Shown: piece by piece, positions 1 through 48,578 of the stretch
Numbering within the stretch: position 1 is the stretch's first letter
Layout: every line of letters begins with the position of its first letter
Assembly: GCA_001714685.2 (NCBI GenBank)
Contig: MDTP02000057.1
Location: forward strand, 1-48,578
DNA length: 48,578 bases
Direction of reading: 5' to 3'
Source: Methanosarcina sp. Ant1
Lineage (GTDB): Archaea > Halobacteriota > Methanosarcinia > Methanosarcinales > Methanosarcinaceae
The notes under the pieces: generated by a model
Databases searched by the model: none
Told to the model about the DNA's origin: nothing
Seen by the model: the letters and a program-made list of their open reading frames with translations, nothing else
Made by a program: the position numbers and the translations under genes

Positions 1-30
1 TCAAGATACGGTATTTTTAATATTTATATA

Positions 31-87
31 TTAATAAGGAAAATAGACAAATTTAACAGACATCTGCGGAAGGTCAGTTGTATTCAT
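31..87 (-). other. 18-codon mini-ORF, probable relic of a duplicated DUF6326-like gene start
   Basis: A short frame MNTTDLPQMSVKFVYFPY begins with ATG five or so bases after an AGGAG ribosome site. Its leader and first codons resemble the start of the neighbouring membrane gene at 533 (MNTNKTT), and both are preceded by the same AT-rich segment (TTTATTAAATTTTATT). It lies 26 bases downstream of that gene's stop. I read it as the stump of a duplicated gene rather than a functional peptide, but the intact ribosome site leaves translation possible. Confidence 0.3.
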
Positions 88-113
88 TTTTTCTCCTAAT
101 TTATTAAATTTTA

Positions 114-533
114 TTATTGGGGCTTCTCTTCAGGGTTAGTCCACTTCCAGGCAAACCAGATAATTAGCAATATGCACACAACTTCCATGGTTGCTAAAAA
201 TATATAATGAGGAGTAGTCGCTCCACCACCGATGACAAACGTAATCGTTATTACACCTGCGATGATGTTTGCCCAGCGATTTACGCTATATTTCAATACC
301 CGGGACAAGAAAATCATAGCAATCGGAATCTCCATCATGATTGCGGCTACCAACAAAAATCCTGGCGTGATTTGAATCTCCCCTCCATAGCCTGTCATTA
401 TTTCCTTTAGGGAGCCCGGATACATAAAGGAAAGAATATCCGCAGCCAGCATATTACACATGACAAGTACCCATAATGTTGAAAGTTTTACTTTCAAATC
501 TTTTATTTCAGCGGTCGTTTTATTTGTATTCAT
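114..533 (-). CDS. DUF6326-like four-helix membrane protein
   Basis: This 139-residue protein is almost entirely membrane-embedded. Four hydrophobic segments are visible at about residues 18-38, 55-75, 84-103 and 108-130, and it ends in a short charged tail (NPEEKPQ). The layout and sequence match the DUF6326 family of small archaeal and bacterial membrane proteins, whose function is unknown. The ATG follows a GGAGAAAAG ribosome site at close spacing. It lies 20 bases downstream of an alcohol dehydrogenase fragment on the same strand, so the two probably shared a transcript. No catalytic motif is visible. The family assignment is from memory of its sequence pattern. Confidence 0.8.
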   Translation of the reverse strand: MNTNKTTAEIKDLKVKLSTLWVLVMCNMLAADILSFMYPGSLKEIMTGYGGEIQITPGFLLVAAIMMEIPIAMIFLSRVLKYSVNRWANIIAGVITITFVIGGGATTPHYIFLATMEVVCILLIIWFAWKWTNPEEKPQ

Positions 534-553
534 TTCTTTTCTCCTTTAATTTA

Positions 554-817
554 TTAAATTTTATTGTTGTGTCCCACGGTTATCACTACATTCCCCTTTT
601 TGTGTCCTAAGTCCACATATCTGTGAGCTTCAACCATTTGTTCCAATGGATATGTCCTATCAATAACCGGTTTTAGCTTTCCCGACTCAACGAGTTTCGT
701 GAGGGAAATTAGATCTTCAGTGCCCATCTTTGCATGCCCACTCGCTACAACCAGTAGTTCCGATTCGCCCAAGTTCCGAACGCCAATTCTAAAACAGTAT
801 TCAGTATTTTCACTCAA
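554..817 (-). pseudogene. C-terminal fragment of a zinc-type alcohol dehydrogenase / quinone oxidoreductase
   Basis: The last ~55 residues ([20 protein letters not shown], then [16 protein letters not shown] and [11 protein letters not shown]) are the standard C-terminus of medium-chain NAD(P)-dependent alcohol dehydrogenases. A full enzyme is about 320-350 residues; here only 87 codons are open. The GroES-like catalytic domain and the Rossmann nucleotide-binding core are missing. The first ~30 residues do not look like the family, so the fragment is joined to unrelated sequence. The only start available is TTG. A promoter-like segment about 120 bases upstream is duplicated in front of the gene at 2019, which suggests a deletion or recombination joined the relic to it. 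Confidence 0.75.
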
Positions 818-941
818 CCTAAAAATTAATTATGTAGGCATCGTGGACTCGTTTTTGTCTGGGGTTCTCCTCCAATTTTTGTCAATTAAGTGCCTTCTTA
901 TTTTGTGTCAAAGTGTTGCTAAATAACTGATAAACCCGTGT

Positions 942-987
942 GTTACTTATACGTTTTTATTTTGTATTTGCGAACAGGCGGCTGGAT
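942..987 (-). promoter_or_regulatory. Promoter-like segment, copy 1 of a duplication
   Basis: Read on the minus strand this AT-rich stretch contains a box resembling an archaeal TATA element (CGTATAAG) preceded by an A-rich BRE-like tract (CAAAATAAAAA). The same ~45 bases recur at 2031-2075 in front of the zinc-ribbon membrane gene. Here it lies about 125 bases upstream of the dehydrogenase fragment. Confidence 0.4.
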
Positions 988-1154
988 TTTAGGAGTTATC
1001 TATTTTTAGGGGTTCTCCAGAAGGATGAAAAAGAATTTTAATCTGAAATACAGTGGCAGTGCGATGAGATAAATTTCAGGCAGCAATGTTTATTGAATAA
1101 ATGGCAATTTCATCTCATTGTTACTGCTTTCAAAAACTAGCAAGCTTCCCAAAG

Positions 1155-1217
1155 GCGGCCCAGTCAGAAGATTTGAGGGGAGCTGGGGCGGAAATATAAT
1201 AAAAAAGTTGTATCGCT
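1155..1217. repeat. ~60-bp intergenic repeat, copy A of three
   Basis: Shares the blocks GAAGATTTGA, GGGGC(A/G)GAAATAT and TAAAAAAGTT with copies at 2160-2215 and 5295-5354. Copies A and B both lie just beyond the 3' ends of minus-strand genes. No terminal inverted repeat was seen. Confidence 0.7.
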
Positions 1218-1233
1218 TGGCTTATGTTCTAAT

Positions 1234-2019
1234 TTAAAGTCTCGGGTCGCTTCCTTTACTTTCCCATCCAGAGCTATCTTCTCCAGAGTAAGCTTTCTCC
1301 ACTTCAATATTTATGTGTCTACAATATTCGCATTTGTAATACCGGATTCTGGTGTAAATCGACTCGTTGGATTTTATGTCAGGTGTTTTGTATTCGGGAT
1401 ATATTCCTGATTTTCCGCATTTCTCGCAAATTATCCTTTTAGGTTTTTTTATTTTTCCTTTACGTGTGACTATGTCTTCTGGACTTTCATCACTGTCGAT
1501 ATATCCGCAGCGTTTACATTTCCAGTATCGAGTTATTGCGACAGTATACGAATTCTCGGTTGACACTTCTCTAACATCTGGATTTGCTGTTTCCTCGTAA
1601 GCGTAGTTTTTATTGCATATTTTGCATCTGGTGGCTTTTACGTATTTTACATAGGAAAATAGGCCGAGACCAACAATAAAAAAGGACAGACACACAGATG
1701 CTATAAGCAACATCAGATACAAATTTTCTGGCAGTGTCGGAAGTACGATAAAAAAGATGCAGACACTCAGAATAACGCTTAACCATCCAGTAATTTGAAT
1801 AGCAGTTTCCCCTAGAGTGTTAATAAAAGGCACCCATTTGAGAATTGCTCTATCTTTTATTTCCCCTTTATACTCGATTGTGCATGTTTTTTGTATCCAC
1901 TCTATCGAGTATTCCTTCTCCTTTTTACCGCCGTTTTTTGTCTGGATTTTTCCGGAATTTTGGGTCAATTGGGCCTCATCTACCCTTTGGCTTCGGTTAA
2001 AGCAATTATAATCTGTCAA
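1234..2019 (-). CDS. Membrane protein with paired CxxC zinc-ribbon motifs
   Basis: I do not recognise this 261-residue protein as a named family. Residues 1-60 are polar. Two adjacent transmembrane helices follow at about 75-95 and 100-125. The C-terminal half is probably cytoplasmic and carries four CxxC pairs (CKIC, CKRC, CEKC, CEYC), enough for two zinc ribbons of rubredoxin-like type, ending in an acidic, Ser-rich tail. The start is TTG with no clear ribosome site. A TATA-like box (ACTTATAAG) lies about 15-20 bases upstream, so the message may be leaderless or nearly so. It is separated from its neighbours by repeat copies A and B and looks monocistronic. Confidence 0.6.
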   Translation of the reverse strand: MTDYNCFNRSQRVDEAQLTQNSGKIQTKNGGKKEKEYSIEWIQKTCTIEYKGEIKDRAILKWVPFINTLGETAIQITGWLSVILSVCIFFIVLPTLPENLYLMLLIASVCLSFFIVGLGLFSYVKYVKATRCKICNKNYAYEETANPDVREVSTENSYTVAITRYWKCKRCGYIDSDESPEDIVTRKGKIKKPKRIICEKCGKSGIYPEYKTPDIKSNESIYTRIRYYKCEYCRHINIEVEKAYSGEDSSGWESKGSDPRL

Positions 2020-2030
2020 TAAGTTTATGA

Positions 2031-2075
2031 GCTACTTATAAGTTTTTATTTTGTATTTGTGATCCGGAGGCTGGA
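2031..2075 (-). promoter_or_regulatory. Promoter-like segment, copy 2 of a duplication
   Basis: On the minus strand this holds ACTTATAAG with an A-rich upstream tract, 15-25 bases before the TTG start at 2019. About 45 bases are nearly identical to 942-987. It is the most likely promoter of the zinc-ribbon membrane gene. Confidence 0.5.
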
Positions 2076-2159
2076 GTATTTGTTAAATCTTTTACTTTTC
2101 ATGTCTATCCTGAAAAATCAGAAATAATTTAAATCTAAAAAAAACCCAGAATCTTCGGC

Positions 2160-2215
2160 GGCGCAATTGGAAGATTTGATGGGCTGAAATGAAATATAAT
2201 AAAAAAGTTATGTCT
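2160..2215. repeat. ~60-bp intergenic repeat, copy B of three
   Basis: Contains GCGCAATTGGAAGATTTGAT and GAAATATAATAAAAAAGTTA, matching 1155-1217 and 5295-5354. It lies immediately beyond the stop codon of the CHASE4 kinase. Confidence 0.7.
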
Positions 2216-2226
2216 TTTCGGCGGTT

Positions 2227-4425
2227 TTATACATCTAACTCAGCATCTCCACTATTTCCTTTATCCACGTTTATCGGAATTGTGAACGCAAAGGTACTTC
2301 CCTCTCTCGCTTTGCTCCTGAACCAGACATATCCGCCATGCAGGTGGACAATCTGCTTAACTAGAGAAAGGCCGAGCCCGGTTCCTTCGGATGTTTTAGA
2401 GGAAAAAGGATCAATCTGACTGAAGGGTTTGAAGATTTTGTTCTCGTCCTCAGTTTTAATACCGATTCCGGTATCCTCAACTGTTATTTCCACGAGATCT
2501 CCTTTCTTTCTGGCACCTATTTTTACAACGCTTTTTTCATGAGAAAACTTTATAGCGTTATCCACAAGGTTATACATTACCTGAACAAACCTTTCTTCGT
2601 CAGCACGGATGTCTTTAAGTTTGTTATCCATTTCAATTTCAATTACAATCTTTTTCTGATCTGCGATGGGAAAAAGGAGGTTCTTTATTAGATTAAGCTT
2701 ATTAGCAAGCTCAAACTCTTTATAATCAAGCTCCAGTTTGCCGGCTTCTACTTTGGAAAGGTCCAGAATGTCATTAATCAGGTTCAGAAGATGTTTTCCG
2801 CTTTTCGAAATATTTCCAACAGATCTTAGTTGTTTTTCGTTCAAGTCTCCATATGCCTGCTCATGCAGCAGGTCAGAAAATCCTATTATTGAGTTAAGTG
2901 GAGTTCGAAGTTCGTGGCTCATATTTGCAAGGAAATCGCTCTTGGTACGATTTGCTACTTCAGCGATTTGTTTTTCCTGAAGAAGTTTCTCTGCTGCCTT
3001 TTTTTCCGTAATGTCTCTGCAGGTTTCCAAAATACCTATGATTTTTCCATCTTCATCAGTTACCGGGATTGCCTGAACAAACCATGAACTGTCGTCTTTT
3101 GCAGTAAATTCCCCTGACTTTTTATTACCTGTTACAAAGATCTGTTCAAGTTGTAGGTACTCAGATAAAGGACCACTTATGCCCGGAGCGGATTTAATGC
3201 ATATTCCCACTGCCTCTTGAAGGCTCATTTTCATATTCTCAAGGGTAGCCCTGTTTGCCCAGATAATATTAAGCTGAGGATTTACGAAAACAACAAGTTC
3301 ATTCAGTGAATCAAGTAGGACTTTATTTTCCCTTTCCTGTGCCTTTAATTCTTGCTCTTTCCGATATTCCTGTTCTGTCAGATAGATTTCATTCAACATC
3401 CCGTTTATTTCTCTCGACACACGGTAAAGTTCATCATTATCTTTAAGAGGTAATCTTTTGGAAAAATCTTTTTCCGACCTGACTCTTGTAACGAAATTCT
3501 CGATTCCAATTAACCTTGAGATAAATAGCTTGTCAATAGCAAATTTAACTCCAATCCCTGTCATAAGTCCAGTTAGCATAAGGAAGGAAAATATATAGTT
3601 CACAGTTCTCTCGCTACGCAAATAGAGGTCTCTTGGAAAGTCTGCTCTGATAATAAGGGCAGGCTGGCCTGAAGTATCTCTTAATTCAAAATAGCCTGCT
3701 ACTTTCTCTTTATCAATGGGTTCGATAATAGTTTTGTCAGATAACTCAGAGAAGTTTTTAAGTTTGGTCTGAAAATCGAGAGGCATGTCTCTATCTACCC
3801 TGTACTTTGAAAGGGAAATATGGGTAGCATTTGAGAAAGAATCAAGAAGAGGCTTGTCAAAGTATCTCCCAAAAATTAAAGTTCCCTTCACAGGCCCCTG
3901 ATACTCCGTCGTAAGAATTGGATGGCAGGAAATGAACATAGGATCTTTATCGAGCAAAACAAAACCTCTAAAGGTTTCATTTTTTGATTTTGTGAGAAGA
4001 GTTTTGTCTTTTATTAGTTTAAGAAGATCCTTAGGAACAGGCTGTTGCTCGGCTGTGCCAATATCTACAGCTTTTGCGTAGACTACAGATCCGGAGTCAT
4101 TTACATAAATCAGCACATTAAGTTTAAGCACGGAGAGAGTTTCATTTTTAATTGTTTCATCTATAAACCGCTGATTTCGGTCTTCGACAAACCTGTAAGA
4201 TTCATTCCAACAGGCCCAATCCGCAACTAAATAATCGAGGTCTCTCTGTTGAAGTGAGATGGTGTTCTGTATCCGTCCCACATTCTGCAAAGTGTCTACA
4301 CGTTCAAGTTCCAAAGAATTGGAAAGCCCCATATTGTGGGTAAGTGTAAAAGCAGCAGTAAGAACGGCACAAATCAAAAGGGTTATTATAAAAACCTTTC
4401 TACTAATATCGATAATGGACACCAC
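2227..4425 (-). CDS. Membrane sensor histidine kinase with CHASE4-like, HAMP-like, PAS, HisKA and HATPase domains
   Basis: This 732-residue kinase has an N-terminal membrane helix (about 9-29), an extracytoplasmic region of CHASE4 type (about 35-270, containing WACWNESY) and a second helix near 277-295. A HAMP-like linker, a coiled coil and one PAS domain (about 372-480) follow. The HisKA dimerisation box NMSHELRTPLNSIIGFSDLL carries the phospho-acceptor His at about residue 504. The ATPase domain has the N box (NLVDNAIKFS, ~620), G1 (DTGIGI, ~650) and G2 (EGTGLGLSL). The output response regulator is not encoded nearby, so it is an orphan. It differs from the three other kinases in the window, which use HisKA_2 and lack the periplasmic sensor. 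The start follows an AT-rich intergenic region. The ligand cannot be inferred. Confidence 0.93.
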   Translation of the reverse strand: MVSIIDISRKVFIITLLICAVLTAAFTLTHNMGLSNSLELERVDTLQNVGRIQNTISLQQRDLDYLVADWACWNESYRFVEDRNQRFIDETIKNETLSVLKLNVLIYVNDSGSVVYAKAVDIGTAEQQPVPKDLLKLIKDKTLLTKSKNETFRGFVLLDKDPMFISCHPILTTEYQGPVKGTLIFGRYFDKPLLDSFSNATHISLSKYRVDRDMPLDFQTKLKNFSELSDKTIIEPIDKEKVAGYFELRDTSGQPALIIRADFPRDLYLRSERTVNYIFSFLMLTGLMTGIGVKFAIDKLFISRLIGIENFVTRVRSEKDFSKRLPLKDNDELYRVSREINGMLNEIYLTEQEYRKEQELKAQERENKVLLDSLNELVVFVNPQLNIIWANRATLENMKMSLQEAVGICIKSAPGISGPLSEYLQLEQIFVTGNKKSGEFTAKDDSSWFVQAIPVTDEDGKIIGILETCRDITEKKAAEKLLQEKQIAEVANRTKSDFLANMSHELRTPLNSIIGFSDLLHEQAYGDLNEKQLRSVGNISKSGKHLLNLINDILDLSKVEAGKLELDYKEFELANKLNLIKNLLFPIADQKKIVIEIEMDNKLKDIRADEERFVQVMYNLVDNAIKFSHEKSVVKIGARKKGDLVEITVEDTGIGIKTEDENKIFKPFSQIDPFSSKTSEGTGLGLSLVKQIVHLHGGYVWFRSKAREGSTFAFTIPINVDKGNSGDAELDV

Positions 4426-4691
4426 ACAGATTCAAATTAGGGAAGCTTGAAAGCAATAATTATTTAGCGAGGTCATCTCAGAATCAAAATTTGATTCTTT
4501 GAATTTCGTATTCTGAGTAACAATTGAGTTTCAGATTACGAAAGCATACCGAAAATAATTATTCGGACTTACGCATTTGAGGAGGAAAATCAAGCCATGT
4601 GAGTTAGTGAAAACGACACTTTTTAGATGGTTTCTGCTACATATTTTTGTGGCTTGTGAGTATTATATTGATTAGGAATCGAGATCGCGTT

Positions 4692-4824
4692 CATTTGTCA
4701 TCGGTTAACGAATTTTATGCACAACTTCGAATACCACGTATAGTGATTTTCCGACTTGAATGTTGAGATTTTAGCATAAAAAATAACACTTTCATGCATT
4801 TTATCTCTTAACCGAATACAAATG
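4692..4824. repeat. Imperfect inverted repeat, ~30-bp arms
   Basis: The left arm 4692-4721 (CATTTGTCATCGGTTAACGA...) and right arm 4795-4824 (...TTAACCGAATACAAATG) are imperfect reverse complements around a ~73-base centre. GAGATCGCGTT also appears as a direct motif beside both arms. The total size fits a small non-autonomous element or a long hairpin. Confidence 0.5.
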
Positions 4825-5086
4825 AGATCGCGTTTACTTCCATTTCTACTACTTATCTATATATATATTTTTAATATGTAACAGGCCAAATAACATAGTT
4901 TTTCGAAATCCTCAGTAAAATGAGTTCTGGGATAATCTCAACATTAAAAGGAAGAAAAGTATATAAGATTAATCAGACATTTGGGTAAATTTTGCGGCAA
5001 GTGTCACTTATTCTTCCAATTTAATCTCGCAATTAAAGGGAAAGATTAGGGTGATTCTGCAGGTATCTGACAAAAACTCTACAAGA

Positions 5087-5197
5087 GGACTTACTCACTT
5101 TGTGTAGAAATCAAGTACAATAGCATTTTAGTTGTGTTTGTGATTTAGACAGTCGAAGGTTTAATGCTATTGACTTCACTTTCGACCGTGTAAGTCC
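5087..5197. mobile_element. 111-bp hairpin element with GGACTTAC/GTAAGTCC ends, copy 1
   Basis: Perfect 8-bp terminal inverted repeats bound the element. Inside, AAGTACAATAGCATT pairs with AATGCTATTGACTT, so most of the sequence can fold on itself. A diverged relative lies at 21213-21321 with the same internal TAGACAGT(C/T)GA(A/G)GGTTTA block. There is no coding capacity, as in a MITE. Confidence 0.6.
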
Positions 5198-5294
5198 TAT
5201 TCCAGATGGATTAACAATTGAGTAGAAAGATTTAGAATTTTCGGAAGAAAAACCTCAGTTCTCTGTCGTTTTTTTTAACTATAACTTGTGAAGG

Positions 5295-5354
5295 CTGCGC
5301 AATCGGAAGATTTGATGAGGACTGGGGCAGAAATATTGTAAAAAAGTTATATCG
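5295..5354. repeat. ~60-bp intergenic repeat, copy C of three
   Basis: Contains GCGCAATCGGAAGATTTGAT, GGGGCAGAAATATTGTAAAA and GTTATATCGCT, closely matching 1155-1217 and 2160-2215. Unlike those copies it is not directly beside an intact gene end. Confidence 0.7.
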
Positions 5355-5557
5355 CTCTGGATTCTGTCGGTTTTCAGTTAACTTTTGTCTTCAAGTAGGT
5401 TGACCGGTAGATATGAGGCTAAAAAACCTTTTCTTTCCGTGTATCCCGGAAAAGCCGCGCTTGGCGCGGAAAATAACCCCTTAAGACGGCTAATAAGGCT
5501 GCTCCGGTTTTAGGCTTTTTATTTTCTGAACTGGCTGCTCTTTCAATCAAGATATGT

Positions 5558-5688
5558 TTAGGAATGACTAAAATATAATTTCAAATATTTCTGCTACAGA
5601 TATTGTCTTTGATGGTTATTTAGGAAAATGGAATTATAGAGTCATTCCCAAAGTAAAAACTTGGAGTTATTTTTTAACCATTCCTTAA
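5558..5688. mobile_element. 130-bp MITE, copy 1 of three
   Basis: Bounded by TTAGGAATG on the left and CATTCCTTAA on the right. The internal sequence (ATTGTCTTTGATG, GGAAAATGGAATTATAGAG, CTTGGAGTTATTTTTTAAC) recurs at 39243-39373 and 48321-48450. All copies are 130-131 bp and have no gene, as expected for a miniature inverted-repeat transposable element. This copy lies 25 bases upstream of the mntA-like gene. Confidence 0.75.
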
Positions 5689-5713
5689 ATGATAACAAAA
5701 TAAATTATACCAC

Positions 5714-6010
5714 ATGGAGAACACTGCCCAGCACAAAGAGTTGTTCGAAAAAATCTCTTCATTCCTCAAGAAGGAAGGGGCAACGAAAGTAGCGGTTTTT
5801 GGCTCTTATGCTCGAGGGGAGGAAAAGCCGGAAAGCGATATCGATGTTCTTGTGGTGTTTTCCGAAACAAAAGGTCTGCTGACCCTTGTCAGGATTGAGA
5901 GGGAATTATCAGAGTTTCTTGGGGTAAAAGTCGATTTACTTACCGAGCAGTCAATAAGTCCGTATCTCATTGATGGGATTAAAAGGGAAGCAAAAGTTAT
6001 CTCGATATGA
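5714..6010 (+). CDS. MntA-like minimal nucleotidyltransferase (antitoxin of a MNT/HEPN pair)
   Basis: This 98-residue protein is a minimal nucleotidyltransferase. The signature GSYARG (G30-S31) is followed by the acidic pair D42-x-D44 and a third likely metal ligand at D74 (VDLLT), so the catalytic set looks intact. In MntA/HepT systems this component AMPylates the partner HEPN toxin on its active-site tyrosine and silences it. Its stop overlaps the start of the HEPN gene in an ATGA arrangement, which is typical of translational coupling. It begins 25 bases after a MITE, with no obvious ribosome site. Confidence 0.88.
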   Translation: MENTAQHKELFEKISSFLKKEGATKVAVFGSYARGEEKPESDIDVLVVFSETKGLLTLVRIERELSEFLGVKVDLLTEQSISPYLIDGIKREAKVISI

Positions 6011-6321
6011 AAAAGACTGACCTGGTTTACCTCAGCCACATCCTCAATTCAATCGGACGTAATGAAGAATATACTGAAGATATGAAAAAAGAAGATTTTC
6101 TATCCAGTAACCTGGTCTAGGATGGGACGATCAGGCAAATTGAGATCGTAGGTGAAGCTACCAAAAGTTTATCTAAGGGCCTTCGGGAGAAACATCCTCA
6201 AGTTCCCTGGAGTGACATTGCGGGTATGCGGGACCGGTTGATTCATCATTATTTTGGGGTTAATTTAGAAGACGTCTGGCATACTGTTAAAGTCGATACT
6301 TTTCATCAGCTATGTTTATAA
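6007..6321 (+). CDS. HepT-like HEPN RNase toxin interrupted by an in-frame TAG (possible pyrrolysine codon)
   Basis: The frame encodes a 104-residue HEPN protein if the single TAG at 6118-6120 (codon 38) is read as an amino acid. Both sides are family-like: MKKTDLVYLSHILNSI at the N-terminus, then NLV-TAG-DGTIRQIEIVGEA, and the catalytic R-x4-H-x-Y motif in RDRLIHHYF. Family members usually carry Gln at the TAG position (LVQDA), so one CAG-to-TAG transition explains it. Either the gene is an amber-inactivated toxin, or UAG is decoded as pyrrolysine, as Methanosarcina can do. Apart from the amber the frame is uncorrupted to its TAA stop. It is coupled to the upstream nucleotidyltransferase by an ATGA overlap. 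Confidence 0.75.
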
Positions 6322-6418
6322 AATTTGTTAATTATCATCGAATTTAATAAAAAAGATTCAAACTATTTGATTTAATAAAGCAGATGCCTTTCCATGAAAA
6401 AAGGTTGTTCTCAATATT

Positions 6419-7471
6419 TTATCCAAAATAATTCTCCCCCAATTTTTTCTCCTTTCCCCCCTGCATACTTGCATATGCCACATACTTCCCGCTCTCCGTA
6501 TCAAAAACGAACCTGTAAACTGATTTAAAATAAGCCCAGGATGTGACATATGGGTATCTCGCATCGCTCAGCCCAACAGTTACCGAGCCATTTCCTTCCG
6601 AAACGTTATAAGCAGGATAATCAATGTCCTGAGGAACGGCTGTACTATAGAGTTTTCCGGCTCTTTCGACATAGGTGGGGGCATTGGGAACATTGCCGGT
6701 TACGTTAATTTTCTTGATGAATTCACTTCTTTCGATTCCTGACCAGTAGCTGATTTCCATAATCTTGTAGTGGGTGGAATTATACGGATATGCCGTCAGG
6801 AACTTTCCAAAGGATGAAGGGTAGGTGTCCTGGTAGCTGATTTTGGTTCCTTCGGCTTCGGAAATCTGGTCTACGAAAAAGACTTTTGCTATTGGCATAA
6901 CTGTAAGCCAGACCAGAAGCACAACTAAAAGGGTAGTGTAGAGTCGGCTCCGGTTATTAGTGACAAAAGCACAGAAGTTATTGAATTTTCCATTCCATTT
7001 TCCCCTGCTTTTCATATATCCCACAAGTAAGATAAACAGGGGCAGGAGGGGAAGAATATTTGCCAGGGGGTCTAAGAAGGAAATGGCTCCCATAATGGAT
7101 GTATCTGTACTGAACGGGTAGAGGGGACGCATTTTCCAGTTGGTGGCGTAATCAAGGTAAACGTGGGAGACTATGGATGCAAATCCGGCAGCCGTAAAAA
7201 GCCGGTCTTTTGTTTTAAACCAGATAAGAAGCGTGACAAGCAGAATAAAAAGGATAGAGTGCATGAACTCTCTGTGGTCAAACAGGTAGAAAAGCTGGTT
7301 TCGCATTTCGTGACTCACACTGCCGCTGACGAGAATAAACAGGGCGTAGGGAATGAAATCCAGGTCAGGAAGTATTGACAGGAATGCCAGAATGTTTCGC
7401 TTTTTTCCTTTGAAACCAAGGGCCAGAGCTATAAGAAGGCCGACTCCAAGGTGAGAAAGTGTGTTTACCAT
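6419..7471 (-). CDS. Membrane-bound metal-dependent hydrolase, YdjM/DUF457 family
   Basis: The 350-residue protein begins MVNTLSHLGVGLLIALALGF and has the family's hydrophobic N-terminal half with conserved polar residues set into helices: H7, the PDLD motif near residue 36, DHREFMHS near 66-73 and SHVYLDY near 105-112. These His and Asp residues are the expected metal ligands of DUF457/YdjM hydrolases. Five or six membrane helices occupy residues 1-200. The C-terminal 150 residues form a soluble domain probably exposed outside the membrane. The substrate is unknown. It is convergent with the toxin-antitoxin pair and appears monocistronic. The ATG is the first start after an AT-rich leader. 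Confidence 0.85.
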   Translation of the reverse strand: MVNTLSHLGVGLLIALALGFKGKKRNILAFLSILPDLDFIPYALFILVSGSVSHEMRNQLFYLFDHREFMHSILFILLVTLLIWFKTKDRLFTAAGFASIVSHVYLDYATNWKMRPLYPFSTDTSIMGAISFLDPLANILPLLPLFILLVGYMKSRGKWNGKFNNFCAFVTNNRSRLYTTLLVVLLVWLTVMPIAKVFFVDQISEAEGTKISYQDTYPSSFGKFLTAYPYNSTHYKIMEISYWSGIERSEFIKKINVTGNVPNAPTYVERAGKLYSTAVPQDIDYPAYNVSEGNGSVTVGLSDARYPYVTSWAYFKSVYRFVFDTESGKYVAYASMQGGKEKKLGENYFG

Positions 7472-8136
7472 TTGTTCTATTCCTAAATTATGGGAGAGAC
7501 ATTAAAATAAGCGTTTAGTATTATTGTGTTATTTGTATTACTTTTATAACTCATTATGTCTATTGATATTGAAAACCATAAATTTAGCCTGTATTACCCC
7601 ATTATATACTCAGTAATACAAGTAATACATATCTGCCCCTTTTCTAAAATCTTTCCCCCTGTTCTAGTATCACGAAAAAGTGCACTGTTACTCTAACAGT
7701 AAAGAATGCTGCGGGTAGTAACACTGCGGAAAAGATCAGTTATCACAGTGAAGTAAGTTAACATCTTAAATTGAAAACAATAAAAGGTCAAGCTTGGGAG
7801 TGGAGGATTTATTAATCAAAAAAATCTGGAAAATGGTTTATCAGAATTTCCACGATGATTTCTTATTCCTTGGGCTTTCAATCGCTCTCAAAATTATAGC
7901 AACATATTTTAAAAGGTCGCTATTTTGAATTCCCGAGAAAATATGGAATGTTAACGCATTTACTCGCTCAATACTTGCTATTGACCTAATGTTTAGAAGA
8001 GGACATGTGAGAATATGGGGTAGCAAGAAAATAACAAAAAATAATATTTACGTGCCTTTTTTATATCTATTTTAGTATTTTTTAACGATAGGTATATATT
8101 GTTCCATCGGCATATAACTTCCTTAGAGGCGACCAT
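7472..8136. other. Intergenic region with relic sequence, no firm gene
   Basis: No intact gene is supported. The segment 7984-8034 (CCTAATGTTTAGAAGAGGAC...) is a degenerate direct copy of 8273-8322, which is the 3' end of a short membrane ORF. The stretch therefore looks like a decayed duplicate of that ORF. A short frame at about 7800-7930 (plus strand) has hydrophobic character but no supporting start signal. Confidence 0.4.
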
Positions 8137-8310
8137 GTGGATATAATATCACTAGAGAGTATATATAGTATTATTGTTTCCATTGCACCCGGTTTTTTAT
8201 TTACTGGTGGTATAATTGCACTAATAATTATTTTCAACAAACTATGCATTATAAAAAATCACGTCCCGACACCTAATGTTAAGAAGAGAACCCGCGAGAA
8301 TAGGAGATAA
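8137..8310 (+). CDS. Possible 57-residue single-pass membrane protein
   Basis: A GTG start preceded by GAGGCGACC opens a 57-codon frame. It has one strong membrane helix (IAPGFLFTGGIIALIIIF) and a basic tail (VKKRTRENRR), ending in TAA. The frame stays open for 14 codons upstream of the GTG, so it could also be the end of a longer lost gene. The 3' portion is duplicated in degenerate form about 290 bases upstream. I do not recognise the product. Confidence 0.3.
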   Translation: MDIISLESIYSIIVSIAPGFLFTGGIIALIIIFNKLCIIKNHVPTPNVKKRTRENRR

Positions 8311-8550
8311 CAACATAAAGTCATCTAGAGACTGACCATCACAATAAAAAGTTGAACAGACACTCTAAAATTGGGGATAGGAAACTGTCTTTGAGGTCTC
8401 GGAAGCTACCTTGCCCGCCTGGAAGGCATTCCAGACATTACAAAACTTTCGTCACGGCTTATTTTTTTCCACATTATCTGCAGTAGCTTAATATTTAACC
8501 TGCTATTTTTTCGTTCATATAAGAGGTTCCGGTCTTAAAGGGGAAAATGG

Positions 8551-9366
8551 TCACAATTCCCTCAAGAGGCGGAAGCCCAGGTTGCTGATACGGTTCTCGG
8601 GATCACGCCTGAAACGGCTAGCTGAACGGCACAGACTGGCATCGCAGTACCAACTACCCCCACGAGAGACCCGGCATGAGCTATTTCCATCTTCCCATAC
8701 ACTTCCATCTGAAGGAGCCCCACTGTAGTTTTCATGCCAATTATCGTGAACCCATTCCCAAACATTTCCGTGCATATCATAGAGACCCCAGGGATTAGGT
8801 TTATTCTGGCCAATCGAGTGAGTCTCTCTACCTGAGTTTTCAGCGTACCATACATATTTATTAAGCTTTGACTCATCGTCGCCAAAATAATATCTTGTTT
8901 GTGTACCAGCCCTGCAGGCATATTCCCATTCAGCTTCTGAAGGTAAACGGTATTTATCTGTGCTTTCCTTTTCATTCAGTTTTTTAACAAATTTCTGGAC
9001 ATCTTTCCAGGAAATCATCTCAACAGGGCGATCTTCACCCTTGAAGTGTGACGGATTCTTTCCCATTATCTTCTTCCATTGTTTTTGCGTGACCGAAGAT
9101 TTACCCAGGTAAAAAGAGTTTTTGATTATTACTTTATGGGCTGGGCATTCGTAATCAAATGTATCCTTCTCTTTGGAAGGCGAACCCATCTCAAACTCAC
9201 CGGCCGGAATCAGTACAAATTCAATATCTGTAGAAGATCTGGTATAGTTTTCAGGATTTTCTGAGTTTCTAAAGTTTTCCAGGACCCTTGACTCTTGAAC
9301 TTCTTCTTTCTTCAGGTAGCTTCGAACTGTATGAATGTAATTTTTAATACTAACTTTGCTTTCCAC
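8551..9366 (-). CDS. Formylglycine-generating enzyme family protein (SUMF1/FGE-sulfatase domain)
   Basis: The 271-residue protein has a polar N-terminal extension of about 45 residues, then the FGE-sulfatase domain: FVLIPAGEFEMGS, AHKVIIKNSFYLGKSSVTQ, RPVEMISWKDV, RLPSEAEWEYACRAGT, GLYDMHGNVWEWV and RGGSWY...LGFRLLREL. Many bacterial and archaeal members are not true FGEs. This one keeps C241 and C246 in the RGGSWYC-x4-C position where bona fide FGEs bind copper, so oxidase activity is possible. No sulfatase lies in the window. The start is GTG behind a strong GGGGGATC ribosome site. The gene overlaps a small membrane ORF by 17 bases, suggesting coupling. Confidence 0.85.
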   Translation of the reverse strand: MESKVSIKNYIHTVRSYLKKEEVQESRVLENFRNSENPENYTRSSTDIEFVLIPAGEFEMGSPSKEKDTFDYECPAHKVIIKNSFYLGKSSVTQKQWKKIMGKNPSHFKGEDRPVEMISWKDVQKFVKKLNEKESTDKYRLPSEAEWEYACRAGTQTRYYFGDDESKLNKYVWYAENSGRETHSIGQNKPNPWGLYDMHGNVWEWVHDNWHENYSGAPSDGSVWEDGNSSCRVSRGGSWYCDASLCRSASRFRRDPENRISNLGFRLLREL

Positions 9367-9520
9367 AAGATCCCCCCAGAAAATTTCTTGTTTGCCTATC
9401 TTTTTCTATTAATTCATCCATTATTTCATATACACCAACAAAAATGATTATGGATATTCCATATATATTATCAGACAGCCCATTTCTAATTTTCTTAGCC
9501 AATTTATTTTTGTTGTTCAT
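9350..9520 (-). CDS. Small 56-residue membrane-associated ORF overlapping the FGE-like gene
   Basis: ATG opens a 56-codon frame: a basic N-terminus (MNNKNKLAKKI), one hydrophobic segment (NIYGISIIIFVGVYEI), then a charged tail (MDELIEKDRQTRNF). It ends with TAG, followed two codons later by TAA. The stop lies 17 bases inside the FGE-like gene, an arrangement typical of coupled pairs. The FGE ribosome site is embedded in its final codons. No family was recognised and the upstream ribosome site is weak, so the call rests on frame, composition and overlap. Confidence 0.45.
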   Translation of the reverse strand: MNNKNKLAKKIRNGLSDNIYGISIIIFVGVYEIMDELIEKDRQTRNFLGGSCGKQS

Positions 9521-9956
9521 AAACTCTTTTTCTTTTTATGGACTCTGCTTCTTCTGCCTCTTTAATTTATAAGGAGTTCTTGTCAATGACAATCTTTTCT
9601 TTAAGGCCACTCTTTAATTAGTAATCTGGGAAGATTCATCTCCGTTTTTCAGGTAAAAGATTAAACCTTACTGCTACAGAGTATCTTGAATCGAAAAACA
9701 GCTATGCGTCTTGAATCGAAAAACAGTTATGAGTCTTGAATCGAAAAACAACTATGCTTCTTGAATCGAAAAATAGCTATGTTTCCCAGCATAATACAAT
9801 GAATTGATTTGAACCAGAATTGACTATTGAACTATTTTAGAAGAATTCCTATGAACAAAAGTAAAATATGAGTTAATCTATCATAGAAATTCCAAAACTA
9901 AAACTCTAAACTAAATCCCTAAATAAAATATCCAAAAACCCAAATGCTCTGAAACC
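9521..9956. other. Intergenic region between divergent genes, with a tandem repeat
   Basis: No coding frame is supported. The stretch contains the four-unit tandem repeat at 9685-9784 and AT-rich sequence leading to priS. A TATA-like tract (TAAATAAAATAT) sits about 25-35 bases before the priS ATG. Confidence 0.5.
9685..9784. repeat. Tandem repeat, four 25-bp units
   Basis: Four head-to-tail copies of a 25-bp unit beginning CTTGAATCGAAAAACAGCTA start at 9685, 9710, 9735 and 9760. Each unit varies at a few positions, mostly near its 3' end. The units are contiguous, so this is not a CRISPR array. It ends about 170 bases upstream of priS. Confidence 0.9.
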
Positions 9957-11201
9957 ATGGACAGTCGAACAGCCAGTTTTTTGAAATCGCGTTTTCAGAA
10001 TTATTACAAAAATGCCGAAATAGGTCTCCCTGACCACCTGCCTAAGAGAGAATGGGCTTTTATTTTCTATGATGATATGCCTGAAAAGATGATGCACAGG
10101 CATAAATCCTTCGGCTCGTCAGGAGAGGCTCTTGATTATCTTTATGGCATGGCTCCTGCGCATGTTTACTATTCGACCGCTTATTATGAACATCCTGACG
10201 CCAGGAAGATGAATGAGAAAAACTGGCTCGGGGCAGAACTGATTTTTGACCTTGATGCAGACCATCTTCCTAATGCTCCGAGGAATTATTCGGATATGCT
10301 GGAGCTTGTGAAGCAGGAAGCTTTCAAGCTCATGGACTTTCTTTTAGACGATTTTGGGTTTTCGGAACACGAAATTGAACTGGTATTTTCTGGAGGGAGA
10401 GGGTACCATTTCCACATTACGAGTCCGAAAGTGCTGACACTTGGGAGTGCTGAGAGAAGGGAGGTATTGAATTACCTCAGCGGGAAAGATATTGATTTTA
10501 AATATTTTTTCAGGGAGGTTGCGATGGATGGGGAATTCGGGACAGGGTCAAAGGCTTTCAAAGGGATAAAGAATCTGCCTATGAAATGTACGCTTTTAGG
10601 ATCTGATTCAGGATGGGGGAAGAGAATTGCTCTCTACCTTACGGATTACATGAAAGCCGAATGTGAAAAAAGGTATAAAAAGGACATGTTTCCCGAGCTT
10701 CGCAGGTATGAGAAGGTTGGAGATACTACAGTAAAAAAGCTGATCAATATTACAAACAGTGAAAATGGCTTAAAGGATATTATGGAGAAAGGAAGGCTGG
10801 ACTTTGATGTCAGAAACTTTAAGGATATTGCTGCCAATTTTATGCGAGAATCAGTTGAGGATTTCCTGCACAGATTCGGAGCCAGCGTTGACGAACCTGT
10901 GACTGCAGACATCAAGCGCTTGATCAGGGTGCCGGGTTCCCTGCACGGTGGGTCCGGGATGCTGGTTAAGAAATTTGCTTTATCAGAGCTGGAAAAATTT
11001 GATCCGCTTAATGATGCCGTTATCTTTGGCGAGAGGCAGGTAAAAATAACAGTTTCAAAGCCTTTTTCAGTACAGTTAAAAGGCGAGGATTTAAGAGTAG
11101 AAGAGGGCATACAGGAAGTTCCGGAGTATGCGGCAATATATTTGATTTGTAGAGGTGTTGCAGAGTATGGATATAGAAGGAATCAGCCAAACCCTGTATA
11201 A
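9957..11201 (+). CDS. priS: DNA primase small (catalytic) subunit PriS
   Basis: The 414-residue protein is the catalytic subunit of the archaeal/eukaryotic-type primase, which with PriL makes the primers for replication. The metal-binding motif FDLDAD (D98, D100) is intact. SGGRGYHFHI provides the nucleotide-binding SGGRGxH motif, and the conserved block DIKRLIRVPGSLHGGSGM lies near the C-terminus. Length is normal for Methanosarcinales. There is no ribosome site before the ATG, and a TATA-like tract lies 25-35 bases upstream, so the transcript may be leaderless. Its 3' end overlaps the GINS gene by 35 bases, a common archaeal replication-gene pairing. PriL is not in the window. Confidence 0.97.
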   Translation: MDSRTASFLKSRFQNYYKNAEIGLPDHLPKREWAFIFYDDMPEKMMHRHKSFGSSGEALDYLYGMAPAHVYYSTAYYEHPDARKMNEKNWLGAELIFDLDADHLPNAPRNYSDMLELVKQEAFKLMDFLLDDFGFSEHEIELVFSGGRGYHFHITSPKVLTLGSAERREVLNYLSGKDIDFKYFFREVAMDGEFGTGSKAFKGIKNLPMKCTLLGSDSGWGKRIALYLTDYMKAECEKRYKKDMFPELRRYEKVGDTTVKKLINITNSENGLKDIMEKGRLDFDVRNFKDIAANFMRESVEDFLHRFGASVDEPVTADIKRLIRVPGSLHGGSGMLVKKFALSELEKFDPLNDAVIFGERQVKITVSKPFSVQLKGEDLRVEEGIQEVPEYAAIYLICRGVAEYGYRRNQPNPV

Positions 11202-11880
11202 GGAGAAAAACCAGACATTAAAAGCGATTCCGGCTGATTTTTATCTGGAAGCTGAGAAATATATCCGTGAACTTGAAACGGATATCCAAAAAGTCACCAG
11301 TTCCCGTTCTCCGGAGTCCAAGATTCTCCGTGACGAGCATGAACAAGCGCTTTCGGACCTTGAGACTATCTTCATGAAACGGATAGGAAAGGTCATTTCA
11401 AGGGCAACGATTCAATCTCAGTCTAACGCAGATAAACCTATTTCAAAGGATATTGAAAAGCTGCTTCCTGTGGAAAAAAGACTTTATGACCTTGTACTGC
11501 AGGGAATTGAGGCAGCAAAAATAGAACTTCTAGGTCCGATTTTGTATCCTGATTCCGAAAAAATTGCAGTCTGGCCCGAAATAGGAGGACGGAGACAGGT
11601 TTCTGCCAGCATCCGGGGGGAAACTGAAACCGGGAAAGAGCCCCTCATAACTGCAGCTCGAAAAGAAACAGGAGTAGAGGCAGGTAAAAACAATCCAAAT
11701 GGGGAATATGTTCTTGTCAGAATATTGAGGGACCTGCCTACCTTCACAGGCGCAGACGGTCGAAATTATACTGTCAGTGCCGAAGATGTCGTTGTTTTAC
11801 CGAAGCTCAACGCAACCGGGCTACTAAAACGAAATGCAGCTAAACTGATTGCCGAACAGCAAAATTCCGGAAAAAATTAA
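11167..11880 (+). CDS. GINS complex subunit (Gins51/15-type)
   Basis: This 237-residue protein has an N-terminal alpha-helical A domain (MDIEGISQTLYKEKNQTLKA, then FYLEAEKYIRELE) and, after a variable linker, a C-terminal small B domain (GEYVLVRILRDLPTFTGADG, then NYTVSAEDVVVLP). That A-then-B order is the Gins51 arrangement. GINS joins MCM and Cdc45/RecJ in the replicative helicase. Overlap with priS by 35 bases supports the call. I place the start at the ATG at 11167 because AGAGGTG lies nine bases upstream; a GTG four codons earlier is possible. Confidence 0.88.
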   Translation: MDIEGISQTLYKEKNQTLKAIPADFYLEAEKYIRELETDIQKVTSSRSPESKILRDEHEQALSDLETIFMKRIGKVISRATIQSQSNADKPISKDIEKLLPVEKRLYDLVLQGIEAAKIELLGPILYPDSEKIAVWPEIGGRRQVSASIRGETETGKEPLITAARKETGVEAGKNNPNGEYVLVRILRDLPTFTGADGRNYTVSAEDVVVLPKLNATGLLKRNAAKLIAEQQNSGKN

Positions 11881-11926
11881 TTTCTCGAAGCTTGCAGTCT
11901 ATATTTCTCGAAGCTTGCAGTCTATT
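11881..11926. repeat. Tandem duplication of a 23-bp unit after the GINS gene
   Basis: TTTCTCGAAGCTTGCAGTCT plus three bases occurs twice back to back (11881-11903 and 11904-11926), starting directly after the GINS stop codon. Confidence 0.85.
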
Positions 11927-12800
<874 letters not shown>

Positions 12801-12872
12801 CCGGATCAGTAAAAGCACTTTACAGGAATAAAGTAGAGAATAATATAAGACAAAAATTGAGAAGTGGTGCGA

Positions 12873-13679
12873 ATGGGAAACGATAACTGGCCCGAAGTCG
12901 GAGAGTTCGTTGTCTGTACTGTAAAGAATGTGACGGATTTCGGAGCCTACGTCGAGCTTGAGGAATACGGAGCGAGGGAAGGTTTTATCCATATCTCCGA
13001 AATTAAAGCAGGCTGGGTCAAATACGTCAGGGACTACGTAAGGGAAGGGCAGAAAATCGTCTGCAAGGTTCTTAACGTGGACCCTTCCCGCGGTCACATC
13101 GATCTTTCATTGAAAGATGTGAACGAGCATCAGCGGCGCGCTAAAATCCAGGAATGGAAAAATGAGCAAAAAGCCACTAAATGGCTCCAGTTCGTGGCTG
13201 AAGAGACTCAGACCGAGGAAATCGACCTGCAAGCTCTGCACGAAAAACTCGTAGAAGAGTTTGGAAGTGCATATTCTGCCTTTGAAGAAGCTGCAGTAGA
13301 CGGGGAAAAAGCTTTCAAAGGAATCAAAGTCAATAAGAAATACCTAAAAAGCATAATCAAGATAGCAGGGGAAAATATCAAACTGCCCTTTGTAGATATT
13401 GCAGGGTACGTGGACCTGACATGTGGCCTCCCAACCGGTATAGAGATCATAAAGCAAGCCCTCAGTGCTGCAAACTCTATCAGCGATGTGGATGGAAAAG
13501 ACGTCAGGCTCGAAGTAAGTTACACAGGGGCTCCGAGATACAGAATCAAGGTAATAGCTCCGGATTATAAGAAAGCCGAATCAGTCCTTAAAAAATCCGC
13601 CCAGACAGCAGTCGATACCATTACAAAGCTTGGGGGACATGGGATTTTCAAGCGGCACATCGAATCAACAAAGGCGTGA
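12873..13679 (+). CDS. eif2a: Translation initiation factor aIF2 alpha subunit
   Basis: The 268-residue protein is the alpha subunit of the heterotrimeric factor that delivers initiator tRNA to the 30S subunit. An N-terminal S1 RNA-binding domain (WPEVGEFVVCTVKNVTDFGA to GHIDLSLKDVNEHQRR, residues ~5-85), a helical middle domain and a C-terminal alpha/beta domain (VRLEVSYTGAPRYRIKVIAP) are all present. I prefer the ATG at 12873 to the GTG nine bases upstream, because the protein then begins MGNDNWPEVGEF. It sits in the order rpl44e-rps27e-aIF2a-nop10, a conserved archaeal operon. Confidence 0.97.
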   Translation: MGNDNWPEVGEFVVCTVKNVTDFGAYVELEEYGAREGFIHISEIKAGWVKYVRDYVREGQKIVCKVLNVDPSRGHIDLSLKDVNEHQRRAKIQEWKNEQKATKWLQFVAEETQTEEIDLQALHEKLVEEFGSAYSAFEEAAVDGEKAFKGIKVNKKYLKSIIKIAGENIKLPFVDIAGYVDLTCGLPTGIEIIKQALSAANSISDVDGKDVRLEVSYTGAPRYRIKVIAPDYKKAESVLKKSAQTAVDTITKLGGHGIFKRHIESTKA

Positions 13680-13685
13680 TACCCT

Positions 13686-13841
13686 TTGGGACAAAAGATC
13701 CGCAAGTGCAAAAATTGCGGTAGGTACACTTTAAGGGATAAATGTCCGGTCTGCGGGGAAGATACCTTACACGCAGTTCCGGCCCGCTTTTCTCCTCTTG
13801 ACCCTTATGGTAGGTACCGCAGACTGGCAAAAAAAGGGTAA
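13686..13841 (+). CDS. nop10: H/ACA ribonucleoprotein protein Nop10
   Basis: A 51-residue protein beginning (M)GQKIRKCKNCGRYTLRDK, with CPVCGEDTLHAVPARFSP and ending YGRYRRLAKKG. This is archaeal Nop10, which binds Cbf5 in the H/ACA complex that makes pseudouridine in rRNA. Four cysteines (CKNC, CPVC) form its zinc ribbon. The start is TTG; the end of the aIF2-alpha gene supplies the ribosome site (AGGCGTGAT), a few bases upstream. The gap to aIF2-alpha is six bases and to the PAC2 gene nine. Confidence 0.96.
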   Translation: MGQKIRKCKNCGRYTLRDKCPVCGEDTLHAVPARFSPLDPYGRYRRLAKKG

Positions 13842-13850
13842 GGAATTGTT

Positions 13851-14621
13851 ATGCAGCAAAGTACACTTGTCCGCCTGAAAAATGACCTTGAGCTCAAAAA
13901 ACCCATACTGGTAGTCGGACTTCCGGGAGTAGGGCTCGTAGGTAAGCTGGTGGCAGAGCACCTGGTAGATGAACTTGAGGCTGAAAAAGTTATGGAGGTT
14001 TATTCTCCACACTTTCCACCTCAGGTCCTGGTCAATAAAGACTGTACGGTACGTCCCGTAAGTAATATAATATACCACGGGAAAGCAAATGGAAAAGATA
14101 TCCTTTTCCTTGTAGGAGACCATCAGAGCACCACTTCACAGGGACACTACGAACTCTGCTCTCTATACCTTGACATTGCAGAAGAGTTTGAAGTGCCTAT
14201 TATTTACACGCTCGGAGGCTATCCCACAGGCAAGCTGACCTATGAAGAAACGGTTCTTGGAGTCGCCAATGATATTAAATTGATCGAAGAGATCAAGAAA
14301 TACGGGGTCGAATTCAGGGAATCCGAACCAAGCGGAGGAATTGTAGGAGCATCGGGCCTGCTTGTAGCTTTCAGCAGGATGCGTGGAATTGATGCCGTCT
14401 GCCTTATGGGCATGACACCCGGATATCTTATGGATCCTAAGAGTGCCCAGTCTCTTTTAAAGTTACTCTGTAAAATATTCGAGATCGAAGTAAATACAGA
14501 CTCTCTTCAGAAAAAAGCTGAGGAGATGGAAAGCATCCTGGAAAAGCTAAAGGAAAAAGAAGAGCCCCAGGGCTTCCCGGTAGTCAAACCGACTGACGAA
14601 GACCTGCGCTATATAGGATGA
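13851..14621 (+). CDS. PAC2-family proteasome assembly chaperone-like protein
   Basis: The 256-residue protein is a PAC2-family member, related to the eukaryotic proteasome assembly chaperone. Visible hallmarks are PILVVGLPGVGLVGKLVAEHL at the N-terminus, FLVGDHQSTTSQGHYELC in the middle and the Gly-rich EPSGGIVGASGLLVAF before AVCLMGMTPGYLMDPKSA. The C-terminal ~45 residues form a charged coiled coil. Archaeal PAC2 genes commonly follow nop10 in this operon, as here. A role in proteasome assembly is inferred from the family and not shown. Confidence 0.9.
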   Translation: MQQSTLVRLKNDLELKKPILVVGLPGVGLVGKLVAEHLVDELEAEKVMEVYSPHFPPQVLVNKDCTVRPVSNIIYHGKANGKDILFLVGDHQSTTSQGHYELCSLYLDIAEEFEVPIIYTLGGYPTGKLTYEETVLGVANDIKLIEEIKKYGVEFRESEPSGGIVGASGLLVAFSRMRGIDAVCLMGMTPGYLMDPKSAQSLLKLLCKIFEIEVNTDSLQKKAEEMESILEKLKEKEEPQGFPVVKPTDEDLRYIG

Positions 14622-14686
14622 TACTGCTGTAAATAAACCTAGGAAAATAAACTGAAAAATTAGAGCCTCTGGTAAAAGGGAAGGAA

Positions 14687-16078
14687 ATGAAAGTCAATAC
14701 GGACCTCCATCTCCATTCAAAGTACTCCATGGCATCTTCCGGGAAGATGGAACTGCCAACTATTGCCAGAGATGCTTCAAAAAAAGGGATGAAACTTCTC
14801 GGGACTGCGGACTGCACCCACCCTAAGTGGCTCGAAGAAATCAAAAAAGTCTCCATTTCTAATGAAGAGATCCGCATCGAAGACATTTATTTTATTCCCA
14901 CTACCGAGATAGAAGATAACAAACGCGTACATCACCTGCTGATTTTACCTTCAATTTCGAAAGCTGAAGAACTGGCAGAACGCATTGCTCCCTTCGGGAA
15001 CCTTGAAGCCGATGGCCGTCCCAGTGTCAGGCTGGATGGCAGTGAAATTGCGGAAATTGCAAAAGACATTGGAGCTCTTATTGGCCCCTGCCATGCCTTT
15101 ACTCCGTGGACAGCACTTTATGGCTATTACGACAACTTGCAAAGCTGTTATGGAGATATGGCTGGTTATATTTCTTTTCTTGAACTTGGCCTGAGTGCAG
15201 ACAGTGACTATGCAGACAGAATAGAAGAGCTGCACCGTCTTACTTTTCTCTCAAATTCTGATGCTCATTCCCCTTCGATCAATAAACTAGCCAGGGAGTT
15301 CACGCAGTTTGAAGTTCCGGAGATTACCTTTGATGGCCTGAAAAAAGCCATCCTCAGAGAACAGGGCTACAGGGCTACTCTGAATGTAGGGTTCTTTCCT
15401 GAAGAAGGCAAATATAACCTTTCAGCCTGCATTAAATGTTTCACCCAGTATTCGATGCCTGAAGCAGTTGAGAATAAATGGCGCTGCCCGATATGTGGAG
15501 GCATAATAAAGAAAGGGGTTTTAGACCGTATTAATGAACTCGCAGATTTTAAAGAACCAAGACACCCTGATCACCGCCCCCCTTACCTTCATCTTATTCC
15601 CCTAGCAGAGATTATCCAGATGGCTCTTGACCATGCAAGTGTCCAGACAAAAGGTGTGAAAACTGCCTGGAATACGCTTGTAGAACGCTTCGGAAACGAG
15701 GTTGAAGCCCTTATTTACTCAGAGCCTGAAGCCCTTAAAATAGTGGACGATCGGATAGTAAGCGCGATTCTCGCCTTCAGAAAAGGGGATGTTATAATCC
15801 ATCCTGGAGGAGGAGGCCAGTACGGCTGGCTGGAGCTGCCTGAAAACCTGAAAGCGGAAAAATCTGACCAAGAGAAAAAAATAGGCTCGAAGAAGAAAAA
15901 AGCCTCACATGCCTCAAAAGGGGAAAAAACCCGGCACACTGGGCAGATCTCATTTTCAGACCTGGAAAACATAAAATCTGAGAAAAAAATTGACGAAAAA
16001 CCTGAAAAAACGGCAGACGAAACAAACAAAGAAGCATCAGACAATTCTAAAAGTCAGAGTTCAATTTTCGATTTTTAA
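14687..16078 (+). CDS. nucQ: Endonuclease Q (PHP-domain DNA repair nuclease)
   Basis: The 463-residue protein starts with the PHP metal motif DLHLHSKYSMA (residues 5-15), followed by DCTHPKW, IIPTTEIE-type and NSDAHSPS motifs that complete the metal cluster. A zinc ribbon (CIKCFTQYSM to CPICGG) lies at about 245-280. This is the arrangement of archaeal endonuclease Q, which nicks DNA 5' of deaminated bases (uracil, hypoxanthine, xanthine) and AP sites. The core ends near residue 385. The remaining ~75 residues are a low-complexity Lys/Glu-rich tail ending QSSIFDF, which resembles a PCNA-binding peptide and would link the enzyme to the sliding clamp. It is the last gene of the operon, 65 bases after PAC2. 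Confidence 0.9.
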   Translation: MKVNTDLHLHSKYSMASSGKMELPTIARDASKKGMKLLGTADCTHPKWLEEIKKVSISNEEIRIEDIYFIPTTEIEDNKRVHHLLILPSISKAEELAERIAPFGNLEADGRPSVRLDGSEIAEIAKDIGALIGPCHAFTPWTALYGYYDNLQSCYGDMAGYISFLELGLSADSDYADRIEELHRLTFLSNSDAHSPSINKLAREFTQFEVPEITFDGLKKAILREQGYRATLNVGFFPEEGKYNLSACIKCFTQYSMPEAVENKWRCPICGGIIKKGVLDRINELADFKEPRHPDHRPPYLHLIPLAEIIQMALDHASVQTKGVKTAWNTLVERFGNEVEALIYSEPEALKIVDDRIVSAILAFRKGDVIIHPGGGGQYGWLELPENLKAEKSDQEKKIGSKKKKASHASKGEKTRHTGQISFSDLENIKSEKKIDEKPEKTADETNKEASDNSKSQSSIFDF

Positions 16079-16191
16079 GAGATAGAATCCGCTGATAATA
16101 AGATATATAAGAGAGAAAGCATATTCAATTAACCCTGCATCAGGAACGCCGGGCAATACCCGGGAAATATTCTCTACATTTTAAGCAAAAT

Positions 16192-16275
16192 GCCCAGATA
16201 GTCTAGTGGTAAGGCGACGGTCTCGAAAACCGTTTCTTCTTTGGGAGAGCGCAGGTTCAAATCCTGCTCTGGGCG
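16192..16275 (+). tRNA. tRNA-Ser (anticodon CGA)
   Basis: The acceptor stem GCCCAGA (16192-16198) pairs with TCTGGGC (16268-16274), with discriminator G at 16275. The anticodon stem ACGGT/ACCGT encloses the loop CTCGAAA, giving anticodon CGA at 16224-16226. A 17-base variable region (16234-16250) and the T arm GCAGG-TTCAAAT-CCTGC complete a class II serine tRNA. CCA is not encoded. Confidence 0.97.
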
Positions 16276-16557
16276 TAAATTTCTAAGTTAAAAACCTGAT
16301 GTTGTAACCTAAAACTATTTTGCGCCTTCAAAACTTTTAGATACTCATAGTTGATGCAATAATATTAGCGCAAAGGTTCAAGTGCGTAGGAAATTTCAAT
16401 TTCATCATGCTTCTGTGGATCTGTTTTATTGCACCTTTTACATAATTTTTTGAATTTGTTTTTAAAAAAAAGGGACATCTTGGTAATAAAATGGACAGGT
16501 TTATAAAAAGATGGTAATGAAATTAAGAAAAATCCACCATCTTACAAAATAAGAGAA
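16276..16557. other. AT-rich intergenic region, nothing recognised
   Basis: A convergent gap between tRNA-Ser and the DUF2769 gene. It is AT-rich with homopolymer runs and has no supported gene or structured element. Confidence 0.5.
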
Positions 16558-16893
16558 TCAGGTTGCTTTACCGTTATTGCAGAAATACATCATCGGTGTT
16601 GCATTCTGGAGACAGTACTCTCCCCAGACAACGCAGGTCTTGCAAATGCATTCTTTGTTAGGGTTTAGATCTCTACAGGCAGCAGAACCTGCTGAACAGT
16701 AGACTCCGGGAACTTTTTGAGGCTCTGGAGCTGCACCTTCTCCTGAACTTTTCATTTCATTTTTTAAATTCCCAATTCCTTCCTGTACACATACACTGCC
16801 AGCCTGGACAGGACACTGTGGACACATGCATCTTTCGATATTTGATGGAGTATACGGAACTACTACTTTCACGTCTGTACCCATTTCACTCAT
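16558..16893 (-). CDS. Cysteine-rich DUF2769-type protein
   Basis: This 111-residue protein has eleven cysteines arranged in motifs such as CMCPQCPVQAGSVC, YCSAGSAACRD and CICKTCVVWGEYC. That pattern is typical of the DUF2769 family, which is largely confined to Methanosarcina and relatives. Cysteine spacing suggests metal or iron-sulfur binding; no function is established. It is monocistronic, with ATG behind a purine-rich GGGGGAAGT site. Other copies are usual in these genomes, but none lies in this window. Confidence 0.85.
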   Translation of the reverse strand: MSEMGTDVKVVVPYTPSNIERCMCPQCPVQAGSVCVQEGIGNLKNEMKSSGEGAAPEPQKVPGVYCSAGSAACRDLNPNKECICKTCVVWGEYCLQNATPMMYFCNNGKAT

Positions 16894-17058
16894 TTTACTT
16901 CCCCCGAAATAGTATTCACGGAATATTATTCACTCCGTATTTTGCTTTTTGAGAATAAATACTTTCTATTACCTAGTATCGTGAAAATTTAATTGTGAAT
17001 CGTTAGAATGATATGAATCACCAAAACAACTACGAATCCATTTATTTTGATAGAAATT

Positions 17059-17136
17059 ATCCAAATTATGTTCCATAATTAATTTTTCGAGCCACTAGTG
17101 TCAAGAAAATTTAGTTATGGAACATAATATTCGGAT
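17059..17136. repeat. Inverted repeat with ~20-bp arms
   Basis: The left arm 17059-17079 (ATCCAAATTATGTTCCATAA...) and right arm 17115-17136 (TTATGGAACATAATATTCGG...) are reverse complements apart from small indels. The loop is about 35 bases. It lies between the end of the giant kinase and the promoter region of the DUF2769 gene, and could act as a long hairpin or be a small element. Confidence 0.6.
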
Positions 17137-17175
17137 AGTTCCTCGTATGTAGGGGATTCGGTAGCTCTCATAGCA

Positions 17176-17214
17176 TTATTCAATCAATTGCTGTGAGGTT
17201 GATGCTGATGTCTA
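17176..17214 (-). other. Amber codon and conserved 11-codon extension of the giant kinase
   Basis: After EKNN the TAG is followed by TSASTSQQLIE and TAA. The paralogue at 39962 ends EKNKQASAPSPQQLFE. The two align without gaps, TAG facing Gln (CAA), with S, A, Q, Q, L and E identical at matching positions. Readthrough as pyrrolysine would restore the ancestral C-terminus. Confidence 0.6.
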
Positions 17215-20200
17215 ATTATTTTTTTCTGTTACATTGAACCTTATAGTGAACTCTGTTCCCTTGTTTCTTTTCAGTTCAAGTTCACCATCTAACTGGTCTA
17301 CAAGGGAAGTTACCAGTTGAAGCCCCAGGCTATCAAGATCTTTAATGTCAACGTTTTCAGGAATGCCTATGCCGTTATCTGAAACGGTTAGGGTAAAACT
17401 CGTACTATCATAGCCTTCGTTTTTGCTTTCTTCTATGCTGTTTATACATTCTCCATTTTCTTCTCTACGGAGTTTGATTCGGATTTCTCCTTTACCCTTC
17501 CCTATAAATGCATGTTTAAAGGAATTAGAAATAAGTTCATTAACGATTATCCCTAACGGGACAGAAGTATCCATGTCAAAGAATATATTTTTTTTCAGGT
17601 CCATTCTTAGGCTGACATCTGTGTTTCCAAGCCTGTATGTAAAGAAAAGATTCTTAGCGAGTTCCTCGATGTAAGACGAAAAGTCAAGTGTATCGATCCC
17701 TCCACCTTTATAAAGTTCCTCATGGATCAGGGCCATGGATCTCACTCTGTCCTGGCTTTCCCTGAAGGCTTTCAGAACTTCTGAGTCTTTAATATCCTCT
17801 CTGTTATTGAACTTTTCAGCCTGAAGGTCAAGAAGGGACGAGATTACTTGCAAGTTGTTCTTGATTCGATGATGAATTTCCTTTTTACGGGCATTCTCAA
17901 TGTTTACTAGAGCTTCTTCTGCTTTTTTACGTTCAGTGATATCCTGAACTGTTCCTCTCATTCGAGTAGGATTATTTTTCTCATCAAAAATAACTTCTCT
18001 TTCTGATTGTACTATGCGCTCTTCTCCGTCAGGTCGAACTATTTTATAATTAGTTGCATAGATCTTTCCTTTAAAAGCTTTCTTAGTGGAGTTATACACA
18101 TAGTCTCTGTCTTCTGGACGTACGTAACTTAAAAATTTATCGTAAGTTATGCTTTCTCGAGGGTTACGTCCAAAAATACGATACATTTCATCAGACCAGT
18201 ATAATTCACCAATTACAAGATCATTATCCCAGTTTCCAATATGAGCTATTCGTTGAGCTTCAGAAAGACGTTTTTCACTTTCTTTCAATGATTTATAGGC
18301 TTCTTCAAGTTCAGATGTACGTTCTTTAACCTTTGCTTCTAAACTGTCATGTGCTTTTTTAAGGGCTTTTTCAGCTTTTTTGCTCTTTTCTATCTCGGCT
18401 TTCAGCTCATAATTGGATCGCTGAAGCTCTGCTGTTCGTTCGATGACTCGGATCTCAAGTTCGTCCCGCGCATGGCGTAACTCTTCCTCTGCATGCTTGC
18501 GTTCATTGATGTCAGTGAGCATGCTAAGAGAGCCCATGAACTTGCCATCTTTATCAAAAAGGGATTTAGCATTTATAAGTACCCATAGGGATGAGCCATC
18601 CTTGCGTATTAATTCCAATTCATAGCTCTCATTGATACCCTGCAGCCTCTTTTTCAGATTCAGTTTGAGGATAGCCTTACCTTCTTCACTGATAAAGTCC
18701 CATATCGGTCTGCCTATAATTTTTCTATGACTGTATCCGAACATCTCAACAATTTTCTTATTAATGTAAGTAATTCTGGCTTCAGCGTCCATTACGCATA
18801 TACCTTCATTTGCTGTCTCTACGATATTGCGGTACTTTTCTTCACTTTCTCGAATTTTTTCTTCTGCTCTTTTTCTTTCGGTTATATCTCTGGAAATGAA
18901 CGAGATAGCAGTCAGCTTTCCATGTATATCAAAAACCGGAGAAAGAGTTATCGAAACATCTATTATCTTCCCGTCCTTTCTTAACCGTAAAGTCTCATAA
19001 TTGTGGATCCTTTCTCCCTTTTTAATAAGTTCACTTAATTTTTTTGATTCTTTATCTAAGTGGGGCGGAGCTAGGATGGATATAGACTTACTCAAAATTT
19101 TTTTAGCTGAATGACCATAAATCCGCTCTGCCCCTTTATTCCAGCTTGTAATAATACCGTCAAGGGACATAGTTCCAATAGCATCATTTGATGATTCCAC
19201 AATATTGGCTAAGATCTGAATTTTCTCTCTCACTCTTTTACGTTCAGTAATATCCTGAACTATTCCTTTTATTCGAAAAGGGATGTTTTCCTCATCAAAG
19301 ATAACTTCGGATTGCATATGGACTGTGCGTTCTTCCCCATTAGCCAAGACAATCCTATAATCAATTGAATGGGGCTCCCTTTTTACCCCTTTCTTAAGGG
19401 CATTATTGACATAGTCTCGATAGTCGGGGTGTATATAATTTAAAAATTCATTATAAAGTGGTCCTAATTCTTGAGGATTACGTCCGAAAATACGATACAT
19501 TTCATCAGACCAGTATGTTTTCCCGCTTACAAGATCCAAATCCCAATTTCCAATATTAGCCATTTTTTGGGCTTCAGCGAGACGTCCTTCGCTTTCTTCC
19601 AGCGACTTATATGCATTCTCGAGTTTTCTTGTTCTTTCTTCAACTATGTCTTCTAAATTGTTAAGTAGTTCTTTCAACTTAGCTTCTGCTTCTTTCAGAT
19701 CTGTAATATTGCGGGAAATAGCAAGAACAGATGTCACTTTGCCATCAATGAACTCCGGTACTAGTTGTGTATTAAAATAGTATTCTTTTCCTTGAGGCGA
19801 TTTATAAAGGAATTCCATCGTTTCGGGTTTTCCTGTGGCAAAAACATTTTCATGATGTTTTTCCCAAAATTTCACCTTTTCGGGATCCATTCCCAATTCA
19901 CTATGAGTTCTACCACTGATTTCTTCTGGAGACCGACCATAAGGTTCCGCAGCGGCAGGATTAGCATATATGTGGCGATTTTGTTTATCAAAGCGGGCAA
20001 TCACGTCAGGAGAATTTTCAGCTAATGTACGAAAACGCTCTTCACTTATAATCATTTTTTCTTCAGCTTTTTTGCGTTCATTGATATCACGAGCGACATG
20101 AATACTCCCAGTGAGTTTTCCTTCCGAATCATGTAGTGGCGAAACGCTCACTATAAAATAACCACCAAGACAATCCTCGCAAACCTCCGCTGTGTGCTCA

Positions 20201-21033
20201 AACCCGTCTTTAAGCAACTGCCTATGCGGACAAAAAGAGGGAGGCTCGCTCGTCCCATGGACAACATGATAGCACGTCAACCCAACGCACTCTTCTGGTG
20301 TCAAGCTCAATCTTGCCGCCATGGCTCTGTTTGCACGAACAATCCGATAGTTAGTGTCGATTATGGCTATCAGGTCTGGCACAGCATCAAAAGTATGTTC
20401 CCAATCCTTTGTGGCTTGAAAAGCTGCTTCTTCAGCTTTCTTGCGTTTGGAGCTTTCTACGAGCTTCCATTTGCCTCCTCTTTTGATCAAAGCGAATTGA
20501 TGGTTTACGACCAGATCGATTATCTCAGCTGCGTTGTGCCTATCGAGAGAATAGGTGCACAGAGCTATCATCCGGTAGTTACCGATGACGTTGTCTGTCC
20601 GTTCCTTATATTCGATGAAACTATTCCAGTCTTCTTTTTCCAACCAGAAAGTATTCCCACTAAGCCTCACACCATCGTACCCACTTTCCGAAGCATGAAT
20701 GAGTTTTTCAATCCAGGCATTTAAGATCTTCTCCGAATCGAAAACGCCTTCCGTGATAAACCAGTCAATGTAAGAGATAATTTCGATTTGTCCTTTCTCC
20801 AGATAAAAGTCAATGTCAGAAACAGCATTTCTCAAGGCTTCTTTTACACCTTCCACTTCCAGAGGTTGTGATGTGATCCAGAGGCAAAATTCATTGTTTT
20901 CCAACCCTGCTTTGAAGTAGGGAACCAGAATGTCCGTCAAATCTTCTTTTGTTTGATAGAATTGACAGATGTGCGTACCCCATGACACATCTCCAACAAT
21001 ATCAATTCCAGAATTTCTCAGATTTTCTTTCAT
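17212..21033 (-). CDS. Giant MEDS/multi-PAS HisKA_2 sensor kinase; stop is TAG with a conserved extension
   Basis: The 1273-residue soluble kinase starts with a MEDS domain (SWGTHICQFYQTKEDLTDIL, residues ~18-190), found in methanogen/methylotroph sensors. About six PAS domains follow (roughly 205-320, 325-450, 490-600, 605-725, 730-850, 915-1040), with coiled coils between some of them. The HisKA_2 box KKEIHHRIKNNLQVISSLLD has His at 1054-1055, and the C-terminal ATPase has NELISNSFKHAF and DNGIGIP. There are no membrane helices. The first PAS has a Cys cluster (CEDC plus nearby Cys) that might hold a cofactor; this is speculative. The gene ends at TAG (17212-17214). Eleven further codons (TSASTSQQLIE) and TAA at 17176-17178 match the tail of the 1073-residue paralogue. 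No response regulator is adjacent. Confidence 0.93.
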   Translation of the reverse strand: MKENLRNSGIDIVGDVSWGTHICQFYQTKEDLTDILVPYFKAGLENNEFCLWITSQPLEVEGVKEALRNAVSDIDFYLEKGQIEIISYIDWFITEGVFDSEKILNAWIEKLIHASESGYDGVRLSGNTFWLEKEDWNSFIEYKERTDNVIGNYRMIALCTYSLDRHNAAEIIDLVVNHQFALIKRGGKWKLVESSKRKKAEEAAFQATKDWEHTFDAVPDLIAIIDTNYRIVRANRAMAARLSLTPEECVGLTCYHVVHGTSEPPSFCPHRQLLKDGFEHTAEVCEDCLGGYFIVSVSPLHDSEGKLTGSIHVARDINERKKAEEKMIISEERFRTLAENSPDVIARFDKQNRHIYANPAAAEPYGRSPEEISGRTHSELGMDPEKVKFWEKHHENVFATGKPETMEFLYKSPQGKEYYFNTQLVPEFIDGKVTSVLAISRNITDLKEAEAKLKELLNNLEDIVEERTRKLENAYKSLEESEGRLAEAQKMANIGNWDLDLVSGKTYWSDEMYRIFGRNPQELGPLYNEFLNYIHPDYRDYVNNALKKGVKREPHSIDYRIVLANGEERTVHMQSEVIFDEENIPFRIKGIVQDITERKRVREKIQILANIVESSNDAIGTMSLDGIITSWNKGAERIYGHSAKKILSKSISILAPPHLDKESKKLSELIKKGERIHNYETLRLRKDGKIIDVSITLSPVFDIHGKLTAISFISRDITERKRAEEKIRESEEKYRNIVETANEGICVMDAEARITYINKKIVEMFGYSHRKIIGRPIWDFISEEGKAILKLNLKKRLQGINESYELELIRKDGSSLWVLINAKSLFDKDGKFMGSLSMLTDINERKHAEEELRHARDELEIRVIERTAELQRSNYELKAEIEKSKKAEKALKKAHDSLEAKVKERTSELEEAYKSLKESEKRLSEAQRIAHIGNWDNDLVIGELYWSDEMYRIFGRNPRESITYDKFLSYVRPEDRDYVYNSTKKAFKGKIYATNYKIVRPDGEERIVQSEREVIFDEKNNPTRMRGTVQDITERKKAEEALVNIENARKKEIHHRIKNNLQVISSLLDLQAEKFNNREDIKDSEVLKAFRESQDRVRSMALIHEELYKGGGIDTLDFSSYIEELAKNLFFTYRLGNTDVSLRMDLKKNIFFDMDTSVPLGIIVNELISNSFKHAFIGKGKGEIRIKLRREENGECINSIEESKNEGYDSTSFTLTVSDNGIGIPENVDIKDLDSLGLQLVTSLVDQLDGELELKRNKGTEFTIRFNVTEKNN

Positions 21034-21150
21034 TCTACACTTCTCCGACTTTGGGGTAAGGCAAGAAAAATTAATCCTCTAAGGTGTTCGATTCCTAGCT
21101 CGTCAGAACTTCTTTTGCCGCATTCGAAAGCTTCATTCCCGAATTCACAC

Positions 21151-21207
21151 AAAATAATAATTATTTACGCAAAATTATAATTATTTACACAAAATTATAA
21201 TTATACC
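21151..21207. repeat. AT-rich tandem repeat, nearly three 20-bp units
   Basis: AAAATTATAATTATTTACAC-type units start at 21151, 21171 and 21191; the last is partial. They lie directly before the hairpin element at 21213 and upstream of the giant kinase. Confidence 0.8.
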
Positions 21208-21212
21208 GATTC

Positions 21213-21321
21213 GGACTTACCTGAGGTATAAAATCAAATACAATAAACAATGTAGTATAAATTTCATATTAGACAGTTGAGGGTTTATGCTAGTGTTTAT
21301 TCAGTTCAACCGCATAACTCC
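21213..21321. mobile_element. 109-bp hairpin element, copy 2
   Basis: Begins GGACTTAC and ends ATAACTCC. It shares AAATCAA(A/G)TACAATA and TAGACAGTTGAGGGTTTA with 5087-5197 in the same order and at nearly the same spacing. The right end has diverged, so this copy is probably older. Confidence 0.55.
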
Positions 21322-22330
21322 TATATTAATACTAATTTGTTTATGATTTACATATTCTTTTTGTTATAAAATTTAGGATTATGTTTGGAAGTTAATCTAC
21401 AAGGATTTCTACAACGTAGCATGTGCCTGAAAATCACAAGATTGTCATGAAATTTTGGTTAGGTCACCCGGGAGGTCGAAAGTCCAATTAGCTATAAATA
21501 TTTTATAAAAGAGATTCAGTTAGGCTGTCTTCGAATCGACAAATAAACAAAAAAACCAGTTTATATACAGCGATATATTTCTCTAAACAAAAAGAAGGCA
21601 ACAGTTCGGTTTTGAGTATTAGGAGTTCTGTGTCGACTTTTCCAAGACTGACCCAAAGAAGTCCAGGAAGATTAAAATCTCTTATTCAGTGAAAGGCTGC
21701 GGTTGTTGAGTAGTAGCTGAATTGGCAGTACATAAAATATATTTATATAGAATTAAGTGAGAAAAGTCATGACTGTCCGATTAGCTACCTCAAAAACACG
21801 GACAGCCAATCCTGATTTTGATTATTATTAAGCCAATGTGCCATAAGCCTGACTTTGTTTTAGCCCTGAAGAACCGAAGACAGACATTCGAGTTATGCAA
21901 CTGTTGATACATGTGTACCACTGGCGATTGATAACAAGGGATTTACTTGAGATCTTGGCGAGATCACGATTACAAGCCCATGTTTACAGAGACAAGATCA
22001 GGAAGACAAAACCTATAAACATCACGAAAAATTAAAAAGTCGCACACCTATACGGTTTTCGTGGAAGGGAAATACAGAAGTTACGATATGTGTCTACATA
22101 ATAGCAAATGTTCTTTTTTCTTCCCTTTGAATCGCTTTATTTATGTCTTTATTTTCGAGACTTTTTATTATTTTATGGGTTTTTTATTGATTTCAATCAA
22201 TTGCCAGCGGAATTAGTGCTAGATTTTGATTTACCCCTGAAGATATTATTACTAACTAAAATTATTAATTATTATATTATTTACTTCTTTGTTAAAAAAT
22301 TATTGATTTTAACTCGTAAAACGAGAAGTC

Positions 22331-24889
22331 TCATTTCATTCGGGTTTTGTACGTGTGATACACGGTATATATCAGGTATATAAGGAAGGCCAGGACAAGG
22401 ATGTATTTTGCATACGCGACTTTTGTCATAGCTTTCTTTTCTGTACTGGTTAAGGAGTCTGTTGTTATTCGTGAATAAATATCGCCCGGTGTGTAGATCT
22501 TTCCGCCGTTTTCGAGTAGGGCTGTCCTGAAAAGTGGGTTTTCGCCGATATAGGTGTACTCGTCAGGACAGTTTGCCGATGCAGGTCTCCAGGATACGTT
22601 ATCAACGCCGAATGTTTCAGGTTTATTTTTTCCCTGGTTTACGCTAACAGGTTTTTCTGATATTTTATGGAGGCCGAAGGCTTCTGGGGTCACATATGAT
22701 TCATACATACTATTCCCTATAGGCGTGATTTCCATACGTTTTTTGTCAAAATAGAGTTCAGGAGCTCCTCCTTTTTTCGTAGTGATAAGGATCCTTCCTG
22801 GCTGGTTTACTTTAAGGTCAGGGACTTTTAGCTGAATATTCTCTGATGTTTCAGTATCTGCAACTGCCCAGTTTAGAGTTCTTGTAACTATCAGGCTGTC
22901 GTTTCCTGAATACAGAGAGGATGCCCATGGAATACCGTGACTGTAGCCATTATCAGTTGTAATTGCAGCAACGCGGCCAAGGCCCAGCCTCCAGACTGTG
23001 ATTACGGGTTTACCGAGTCTCGTGATTACAAGGCGGTTTGCCTCAGGCTTAGGGGTTACTTCATTATAGCCTAGAAGGTCATGATTTATTTCAGAAATAT
23101 CTCTGGTGATAAAATGCTTAGGATCATAGATTGTCAGTGAACCGCTTGAATAGTTTTCTTCCTTATTCTTGGACTCTTCCTGTTTTTCGGAAAAGCTGAC
23201 ATTTACTCGCTGCCCCGGTTCTATCCTGTTGTAGTTTTTGGGCAAGTTTATGTTTTCCATCAGGATCTCGGTGTAGTATTTCCCGTTGGGAGTGACCTCC
23301 CGGCTATCTGTTTTGGGGGCGTGTATATGGACAAAATGAATGCCTATCCCGCTTTCGTGGAGAGAAGCTGCACAATTAACTGCTCGCTCGAATCTGTTAT
23401 CTCCTCCACCTATATTGCCGATTCCGCCATCGGAAACGATCACAACTTCAGCTTCTGCACTCCTGTTCTGCGTTTCAAGAAGCCTGCGAGCAGTTAATAA
23501 TCCCTGTTCAAGAGACGTTGAGTCTCCAGAGGGATTGATTTTGCTAATCTCACTACCAAGCCACAATCTGTTTGATTCTTTGGACATATCCACAAAACCG
23601 TTTGTAATATCCTGTCCTTTGCTCCCGAATGTGATTACATCCACTCTTGCATCTTTTAAGAGGCTGCTTTCAAGAAGGACAATTGCATTGGACAGTATAT
23701 CGTCTAAAACGCGCCCTCCGATATTATTGCTCTGCAGGGTGCTGGGCGAAACATCAAGCATAAGAACTATGTTCCTGCCGCCCCTCCAGCTGGAAGGTTT
23801 GGATATGACAGGGAGGACCTCTTCAAATTTTGTGTTTTGATACGTATTCTGCGCCGGATAATCAAAAGAGGCGTCTCCGCCAACAACTATCAAGCCTCCC
23901 CCATTAATGATATATTTTCTCAGGGCTTCTACTTCCGAATTTGAAATTGTCGAAGCAGCCTGGTTGTCGATTATGACTGCATCGATACCTTCGAGGGAAT
24001 CATATGACCTGGCAGAGTGTACATCATAAACTTTATTCAATATATTTGCTAAAGGCGAATCCGGTTCATTCGTAACAAAAAGTACCTTGGGTTTTGGGGT
24101 TACGTATACGCATTTCATATACTGGTTGTTGTTCTCAAAATAATCCAGACTTTTTACACTTATGCTTGCAGGATGCAGGGTTGCTTTAACTGTATGAGGC
24201 CCCAGTGTTTTGAACGTATAGTTAAGGTTAATACTTTCTAATCTTCCGGTCTGAGTAATTTCCTTTTCCATTACCTGCTGGTTGTCTACTGTGACTCTAA
24301 CCTGATAACTCATTTTGTTTTCAGTTGATTTTCGGATATTAAGATTGAAAAAAGCTTCATTATCGATTACAAGCTCATTTTCACCTTCAATTTCTAAGCT
24401 GAGGTCTTCCTTGAGCGTAGGCGGGATAAGTCCTGCTACCGGAAAATTGTTCTTGTAACAGTAGGAGAGTGCATCTTCAATTGAAGTCCCGGAGTTGCTT
24501 TGACCATCTGATACTGCAAGCACATAATTGTCAGGTGAAGCCTGCTGAATAATAGTATCTCCCAGAGATGTATGCGATCCGGAGATAGTGGTAACCGTAA
24601 TAGGGACTTTACTATTGAGTTTCTCTGATATATTTTCCGGAATCCCTTTCTGAAGCAGTTCCATACTTGTGCTTTCGTCGGAAATTATAGTTATCCTGGA
24701 CTGATTGGTTTTCGGGGAAGTTATCTCTGCAGAATAAGGAGCTGCAAGCGCTAAAATCAGGAGGAATGCAACAAGCGCATGGAAAAACAGATGTTTTTTA
24801 CTGGCTTTTTTTCTCAACCCCATAAGTACGAAAATTGCCAGAGGAATCAGGAGCATTAACTCGGTTTTATATAGAAAATCAAAGCTCAT
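22331..24889 (-). CDS. Membrane-anchored VWA-domain protein (BatA/B-like, with glutamine-amidotransferase-like fold)
   Basis: This 852-residue protein has two N-terminal helices (LMLLIPLAIFVLMGL, HALVAFLLILALAAPYS), a large extracytoplasmic region and a C-terminal helix (YILVLAFLIYLIYTVYH). The middle contains a von Willebrand A domain with MIDAS motif DVSPS near residue 375 and a later VSDGG loop. Residues around 270-350 (PKVLFVTNEPDSPLANIL, ALRKYIINGGGLIVVGGD) resemble the amidotransferase-like fold often found in such proteins. It is the last gene of the moxR cluster; its ATG overlaps the previous stop (ATGA). It probably assembles or modifies envelope proteins together with MoxR. Confidence 0.88.
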   Translation of the reverse strand: MSFDFLYKTELMLLIPLAIFVLMGLRKKASKKHLFFHALVAFLLILALAAPYSAEITSPKTNQSRITIISDESTSMELLQKGIPENISEKLNSKVPITVTTISGSHTSLGDTIIQQASPDNYVLAVSDGQSNSGTSIEDALSYCYKNNFPVAGLIPPTLKEDLSLEIEGENELVIDNEAFFNLNIRKSTENKMSYQVRVTVDNQQVMEKEITQTGRLESINLNYTFKTLGPHTVKATLHPASISVKSLDYFENNNQYMKCVYVTPKPKVLFVTNEPDSPLANILNKVYDVHSARSYDSLEGIDAVIIDNQAASTISNSEVEALRKYIINGGGLIVVGGDASFDYPAQNTYQNTKFEEVLPVISKPSSWRGGRNIVLMLDVSPSTLQSNNIGGRVLDDILSNAIVLLESSLLKDARVDVITFGSKGQDITNGFVDMSKESNRLWLGSEISKINPSGDSTSLEQGLLTARRLLETQNRSAEAEVVIVSDGGIGNIGGGDNRFERAVNCAASLHESGIGIHFVHIHAPKTDSREVTPNGKYYTEILMENINLPKNYNRIEPGQRVNVSFSEKQEESKNKEENYSSGSLTIYDPKHFITRDISEINHDLLGYNEVTPKPEANRLVITRLGKPVITVWRLGLGRVAAITTDNGYSHGIPWASSLYSGNDSLIVTRTLNWAVADTETSENIQLKVPDLKVNQPGRILITTKKGGAPELYFDKKRMEITPIGNSMYESYVTPEAFGLHKISEKPVSVNQGKNKPETFGVDNVSWRPASANCPDEYTYIGENPLFRTALLENGGKIYTPGDIYSRITTDSLTSTEKKAMTKVAYAKYILVLAFLIYLIYTVYHTYKTRMK

Positions 24890-26772
24890 ATGATTTTCCT
24901 CCTGAACATGATTATGTTTTCAATAAAAAGCAGAAGCAGGAGGGCGTAAATAAGGTATTTCCGGACTTTATCCGGAGATCTGGTATGCAGATTTCCGCTC
25001 TGGATTTCTGCGTTCTCACCTTCCAGATTTAATCTTTTTTCCGTAAATGTGTTTGATTCAGCTGAATCATAGAGATTAGCAGCGACAGTTTTCTGGTTCA
25101 GGTTGTATAGTCCGCATTCGTCATAATAAACGAATTTACTACTGATTGTTTCCGCAGGGGTCTTGATTCTGGTATCCTGGTCAAATGCCTGGTATCTGCC
25201 TGTGTTTACATTTGTCTCACTGATATCATCAATTCCCCACATATACTTGAGAAGCTTTGCCCAGAATACTGGGTATGTGGGAACAGTAGGGAAATTGTTC
25301 CAGGCTTCGTTTTCAACATTATCACTTAGCCCAACGTAAGTCGTTGTCCCATTGTTAATATTCCATGTACAGACAACAGGTCCAACTCCATCGATTTCGG
25401 CAAGTACCGATGTGTTTTCACGCGGGACAGCAACAAGGTACCTGTGCAAATATACCTCATTAAACGAAATATCCTTAAAAATATGCTTCCCGCTTCCTGC
25501 TGTCTCAATTGAATGGCTGTTGTCTTCTTTGATTGAGACTATGTTTACAGGAAGGACAGGATAAAGTCCATGCATTTCCGAAGAATTATACAGGCATCCG
25601 TTTCCTATGACTATCAGGTCTTTCCCGTTTTTCGCATTAGCAACGACTTTTCTGACAGTAGAAGTTGACAGCGGTTTATGCTCACAATCTATAACAAAAG
25701 TATCGTATTTTGCAAAATCGTCCGGAAGGTCATACCGTACATCGACGAGAGTGTCAGGCATCAAAGATAATGCTGTTATAACCGGGGATTTGCTGACAGC
25801 CGGGTCAAGGTCTGTTAATATGAGGATTTTTTTTGGCGTAACTTCAGGAATGGAAATGTGGGCGAGATTATCACAGGGCACTGCATCCTTATTGAGAATT
25901 TCCACCGTCGATGTACCCTGAGGAATACTGGAAAATTTAATTTGCTGAGTCCCGAACCCATCAAGAGATATCGAATTGCTTACTTTTTGAGTTGAAAACA
26001 TGCCTGACCTACTTTCCATTTGAACATCGAGCTTTGCACTCTTATTGTTGAAATTTTTGACAGTACATGTATATTCATATGTCCCATCGTTTCTGTCTTT
26101 CAAATACCCGTTTACGATTGCATAGTTTGGAGTCGGCCTGCCTACCTGCAAGAATTCAAGCTGCATATTTTGAGCGTTAGCGATTTTAATGTATGTTTCA
26201 GGTGTCCTTCCTACCCAGTTTTCAAAATCAGATATGACTACAATTCTTGAGTCCTTGTTTTCTTTATCGTTTACAACTGTCAGAATAGATTTTGGCACAT
26301 CGGAGGGGGTATTTTTGGCTTTCATGCTGCTGATAAGTTCTTTTGCATTTGCTGCATCGACCGCCTTTGCAAGTACCACAGGAATGCTTTCTGCAGCAAT
26401 GATTGTGTTTTCTTCTCCCAGGCTCTCTATTGCTGCGGATCTGGCATTGTTGATCCGATCGGGCACGGTCATGCTGGAGGACGAGTCTATTATAATTACA
26501 ACTTTTTTTGAATTCTCAGAAATATCATCAAGCACAGGGCCTGCAATGGCAATGGATACAAGGATCAAGGCGAGTAGCTGTAAGAAGAAAAGCGGATCTG
26601 TTATTTTTTTTGTGATTTTGCGCCTGGAATCGAGTACATTCTGACCTATTTTTTGGATGAACATTAAAGAAGGTAAGATTACCTGTTTTGGCCGGGGTTT
26701 AAGTAAATATACTATTATAAGGGGAATTATGCCTGCAAGTGCGGCCAAACCCAGGGGAAATTCATAGTCCAT
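24886..26772 (-). CDS. BatA-type membrane protein with VWA domain
   Basis: The N-terminus (MDYEFPLGLAALAGIIPLII, then VYLLKPRPKQVILPSLMFI) is the standard BatA/aerotolerance-regulator start. A second helix (FFLQLLALILVSIAIAG) and a VWA domain (VVIIIDSSSSM, MIDAS near residue 96) follow. Then come beta-rich extracytoplasmic regions and a C-terminal helix (YLIYALLLLLFIENIIMF). Length is 628 residues from the ATG at 26772. I choose this over the GTG at 26784 because GGTGATC lies six bases before the ATG. Order and near-overlap with DUF58 and the large VWA gene indicate one operon. Confidence 0.9.
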   Translation of the reverse strand: MDYEFPLGLAALAGIIPLIIVYLLKPRPKQVILPSLMFIQKIGQNVLDSRRKITKKITDPLFFLQLLALILVSIAIAGPVLDDISENSKKVVIIIDSSSSMTVPDRINNARSAAIESLGEENTIIAAESIPVVLAKAVDAANAKELISSMKAKNTPSDVPKSILTVVNDKENKDSRIVVISDFENWVGRTPETYIKIANAQNMQLEFLQVGRPTPNYAIVNGYLKDRNDGTYEYTCTVKNFNNKSAKLDVQMESRSGMFSTQKVSNSISLDGFGTQQIKFSSIPQGTSTVEILNKDAVPCDNLAHISIPEVTPKKILILTDLDPAVSKSPVITALSLMPDTLVDVRYDLPDDFAKYDTFVIDCEHKPLSTSTVRKVVANAKNGKDLIVIGNGCLYNSSEMHGLYPVLPVNIVSIKEDNSHSIETAGSGKHIFKDISFNEVYLHRYLVAVPRENTSVLAEIDGVGPVVCTWNINNGTTTYVGLSDNVENEAWNNFPTVPTYPVFWAKLLKYMWGIDDISETNVNTGRYQAFDQDTRIKTPAETISSKFVYYDECGLYNLNQKTVAANLYDSAESNTFTEKRLNLEGENAEIQSGNLHTRSPDKVRKYLIYALLLLLFIENIIMFRRKII

Positions 26773-26780
26773 AGGCAGGA

Positions 26781-27662
26781 TCACCTTTCACCTATGATTG
26801 TAAGAACAGCATCCATGGGCTGGTTCTGGATGCTAATATTGAAAAATGGAATTTTGAAGTCGTATGCGATTTTATCCAGTTCAGCCATATGTCTCCCGTA
26901 TTCTTCGACATATTCTTTTTTGAACTGAGGGCCTACTGAGATGCTGACTTCTTCGTTTGTTTCACTGTCAATGAATTTGACTATGCCGTCCACGGTTTCA
27001 GGCAGGTTAATTTCGTTTTCGTCATAGAGATGCACAAGGATAAGTTCATGTCTGGACAGCCTGTGGACAGCATGTCGAATGGAATCAAGGTTATCCAGAA
27101 AATCTGAAATTATTAAGACCATCGATTTTGATTTTATTCTGGAATATAGAACGTCTGCACAGTCGGCAAGTTTCGTCTTTCCGTTAACGGAAATTGTGGA
27201 CAAGTTGTCGATAGTCCGGAGGAATTCATCTCTTCCTTTGTGGGCTTTAGTATAGTCAACATTATCCGCAAATGTTGCAATCATATACTGGTCGTTGTAT
27301 CTCATTACGATATAAGAGACTCCAATGGCTATCGTCGATGCGTATTCGAATTTATTCGGGTTACTCTCCGGAAAGAGCATGCTGCTGCTGGCGTCTAGTA
27401 GTATGACCATATTCAGGTTTTTGTCTTCTTCGAATCTGCGTATATACAGTTTTTCAGTACGCGCATAGAGATTCCAGTCAATTTTTTTCAATGGATCTCC
27501 AGGATTGTATTTTCTGTGGTCTACAAGGTCAAGCCCAGACCCCTTCTTTGTGGAGGTATGATTGCCTGCGTGCACTGCTGTTACTCTATTCTTGAGGGGG
27601 AGTGTGTATTTATCGAGCTGAGTCAGGAACGATGTATCTATCTTATTTTTTGCGCCAGCCAT
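26781..27662 (-). CDS. DUF58 protein (VWA-like, MoxR partner)
   Basis: The 293-residue protein carries the DUF58 signature DHRKYNPGDPLKKIDWNLYA (about 48-67) followed by a VWA-like domain with VILLDASSSM (about 87-95) and VLIISDFLDN. DUF58 proteins accompany MoxR ATPases and are thought to link the ATPase to membrane VWA substrates. No signal peptide or membrane helix is present, so it should be cytoplasmic. It starts 29 bases after moxR and its stop abuts the BatA-like gene. Confidence 0.93.
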   Translation of the reverse strand: MAGAKNKIDTSFLTQLDKYTLPLKNRVTAVHAGNHTSTKKGSGLDLVDHRKYNPGDPLKKIDWNLYARTEKLYIRRFEEDKNLNMVILLDASSSMLFPESNPNKFEYASTIAIGVSYIVMRYNDQYMIATFADNVDYTKAHKGRDEFLRTIDNLSTISVNGKTKLADCADVLYSRIKSKSMVLIISDFLDNLDSIRHAVHRLSRHELILVHLYDENEINLPETVDGIVKFIDSETNEEVSISVGPQFKKEYVEEYGRHMAELDKIAYDFKIPFFNISIQNQPMDAVLTIIGER

Positions 27663-27691
27663 GTTTTATCACTGCCTCCAACCATGTTTTA

Positions 27692-28717
27692 TCACTGGCT
27701 GAGGTCATGTAGTTGTTTTTTATCTTCCAGGATTTTTTGTATAATTTTATCGCTGGTAACATTGTTCCGTGCAGCGTCAAACGATAGAATGATTCTATGA
27801 CGAAGGACAGGAAGAACCATAGAGTCGATATCCTCTTTGTCGACATACCCTCTGTTGTCAAGAAATGCATTTGCCTTTGCACAGAGGATCAGGGCTATTG
27901 AGGCACGTGGGGATGCACCTGACTCGATCATTTCCGGCATATTCCGGGTCTGGTTCACGATATCGATTGCATACCTCTTGAGTTTGTTGGAAATCGGAAT
28001 CCTTCGAGTGACCTGCTGCAATTCGAGGAAAGTCTGTTTTTCTATGCATCTCTGAACAGTTGGCCTGAAAGCTTCCGCATATCTATTTACAATCTCAAAC
28101 TCTTCTTCTTTGTCTGGATATCTCAGATTGATTTTCATTAAAAACCTGTCAAGCTGGGCTTCGGGCAAAGTGAAGGTCCCTTCCATCTCAATCGGGTTTT
28201 GGGTTGCCAGGATAAAAAAGGGTTTGTCCAGTAAGTATGTCGTATTCGCCACAGTTACCTGCTTTTCCTGCATCGCCTCAAGCATTGCAGACTGGGTTTT
28301 CGGTGACGCACGGTTGATCTCATCCGCCAGGACAATATTTGCAAAGACGGGACCTTGCTTAAACTTGAAGTGTTTGGAGCCTCTCTCGTCATCTTCAATT
28401 ATGTCAGTTCCCGTGATATCCGTAGGCATCAGGTCGGGTGTACACTGTATCCTGCTAAACTTCATGTTCATTATCTGAGAAATGGTAGATATGGTCAGTG
28501 TTTTACCCAGTCCGGGATTGCTTTCGACCAGAACATGCCCCTCACACAGCATGGCTATTAGGATCTGCCTGATCATTTCCTTCTGGCCGACGATAGAGTT
28601 GCCGATTTCTTTAAAGATAAGTTCAAAAATCGTAGGGGCTTTTTCATAGGTAGGTTTTAGATTAAGTTCCGAGTCTTCAAGCTGAATTTCCTGTACTTCT
28701 TTCATATTAAGCTCCAT
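27692..28717 (-). CDS. MoxR-family AAA+ ATPase
   Basis: A 341-residue AAA+ protein of the MoxR group. Walker A is SNPGLGKT (66-73) and Walker B is IVLADEIN (128-135), followed by RASPKTQSAMLEAMQEKQVT, the sensor ATQNPIEMEGTFTLPEAQLD and a C-terminal lid (SGASPRASIALILCAKA). MoxR ATPases act as chaperones that mature protein complexes, with DUF58 and VWA partners. The ATG at 28717 follows an AATTCG-rich leader; M5 is a possible alternative. It heads the four-gene operon. Confidence 0.96.
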   Translation of the reverse strand: MELNMKEVQEIQLEDSELNLKPTYEKAPTIFELIFKEIGNSIVGQKEMIRQILIAMLCEGHVLVESNPGLGKTLTISTISQIMNMKFSRIQCTPDLMPTDITGTDIIEDDERGSKHFKFKQGPVFANIVLADEINRASPKTQSAMLEAMQEKQVTVANTTYLLDKPFFILATQNPIEMEGTFTLPEAQLDRFLMKINLRYPDKEEEFEIVNRYAEAFRPTVQRCIEKQTFLELQQVTRRIPISNKLKRYAIDIVNQTRNMPEMIESGASPRASIALILCAKANAFLDNRGYVDKEDIDSMVLPVLRHRIILSFDAARNNVTSDKIIQKILEDKKQLHDLSQ

Positions 28718-29083
28718 TCATTTTTATAGTAAATTCGGAAATTTGGTTTTGGTCAACCTGGCTAACAGTCTATCAACCTGGCTAACAGTCTATAACCTGG
28801 TTAACATTCGATATTTTTTAATACTTGCAATGTTTTTTAAAAGTTTATTTGACATTAATGCTGTTGCTTGAACCCGTATTTGTGAAACTTCGCGTTGAAT
28901 TTATTTGGCAGCTAAACTCATGAGTTCAAAATGCTGCATTCGTCTTTCAACTTCAGGAAAAAAGCTTTTAGCATCTCCAACAGTACACAGTCTTTAACAG
29001 TACACAGTCTTTAATAGAGCAATATTGTGTATTTTCAAAATTGTATAAGTAGACATGAGCATCATCCTTTCCGTATCCATTTT
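28718..29083. other. Upstream region of moxR with short direct repeats
   Basis: The unit TCAACCTGGCTAACAGTCTA occurs twice in tandem (28753-28772, 28773-28792), with a third degenerate copy to about 28810. AACAGTACACAGTCTTT occurs twice (28979-28995, 28996-29012). No gene is visible. The separation suggests moxR may have its own promoter here. Confidence 0.6.
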
Positions 29084-29938
29084 TTAAGAAGAGAGCTTCT
29101 CAAAGTATTGCTTTATCAGGGGCTCATATTCTTCAGGAAGGTTTTCTGAATAAGTTTGACTATACCTTAGTTCTTTATTGGAGCTGTTTGAGCCTCCACT
29201 TAATTTATTAGTTGTATCCGTATCGATCTGGTTTGTAAATCCAAGTCCGAGGGTTGGATTGATCTCCATCTCAATTTTTTCTCCATTTTTTGTTATGACG
29301 GCGTCTACGTTGTACTTAGTCTCCTGGGGAGCTTTCTCTTCTTCTTTGCCGGATGCTGTGCCATCAGGTAAATTCGGGACTTTCTCCATTAACCGGCTGG
29401 GAGATATATCAAAGCTGAAACCTTGATTTATGCAGTAAATAATCACTCCGCTAAATATCAGAAATATTACAAACGTCCTGAATATCTGATTTCGCGGGGC
29501 CAGTCTTTTTATATTGATGTCAGTTAATTGTTTCTGCATATCCTCAAAAAGTTTTTTCGTAACTATATTGAGATTTTGCTTGTTATCGTATGCTGTGCTT
29601 AGTTTTGTCCTGAGTCCGGGAAAATTTCCTTCAAGTGTATTTATCAGGTTAAATTCTCTTTTTTTGCTGCGTAGTTTGCAAGCGATAACAAGAAGAAAAG
29701 TAAGTATCACTGCTCCCGCAGCCATCAGGATAATATTAAACCAGTAAGGTTCAACATAAGTCTGAGTTTTAATAAATGTATTAAGTCCAGGGAAAAAGTA
29801 AGCAAATTCATACCCATTAAATAAAATCAGTAATAAGAAAAAAAAGGCAAATCTTTCGGCTATTTGTAGAAATCCCAGGATTCCATAAGACCGCTTTAGA
29901 TAATCTCTGTATTTAACCAGCATGGACTCAAAAAACAT
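29084..29938 (-). CDS. Three-helix membrane protein upstream of the moxR cluster
   Basis: I do not recognise this 284-residue protein. Membrane helices are predicted near 25-50 (FAFFFLLLILFNGYEF), 65-88 (FNIILMAAGAVILTFLLVIA) and 150-170 (FRTFVIFLIFSGVIIYCI). Between helices two and three lies a charged loop (CKLRSKKREFNLINTLEGNF). The C-terminal ~115 residues form an extracytoplasmic domain ending in the Ser/Asn-rich GGSNSSNKELRYSQTYSENL and PEEYEPLIKQYFEKL. It is on the same strand as moxR, 366 bases upstream. Comparable membrane proteins often accompany MoxR/DUF58/VWA clusters, so a shared role is inferred from position only. Confidence 0.7.
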   Translation of the reverse strand: MFFESMLVKYRDYLKRSYGILGFLQIAERFAFFFLLLILFNGYEFAYFFPGLNTFIKTQTYVEPYWFNIILMAAGAVILTFLLVIACKLRSKKREFNLINTLEGNFPGLRTKLSTAYDNKQNLNIVTKKLFEDMQKQLTDINIKRLAPRNQIFRTFVIFLIFSGVIIYCINQGFSFDISPSRLMEKVPNLPDGTASGKEEEKAPQETKYNVDAVITKNGEKIEMEINPTLGLGFTNQIDTDTTNKLSGGSNSSNKELRYSQTYSENLPEEYEPLIKQYFEKLSS

Positions 29939-30359
29939 GTAAATCTCAAACCACAGTTTTAATTTTATACTAAGTATATTGAAGATGTTACTGAAAAACT
30001 TTTCGAATAAATTCAGTAGTTAAATTGGTTGTTTTCAAATAGATACCATTCTCTCAATTCCTATTCTCAAATATACACATAAATTATATAATTTCAAGAA
30101 GAATAGATTTTCTGTGTTATAACTTAACTTATAATTTTAATATTTTGTACACAATAGAAGAGTTTAATGAATCTATGAAGCCAGAAATTCCAATTTATCG
30201 GGAGTAAGCATTTACACAGGTTCAGTGACTATTTATTAATTTTAAAAACAATGGTATCCTCACAAAAAAATTCTAGATGTAATATTTATTAATATAATCC
30301 CATCGGGATATAATAAAATATAATATTTTTATAGTTTTGATAAGTAAATCACTTCAATT
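29939..30359. other. AT-rich divergent intergenic region
   Basis: No gene is visible. On the plus strand TATA-like sequences (ATATAATATTTTTATAG) lie 25-45 bases before the small ORF at 30360. Confidence 0.4.
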
Positions 30360-30569
30360 ATGAGCCTGGATATCTTCACTTCATATAATGATGATAAGGC
30401 GACCATTAATACCCGCGATAAGAACCGGAGAGTACTTGAGGAACCAGATTCATCACGTACTGTCATTAAAAAGAATGAAAACATCCGGAGAAAATCTTCG
30501 ACAAAATCAGAAAAAGAAAAAAAAGAAAGAAATAAATACCTTAAACTTTTTCTGAAAAGTTTGCTCTGA
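30360..30569 (+). CDS. Possible 69-residue highly charged protein
   Basis: The frame begins MSLDIFTSYNDDKATINTRD and ends in a strongly basic stretch (KSEKEKKERNKYLKLFLKSL). A TATA-like box lies 25-45 bases upstream of the ATG, and no ribosome site is present, so a leaderless transcript is possible. The family is unknown. Composition alone could arise by chance in AT-rich DNA. Confidence 0.35.
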   Translation: MSLDIFTSYNDDKATINTRDKNRRVLEEPDSSRTVIKKNENIRRKSSTKSEKEKKERNKYLKLFLKSLL

Positions 30570-30702
30570 AAACATACAGTTCTGGACTTACTTTATAGCC
30601 TTATCTTAATTCTTCAATTAATACACGGTATATAAACAAATAGGCGATTTCAGAAAACCACTTGGTAAAGGAAGACTCTTCTTTCTGTCACAAAAATCCG
30701 AA

Positions 30703-30725
30703 GGCCCTAAGCACGGGGATGGGCC
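30703..30725 (+). promoter_or_regulatory. GC-rich hairpin in the vor leader
   Basis: GGCCC (30703-30707) can pair with GGGCC (30721-30725) in an otherwise AT-rich region. It lies in a G-rich stretch (about 30695-30755) immediately upstream of vorC. It matches no riboswitch that I know. Confidence 0.3.
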
Positions 30726-30780
30726 GAGATGGGAAAAGAGCCCTGAAGGCGACTGAAAATAAACAAATGAGGACCCCCAT

Positions 30781-31029
30781 ATGTCTAAGACTGATAAAAA
30801 AGAACCATATCCTGTAATCAACACTCTGGAGTGCAAGGCCTGCGGACGCTGCCTTCTAGCCTGCCCCAAAGAAGTACTTTTCATGAGTGAAAACCTGAAT
30901 GCTCGAGGCTACAATTATATAGAGTATAAAGGAGAGGGCTGCTCAGGTTGTGCGAGTTGCTATTATACCTGCCCTGAACCTCTTGCAATCGAGATTCATA
31001 TTCCGTTGAAAGACGAGGAAGCAAAGTAA
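30781..31029 (+). CDS. vorC: 2-oxoisovalerate:ferredoxin oxidoreductase, ferredoxin-like subunit VorC
   Basis: This 82-residue protein carries two complete 4Fe-4S motifs: C18, C21, C24, C28 ([12 protein letters not shown]) and C54, C57, C60, C64 ([12 protein letters not shown]). It is the electron-transfer subunit of a 2-oxoacid:ferredoxin oxidoreductase. The operon order small ferredoxin subunit, ~350-residue subunit, ~480-residue fused subunit matches the vorCBA operon of Methanothermobacter, so I favour the branched-chain enzyme over 2-oxoglutarate oxidoreductase (Kor). The ATG follows GAGGA at normal spacing; vorB begins 20 bases after its stop. Confidence 0.85.
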
Positions 31030-31049
31030 AGCAGAAAAGGAGGAAAAAG

Positions 31050-32105
31050 ATGGCAACACAACTTGTAAAAGGCAACTCAGCTATAGTCGTCGGTGCACTT
31101 TATGCCGGATGTGACTGTTTTTTTGGATATCCCATAACCCCGGCAAGTGAGATTCTGCACGATGCATCCAAGTATTTCCCGATGATAGGAAGAAAGTTTG
31201 TCCAGGCAGAATCTGAAGAAGCAGCGATTAATATGGTGTATGGAGGAGCATCTGCAGGGCACAGAGTCATAACTTCGTCTTCAGGACCCGGAATCAGCCT
31301 GATGCAGGAAGGACTCTCCTACCTTGCTGGCGCAGAACTTCCCTGCGTAGTTGTAGATATCATGCGTGCAGGTCCTGGCCTCGGAAATATAGGGCCGGAA
31401 CAGGCGGATTATAACCAGGTAGTAAAAGGTGGAGGGCACGGGAACTATAAAACTATCGTGCTTGCCCCAAATTCTGTGCAGGAAATGTGCGACTTCACTA
31501 TGAAAGCCTTTGAACTTGCTTTCAAATACCGAAATCCTGCTGTGGTGCTCGCAGATGGTGTGCTCGGACAGATGATCGAGTCTCTCGAGTTCCCAAAGGA
31601 AGCTACTGTTCCGGAGATCGATACCACCTGGGCGGTCAACGGTACAGCCGAAACCAGGATTAACCTGATTACTTCAATCTTCCTGGACTTTGATGAACTT
31701 GGGAGGTTCAATGAAAAGCTGCAGGCAAAGTATGAACTGATCAAGCAGAATGAGGTGGATTATGAGGAATACCTGACAGATGACGCCTCAATTGTCCTCG
31801 TTTCCTATGGGATTAGCAGCAGAATTTGCAGGTCAGCTACAGACCTTGCCAGGCAGGAAGGCATCAAAGTAGGGCTCTTCAGGCCGAAAACTCTTTTCCC
31901 GTTCCCTGAGGCAGAGTTGAAAGCCCTGGCAGATAAGGGGTGCTCTTTCATAGCCGTGGAAATGAGTAATGGGCAGATGAAGGATGATATCAGGCTTGCA
32001 ATAGGCTGCTCACAACCTGTCGAGCTGGTAAACCGCATGGGAGGGAACCTGATCACTCTTGACCAGATCATGGACAAGATTCGAAAAATTGCAGGGGAGG
32101 CATGA
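31050..32105 (+). CDS. vorB: 2-oxoisovalerate:ferredoxin oxidoreductase subunit VorB (pyrimidine-binding and domain II)
   Basis: The 351-residue subunit starts [20 protein letters not shown] then [15 protein letters not shown], the standard alpha-subunit opening of 2-oxoacid oxidoreductases. [20 protein letters not shown] and [20 protein letters not shown] form the thiamine pyrimidine-binding region. The C-terminal part ([20 protein letters not shown], then [12 protein letters not shown]) is the domain II that helps bind CoA and substrate. Size and order match Methanothermobacter VorB. The enzyme oxidises branched 2-oxoacids to acyl-CoA, reducing ferredoxin, or runs in reverse for amino acid synthesis. 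An AGGAGG-type site precedes the ATG, and its stop overlaps vorA. Confidence 0.88.
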
Positions 32106-32107
32106 AA

Positions 32108-33553
32108 ATGGCAGCAGAAATTATTAATGGAGAAAAAGTTATCGGAAGGCCAAAAGCCCTGTACGCAGAATACCCCCGTAAAGGAGGGGCAGCCCCGACA
32201 GCCACCCACTACTGCCCTGGCTGCGGGCATGGAGTTCTGCACAAGCTTATTGCCGAAGCAATAGAAGACCTCGGGATTCAGGACAGGACAGTCATGATAA
32301 GTCCGGTAGGCTGTGCGGTTTTTGCTTACTATTACTTTGATGCAGGCAATATCCAGGTTGCTCACGGCCGTGCCCCTGCTGTAGGGACAGGGGTCTCAAG
32401 GGCAGAAGAAAATGCAGTGGTAATCTCCTATCAGGGCGATGGGGATCTCGCATCCATTGGCCTGAACGAGACTCTTCAGGCAGCAAACAGGGGCGAAAAG
32501 CTTGCAGTCTTTTTCGTAAACAATACGGTTTACGGAATGACAGGCGGACAGATGGCTCCAACAACCCTTGTGGGCGAAAAGACCACTACATGCCCGGATG
32601 GTAGAGATCCCCGTTTTGCAGGCTATCCTCTCCATATGTGCGAGTTACTGGACAACCTGAAGGCGCCGGTCTTTATTGAAAGAGTTTCCGTCTCTGACAT
32701 CTCTCATATACGAAAAGCCAGAAAAGCCGTGCGAAAAGCGCTTGAGATTCAGCGTGACGGCAAAGGATACGTTTTTGTAGAAGTCCTTGCCGCCTGCCCA
32801 ACTAATCTCAAGATGGATGCAAAGCAGTCTATCAGTTTCATTAATGAAGAAATGGAAAAGGAATTCCCTCTCAAGAATTTCAGGGATACATCTCAAGAAG
32901 CCGAAGTTCTCCATCGTGGAGTCAGTGACTTTACAACTGAAGCCCTGGAGAAACTTTACGGCATCGAAAAGGATACCGAAGAAAAACCTGCCAGAAAGGA
33001 CTTTGCTCCTATCCAGACCAAGATTGCAGGCTTCGGTGGGCAGGGGGTTCTTAGCATGGGCATTATACTGGCGCAGGCCGGAGTAAAGGCAAATCTCAAT
33101 GCTTCCTGGTTCCCGTCCTATGGTCCGGAACAGCGCGGAGGAACTTCCAATTGTTCAGTTGTGATCTCAGGCCAGCCCATAGGTTCGCCTACTGTATACA
33201 CCCCGGACATCCTGGTAGCCATGAACCGTCCCTCGCTTGAAAAATTTGAAGGGAAAGTTAGAGAAGGAGGCTTTATCCTCTATGAATCGTCGATTGGCGA
33301 AGCCGAAACGCCTGCGGGTGTAAAAGCCATTGCAGTCCCTGCAACTGAAAAAGCCAAGGAAGCCGGCTCTGAGAAAGCTGCTAATTCTTTCATGCTCGGA
33401 GTCCTTATGGGTCTTAAAGCAACGGGTCTGGAAGAGAAAGCCTTCAAGGAAGCTCTTGCTGAGAACTTCGCAGGCAAACCCAAGGTTATCGCATTCAACC
33501 AGCAGGTGCTTGAAGAAGGCGCGAAGTGGGCCAGAGAAAACGTTACTATATAA
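32108..33553 (+). CDS. vorA: 2-oxoisovalerate:ferredoxin oxidoreductase subunit VorA (TPP-binding domain fused to gamma domain)
   Basis: The ~481-residue protein fuses two parts that are separate in many oxidoreductases. Residues ~15-260 bind thiamine diphosphate: [33 protein letters not shown] and the metal-binding continuation [20 protein letters not shown]. Residues ~305-480 are the gamma domain ([38 protein letters not shown]). This fusion and the length (~480) are characteristic of methanogen VorA. I prefer the ATG at 32108, seven bases after GGGGAGG. The ATG at 32102 overlaps the vorB stop but sits too close to that site. It ends the operon. Confidence 0.9.
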
Positions 33554-33806
33554 GGAAAAATTAAGGAAAAATCTGAATTCAAGAGGACACTTGAATTTCC
33601 GTAAATAAACAGGTGAAGGAAATTTGTCTCCACCTGTTCATGCTTTTTTTCAATGCTTAGCTCAAAAGTACTTGCCCCAAATTATCGATCTTTTATCACC
33701 AATCGTAAAACCGCTTGGTTTTCAGACAAGCGAACTAATTGAAAGACTACATTGCAAAATTACAGTTTTTTTGCGCTTTCCGCATTTTCAGCGGTTATGG
33801 AGTGTC

Positions 33807-33852
33807 TTGATTGGGTTTTCCTGCCTGTCGATTTTCCATGACTACAAGATAG
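33807..33852. repeat. 46-bp dispersed repeat, copy 1
   Basis: TTGATTGGGTTTTCCTGCCT followed by a diverged stretch and ACTACAAGATAG matches 35455-35500 at about nine in ten positions. Copy 1 runs into the GGGTCGTGTCCG element. Confidence 0.75.
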
Positions 33853-33969
33853 GGTCGTGTCCGTGAGTTGTTGATCAATTCAGAAAAAACGAGTACTTAT
33901 CCATGCATTTTTCTCAAATGCATGGAGATTCTTGTGCCCGCGGTTTTCAGTAATTCGCGGACACGACCC
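33852..33969. mobile_element. 118-bp element with 15-bp inverted ends
   Basis: The left end GGGTCGTGTCCGTGA and right end TCGCGGACACGACCC are reverse complements with one mismatch. Inside, CCATGCATTT and AAATGCATGG form a second hairpin. It has no coding capacity, consistent with a MITE or a paired IS end. Confidence 0.7.
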
Positions 33970-34170
33970 ATTATTTGATAGGACTTATTCATGATCAGAA
34001 AGTCAAATGTTTACTCAAAAGATGAAATTCAAAAAACAAATTTTGATTTGGGCTCGGCTCATTTACTAAATGTAACATGTATAAGATTTAGAAACATTTG
34101 TTGTTGAAAATCACATCTCAGCTATATGTTCCTTTTATTACTTGGAAATTTTATAACTAAGCAATTATTT

Positions 34171-34395
34171 TCAACCCACTCGAAACAACGAAGAGCCATC
34201 TTCTGAATTAATATCGCCAGGATATTCGCGGTATACTACGTATTTGCCATTTGCCTTTTTTATGCATCTGGCTCCAAGCCCACTCTTCTTCAACATAGCT
34301 TTTCTTTTCTCGGCATCGGATTTTTCAAGCCCGAAATAGCTAAACTCATCGAGCATATACGTTTTACCATTAAACTCTCTGTAAGTTTTATGCAT
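34171..34395 (-). CDS. Small 74-residue hypothetical protein
   Basis: The protein begins MHKTYREFNGKTYMLDEFSY and contains the alpha/beta-looking stretch SDAEKRKAMLKKSGLGARCI then KKANGKYVVYREYPG. That pattern resembles small SPOR-like or permuted archaeal domains where a helix precedes an edge strand, but I cannot assign a family. GGTGGT lies a few bases before the ATG, a reasonable ribosome site. It lies 36 bases downstream of a MscL relic on the same strand. Confidence 0.65.
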   Translation of the reverse strand: MHKTYREFNGKTYMLDEFSYFGLEKSDAEKRKAMLKKSGLGARCIKKANGKYVVYREYPGDINSEDGSSLFRVG

Positions 34396-34430
34396 AGTAC
34401 CACCAGGAGCCCAGAACTATTGGCCCGATA

Positions 34431-34580
34431 TTAAGAGTTGCAGTCTTTCATACCCCCAGTGATAAAAGGTGTGATGATAGGCATAATAATGTAATCAGCA
34501 AAAGATTTTATAAAGGCTATGGATGCGATACCCATAACCAAAGCAATTGCCAGTGGAATACTATCAAAAACTGATATCAT
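34431..34580 (-). pseudogene. MscL-like mechanosensitive channel fragment (first ~45 residues)
   Basis: The 49-codon frame contains PLAIALVMGIASIAFIKSFA followed by DYIIMPIITPFITGG. This is the first transmembrane helix and the following conserved IIMP turn of the MscL family. The remaining periplasmic loop, second helix and cytoplasmic bundle are absent: the frame ends MKDCNS-TAA. An ATG is present but has no strong ribosome site. I interpret it as a truncated or deleted mscL. A functional half-channel is unlikely, since full-length archaeal relatives are 100 residues or more. Confidence 0.6.
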
Positions 34581-34810
34581 AAAAAACTGGAACCTTCAAG
34601 GCTTAAAAACGCGTCATTCAGGTCTCAAAGCATTATTCATGGCATTTTTAGAAATGTCGATGGCAGTTGACTTGAGAAATCGGGAGTTTGAAAGCCGGAG
34701 ATAACCGTCAGTGTCTGCGGGCTAAAACAAACAGAAAATCTGAAACAATCTAAAACTAGAATTAAGTTAAAATGAAAAATAGGTTTACTGCAAAAGCCTT
34801 TTAGAGTCTT

Positions 34811-34840
34811 TCAAAGTGATTCAAAGTGATTCAAAGTGAT
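34811..34840. repeat. Exact 10-bp tandem repeat, three units
   Basis: TCAAAGTGAT is repeated three times without a mismatch. Confidence 0.95.
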
Positions 34841-34879
34841 CCATAAGGCCTGGTCCAATTTTATGTAATTTAGTTCTGT

Positions 34880-35022
34880 ACTCAGTTAAGTTACTACTTA
34901 TTTAAGTCATTACTCAGTTAAGTTACTACTTACTCAAGTTACTACCTATTTAAGTTACTACTCATTTAAGTCATTACTCAGTTAAGTTACTACTTACTCA
35001 AGTTACTACCTATTTAAGTTAC
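34880..35022. repeat. TAAGTTACTACTTA-type tandem repeat with 64-bp higher-order period
   Basis: Units of about 16 bases (such as TTAAGTTACTACTTACTCAA) alternate between AAGTTACTAC and AAGTCATTAC variants. The block starting at 34917 recurs from 34981 with a period of 64 bases. It is confined to a non-coding region upstream of the MscL relic. Confidence 0.85.
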
Positions 35023-35207
35023 ATACCTTCTTTGTACGTCTTCTTTATACATCAGGGACTGACCCTATGGACCATTCGTGAATATGTAATTAATAGTATA
35101 AAAAAATGACGATAGGAATTAGTTTTTAGCAGTATTGTGATTTTTAATTCGGGGAGCACGGAGGCACAGCGAGCTCCCGAATCGCAATTAGGGTGTCAAA
35201 ACCTTTC
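35023..35207. other. Short non-coding stretch
   Basis: AT-rich DNA between the tandem repeat and a C-terminal gene fragment. A small GGGGAGCACGG / CGAGCTCCCGA inverted motif sits near 35152-35180 and may act as the fragment's terminator. Nothing else is visible. Confidence 0.35.
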
Positions 35208-35411
35208 TTAAATATCCTCTTCGTCAATATCTCCTTCGCTGCTATCCTCTTCAGCCAGTTTCCTGTATATTTCGTTTGATTTTATGATGTAATCCTCCAC
35301 TTCTTCATTCCTGCCCAGTTTCGAGAGCAATTTTGCATACTTCTCAAATGTTTCCGCCTGGTTTATCTCATATATGGGGTTGTCCGGCTCTTCCTCAAAG
35401 AGAGCTTGATT
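35208..35411 (-). pseudogene. C-terminal fragment of an acidic, TPR-like protein
   Basis: An open frame of 67 codons lacks any start codon. It reads EEEPDNPIYEINQAETFEKY, then AKLLSKLGRNEEVEDYIIKS and NEIYRKLAEEDSSEGDIDEE. The helix-turn-helix spacing (AETFEKYAKLLSKLGRNEE) is TPR-like. Upstream the frame hits a stop at 35412-35414, where the sequence changes to a hairpin (CCCGC-TTGCT-GCGGG) and the 46-bp dispersed repeat. The gene appears to have been cut by insertion or deletion at this point. Confidence 0.55.
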
Positions 35412-35454
35412 TCAGTCGAATACCCCGCTTGCTGCGGGATGCGCCAGTGCAACT

Positions 35455-35500
35455 TTGATTGGATTTTCCTGCCTGTAGATATTCCACGATTACAAGATAG
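35455..35500. repeat. 46-bp dispersed repeat, copy 2
   Basis: TTGATTGGATTTTCCTGCCT and TTACAAGATAG match 33807-33852. It lies between the TPR-like fragment and the exonuclease III gene. Confidence 0.75.
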
Positions 35501-35563
35501 AAAGCGAGTTGAGTGCAAACGTTTATGTTAGAAACTAAAGTCAAAAAAAGTAAAATCTTGAAA

Positions 35564-36352
35564 TTAAACATCAACAGGAAATTCAATTTCAAGCCCTACA
35601 GGGCAGTGATCTGAGCCTGTGATTTCGCTATAAATAGGGGCAGATTTTACATTTTCTCGAAGGTTTTCACTGACGAAAAGGTAGTCCAGCCGCCAGCCGA
35701 CATTTCTGTTACGAGCGCCTGTTCTGATTGACCACCAGGAATAGTTTCCAGCTTCGCTATTGAACATGCGGAAGGTATCGATATATCCGGCAGCAAGGAA
35801 CCTGTCCATCCAGGCGCGTTCTTCGGGAAGGAAACCAGAAGCAGTCTCGTTTTGTTTGGGGCGGGCAAGGTCGATTTCTTTATGGGCAGTATTTACATCC
35901 CCGCAGATGACAAGCTTCTTGCCTTCGGATTTGAGGTCGTTTGCGTAGTCAAAAAAGGAATAGTAAAAGTCCATTTTGTAGTCCAGGCGCTCCTGAGAGG
36001 CTTTGCCGTTAGGGAAGTATATATTCATTAAGATGAAATCGTCGTAATCGACCCTGAGGAAACGGCCCTCTCTGTCAAATTTCTCGATTCCCATGCTGGT
36101 TTCAACATTAAGGGGCTTTCTCTTCGAAAAAACTCCTACTCCACTGTAGCCGTTCTGTTCTGCTGAAACGAAATAGTTATAGTAGCCTGGAATATTTTTT
36201 GCTTCCCTAGGAAGTTTCTCCTAAGAGACTTTAGTTTCCTGGATGCAGACAGTATCAAACTTTTGCTCCAGCAAAAGATCAAGAAAGCCTTTTTTGACTG
36301 CAGCCCGAAGGCCGTTTACGTTCCAGGAGACGAGGTTGTAGTGGCCAGACAT
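35564..36352 (-). CDS. Exonuclease III / AP endonuclease with an in-frame TAG at codon 44
   Basis: Read through its single TAG (36221-36223), the frame encodes 262 residues, the normal length for ExoIII. Motifs in order are [11 protein letters not shown] (10-17), CIQETKVS with the metal-binding Glu, [41 protein letters not shown] with the catalytic D-x-[21 protein letters not shown] and the terminal catalytic [11 protein letters not shown]. The enzyme cleaves abasic sites and 3' blocks in DNA repair. The TAG lies just after QETKVS in a loop where Glu or Gln would fit. The ATG at 36350-36352 is the natural start; internal initiation at 36094 would lose the first catalytic motifs. It is either an amber mutant or read as pyrrolysine. 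Confidence 0.85.
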
Positions 36353-36498
36353 TTTTATCACTTACTTATGTTTCAGAATTACAAAATTACAGTTTTTCTA
36401 TGTTGGCCTAGTCACATAGATGAATCAAATATTTCCCTGCCCGCCATTTTCTGCGAGTTCAAGTGAAGATTCGCGCTGGTAAGCTGAATCAAAATGGA

Positions 36499-36870
36499 TT
36501 AGACATAATATTCAACATAAAAACGGTAAGCAGCCTGAAGTTCTTCCAGCTTTTTGGGCTCCAGCTTAAAGTCGGACTGGCCGGTTTTGTAAACCTTTTT
36601 CTCGAAGTTTTTGAAGGTTACTTCGCATTTTATGTTTTCTGGAAGTTTAGCCTCAAAACTGTCACATTTCCTGCATACCTGCCTGATAAGATTTTCTGTC
36701 TCTTCCGGACTGAAGGTCTCTTTACTTTCGGGGCTGTAGTTTACCTCAACTACCAGTTCTTCCTTGCTCTGTAAATCTGCCCAGAAGCCGGAAAGTTCAG
36801 TCCCATCTATTTTGTAATCCTGAAGCTCGAAACTTCTCGTTATTGTGTTCTTGATCTTACCCTCCTCCAT
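36499..36870 (-). CDS. 123-residue hypothetical protein, probably from a leaderless transcript
   Basis: This soluble, acidic protein is not recognised. It starts MEEGKIKNTITRSFELQDYK and has one CxxC (VCRKCDSFEA) near residue 67 and a Lys-rich amphipathic C-terminal third (FKLEPKKLEELQAAYRFYVE). Beta strands are likely in the first two thirds. A strong TATA box lies about 20-30 bases before the ATG and no upstream ribosome site exists, so translation probably begins at the mRNA 5' end. Codon use looks ordinary and the gene ends in TAA. Confidence 0.7.
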   Translation of the reverse strand: MEEGKIKNTITRSFELQDYKIDGTELSGFWADLQSKEELVVEVNYSPESKETFSPEETENLIRQVCRKCDSFEAKLPENIKCEVTFKNFEKKVYKTGQSDFKLEPKKLEELQAAYRFYVEYYV

Positions 36871-36890
36871 ATATTTAGTTTAAAGAGTAG

Positions 36891-36901
36891 ATATATATAA
36901 A
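36891..36901 (-). promoter_or_regulatory. TATA box for the 123-residue protein gene
   Basis: TTTATATATAT on the minus strand ends 20 bases before the ATG, so the expected start site (about 25 bases downstream) falls at or next to the start codon. This implies a leaderless mRNA. Confidence 0.6.
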
Positions 36902-37047
36902 CTATCTTAAAAGCAACGGAAATTACTACTAAGGGGTCTGGAGTTTGGACACACCTTGAGATAACACAGGCGCTTTTTGTACAATATTCAACGTTTTCCC
37001 CTCTTTTTTCAATTTAAAGATCTTAAATACTTCTTTTTGTCATCTTT

Positions 37048-38769
37048 TTACCCTAAAATTGAATTGTCGGACAGCCTGTTTAGGGCGGGGTGACAGCACG
37101 CAATTTGATCCATTTCTGTTACTGTGAACCTTATAGTGAATTCTGCCCCATTGTTCCTTTTCAGTTTAAGTTCCCCATCTAACTGGTCTACAAGGGAAGC
37201 TATCAGCTGAAACCCAAGAGTCTCAAGATTTTCCAAATCAAGACTTTCAGGTATACCTATCCCATCATCTGAAACTGTGAGAATGAAACTGATACTCTTA
37301 CAGCATTCGCCTTTGCCGTCTTCTATGCTGTTTATACATTCTCCGTTTTCTTCTCTACGGAGTTTGATTCTGATTTCTCCTCCGTCCCTCCCCTGAAATG
37401 CATGTTTGAGGGAGTTGGAAACGAGTTCGTTAATAATTATCCCCAACGGGACTACAGTATCCATATTAAAGGATGCATTTTCTTCCAGATCCACGTACAG
37501 ACGGATATTTTGACTACTAAGACTGTAAGTCTGGAAAAGGTTTTCAGCTAATTTTTGAAGGTATGCCGAAAAGTCCAATGTATCGGTTTCTTCCCCTTTA
37601 TAGAGTTCTTCATGGATAAGAGACATCGAGAGTACCCGGCTTTGACTTTCCCTGAAAGCCTCTCTAACATTTTCATCCTCGAACTTATCAGCCTGTAGGT
37701 CCAGAAGGGAAGAGATTACTTGCAAGTTGTTCTTGATTCTATGATGGATTTCTTTTTTTCTGGCATCTTCAGCTTTTGCCAGGGATTTTTCCGCATTGAT
37801 TCGCTCAGTAATATCTCTAGCAATAGCTGAGATAGCCACAAGCTCTCCAGATGCGTCAAAAACTGGAGAAAGAGTTACTGAAACATTTATTATTGTACCA
37901 TCCTTTTTTAACCGTGACGTTTCGTAGTGCTGGATCTTTTTTCCCTGTTTAATCTTTTCAGAAAACTGTTTCATTTCCCCTTTAAGATTATCCGGTTCAA
38001 GTATTGATATGTGTTTTCCCAGAATTTCTTCAGCTGAATAACCATGAATCTGCTCTGCTCCCTTATTCCAGCTGATAATAATATCCTCAAGAGACCTAGT
38101 TACAATAGCGTCGTCTGATGATTCCACAGCATTCAACAGTATCTGAATTTTCTCTTCTGTTTTTTTCCTCTTGGAACTTTCTATATTTTCCCATTTCCCT
38201 TTCCTTTTGATCAAAGCAAAATGGTGGTTGATAATCACGTCGATAATTTTGTTTGCGCCGCACTTGCTGAGAGGGTATGTGCACAGAGCTATCATTCGGT
38301 ATTTATCGATACTAGAATCTATTTTTTTCTCAGAATCAACAAAATCATCCCACTCCTCTGTTTTCAACCAGGAAGTATTCCCTGACAGCCTCAGCCCTTC
38401 ATAGCCACTTTCCAGGGCATGATTGAGTTTTTCAAACCAGCCATTCATGACCCTTTCAGGATTGTAAATGCCTCCATTTACACACCAGAAAATGTAGGAA
38501 ATAATTTCAATTTGCCCTTTCTCCAGGTAAAAGTCAATGTCAGAAACAGCACTTCTCAAGGCTTCTTTTGCCTCTTCTACTTCTAGGGGTTGTGACGTGA
38601 TCCAGAGACAATACTCGTTATTCTCCAACCCTGCTTTAAAGTAAGGAACCAGTATGTCTGCTAAATCCTCTTTTGTCTGGTAGAATTGGCAGAAGTGCGT
38701 TCCCCACGGCACGTCTCCGATAATATCAATACCTGAATTTCTAACGTTTTTCCTCATATGCATCTTCAC
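37048..38769 (-). CDS. MEDS/PAS HisKA_2 sensor kinase with an element-derived C-terminal tail
   Basis: The 573-residue kinase has a MEDS domain (PWGTHFCQFYQTKEDLADIL, residues ~20-195), one PAS domain (~210-325), a HisKA_2 box (KKEIHHRIKNNLQVISSLLD, His 342-343) and an ATPase domain (NELVSNSLKHAFQG, DDGIGIP). It looks like a shortened version of the giant kinase and shares long DNA identity with it in the MEDS and catalytic domains. The C-terminus differs from its paralogues: after FTIRFTVTE it reads MDQIACCHPALNRLSDNSIL-G. The same sequence, as DNA and in the same frame, occurs beside the inverted-repeat element at 48021-48075 (NQIACGHPTLNRLSDNYCQ). No response regulator is adjacent. Confidence 0.93.
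   Translation of the reverse strand: MKMHMRKNVRNSGIDIIGDVPWGTHFCQFYQTKEDLADILVPYFKAGLENNEYCLWITSQPLEVEEAKEALRSAVSDIDFYLEKGQIEIISYIFWCVNGGIYNPERVMNGWFEKLNHALESGYEGLRLSGNTSWLKTEEWDDFVDSEKKIDSSIDKYRMIALCTYPLSKCGANKIIDVIINHHFALIKRKGKWENIESSKRKKTEEKIQILLNAVESSDDAIVTRSLEDIIISWNKGAEQIHGYSAEEILGKHISILEPDNLKGEMKQFSEKIKQGKKIQHYETSRLKKDGTIINVSVTLSPVFDASGELVAISAIARDITERINAEKSLAKAEDARKKEIHHRIKNNLQVISSLLDLQADKFEDENVREAFRESQSRVLSMSLIHEELYKGEETDTLDFSAYLQKLAENLFQTYSLSSQNIRLYVDLEENASFNMDTVVPLGIIINELVSNSLKHAFQGRDGGEIRIKLRREENGECINSIEDGKGECCKSISFILTVSDDGIGIPESLDLENLETLGFQLIASLVDQLDGELKLKRNNGAEFTIRFTVTEMDQIACCHPALNRLSDNSILG
37054..37112 (-). mobile_element. Mobile-element end used as the last codons of the kinase gene
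   Basis: ACAGGCTGTCCGACAATT and the adjoining GCACGCAATTTGA-type flank match 48021-48075 at roughly nine in ten positions. Here the sequence is coding and provides the stop context of the 573-residue kinase. Confidence 0.6.
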
Positions 38770-38837
38770 CTACTTGAGGATACAAAGGCAAAAACTCGCT
38801 GCCTCTTGTGCAGGGCTTCATATCGCCGATAATCTGA

Positions 38838-38987
38838 TTACGAGTTCGCCGAATACTGACATTGTTTTTCATCCAGCTGCTGTTTTTTCAGTTCATTGAG
38901 TTTTTCCATCTCTTCTTCATAATTTAAATTTTTGACAGTCCCTCGTTCTTGTTTGAACGCCAATAAAATCCAATCAAACCAAACCAC
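38838..38987 (-). CDS. Possible 49-residue protein: short hydrophobic segment plus coiled coil
   Basis: GTG, six bases after AAGGTGA, opens a frame beginning VVWFDWILLAFKQERGTVKN. A charged coiled coil (YEEEMEKLNELKKQQLDEKQ) and a TAA stop follow. The ribosome site is good and the frame ends 68 bases upstream of the MEDS kinase on the same strand. A short frame ends 24 bases before it. I do not recognise the family. It could equally be the surviving 3' end of a larger gene. Confidence 0.4.
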   Translation of the reverse strand: MVWFDWILLAFKQERGTVKNLNYEEEMEKLNELKKQQLDEKQCQYSANS

Positions 38988-39011
38988 TGTTTTTCACCTT
39001 GAAACTGTCCA

Positions 39012-39194
39012 TTATCCATTTCCTATTATTCCTTCCGGATACATCTCTTTGAATTTATCAAGCCCTTTGATCTTATCACTTATTTTAGATCCCAGCAGGG
39101 CTTGTCCAAGAACTCCCCATAAGATTATCACTTCATTTTTCTTTGCTTCAAGACCCCTTCCTGAAAAATAAAATCTTTGAGGATACAAAGGCAA
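39012..39194 (-). pseudogene. Probable gene fragment with one membrane segment
   Basis: The frame contains KKNEVIILWGVLGQALLGSK then ISDKIKGLDKFKEMYPEGII, a membrane segment followed by an amphipathic stretch, and looks protein-like. Its first 15 residues run through a repeated segment: 39178-39210 duplicates 38776-38806 (GATACAAAGGCAAAAA, CTCG, TTGCCT). This suggests the 5' part was replaced. The following ORF (38838-38987) begins 24 bases after its stop, so they may be remains of one locus. Confidence 0.35.
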
Positions 39195-39242
39195 AAAACT
39201 CGTTGCCTTAGGGTGTTATAAACACGCTTTGGAATCGATGTA

Positions 39243-39373
39243 CTAAGGAATGATGAAACTATAATTTCAAGTATTTCTGTTACCGATATTGTCTTTGATG
39301 TTTATTTGGGGAAATGGAATTATAGAGCCATTCCCAAAGTGAAAACTTGGAGTTATTTTTTAACCATTCCTAA
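39243..39373. mobile_element. 130-bp MITE, copy 2 of three
   Basis: Flanked by CTAA on both sides (CTAAGGAATG to CATTCCTAA), the same arrangement as copy 3. The interior is about 90% identical to copy 1. It is inserted right after GGAATCGATGTA, which resembles the end of the inverted repeat at 43651-43670. Confidence 0.8.
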
Positions 39374-39961
39374 GTTATATTTATCGAATTTTGAAAAATG
39401 ATTTTATATACATTAATTATATAATGAATATTTTATGGACAATGTCCCATAATTCAGTGACCGTTGAATTATTTGATTGAAACATTAAATTATAGGGTGA
39501 ACTAGGTCTTCAATCAACTCAATAGTTGATATTTTCCGACACCAAGCAGAGGTAGTATTCAAAGATTTGTATTGAGTGTCAACATTCAATAATGTCCTAA
39601 ATTATATCAAATTACTTACGCGAAAATTTGTTTCCAAACAAAAAAGGTCCCCCAATTAAAAATTTCAAGGCACTCATAAAATTCTATATTTTCGAGGCAC
39701 TCATAAAATTCTATATTTAGATGTTTAATCTAGAGCACTTTGTTTGTATAATTTTATCTCTTCGCTTTTTTGTGGGCTGATAATGATTATCAAGTTGAAA
39801 AGTGACTACACCAATAAGAAAAGAATCGATCAAGAATGTGCTTTTTCATTCTAAATATTTTCAGATATTATAATGTACACAAATGTTTAAAAAGTAACTC
39901 CAAATTACTCACTCGAAAAAGCAAGGAACCAGCATTCTTTTCGCTTCTTGTTCAAACGGCA

Positions 39962-42900
39962 TTACTCAAATAATTGTTGCGGGGACGGCGCTGATGCTTG
40001 TTTATTTTTTTCAGTTAAAATGAATCTCATAGTGAACTCTGTCCCATTATTCCTTTTCAGTTCAAGTTCTCCTTCTAACTGATCTACAAGGGTTATTACC
40101 AGCTGAAGCCCAAGGCTATCAAGATCTTCAATATCAAGGTTTTCAGGAATGCCTACGCCGTTATCTGATACGGTCAGGGTAAAACTGGTATTCTTACAGC
40201 CTTCCTTTTTGTATTCTCCGTTTTCTTCTCTACGGAGTTCGATTCGGATTTCTCCCTTATCTCTGCCGGGAAATGCATGTTTGAGGGAATTGGAAACGAG
40301 TTCATTGACAATTATTCCTAAAGGAACGGCATTATCCATATCAAATAATGTATTTTCTTCCAGATCCATGTTCAGGTGGATATTTTTGCTACTAAGTCTG
40401 TAAGTCTGGAAAAGGCTTTCAGCCAACTTTTTAAGGTATTCAGAGAAGTTTAGTGTATCAGTCCCTTCCTCTTCATAGAGTTCTTCGTGGATGAGAGCCA
40501 TAGATACAACCCTACTCTGACTCTCCCTGAAAGCCTCTCTAACATTTTCATCCTCAAACTTATCAGCCTGTAGATCCAGCAGGGAAGAAATTACCTGCAA
40601 ATTGTTCTTGATTCTATGATGGATTTCTTTTTTTCTGGCGGCTTCAGCTTTCGCCAGTGATTTTTCCGCCTTAATTCGCTCAGTGATATCCCTGCCAATG
40701 ATCGAGACAGCAGTTAATTTTCCAGATATGTCAAAAACCGGAGAAAAAGTTAATGAAACATTTATTGACGTACCATCCTTTTTTAACCGCGTAGTTTCGT
40801 AGTTATTAATCTTTATTCCCTGTTTAATCCTGTCAATTAACTTTTTTATTTCACCTTTAAGATTATCCGATTCGAGTATTGATGAATCTTTTCCTATAAT
40901 TTCTTCAGCTGAATAACCATAAATACTCTCTGTCTCTTTATTCCAGCTCGTAACAGTACCGTCAAGAGATGCAGTCACAATAGAATCATGTGATGATTCC
41001 ACAATATTTGCCAGCGTCTGAATATTCTCTTCAGCTCTTTTACGCTCAGTAATGTCCTGAACTATTCCTTTCACTCGAATAGGGATATTTTTCTTATCAA
41101 AAACAACTTCAGCTTGTATATGGACTGTGCGTTCTTCTCCATTAGCCAAGATAATCCTCTGATCAATGCTGTAAGGTTTTCCATTTATAGCTTTCTTAAG
41201 GGCACTATCCACATAGTCTCGATCATCATGATGCACATAACTTAAATATTCTTTGAAAGTTGGCGCTAATTCTTGCGGGTTACGTTTAAAAATACGATAT
41301 AGTTCTTCAGACCAGTATGCTTTATCAGTTGCAATATCACATTCCCAATTTCCAATATGAGCCATTTTTTGAGCTTCAGCAAGACCGCCCTCACTTTCTT
41401 TCAATGAGTTATATGCCTTCTCAAGCTGGGTTGTTCGCTCTTCAACTAGTTTTTCTAAATTTTCATGTGCTTTTTTTAGAGCTTCTTCTGCTTTCTTACG
41501 CTCAGTAATATCACGTGCAGCTGCAAAGATACCAATAACCCTACCATTCTCGTCTCTATAAACTGAAGCATTGTACAAAACAGGAATTATATGTCCTTCC
41601 TTATGCTGAATCTCTAGAGGATAATCCCGAACTTCGCCACTTGTGAATACCTGCTGATAGCCTGTACGGGCTTTCTCAGGCTCAGTGAAGTAATCTGAAA
41701 AATCAGTCCCGATCAAATCATTTCTGGAATATCCAGTAACCTGTTCTGTAGCGCCATTTACATCCGTAATTTTGCCGTCAGGCCCGATGGTTACTAGAGG
41801 ATCCAGACTAGCTTCAATAAGGCTACGATTATAAATATTTGACAACCTAATAGCTTCTTCTACTTTTTTGCGCTTAGTGATATCTATGAATGCAGAAACA
41901 GCCCCGCGTGGATTGCCCTGCTCGTCACGCAGGGGTCTGGCGTTACCCAATACGTGTCGTATATTGCCGTCAGCAGATATGATGTCTAGCTCGCAGTTGT
42001 TTACCTCTATGCCTGCAACCGACATCTGCGACGGCATATCGGTAGCGGGCATCTCCACTCCGTCCTTGAATAACCTGAACATCTCGGGTCTCTCTCCTTC
42101 GGGAGCGGACTTGGAAAAGTTTGTACCCACAGGAATCCGTTGCCATTCGTAGGAGAGACGGTTACCAGTTATTTGAAGCGCTTGGGGATCGTGCGCTATA
42201 TACACGGCGACAGGCACGGCATCCAATACTGCTGCCAGTTCTTCCGAGCGAGCTCTCTCACGTTTCTCGCTCTCCCGCAGCGCGTTAACCAGGGTATCGC
42301 GTTCCGCCAGCGACTGGGCCAGCTTGATATTACTATAGCTTAGCTGCGAGGTCATGTTGGCAAACGTCATAAAGAAAGACATGCCTGTGTCAACAGCTTC
42401 CTTGCTCAACCGTGGAACTTTTTCAAGCGCTGCTATGTATTCCTCCTCATTGAAACCGTATTTTCTAGCCTGGGATCGGAAAAGCTCACAGTCCAGAGGC
42501 TCGTCTTCAAAAAAGAACTGCCCTGCGAAGATATCGCCGACATGCTGGTCACCCACAATTATGGGAGTCACTATGTCCCACATGTTGTTCTTACACTTGT
42601 ATAGCTTAAACTCTCCAGGGGAAACGCCTGCAGATAGCTTTATGTTGCTTTCTACGCAGTGCTTGCAGGTTTCGGGATGAACCCTATGGAATTTGGTACA
42701 GATATCCTGCCATCCAACGCCTACCAGAACATTGCCTTTGAGATCGTTTAGGCCAATGGGAATGTGAACAAGCTTATAAAAATCATCCATGAGGGACTGG
42801 ATCGCCTGGGTATCAATGATGTCGGCAAGCTCCAGGTTAGCCATTTCCCGAACTTCACTTTCCTGAAGGTTAGCCTCAAACTCTTTCTGGTAGCTTAAGT

Positions 42901-43183
42901 CGAATCCAGAAATACACACACATTTTTCTTCGGTTAAGGGGTGAAACACAATTAAGTATACTCTTTTTCCCGCTTTAACTTCCATTTTTTCCGGACTATT
43001 CCGGGAAAGTACTCTTTGCACAAAATCTCCGATACTCGAAGGCAGTTTTTCTCCGACTCCCACACCCCACTCATGCAGTAAGGGCTCACCCGCTTTATTT
43101 GAGTAAAGAACCGTCCCATCCTTTTCCACACGGAGTACAGGATTAGGGTTTGTTGCCGGAAATTGCTCCATCTTTGTTTTCAT
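39962..43183 (-). CDS. PocR/multi-PAS HisKA_2 sensor kinase
   Basis: The 1073-residue soluble kinase starts with a PAS-like region (1-120), then a PocR domain (~128-300) containing FHRVHPETCKHCVESN, VTPIIVGDQHVGDIFAGQFF and the typical C-terminal helix. PocR domains bind small hydrocarbon-type ligands and are coupled to kinases in methanogens. About four PAS domains follow (~325-445, 450-565, 610-725, 730-845), one preceded by a coiled coil. The HisKA_2 box has His 855-856 and the ATPase domain has NELVSNSLKHAFPG and DNGVGIP. The tail EKNKQASAPSPQQLFE is the intact version of the sequence beyond TAG in the giant kinase. It is orphan, with no adjacent regulator. TTATCCTC-rich sequence precedes the ATG. 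Confidence 0.93.
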   Translation of the reverse strand: MKTKMEQFPATNPNPVLRVEKDGTVLYSNKAGEPLLHEWGVGVGEKLPSSIGDFVQRVLSRNSPEKMEVKAGKRVYLIVFHPLTEEKCVCISGFDLSYQKEFEANLQESEVREMANLELADIIDTQAIQSLMDDFYKLVHIPIGLNDLKGNVLVGVGWQDICTKFHRVHPETCKHCVESNIKLSAGVSPGEFKLYKCKNNMWDIVTPIIVGDQHVGDIFAGQFFFEDEPLDCELFRSQARKYGFNEEEYIAALEKVPRLSKEAVDTGMSFFMTFANMTSQLSYSNIKLAQSLAERDTLVNALRESEKRERARSEELAAVLDAVPVAVYIAHDPQALQITGNRLSYEWQRIPVGTNFSKSAPEGERPEMFRLFKDGVEMPATDMPSQMSVAGIEVNNCELDIISADGNIRHVLGNARPLRDEQGNPRGAVSAFIDITKRKKVEEAIRLSNIYNRSLIEASLDPLVTIGPDGKITDVNGATEQVTGYSRNDLIGTDFSDYFTEPEKARTGYQQVFTSGEVRDYPLEIQHKEGHIIPVLYNASVYRDENGRVIGIFAAARDITERKKAEEALKKAHENLEKLVEERTTQLEKAYNSLKESEGGLAEAQKMAHIGNWECDIATDKAYWSEELYRIFKRNPQELAPTFKEYLSYVHHDDRDYVDSALKKAINGKPYSIDQRIILANGEERTVHIQAEVVFDKKNIPIRVKGIVQDITERKRAEENIQTLANIVESSHDSIVTASLDGTVTSWNKETESIYGYSAEEIIGKDSSILESDNLKGEIKKLIDRIKQGIKINNYETTRLKKDGTSINVSLTFSPVFDISGKLTAVSIIGRDITERIKAEKSLAKAEAARKKEIHHRIKNNLQVISSLLDLQADKFEDENVREAFRESQSRVVSMALIHEELYEEEGTDTLNFSEYLKKLAESLFQTYRLSSKNIHLNMDLEENTLFDMDNAVPLGIIVNELVSNSLKHAFPGRDKGEIRIELRREENGEYKKEGCKNTSFTLTVSDNGVGIPENLDIEDLDSLGLQLVITLVDQLEGELELKRNNGTEFTMRFILTEKNKQASAPSPQQLFE

Positions 43184-43392
43184 TTATCCTCTTGAGGCTC
43201 GCCTTCTTTGACGGAGATATACCTATCTTTAATGAGCAGTGTAAATAGATTAAAATTTAAATTGTATATTTTAGTTATTATACTATTTTTTATCTTTGTT
43301 CTGATATATAGGACTATACACATTTGAGGTGAAAAACCATTTGTTACTAAATTGGTCAAATTTGTGCTTTAGACAGTTAAAGGCTAATGATG

Positions 43393-43670
43393 CTAGTGCA
43401 TCGATTCCAAAAAAGGTACCTAATTCGGGGATTATAATAGTTAAGAACGCAAGTACAATGGATCAAAAATGCTTGTTTTATCAAAATGTTATATTTAAAA
43501 CTTTAGTTATAACCACGAAAAACACTGAAGGGCAAGGAAAAAATTCAATCAAGTCATTATAACCCCGGTTAAATACTCATTTGAGACCAACTAAAAGATG
43601 TATTTAACTTGATCCTCCTTGACCCAACTTAAACATGTATTATTGACCTATTTTGGAATCGATGCACTAG
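43393..43670. mobile_element. 278-bp element with 20-bp perfect inverted ends
   Basis: The ends are CTAGTGCATCGATTCCAAAA (43393-43412) and TTTTGGAATCGATGCACTAG (43651-43670), exact reverse complements. The interior is AT-rich and non-coding. A related end (TTTGGAATCGATGTACTA) flanks the MITE at 39243, so at least one other copy or fragment exists. Confidence 0.75.
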
Positions 43671-43977
43671 TTTGAAAAAATTCGTTTAAAGGAAAACAGT
43701 TTTCAAATTACAATTCCGGTTTTCATTTAAGATTTCAATTTCGGTTTTAATTAACCTCTTAATTAAACGGAAAATACCTGAGTTAATGTTAGTATTGATT
43801 TTTATAATATCTAATTAGATTATTTTATAATATCTGTTTGAGAACGAGTATTGGGGAGTAAAATTAACAAGGGGTTGTACGAAACGTGAGTGAGCTCCTG
43901 TGGTTTCCTGCCTAAAGGGCACATGAATGAGAAGACTTAAGCTAGTGATACCCCTTCAGATTTTAAGTGGTGGAAGT
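43671..43977. other. Leader region of the FAD/Rieske gene
   Basis: About 300 bases with TATA-like tracts (TTTATAATATC, TTTTATAATATC) near 43801-43833 that can serve as promoter for the downstream gene. GGTGGA lies immediately before the ATG at 43978. No other gene is visible. Confidence 0.45.
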
Positions 43978-45459
43978 ATGGCAAACCATATAGAAAGCGA
44001 TAACACCCTGCCTGGAAGGGCAGAGTCTTACTGGATAGCAACCACTCCAAAATCAAACTATCCTCCTCTCTCCGGAGATACCCGAGTGGATGTGGTGATT
44101 CTGGGAGGCGGGATAGTTGGGATCACTTCAGCCTTTCTTTTAAAACAAGCGGGAGTGTCCGTTGCAGTAATTGAGGCAGACAGAATCGTAGAAGGGGCTA
44201 CCGGCTATACAACTGCAAAAATTACATCCCAGCATAATCTGATCTATAACAGGCTTATATCGGAGTTAGGTAGAGGAAAGGCGAAACAGTACGCCGAATC
44301 AAATCAGGCAGCAATCGAGAGGATTGAGTATATAGTTCGCTCATGGGACATATCCTGTGACTTTGCCATCAAGCCCTCATACGTCTATGCAGGTTCTGAA
44401 GATTCCGCACAAATGATACTGAACGAGGTTCGGGCAGCCAGGAGCCTTGGGCTTTCAGCCTCATTTGAAGATAACCTGCCGTTGCCTTTTGAAGCATATG
44501 GTGCAGTCCGTTTCAACCACCAGGCACAGTTCCATCCAAGAAAGTACCTTTGCGCCCTTGCCAGGGAAATTCAAGGTGACAGCTCCTATATCTTTGAGAA
44601 AACTCGGGCATTGGGAATCGAAGGGGGAGATCCAGTCTTTGTAAAAACTGATAAGGGAACAGTAAGAGCAGAGAATGTGATTCAGGCAACACACTTCCCG
44701 ATTGTGGATAAACCAGGCGAGTTATTCAAGAAGCTGCACCAATCAATGTCATACGTGCTTGGAGTGCGCATTGAAGAGCCATTCCCGGAGGGGATGTTCA
44801 TAAATGCGGAAAGTCCTTCCAGATCCCTCCGCTCGCAGCCTGCAGACGGGGGCGAACTGGTACTTGTAGTTGGAGATGGGCATCCCACAGGAAATGGAGT
44901 ACCTACAAAGGAACACTACAGGCACCTTGAGGAATGGGCAAGATCGATTTACACTGTACGTTCCATTGATAACCATTGGTCAACGCAGGATGTCATGTCT
45001 AATGACGGCGTGCCGCTTATGGGCAGGATTACCCCGGATAGTGAACACTCCTATGTGGCAACCGGATTTAATAAGTGGGGCATGACGGCAGGAACTGCTG
45101 CAGCCATGATAATTACGGATACAATTCTTGGCAGAGATAATCCCTGGACTGAAGTATATGATCCATCAAGATCCAAAACTGTCGAGCCATTTCCTATCCG
45201 GGAAGAAGCGTCCCGACTTGCTCTTGGGGAGGGTGCTATTATTGAAATGGGAGGAAAAAAAGTGGCAGCATATAAAGATCCGCAGGGAACGCTCTATACC
45301 CTCGACCCCTCATGCAGGCATATGGGGTGTTTTGTTTCCTGGAATGATGCTGAAAAGACCTGGGATTGCCCATGTCATGGTTCCCGCTACAACGTTCGAG
45401 GAGAAGTGATTCAAAGTCCTGCTGTTTATGGACTTCTGGAGAAGAAAGTAAAGGATTAA
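43978..45459 (+). CDS. FAD-dependent oxidoreductase (DAO type) fused to a C-terminal Rieske domain
   Basis: The 493-residue protein has an N-terminal FAD-binding DAO fold (VDVVILGGGIVGITSAFLLK, then GVSVAVIEADRI) with GATGYTTAKITSQHNLIY, and SYVATGFNKWGMTAGTAAAM closing the FAD site. Residues ~405-493 form a Rieske domain with ligands C-x-H (CRHMGCF) and C-x2-H (CPCHGSRYN), so it should hold a 2Fe-2S cluster. The combination is that of a flavin amine or glycine oxidase-like enzyme with an attached electron carrier; the substrate is not evident. I choose the ATG at 43978, directly after GGTGGAAGT. An ATG 17 codons earlier would add an unconvincing extension. It is monocistronic. Confidence 0.9.
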   Translation: MANHIESDNTLPGRAESYWIATTPKSNYPPLSGDTRVDVVILGGGIVGITSAFLLKQAGVSVAVIEADRIVEGATGYTTAKITSQHNLIYNRLISELGRGKAKQYAESNQAAIERIEYIVRSWDISCDFAIKPSYVYAGSEDSAQMILNEVRAARSLGLSASFEDNLPLPFEAYGAVRFNHQAQFHPRKYLCALAREIQGDSSYIFEKTRALGIEGGDPVFVKTDKGTVRAENVIQATHFPIVDKPGELFKKLHQSMSYVLGVRIEEPFPEGMFINAESPSRSLRSQPADGGELVLVVGDGHPTGNGVPTKEHYRHLEEWARSIYTVRSIDNHWSTQDVMSNDGVPLMGRITPDSEHSYVATGFNKWGMTAGTAAAMIITDTILGRDNPWTEVYDPSRSKTVEPFPIREEASRLALGEGAIIEMGGKKVAAYKDPQGTLYTLDPSCRHMGCFVSWNDAEKTWDCPCHGSRYNVRGEVIQSPAVYGLLEKKVKD

Positions 45460-46708
45460 AACCAATATCAATAAAAACCAATATCAAACGAGGGAGTGAA
45501 GAGGCTAAGCGAGTAGAAGACTAATAAGCGGAAAAGGTGGTCGTCCAATTTCAGCGCTCTCTGCACATACTGATAAATATCCGCCGGATTCAATGATATC
45601 TCTTTGAATCTTAGTAGACTCTCTCAGAAGCTAAATTATGAAAATATTTAATTAAAATATTTATCCCGAAAGTCTATCACATCAGCAATTTCCTGTACTT
45701 TTTATTTGTTCCTCAAGTGTTTTCATTCGAATTTTTGAAAATTATTTTGATTTAACTAACACTCTATGTTTATCTCTGATCTATATCTTAGTCACGTAAC
45801 TGAATAAATGAATTCTTTTGAAATGTTTTTCTATATACTTTTTCAGATCTATTCAAATGAACTGAGATCAGGTGAATAAAGAAGTAAAAATACTAATATT
45901 ATATCCAAGTTATCTTCCTTTTTGACCGCCATGCCTGTTTGATGCGTTTTTGAGCTTAGAGGCATGATTATTAGATTCAATTCATTTTTATTTTTGGCTA
46001 TATTTATGTACCTATGTATTTAATTTTGCTTCTAATTTTTTTAAAGCTTAAATTTTGCTTTATAATTTTATAGTTTCAACTAAAAAAAACAATCATTCAA
46101 AAATTATGCCATTTTGTCCCCCTAAATGTCTGCAAAAATCAAAAATAAAAGTAAACTTTATAAATTTCATTTTTAAAATACCAAAAATATTTTATAATAG
46201 GACCACATAAACCTTGAATGTCAACTCAGAAGTTAATAACATGTGAATGAAAACTTTTCATAAAAAGAGTTGATTTGACTAAAAGCCGTGATTTAGTGAA
46301 ATAGGAGGTATTGACCAGAAGGAGTAAGATCCTATGGTTAGTAACAGATTTTGAGTGGTAGAAGCCAAAGCTTCTCATTTCCGGCCACCTCCAATGACCA
46401 GTTACTAGAAAGTGATTGGAGAGTGGAGACTCTGTGTGCAACGTGTCCGCCCCACATAAATCGCAGAGAACCGAATTGGATAGGTTCAAAAATATTACGC
46501 AGACGTAATATGGAATTTTTGGATTACCGTATAGAGCCGACCTGATTAGATATTCAGTATAGACTCAGTCTAATTAGATAGTTCGGAAAAACTATTACGA
46601 GTACGTAATATGGAATTTTGAGAAATATCCGGGAAAAAGTTTACAATTACCCTATAAAATTGTGCTTTTACTTAAATCCCTATCAAAATCCAACCCAAAG
46701 GTGATACG
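45460..46708. other. 1.25-kb AT-rich region with paired palindromes
   Basis: No gene is supported. Two similar short palindromes occur: ATATTACG-CAGA-CGTAATAT (46492-46511) and TATTACG-AGTA-CGTAATA (46593-46610), each followed by TGGAATTTT. They lie 200 and 100 bases before the first copy of the surface-protein promoter module and could be operators or an element end. A short ACCAATATCAA(T/A) direct repeat lies near 45461-45490. Confidence 0.45.
46492..46610. promoter_or_regulatory. Pair of palindromes ATTACG/CGTAAT upstream of the surface-protein locus
   Basis: Two near-identical palindromes with four-base centres (46492-46511 and 46593-46610) are spaced about 100 bases apart and share the 3' flank TGGAATTTT. 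The dyad symmetry and duplication suggest protein binding sites; this is an inference. Confidence 0.35.
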
Positions 46709-46801
46709 ATGCTAAAAAGACAGCTAGGAACCCTATTCCTGGTAACATGCCTTATTTTAACAACCGTACCGGCTTCGGGAAAAAATATACAATTACTCTA
46801 A
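46709..46801 (+). pseudogene. Decayed copy 1 of the surface protein 5' end (signal-peptide ORF)
   Basis: This 30-residue frame reads MLKRQLGTLFLVTCLILTTV, then PASGKNIQLL before TAA. Its first 22 residues are identical to the signal peptide of the gene at 47023, and it is preceded by the same CCCAAAGGTGATACG ribosome region. The mature protein is missing. It could still be translated as a short secreted peptide. Confidence 0.7.
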
Positions 46802-46853
46802 AGTTTTTGAGTTTACTCAAATCCCTATCAAAATCCAACCCAAAGGCGATACG

Positions 46854-46982
46854 ATGCTAAAAAAGAAGCTAGGAACCCTAAAAGAAGCTAGGAACCCTAT
46901 TCCTGACAACATACCTTATTTCAACAACAGTATCGACTTTGGGAGCTTTGGGAAAGTAACAACTATCCTAAAGTTTTGAGTT
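46854..46982 (+). pseudogene. Decayed copy 2 of the surface protein 5' end
   Basis: The ribosome region and MLKKKLGTL start are retained. An internal duplication (AAGAAGCTAGGAACCCTA twice) then shifts the frame so that the hydrophobic core is lost. The sequence remains recognisable to the signal-peptide cleavage region. Confidence 0.7.
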
Positions 46983-47022
46983 TACTCAAATCCCTATAAA
47001 AATTCAACCCAAAGGTGATACG

Positions 47023-47910
47023 ATGCTAAAGAGACAGCTAGGAACCCTATTCCTGGTAACATGCCTTATTTTAACAACCGTACCTGCTGTATTAGGCGGA
47101 CCGAGTACAAAAGTGATAAATGTTGCCGGAGATGGAAGCGGAGACTTCAATTGTGATGGAAAAGATGATCACATCCAGATTAACCAAGCTCTTGAATCTG
47201 CAGCAAATAATCCAGGCACAACTGTCCACCTTAAAGGCCCATTCACATACGACATAGGCGATTCTCTTCGGATAGGCAGCAACACAATCCTTGAAGGAGA
47301 GTCCGGTGCTACAATTAAACTTGCCAAAGGATTACCCGTATGGGGTGGACGCGGAAGTAGTATTTCAGCAGAGAAAGCTATGCTTATGATTAGAGGCAGT
47401 TCTGCAACCGACGTTACAATAAGAAACTTAAATGTTGATGGTAGTCAGAGGGATTATTATCCCCATATTACCCTCGGTTGGTCTAGTTATAACATGGCAA
47501 CTTTAATAGGTTGCAATGGGTTAACAATTCAGAATGTTACATTCAAGAATGGATGTAACGATGCCATGCTTATGTCAAAGTGTAGCAATGTAATGATAGA
47601 TACAGTAACTGTAAACAAATGTGGACACGATGGTGTATACGCCTATAATGTAAATGGCATTACAGTTAAGAATAGTAAATTTATTAACCGGACTAATTCA
47701 TCTTGCAGGTTCTATACTGTTACCGATGGAGTGTTTGCAAATAATGATTGTACCACATCTGGCGGTGGATATGCAGGCTTAGAATTGGAAGGAACTGTTA
47801 AAAACATAGAAGTTTATGGCAACAATTTCCATGGATTGGCTGGCCCTGCAATAGCACATGTAAATACAAAAGAAACTAATGTAAACATTCACGACAATAA
47901 AATGAGTTAA
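47023..47910 (+). CDS. Secreted right-handed beta-helix surface protein (disaggregatase-like N-terminal domain)
   Basis: The 295-residue protein has a signal peptide (MLKRQLGTLFLVTCLILTTV, then PAVLGG). The following region is characteristic of Methanosarcina surface proteins of the disaggregatase type (VINVAGDGSGDFNCDGKDDH, IQINQALESAA, NTILEGESGATIKLAK). Repeated strand motifs (VTIRNLNVDGS, LTIQNVTFKNG, VMIDTVTVNKC, ITVKNSKFINR) form a parallel beta-helix of pectate-lyase type. Known relatives continue into a larger C-terminal catalytic region, absent here, so it may be a free beta-helix domain or a truncated gene. The ATG follows AAAGGTGATACG. Upstream and downstream lie partial copies of the same promoter and signal-peptide segment. 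Confidence 0.85.
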   Translation: MLKRQLGTLFLVTCLILTTVPAVLGGPSTKVINVAGDGSGDFNCDGKDDHIQINQALESAANNPGTTVHLKGPFTYDIGDSLRIGSNTILEGESGATIKLAKGLPVWGGRGSSISAEKAMLMIRGSSATDVTIRNLNVDGSQRDYYPHITLGWSSYNMATLIGCNGLTIQNVTFKNGCNDAMLMSKCSNVMIDTVTVNKCGHDGVYAYNVNGITVKNSKFINRTNSSCRFYTVTDGVFANNDCTTSGGGYAGLELEGTVKNIEVYGNNFHGLAGPAIAHVNTKETNVNIHDNKMS

Positions 47911-48020
47911 AATCCCTATAAAGATCCAACCCAAAGCCGATACAACGCCAAAAAGGAAGCTAGGAACCCTATTCCTGGCAACACCCCTTATTTTAACTAC
48001 CGTATCGGCTTTGGGAAAAA
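47911..48020 (+). pseudogene. Decayed copy 4 of the surface-protein 5' segment
   Basis: Starting directly after the stop codon, the sequence AATCCCTATAAAGATCCAAC is again the surface-gene leader. It is followed by a signal-peptide-like stretch in which ATG has become ACG (ACGCCAAAAAGGAAGCTAGG). It ends at the start of the mobile-element end at 48021. Confidence 0.75.
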
Positions 48021-48049
48021 TCAAATTGCGTGCGGCCACCCCACTCTAA

Positions 48050-48169
48050 ACAGGCTATCCGACAATTACTGCCAGTAATAAAAAGACAACAAAAAGAAGT
48101 CATTTAAGGCCTTAAAATCGGAAAAGAAGGAATTCTTTTATTACTGGCAGTAATTGTCAGACAGCCTGT
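48050..48169. mobile_element. 120-bp element with 34-bp inverted ends
   Basis: The left arm 48050-48083 (ACAGGCTATCCGACAATTAC...) and right arm 48136-48169 (...TAATTGTCAGACAGCCTGT) are reverse complements with two mismatches. The loop of ~52 bases is non-coding. The flank 48021-48049 plus part of the left arm recurs at the 3' end of the 573-residue kinase. Confidence 0.8.
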
Positions 48170-48233
48170 AAAGGTCAGGGTATTCGTGACCCTCTGCGCT
48201 CCCATAGTAATAAAATTAATTCAAGTGTTTCCC

Positions 48234-48578
48234 ATGTTCAAAATGTACGATCAAAAGCAGCAATTTTTACTTCCATTGAATCTGGAAGAGTTTGTTTCTG
48301 AGGACCATATTTCCAGAGTACTAAGGAATGACAAGAATATAATTTCAAGTATTTCAGTTACAGATATTGTCTTTGATGATTATTTGGGAAAATGGAATTA
48401 TAGAGCTATCCCAAAGTGAAAACTTGAAGTTATTTTCGAGCTATTCCTAAACGATTTCATAGATGTCGTTGACATTAGTACTATCGAATCTACTTACCCT
48501 TAGAATGGTTGCCCTGCCTATCATCCAAGACTTTTTCTAAAGATCTTATTTTATGGGTACCTGATAAATATCAGAAGT
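48234..48578 (+). pseudogene. IS1182-like transposase 5' end, interrupted by a MITE and carrying a TAG
   Basis: MFKMYDQKQQFLLPLNLEEF then VSEDHISRVL is the conserved N-terminus of transposases of the IS1182 group. The frame is broken at 48321 by a 130-bp MITE. If the MITE and one CTAA are removed the frame continues exactly as NDFIDVVDISTIESTYP-TAG-NGCPAYHPRLFLKILFYGYL, the expected next section. The in-frame TAG (48501-48503) lies where relatives often have an acidic residue or Gln. The gene runs out of the window. It is inactive here because of the insertion. Confidence 0.8.
48321..48450. mobile_element. 130-bp MITE, copy 3, inside the transposase gene
   Basis: Flanked by CTAA on both sides; the pre-insertion sequence AGAGTACTAAACGATTTC can be reconstructed and restores the transposase frame. 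The interior matches copies 1 and 2. This is the clearest evidence for insertion with duplication of a short target (CTAA or TAA). Confidence 0.85.

Follow-up and report, generated by a model that had tools for sequence, protein, structure and literature searches.

A lone amber codon before the homologous tail of a Methanosarcina sensor histidine kinase, probably a product of neutral decay

In archaea that decode pyrrolysine (Pyl), UAG is both a sense codon and a stop codon (PMC2933860). An amber introduced into a reporter gene of Methanosarcina acetivorans is read through with Pyl at 20–30%, and Thg1, the tRNA-His guanylyltransferase, carries a non-essential Pyl (PMC2933860); its amber was acquired by neutral evolution in M. 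acetivorans (Heinemann et al. 2009, as cited in PMC2933860). A 2013 screen that kept only UAG codons followed by 100 bases or more, with similarly interrupted matching frames in further genomes, named an amber-interrupted sensory transduction histidine kinase cluster, cluster 16, as a Pyl candidate (PMC3639795). Here we compare with these systems a sensor kinase of Methanosarcina sp. Ant1 that ends at TAG, encoded on a stretch of 48,578 nucleotides (hereafter, the window) that is contig 57 of a 4.29 Mb genome assembled in 342 contigs.

The kinase lies on the minus strand (17212–21033 including the TAG), with 1273 codons ahead of the stop (17215–21033). A domain search places MEDS and several PAS sensor domains N-terminal to HisKA_2 and HATPase_c, which identifies the protein as a HisKA_2 sensor histidine kinase. 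It ends ...FNVTEKNN at the TAG (17212–17214), where the family usually has CAG and in some copies CAA. The codons that follow (17179–17211), ACA TCA GCA TCA ACC TCA CAG CAA TTG ATT GAA, would encode the 11-residue remnant tail TSASTSQQLIE and run into a TAA (17176–17178), where the intact tail ended ancestrally. Reading the minus strand confirmed exactly the coordinates given for the kinase end and tail by an earlier sequence-only reading, which had proposed that the tail persists either because UAG is read as pyrrolysine or because the amber is very recent. The TAG residue falls outside any domain, and the tail lies beyond the ATPase domain.

Two other family members are encoded on the minus strand of the window. 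The tail of a paralogous PocR/PAS/HisKA_2 kinase (39962–43183) is intact (QASAPSPQQLFE TAA), its C-terminus reading ...EKNKQASAPSPQQLFE TAA (also written TEKNKQASAPSPQQLFE TAA). It aligns to the window kinase tail without gaps and with TAG facing CAA, as had been claimed. The family-wide view differs from this pair, for the usual codon at the site is CAG, not CAA. The third member, a MEDS/PAS/HisKA_2 kinase (37048–38769), has a different C-terminal end (TEMDQIACCHPALNRLSDNSILG TAA).

The DNA flanking the kinase end has features of its own. A repeat element starts at the kinase TAA and runs downstream (17065–17176); part of it (17092–17176) matches elsewhere in the genome, for example at C125:166-254 (93%), C174, C187, and C77, and a palindrome with two 32-nt arms that are 84% complementary spans 17065–17128. 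The 130 bp at 16969–17098 are 100% identical to G000:C68:9882-10011, which suggests that the copy is very recent or that the repeat arose in assembly. On the other side of the kinase, the minus strand carries a cluster of MoxR-type AAA ATPase, DUF58/VWA, BatA-like, and VWA/glutamine-amidotransferase-like genes (22331–28717).

The window kinase belongs to a large family. A protein search with its C-terminal part returned 19 to 47 matches per genome in six genomes, or roughly 20–50 copies per Methanosarcina genome, and DNA around the kinase end was matched in 30 of the 31 genomes of the genus. HisKA_2 sensor kinases are strikingly expanded across these 31 genomes, with varied sensor domains and tails. 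In the named collection, every archaeal relative of the kinase is from Methanosarcina, and six loci there share 49–71% protein identity with it. We surveyed 146 distinct family C-termini, in which the first stop is TAA in 116, TGA in 20, and TAG in 10. Recognizable tail DNA, scored against the consensus tail EKNNQASAPALQQLIE-TAA with the 99th percentile of shuffled tails as threshold, is kept in 52. The window tail scores 52.5 against the family consensus (shuffled-tail maximum, 31); because its DNA matches many family members and its score lies far above the shuffled maximum, the similarity reflects homology and not chance.

The genome carries pyrrolysine machinery. We found a tRNA-Pyl with anticodon CUA (cta), the PylS N-terminal domain, PylB, and three mtmB loci that each contain a single internal TAG, so the absence of pylT and pylS, which would have told against read-through, does not apply. 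In principle, UAG can therefore be read as pyrrolysine in Methanosarcina sp. Ant1. Given that UAG is decodable and leaky in Methanosarcina, any gene that ends at TAG may plausibly be read through to some degree, and this is not specific to the window kinase. The proposal of pyrrolysine read-through thus stands as to its precondition. Its other support, the retained tail, does not hold up, since tails are also retained behind TAA and are frequently frameshifted.

At least eight lineages among the 52 tail-bearing copies have a TAA within the tail and keep homologous in-frame codons behind it. In four of these the old terminal TAA is also kept: QASTPAQ-TAA-QLIE-TAA (L125), QASVSEV-TAA-QSIE-TAA (L126), QVSVPAQQ-TAA-LIE-TAA (L133), and QASAP-TAA-LIE-TAA (L124). 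L046, L073, and L129 likewise carry homologous in-frame codons after an internal TAA, and in the pair L158/L171 the TAA sits opposite the window TAG in the alignment. UAA is not decoded by tRNA-Pyl, so read-through is not needed for a tail to persist behind a stop. Frameshifts have broken the tail in at least ten copies (L042, L045, L075, L076, L128/L130, L134, L005, L165, L097, L110, and others), in some cases between close relatives. L042, from the window's own genome, is frameshifted by one extra A in an A-tract and is 98.6% identical over the 420 nt upstream to L012, whose tail is intact; L126, with its TAA, and the frameshifted L075 are 96.9% identical, and the intact L127 stands at about 93%. 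Frameshifts or random change in orthologues had been named as evidence that would count against read-through, and such changes do occur, in paralogues. Searching the 31 genomes of the genus for the same gene brought up nothing close, with DNA from other species reaching 77–83% identity at best. A different tail type offers a separate case, in which L156 (G021:C165:3659-4365) has TAG where its relative L186 has CAG (KS-TAG-ENR-TAA vs KSQENE-TAA); in L101 a TAA interrupts that type of tail.

The codons of the tail tell a similar story. Among the ten copies with gap-free tails, third positions account for 35% of the differences within the tail and for 55% within the kinase body next to it; the pairs are not independent, and selecting gap-free tails should, if anything, tilt the result towards constraint. 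For pairs that include the window copy the shares are 39% and 55%. One third is expected where coding constraint is absent. The tail has no excess of third-position changes and does not bear the mark of purifying selection, although 11 codons are too few to speak strongly against weak constraint and give low power for the window copy taken singly. The window copy itself points the other way, as its final five codons (QQLIE) depart from the consensus of the family solely at silent positions and its old TAA is intact. An open tail is unremarkable, as the probability that eight random changes create no new stop in 11 codons (33 nt) is 0.65.

Most readable tails have CAG at the TAG site, a few have CAA, and CAT is also seen; with CAG the usual codon, a single C-to-T transition suffices to account for the amber. 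TAG ends 9 of 197 ORFs of at least 200 codons in a 421 kb sample of the genome, where the median distance to the next in-frame stop is similar for the three stops, at 12 codons after TAG, 13 after TAA, and 12.5 after TGA. A tree places the window copy on its own branch within a poorly resolved group. The suggestion that the amber is very recent fares better than that of read-through, in that the TAA-broken and frameshifted tails favour a recent or unconstrained amber.

The reading that we favour, and consider very probable from these sequence comparisons, is that the amber arose by chance during neutral decay of a short dispensable tail, and that the tail is residual homology rather than a selected extension. 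The C-terminal tail of a duplicated ancestor would have been dispensable and would have decayed freely across the copies, the window copy happening to lose it to an amber where others lost it to an ochre or a frameshift. A single transition from CAG to TAG, presumably in that direction, would be the simplest origin. UAG would then act mainly as the stop of the gene, while some ribosomes may insert Pyl and continue for 11 residues to the TAA as incidental leakage. That such leakage is appreciable, with a sizeable fraction of the kinase bearing Pyl and a functionless extension, is compatible with a chance amber and has, we judge, a slightly better than even chance, by analogy with the leaky reporter and the non-essential Pyl of Thg1 in M. 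acetivorans (PMC2933860).

A functional pyrrolysine in the window kinase appears unlikely on the same comparisons. Selected read-through, in which UAG as pyrrolysine would yield a functional 1285-residue kinase, possibly tuned by growth on methylamines, draws on the Pyl machinery and internal-TAG mtmB loci of the genome and on a tail that stays in frame to the ancestral TAA. We regard it as very improbable, since tails are retained equally behind TAA and are often frameshifted or lost, the copies show no codon constraint, and TAG occurs at this site in none of the other aligned-tail copies (which have CAG, CAA, CAT, or, in L158/L171, TAA). Nor does anything near the TAG resemble a recoding signal. 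The residue lies outside the domains, the RNA 3' of the TAG is no more structured than expected by chance (fold z −0.8) and shows no PYLIS-like element, a feature that not all pyrrolysine genes have, and Rfam gave no relevant match, only miRNA-like matches below curated cut-offs on the downstream palindrome. Still harder to credit is a kinase made in two forms, with and without the Pyl-containing extension, whose ratio would report pyrrolysine status, although, if true, it would link methylamine metabolism to signalling. An assembly or base-calling error, the codon really being CAG, would be easiest to imagine in a draft of 342 contigs with a repetitive kinase family; it too seems very unlikely, and mixing of copies is improbable because the kinase part is at most 79% identical in DNA to its paralogues within the genome.

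The interest of the family lies in its use as a clean natural control for pyrrolysine prediction, because in-frame tails survive behind TAA as they do behind TAG. Taken alone, an open homologous extension behind a UAG is hence no sign that Methanosarcina reads through it. These copies would also let leaky UAG decoding be measured against matched UAA-ended paralogues.

Among described systems, the methylamine methyltransferases MtmB, MtbB, and MttB resemble the window kinase in having an in-frame TAG in a genome with pyl genes, but theirs is conserved and efficiently translated, whereas the kinase TAG is a singleton outside any domain. Thg1 of M. acetivorans also has an in-frame amber that is specific to its lineage, sits at a site that is not essential and belongs to a Methanosarcina able to decode Pyl; there Pyl was physically observed, whereas the window kinase is known from sequence and has an expendable 11-codon tail beyond its amber. 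Compared by description, cluster 16 (PMC3639795) is likewise a sensor kinase of methanogens in which open sequence follows an in-frame UAG. The window kinase differs from it in having 33 bases after UAG and a TAG that is not conserved, and Pyl candidates such as that kinase cluster need the control that TAA-ended tails provide.

Follow-up and report, generated by a model that had tools for sequence, protein, structure and literature searches.

A MITE-like element probably supplied the C-terminal tail of a sensor histidine kinase in Methanosarcina sp. Ant1

The stretch of Methanosarcina sp. Ant1 DNA analyzed here (contig MDTP02000057.1, 48,578 nucleotides; hereafter, the window) contains genes for three paralogous sensor histidine kinases, designated K1, K2, and K3, as well as a complete copy of a short repeated element near 48 kb. 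The features that bear on the 3′ end of K1 are listed below, with the evidence for each in brackets.

37048–38769, minus strand: sensor histidine kinase K1, 573 aa, with MEDS, PAS, HisKA_2, and HATPase_c domains (open reading frame, translation, Pfam)
37048–37109, minus strand: element-derived 3′ end of the K1 reading frame, consisting of the QIACCHPALNRLSDNSILG codons and the stop (base match, left boundary of the element, break in the alignment to K2)
37005–37109, minus strand: left half (~105 nt) of a MITE-like element, its right half unrecognizable (similarity to two other copies)
39962–43183, minus strand: paralogue K2, 1073 aa, native tail TEKNKQASAPSPQQLFE kept (3′-end comparison, alignment to K1)
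17212–21033, minus strand: paralogue K3, 1273 aa, native-like tail past an in-frame TAG (Pfam, tail match)
48020–48214, plus strand: complete element copy of ~195 bp, with left tip B, palindromic core, and right tip A (inverted arms)
48234–48416, plus strand: short, degenerate reading frame next to the element, with weak similarity to the start of an IS1182 transposase (NF033551)

Pfam placed the MEDS domain of K1 at residues 24–182, HisKA_2 at 340–415, and HATPase_c at 441–549. The translated reading frame ends in RFTVTEMDQIACCHPALNRLSDNSILG (also given as TVTEMDQIACCHPALNRLSDNSILG) directly before the stop codon. A preliminary description of this DNA had proposed that the last ~19 codons of K1 match, in frame, a sequence near 48 kb next to an inverted-repeat element, and the alignment bore this out: positions 37062–37109 on the minus strand are an inverted copy of 48020–48067 on the plus strand, with 43 of 48 bases identical. 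Because shuffled 48-mers reached at most 28 of 48 identical bases anywhere in the window (mean 25.7; 200 shuffles), a chance match is excluded. The similarity extends 3′ of the K1 stop codon to approximately position 37005, and thus the match is at the DNA level and not of the peptide alone; the segment 37005–37109 (~105 nt) is 80% identical to the 48-kb copy and 92% identical to a copy on another contig of the same genome (C26). K1 has GG before ATC, where most element copies have AA. Farther downstream, positions 36940–36999 were reached by no other match in the genome (E ≤ 0.001), and neither the right half of the element nor the native tail is recognizable there. The element’s right end is missing at K1, and a complete insertion is therefore not seen at this site.

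When the 3′ ends of K1 and K2 were aligned, they corresponded base for base through ACAGAA, a four-base block (ATGG in K1, AAAA in K2), and AT, after which they diverged; at the joint, no base was gained or lost in K1 relative to K2. This alignment suggests that the first base of the element was set directly after a native A-run, giving the frame TEKN-QIAC, and that three substitutions followed. In close paralogues, the native continuation is TEKNNQASAPxxQQL. The preliminary description ascribed a different, mutually similar tail to both paralogues, which is accurate for K2, whose product ends in TEKNKQASAPSPQQLFE before the stop; the K3 product, however, stops at TEKNN, and its similar tail (TSASTSQQLIE) lies behind the in-frame TAG (17179–17256, minus strand). 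A comparison of kinase 3′ ends comprised 49 rows, of which two were K1 itself and eight were repeats, and the K1 tail was absent from all 39 other distinct ends. Conservation of the tail in orthologues lacking element DNA, which would speak against an insertion, was looked for and not found. A scan of genome contigs with the kinase confirmed no relative, and no listed match in the genus outside Ant1’s own genome spans the whole kinase. The search thus yielded no insertion-free orthologue of K1, and the uninterrupted state was judged from the paralogues.

The element itself belongs to a dispersed family. In the complete 48-kb copy, arms at 48050–48083 and 48136–48169 are inverted and 94% complementary. 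The usual unit measures ~195 bp in all and consists of left tip B (ATCAAATTGCGTGCGGCCACCCC), an inner repeat (AGGCTGTCCGACAATT), a core, the inverted inner repeat, and right tip A, which ends in GTAATAAA. With the 48-kb copy as query, we identified 45 matches in its own genome (both arms counted), and a 64-nt query from the element end had matches in 25 of 30 genus genomes, Ant1 included, with at most 33 matches per genome. From 80 fetched stretches and 12 own-genome loci we assembled 92 element-end matches, 89 of them distinct. Across these 89 copies the left end is sharp: after a flanking AA, the element opens with ATCAAATTGCG, and columns are nearly invariant rightward from its first A. The near-invariant part begins at ATCAAATT, and K1 joins the element at that point. 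To the left of the boundary only the AA stands out (80/89 and 84/89), with no consensus farther left. Right tip A was recognized in 35 of the 89 copies; where the outer tips differ (B versus A), as they often do, the inverted repeat is confined to the inner part. No convincing target-site duplication was found in the 35 two-ended copies over 462 combinations of offset and length.

An empty-site search used the left flanks of three copies (L139, L142, and L203) against the 30 genomes, and eight loci matching L203 were inspected. One site in another genome (L256, genome G009) lacks the element but retains the sequence that flanks it on the left in L203 and L253. This confirms the left boundary alone, since there is no match on the right of that site. 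The L139 flank had six matches besides itself among the 30 genomes, none extending beyond query position 445 of 500, and the L142 flank matched only itself. The family is short, multi-copy, and dispersed, with defined ends and no transposase gene, as expected of miniature elements of the MITE type, although the K1 copy itself is a half copy. A reading of the element as an RNA family was rejected, as Rfam at gathering thresholds found only a tRNA in the window. Among the inspected loci L134–L213, outer tips of several types occur (B, A, and others such as GGGGTATGCTTCGGGCCGCCCGCCCGG), and a common inner repeat is combined with varied tips and either with different cores or with a transposase gene; in L200 the core is almost absent. 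These combinations look like a modular exchange of ends.

The spread of the family also bears on the direction of transfer. That the tail is native to K1 and was captured from there by the elements is scarcely credible: nothing beyond the similarity itself speaks for it, whereas the segment occurs in those 25 genomes with a fixed end of its own and also forms the terminal repeat of an insertion sequence (described next), and the tail is absent from the other kinases compared.

That insertion sequence is a complete element of 1787 bp (1.79 kb) at L192:1210–2996, with the B end at both sides. Its transposase gene is split into two reading frames, which matched the NCBIfam IS1182 model NF033551 at model positions 3–175 (E = 6.2e-45) and 250–486 (E = 2.7e-69). 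The halves scored 154 and 234.3 bits, each below the 270-bit cut-off for a whole protein because each is only part of the split gene. The small elements thus have termini in common with a full-length insertion sequence, as MITEs do, and may have been mobilized by an insertion sequence of the L192 type. Since the B end bounds an insertion sequence with an IS1182-type transposase, the K1 tail is an IS1182-type terminal repeat translated in frame. Like the IS-mobilized MITEs of other prokaryotes, the K1-type element is ~195 bp long, has many copies, and has a terminal sequence in common with a full insertion sequence; in contrast to them, its two outer tips are often unlike (B at the left, and A at the right in 35/89). 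The likeness to the IS1182 family lies in L192, which has this end on either side and contains the transposase halves, whereas the K1 copy has no transposase. The short frame beside the 48-kb copy (48234–48416) matched NF033551 with E = 0.032, below the cut-off, and had no Pfam match. The 98 nt of 48318–48415 recur at 39240–39337 with 89% identity, and degenerate remnants at 39240–39373 (between K1 and K2) and 48318–48450 (beside the complete element) are related (89% and 88%), the latter overlapping the weakly IS1182-like frame.

Together with the DNA match, the boundary and the K2 alignment support the earlier proposal that the end of a mobile element provides the C-terminal tail and stop codon of K1 and that the native tail is gone. 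The arrangement is very probably explained by an old, partly deleted, and probably neutral insertion of a MITE-like element bearing an IS1182-type terminal repeat near the 3′ end of K1. A nonautonomous element would have entered an A-rich stretch near the end of the gene, where the native sequence read something like ACA GAA AAA AAT (TEKN). Because the left end of the element faces the gene, translation would run into it, through the terminal repeat and four core codons to a TAA inside the element, and a native tail of ~15 residues (NKQASAPSPQQLFE-like) would have been exchanged for QIACCHPALNRLSDNSILG. Deletion or decay would later have removed the element’s right half, along with whatever was left of the native tail; the half-copy state suggests that the event was old.

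An alternative is that ectopic recombination brought the element DNA to K1, or that a deletion fused K1 with a downstream half-element. Consistent with this, no more than the left half of the element can be recognized, the native tail does not follow K1, and no convincing target-site duplication was found in the 35 two-ended copies. We consider it unlikely, however, because the joint sits at the element’s left terminus, which a random deletion would seldom hit, with zero bases gained or lost relative to K2, and because it lies in an A-rich site like those of other copies. Transposition is thus our preferred account of how the joint arose.

Fusion to host genes does not appear to be a general property of the element. 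The preliminary description held that the element end is open when read outward and that insertions can therefore fuse cleanly to host genes. The 48-nt end is in fact open in only one of three frames outward and in two of three frames from host into element, and this openness is ordinary, given that 12,824 of 20,000 (64%) same-composition shuffles had at least two open inward frames. Reading frames of ≥80 aa that stop inside the element were found at 9 of 89 copies, compared to 113 of 1099 random control positions (same loci, 20 draws), so there was no enrichment among the 89 copies. The other eight fused frames include three with significant Pfam matches, namely to an IS110 transposase (L199), a DUF1699 protein (L190), and a CHAT fragment (L151), all of them broken or cut short; L161 and L202 had only weak matches below the cut-off, and L160, L174, and L196 had none. 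A search of the 30 genomes for the tail peptide, which had been suggested as a check, recovered K1 itself (573 aa) as the sole reading frame >150 aa among the matches listed, the next being 141 aa. With no enrichment, ordinary openness, and one long reading frame among the listed matches, the claim of clean fusion is unsupported.

The exchange of tails probably had no effect on K1, neither harmful nor beneficial. The native tail of the kinase family is interrupted by an in-frame stop in 9 of 38 matches (from 15 of the 30 genomes; K3 included), and because paralogue tails are so often cut by nonsense codons, this region is dispensable and under weak constraint. The HATPase_c domain ends at residue 549, before the K1 tail. 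AlphaFold2 predicted the last strand at residues 542–551 and assigned pLDDT <50 to residues 554–573, in a model of low overall quality (mean pLDDT 51.1). Between K1 and K2, the kinase regions have a dN/dS of 0.18, a value that points to past constraint on the kinase domain but says nothing of selection on K1 after the insertion. Neutrality is thus the probable outcome, given that the tail sits beyond the catalytic domain, in a part of the protein that paralogues readily dispense with.

It is quite improbable that the element-derived tail QIACCHPALNRLSDN was instead taken into use, serving K1 as a docking or stability peptide under selection. In favor of such use, its frame is uninterrupted and retains 76% similarity to the frame of the element itself, and K1 keeps its kinase domains; if the tail were a working one, the end of a mobile element would represent a ready-made protein tail kept by natural selection. 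Against this, K1 is alone among the listed matches in being a long reading frame, native tails of the family are themselves stop-interrupted, and the low-confidence model has no structure there.

In-frame fusion of MITEs with genes has been described before, above all for the Rickettsia palindromic elements (RPEs), short palindromic mobile repeats that enter genes and are read in frame as protein (PMC10969869). As RPEs are described in that source, the K1 element resembles them in being short, palindromic, mobile, and read in frame. RPEs are reported in many genes, however, whereas the K1-type tail occurs in one long reading frame among the matches listed, with no enrichment over random positions, and the K1 element makes the C-terminus; recurrent in-frame insertion with function kept, as in RPEs, was not seen among its copies, the other recognizable cases being broken. 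Within the literature covered, from which subscription papers were mostly missing, we recognized no paper describing the element repeat, and we do not claim that it is absent from print.

K1 is therefore a new archaeal example of a known phenomenon, and a clear, base-resolved one, in which an insertion element would have rewritten a C-terminus without breaking the protein. It also illustrates that the tail can change freely in this large family of kinases, and it outlines across the genus a dispersed repeat family whose end matches an IS1182-type element. For annotators, the K1 tail should not be taken for a kinase motif.

Elsewhere in the window, a gene of the exonuclease/endonuclease family (35564–36361, minus strand) has one in-frame stop and is apparently broken, and 16-bp direct repeats (TACTCAGTTAAGTTAC-like) form an array at positions 34847–35038. 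Between 46655 and 48010, a 120-nt repeat occurs four times, with one copy at the start of a beta-helix reading frame (47023–47910), as if the signal-peptide region of that frame had been repeatedly copied.
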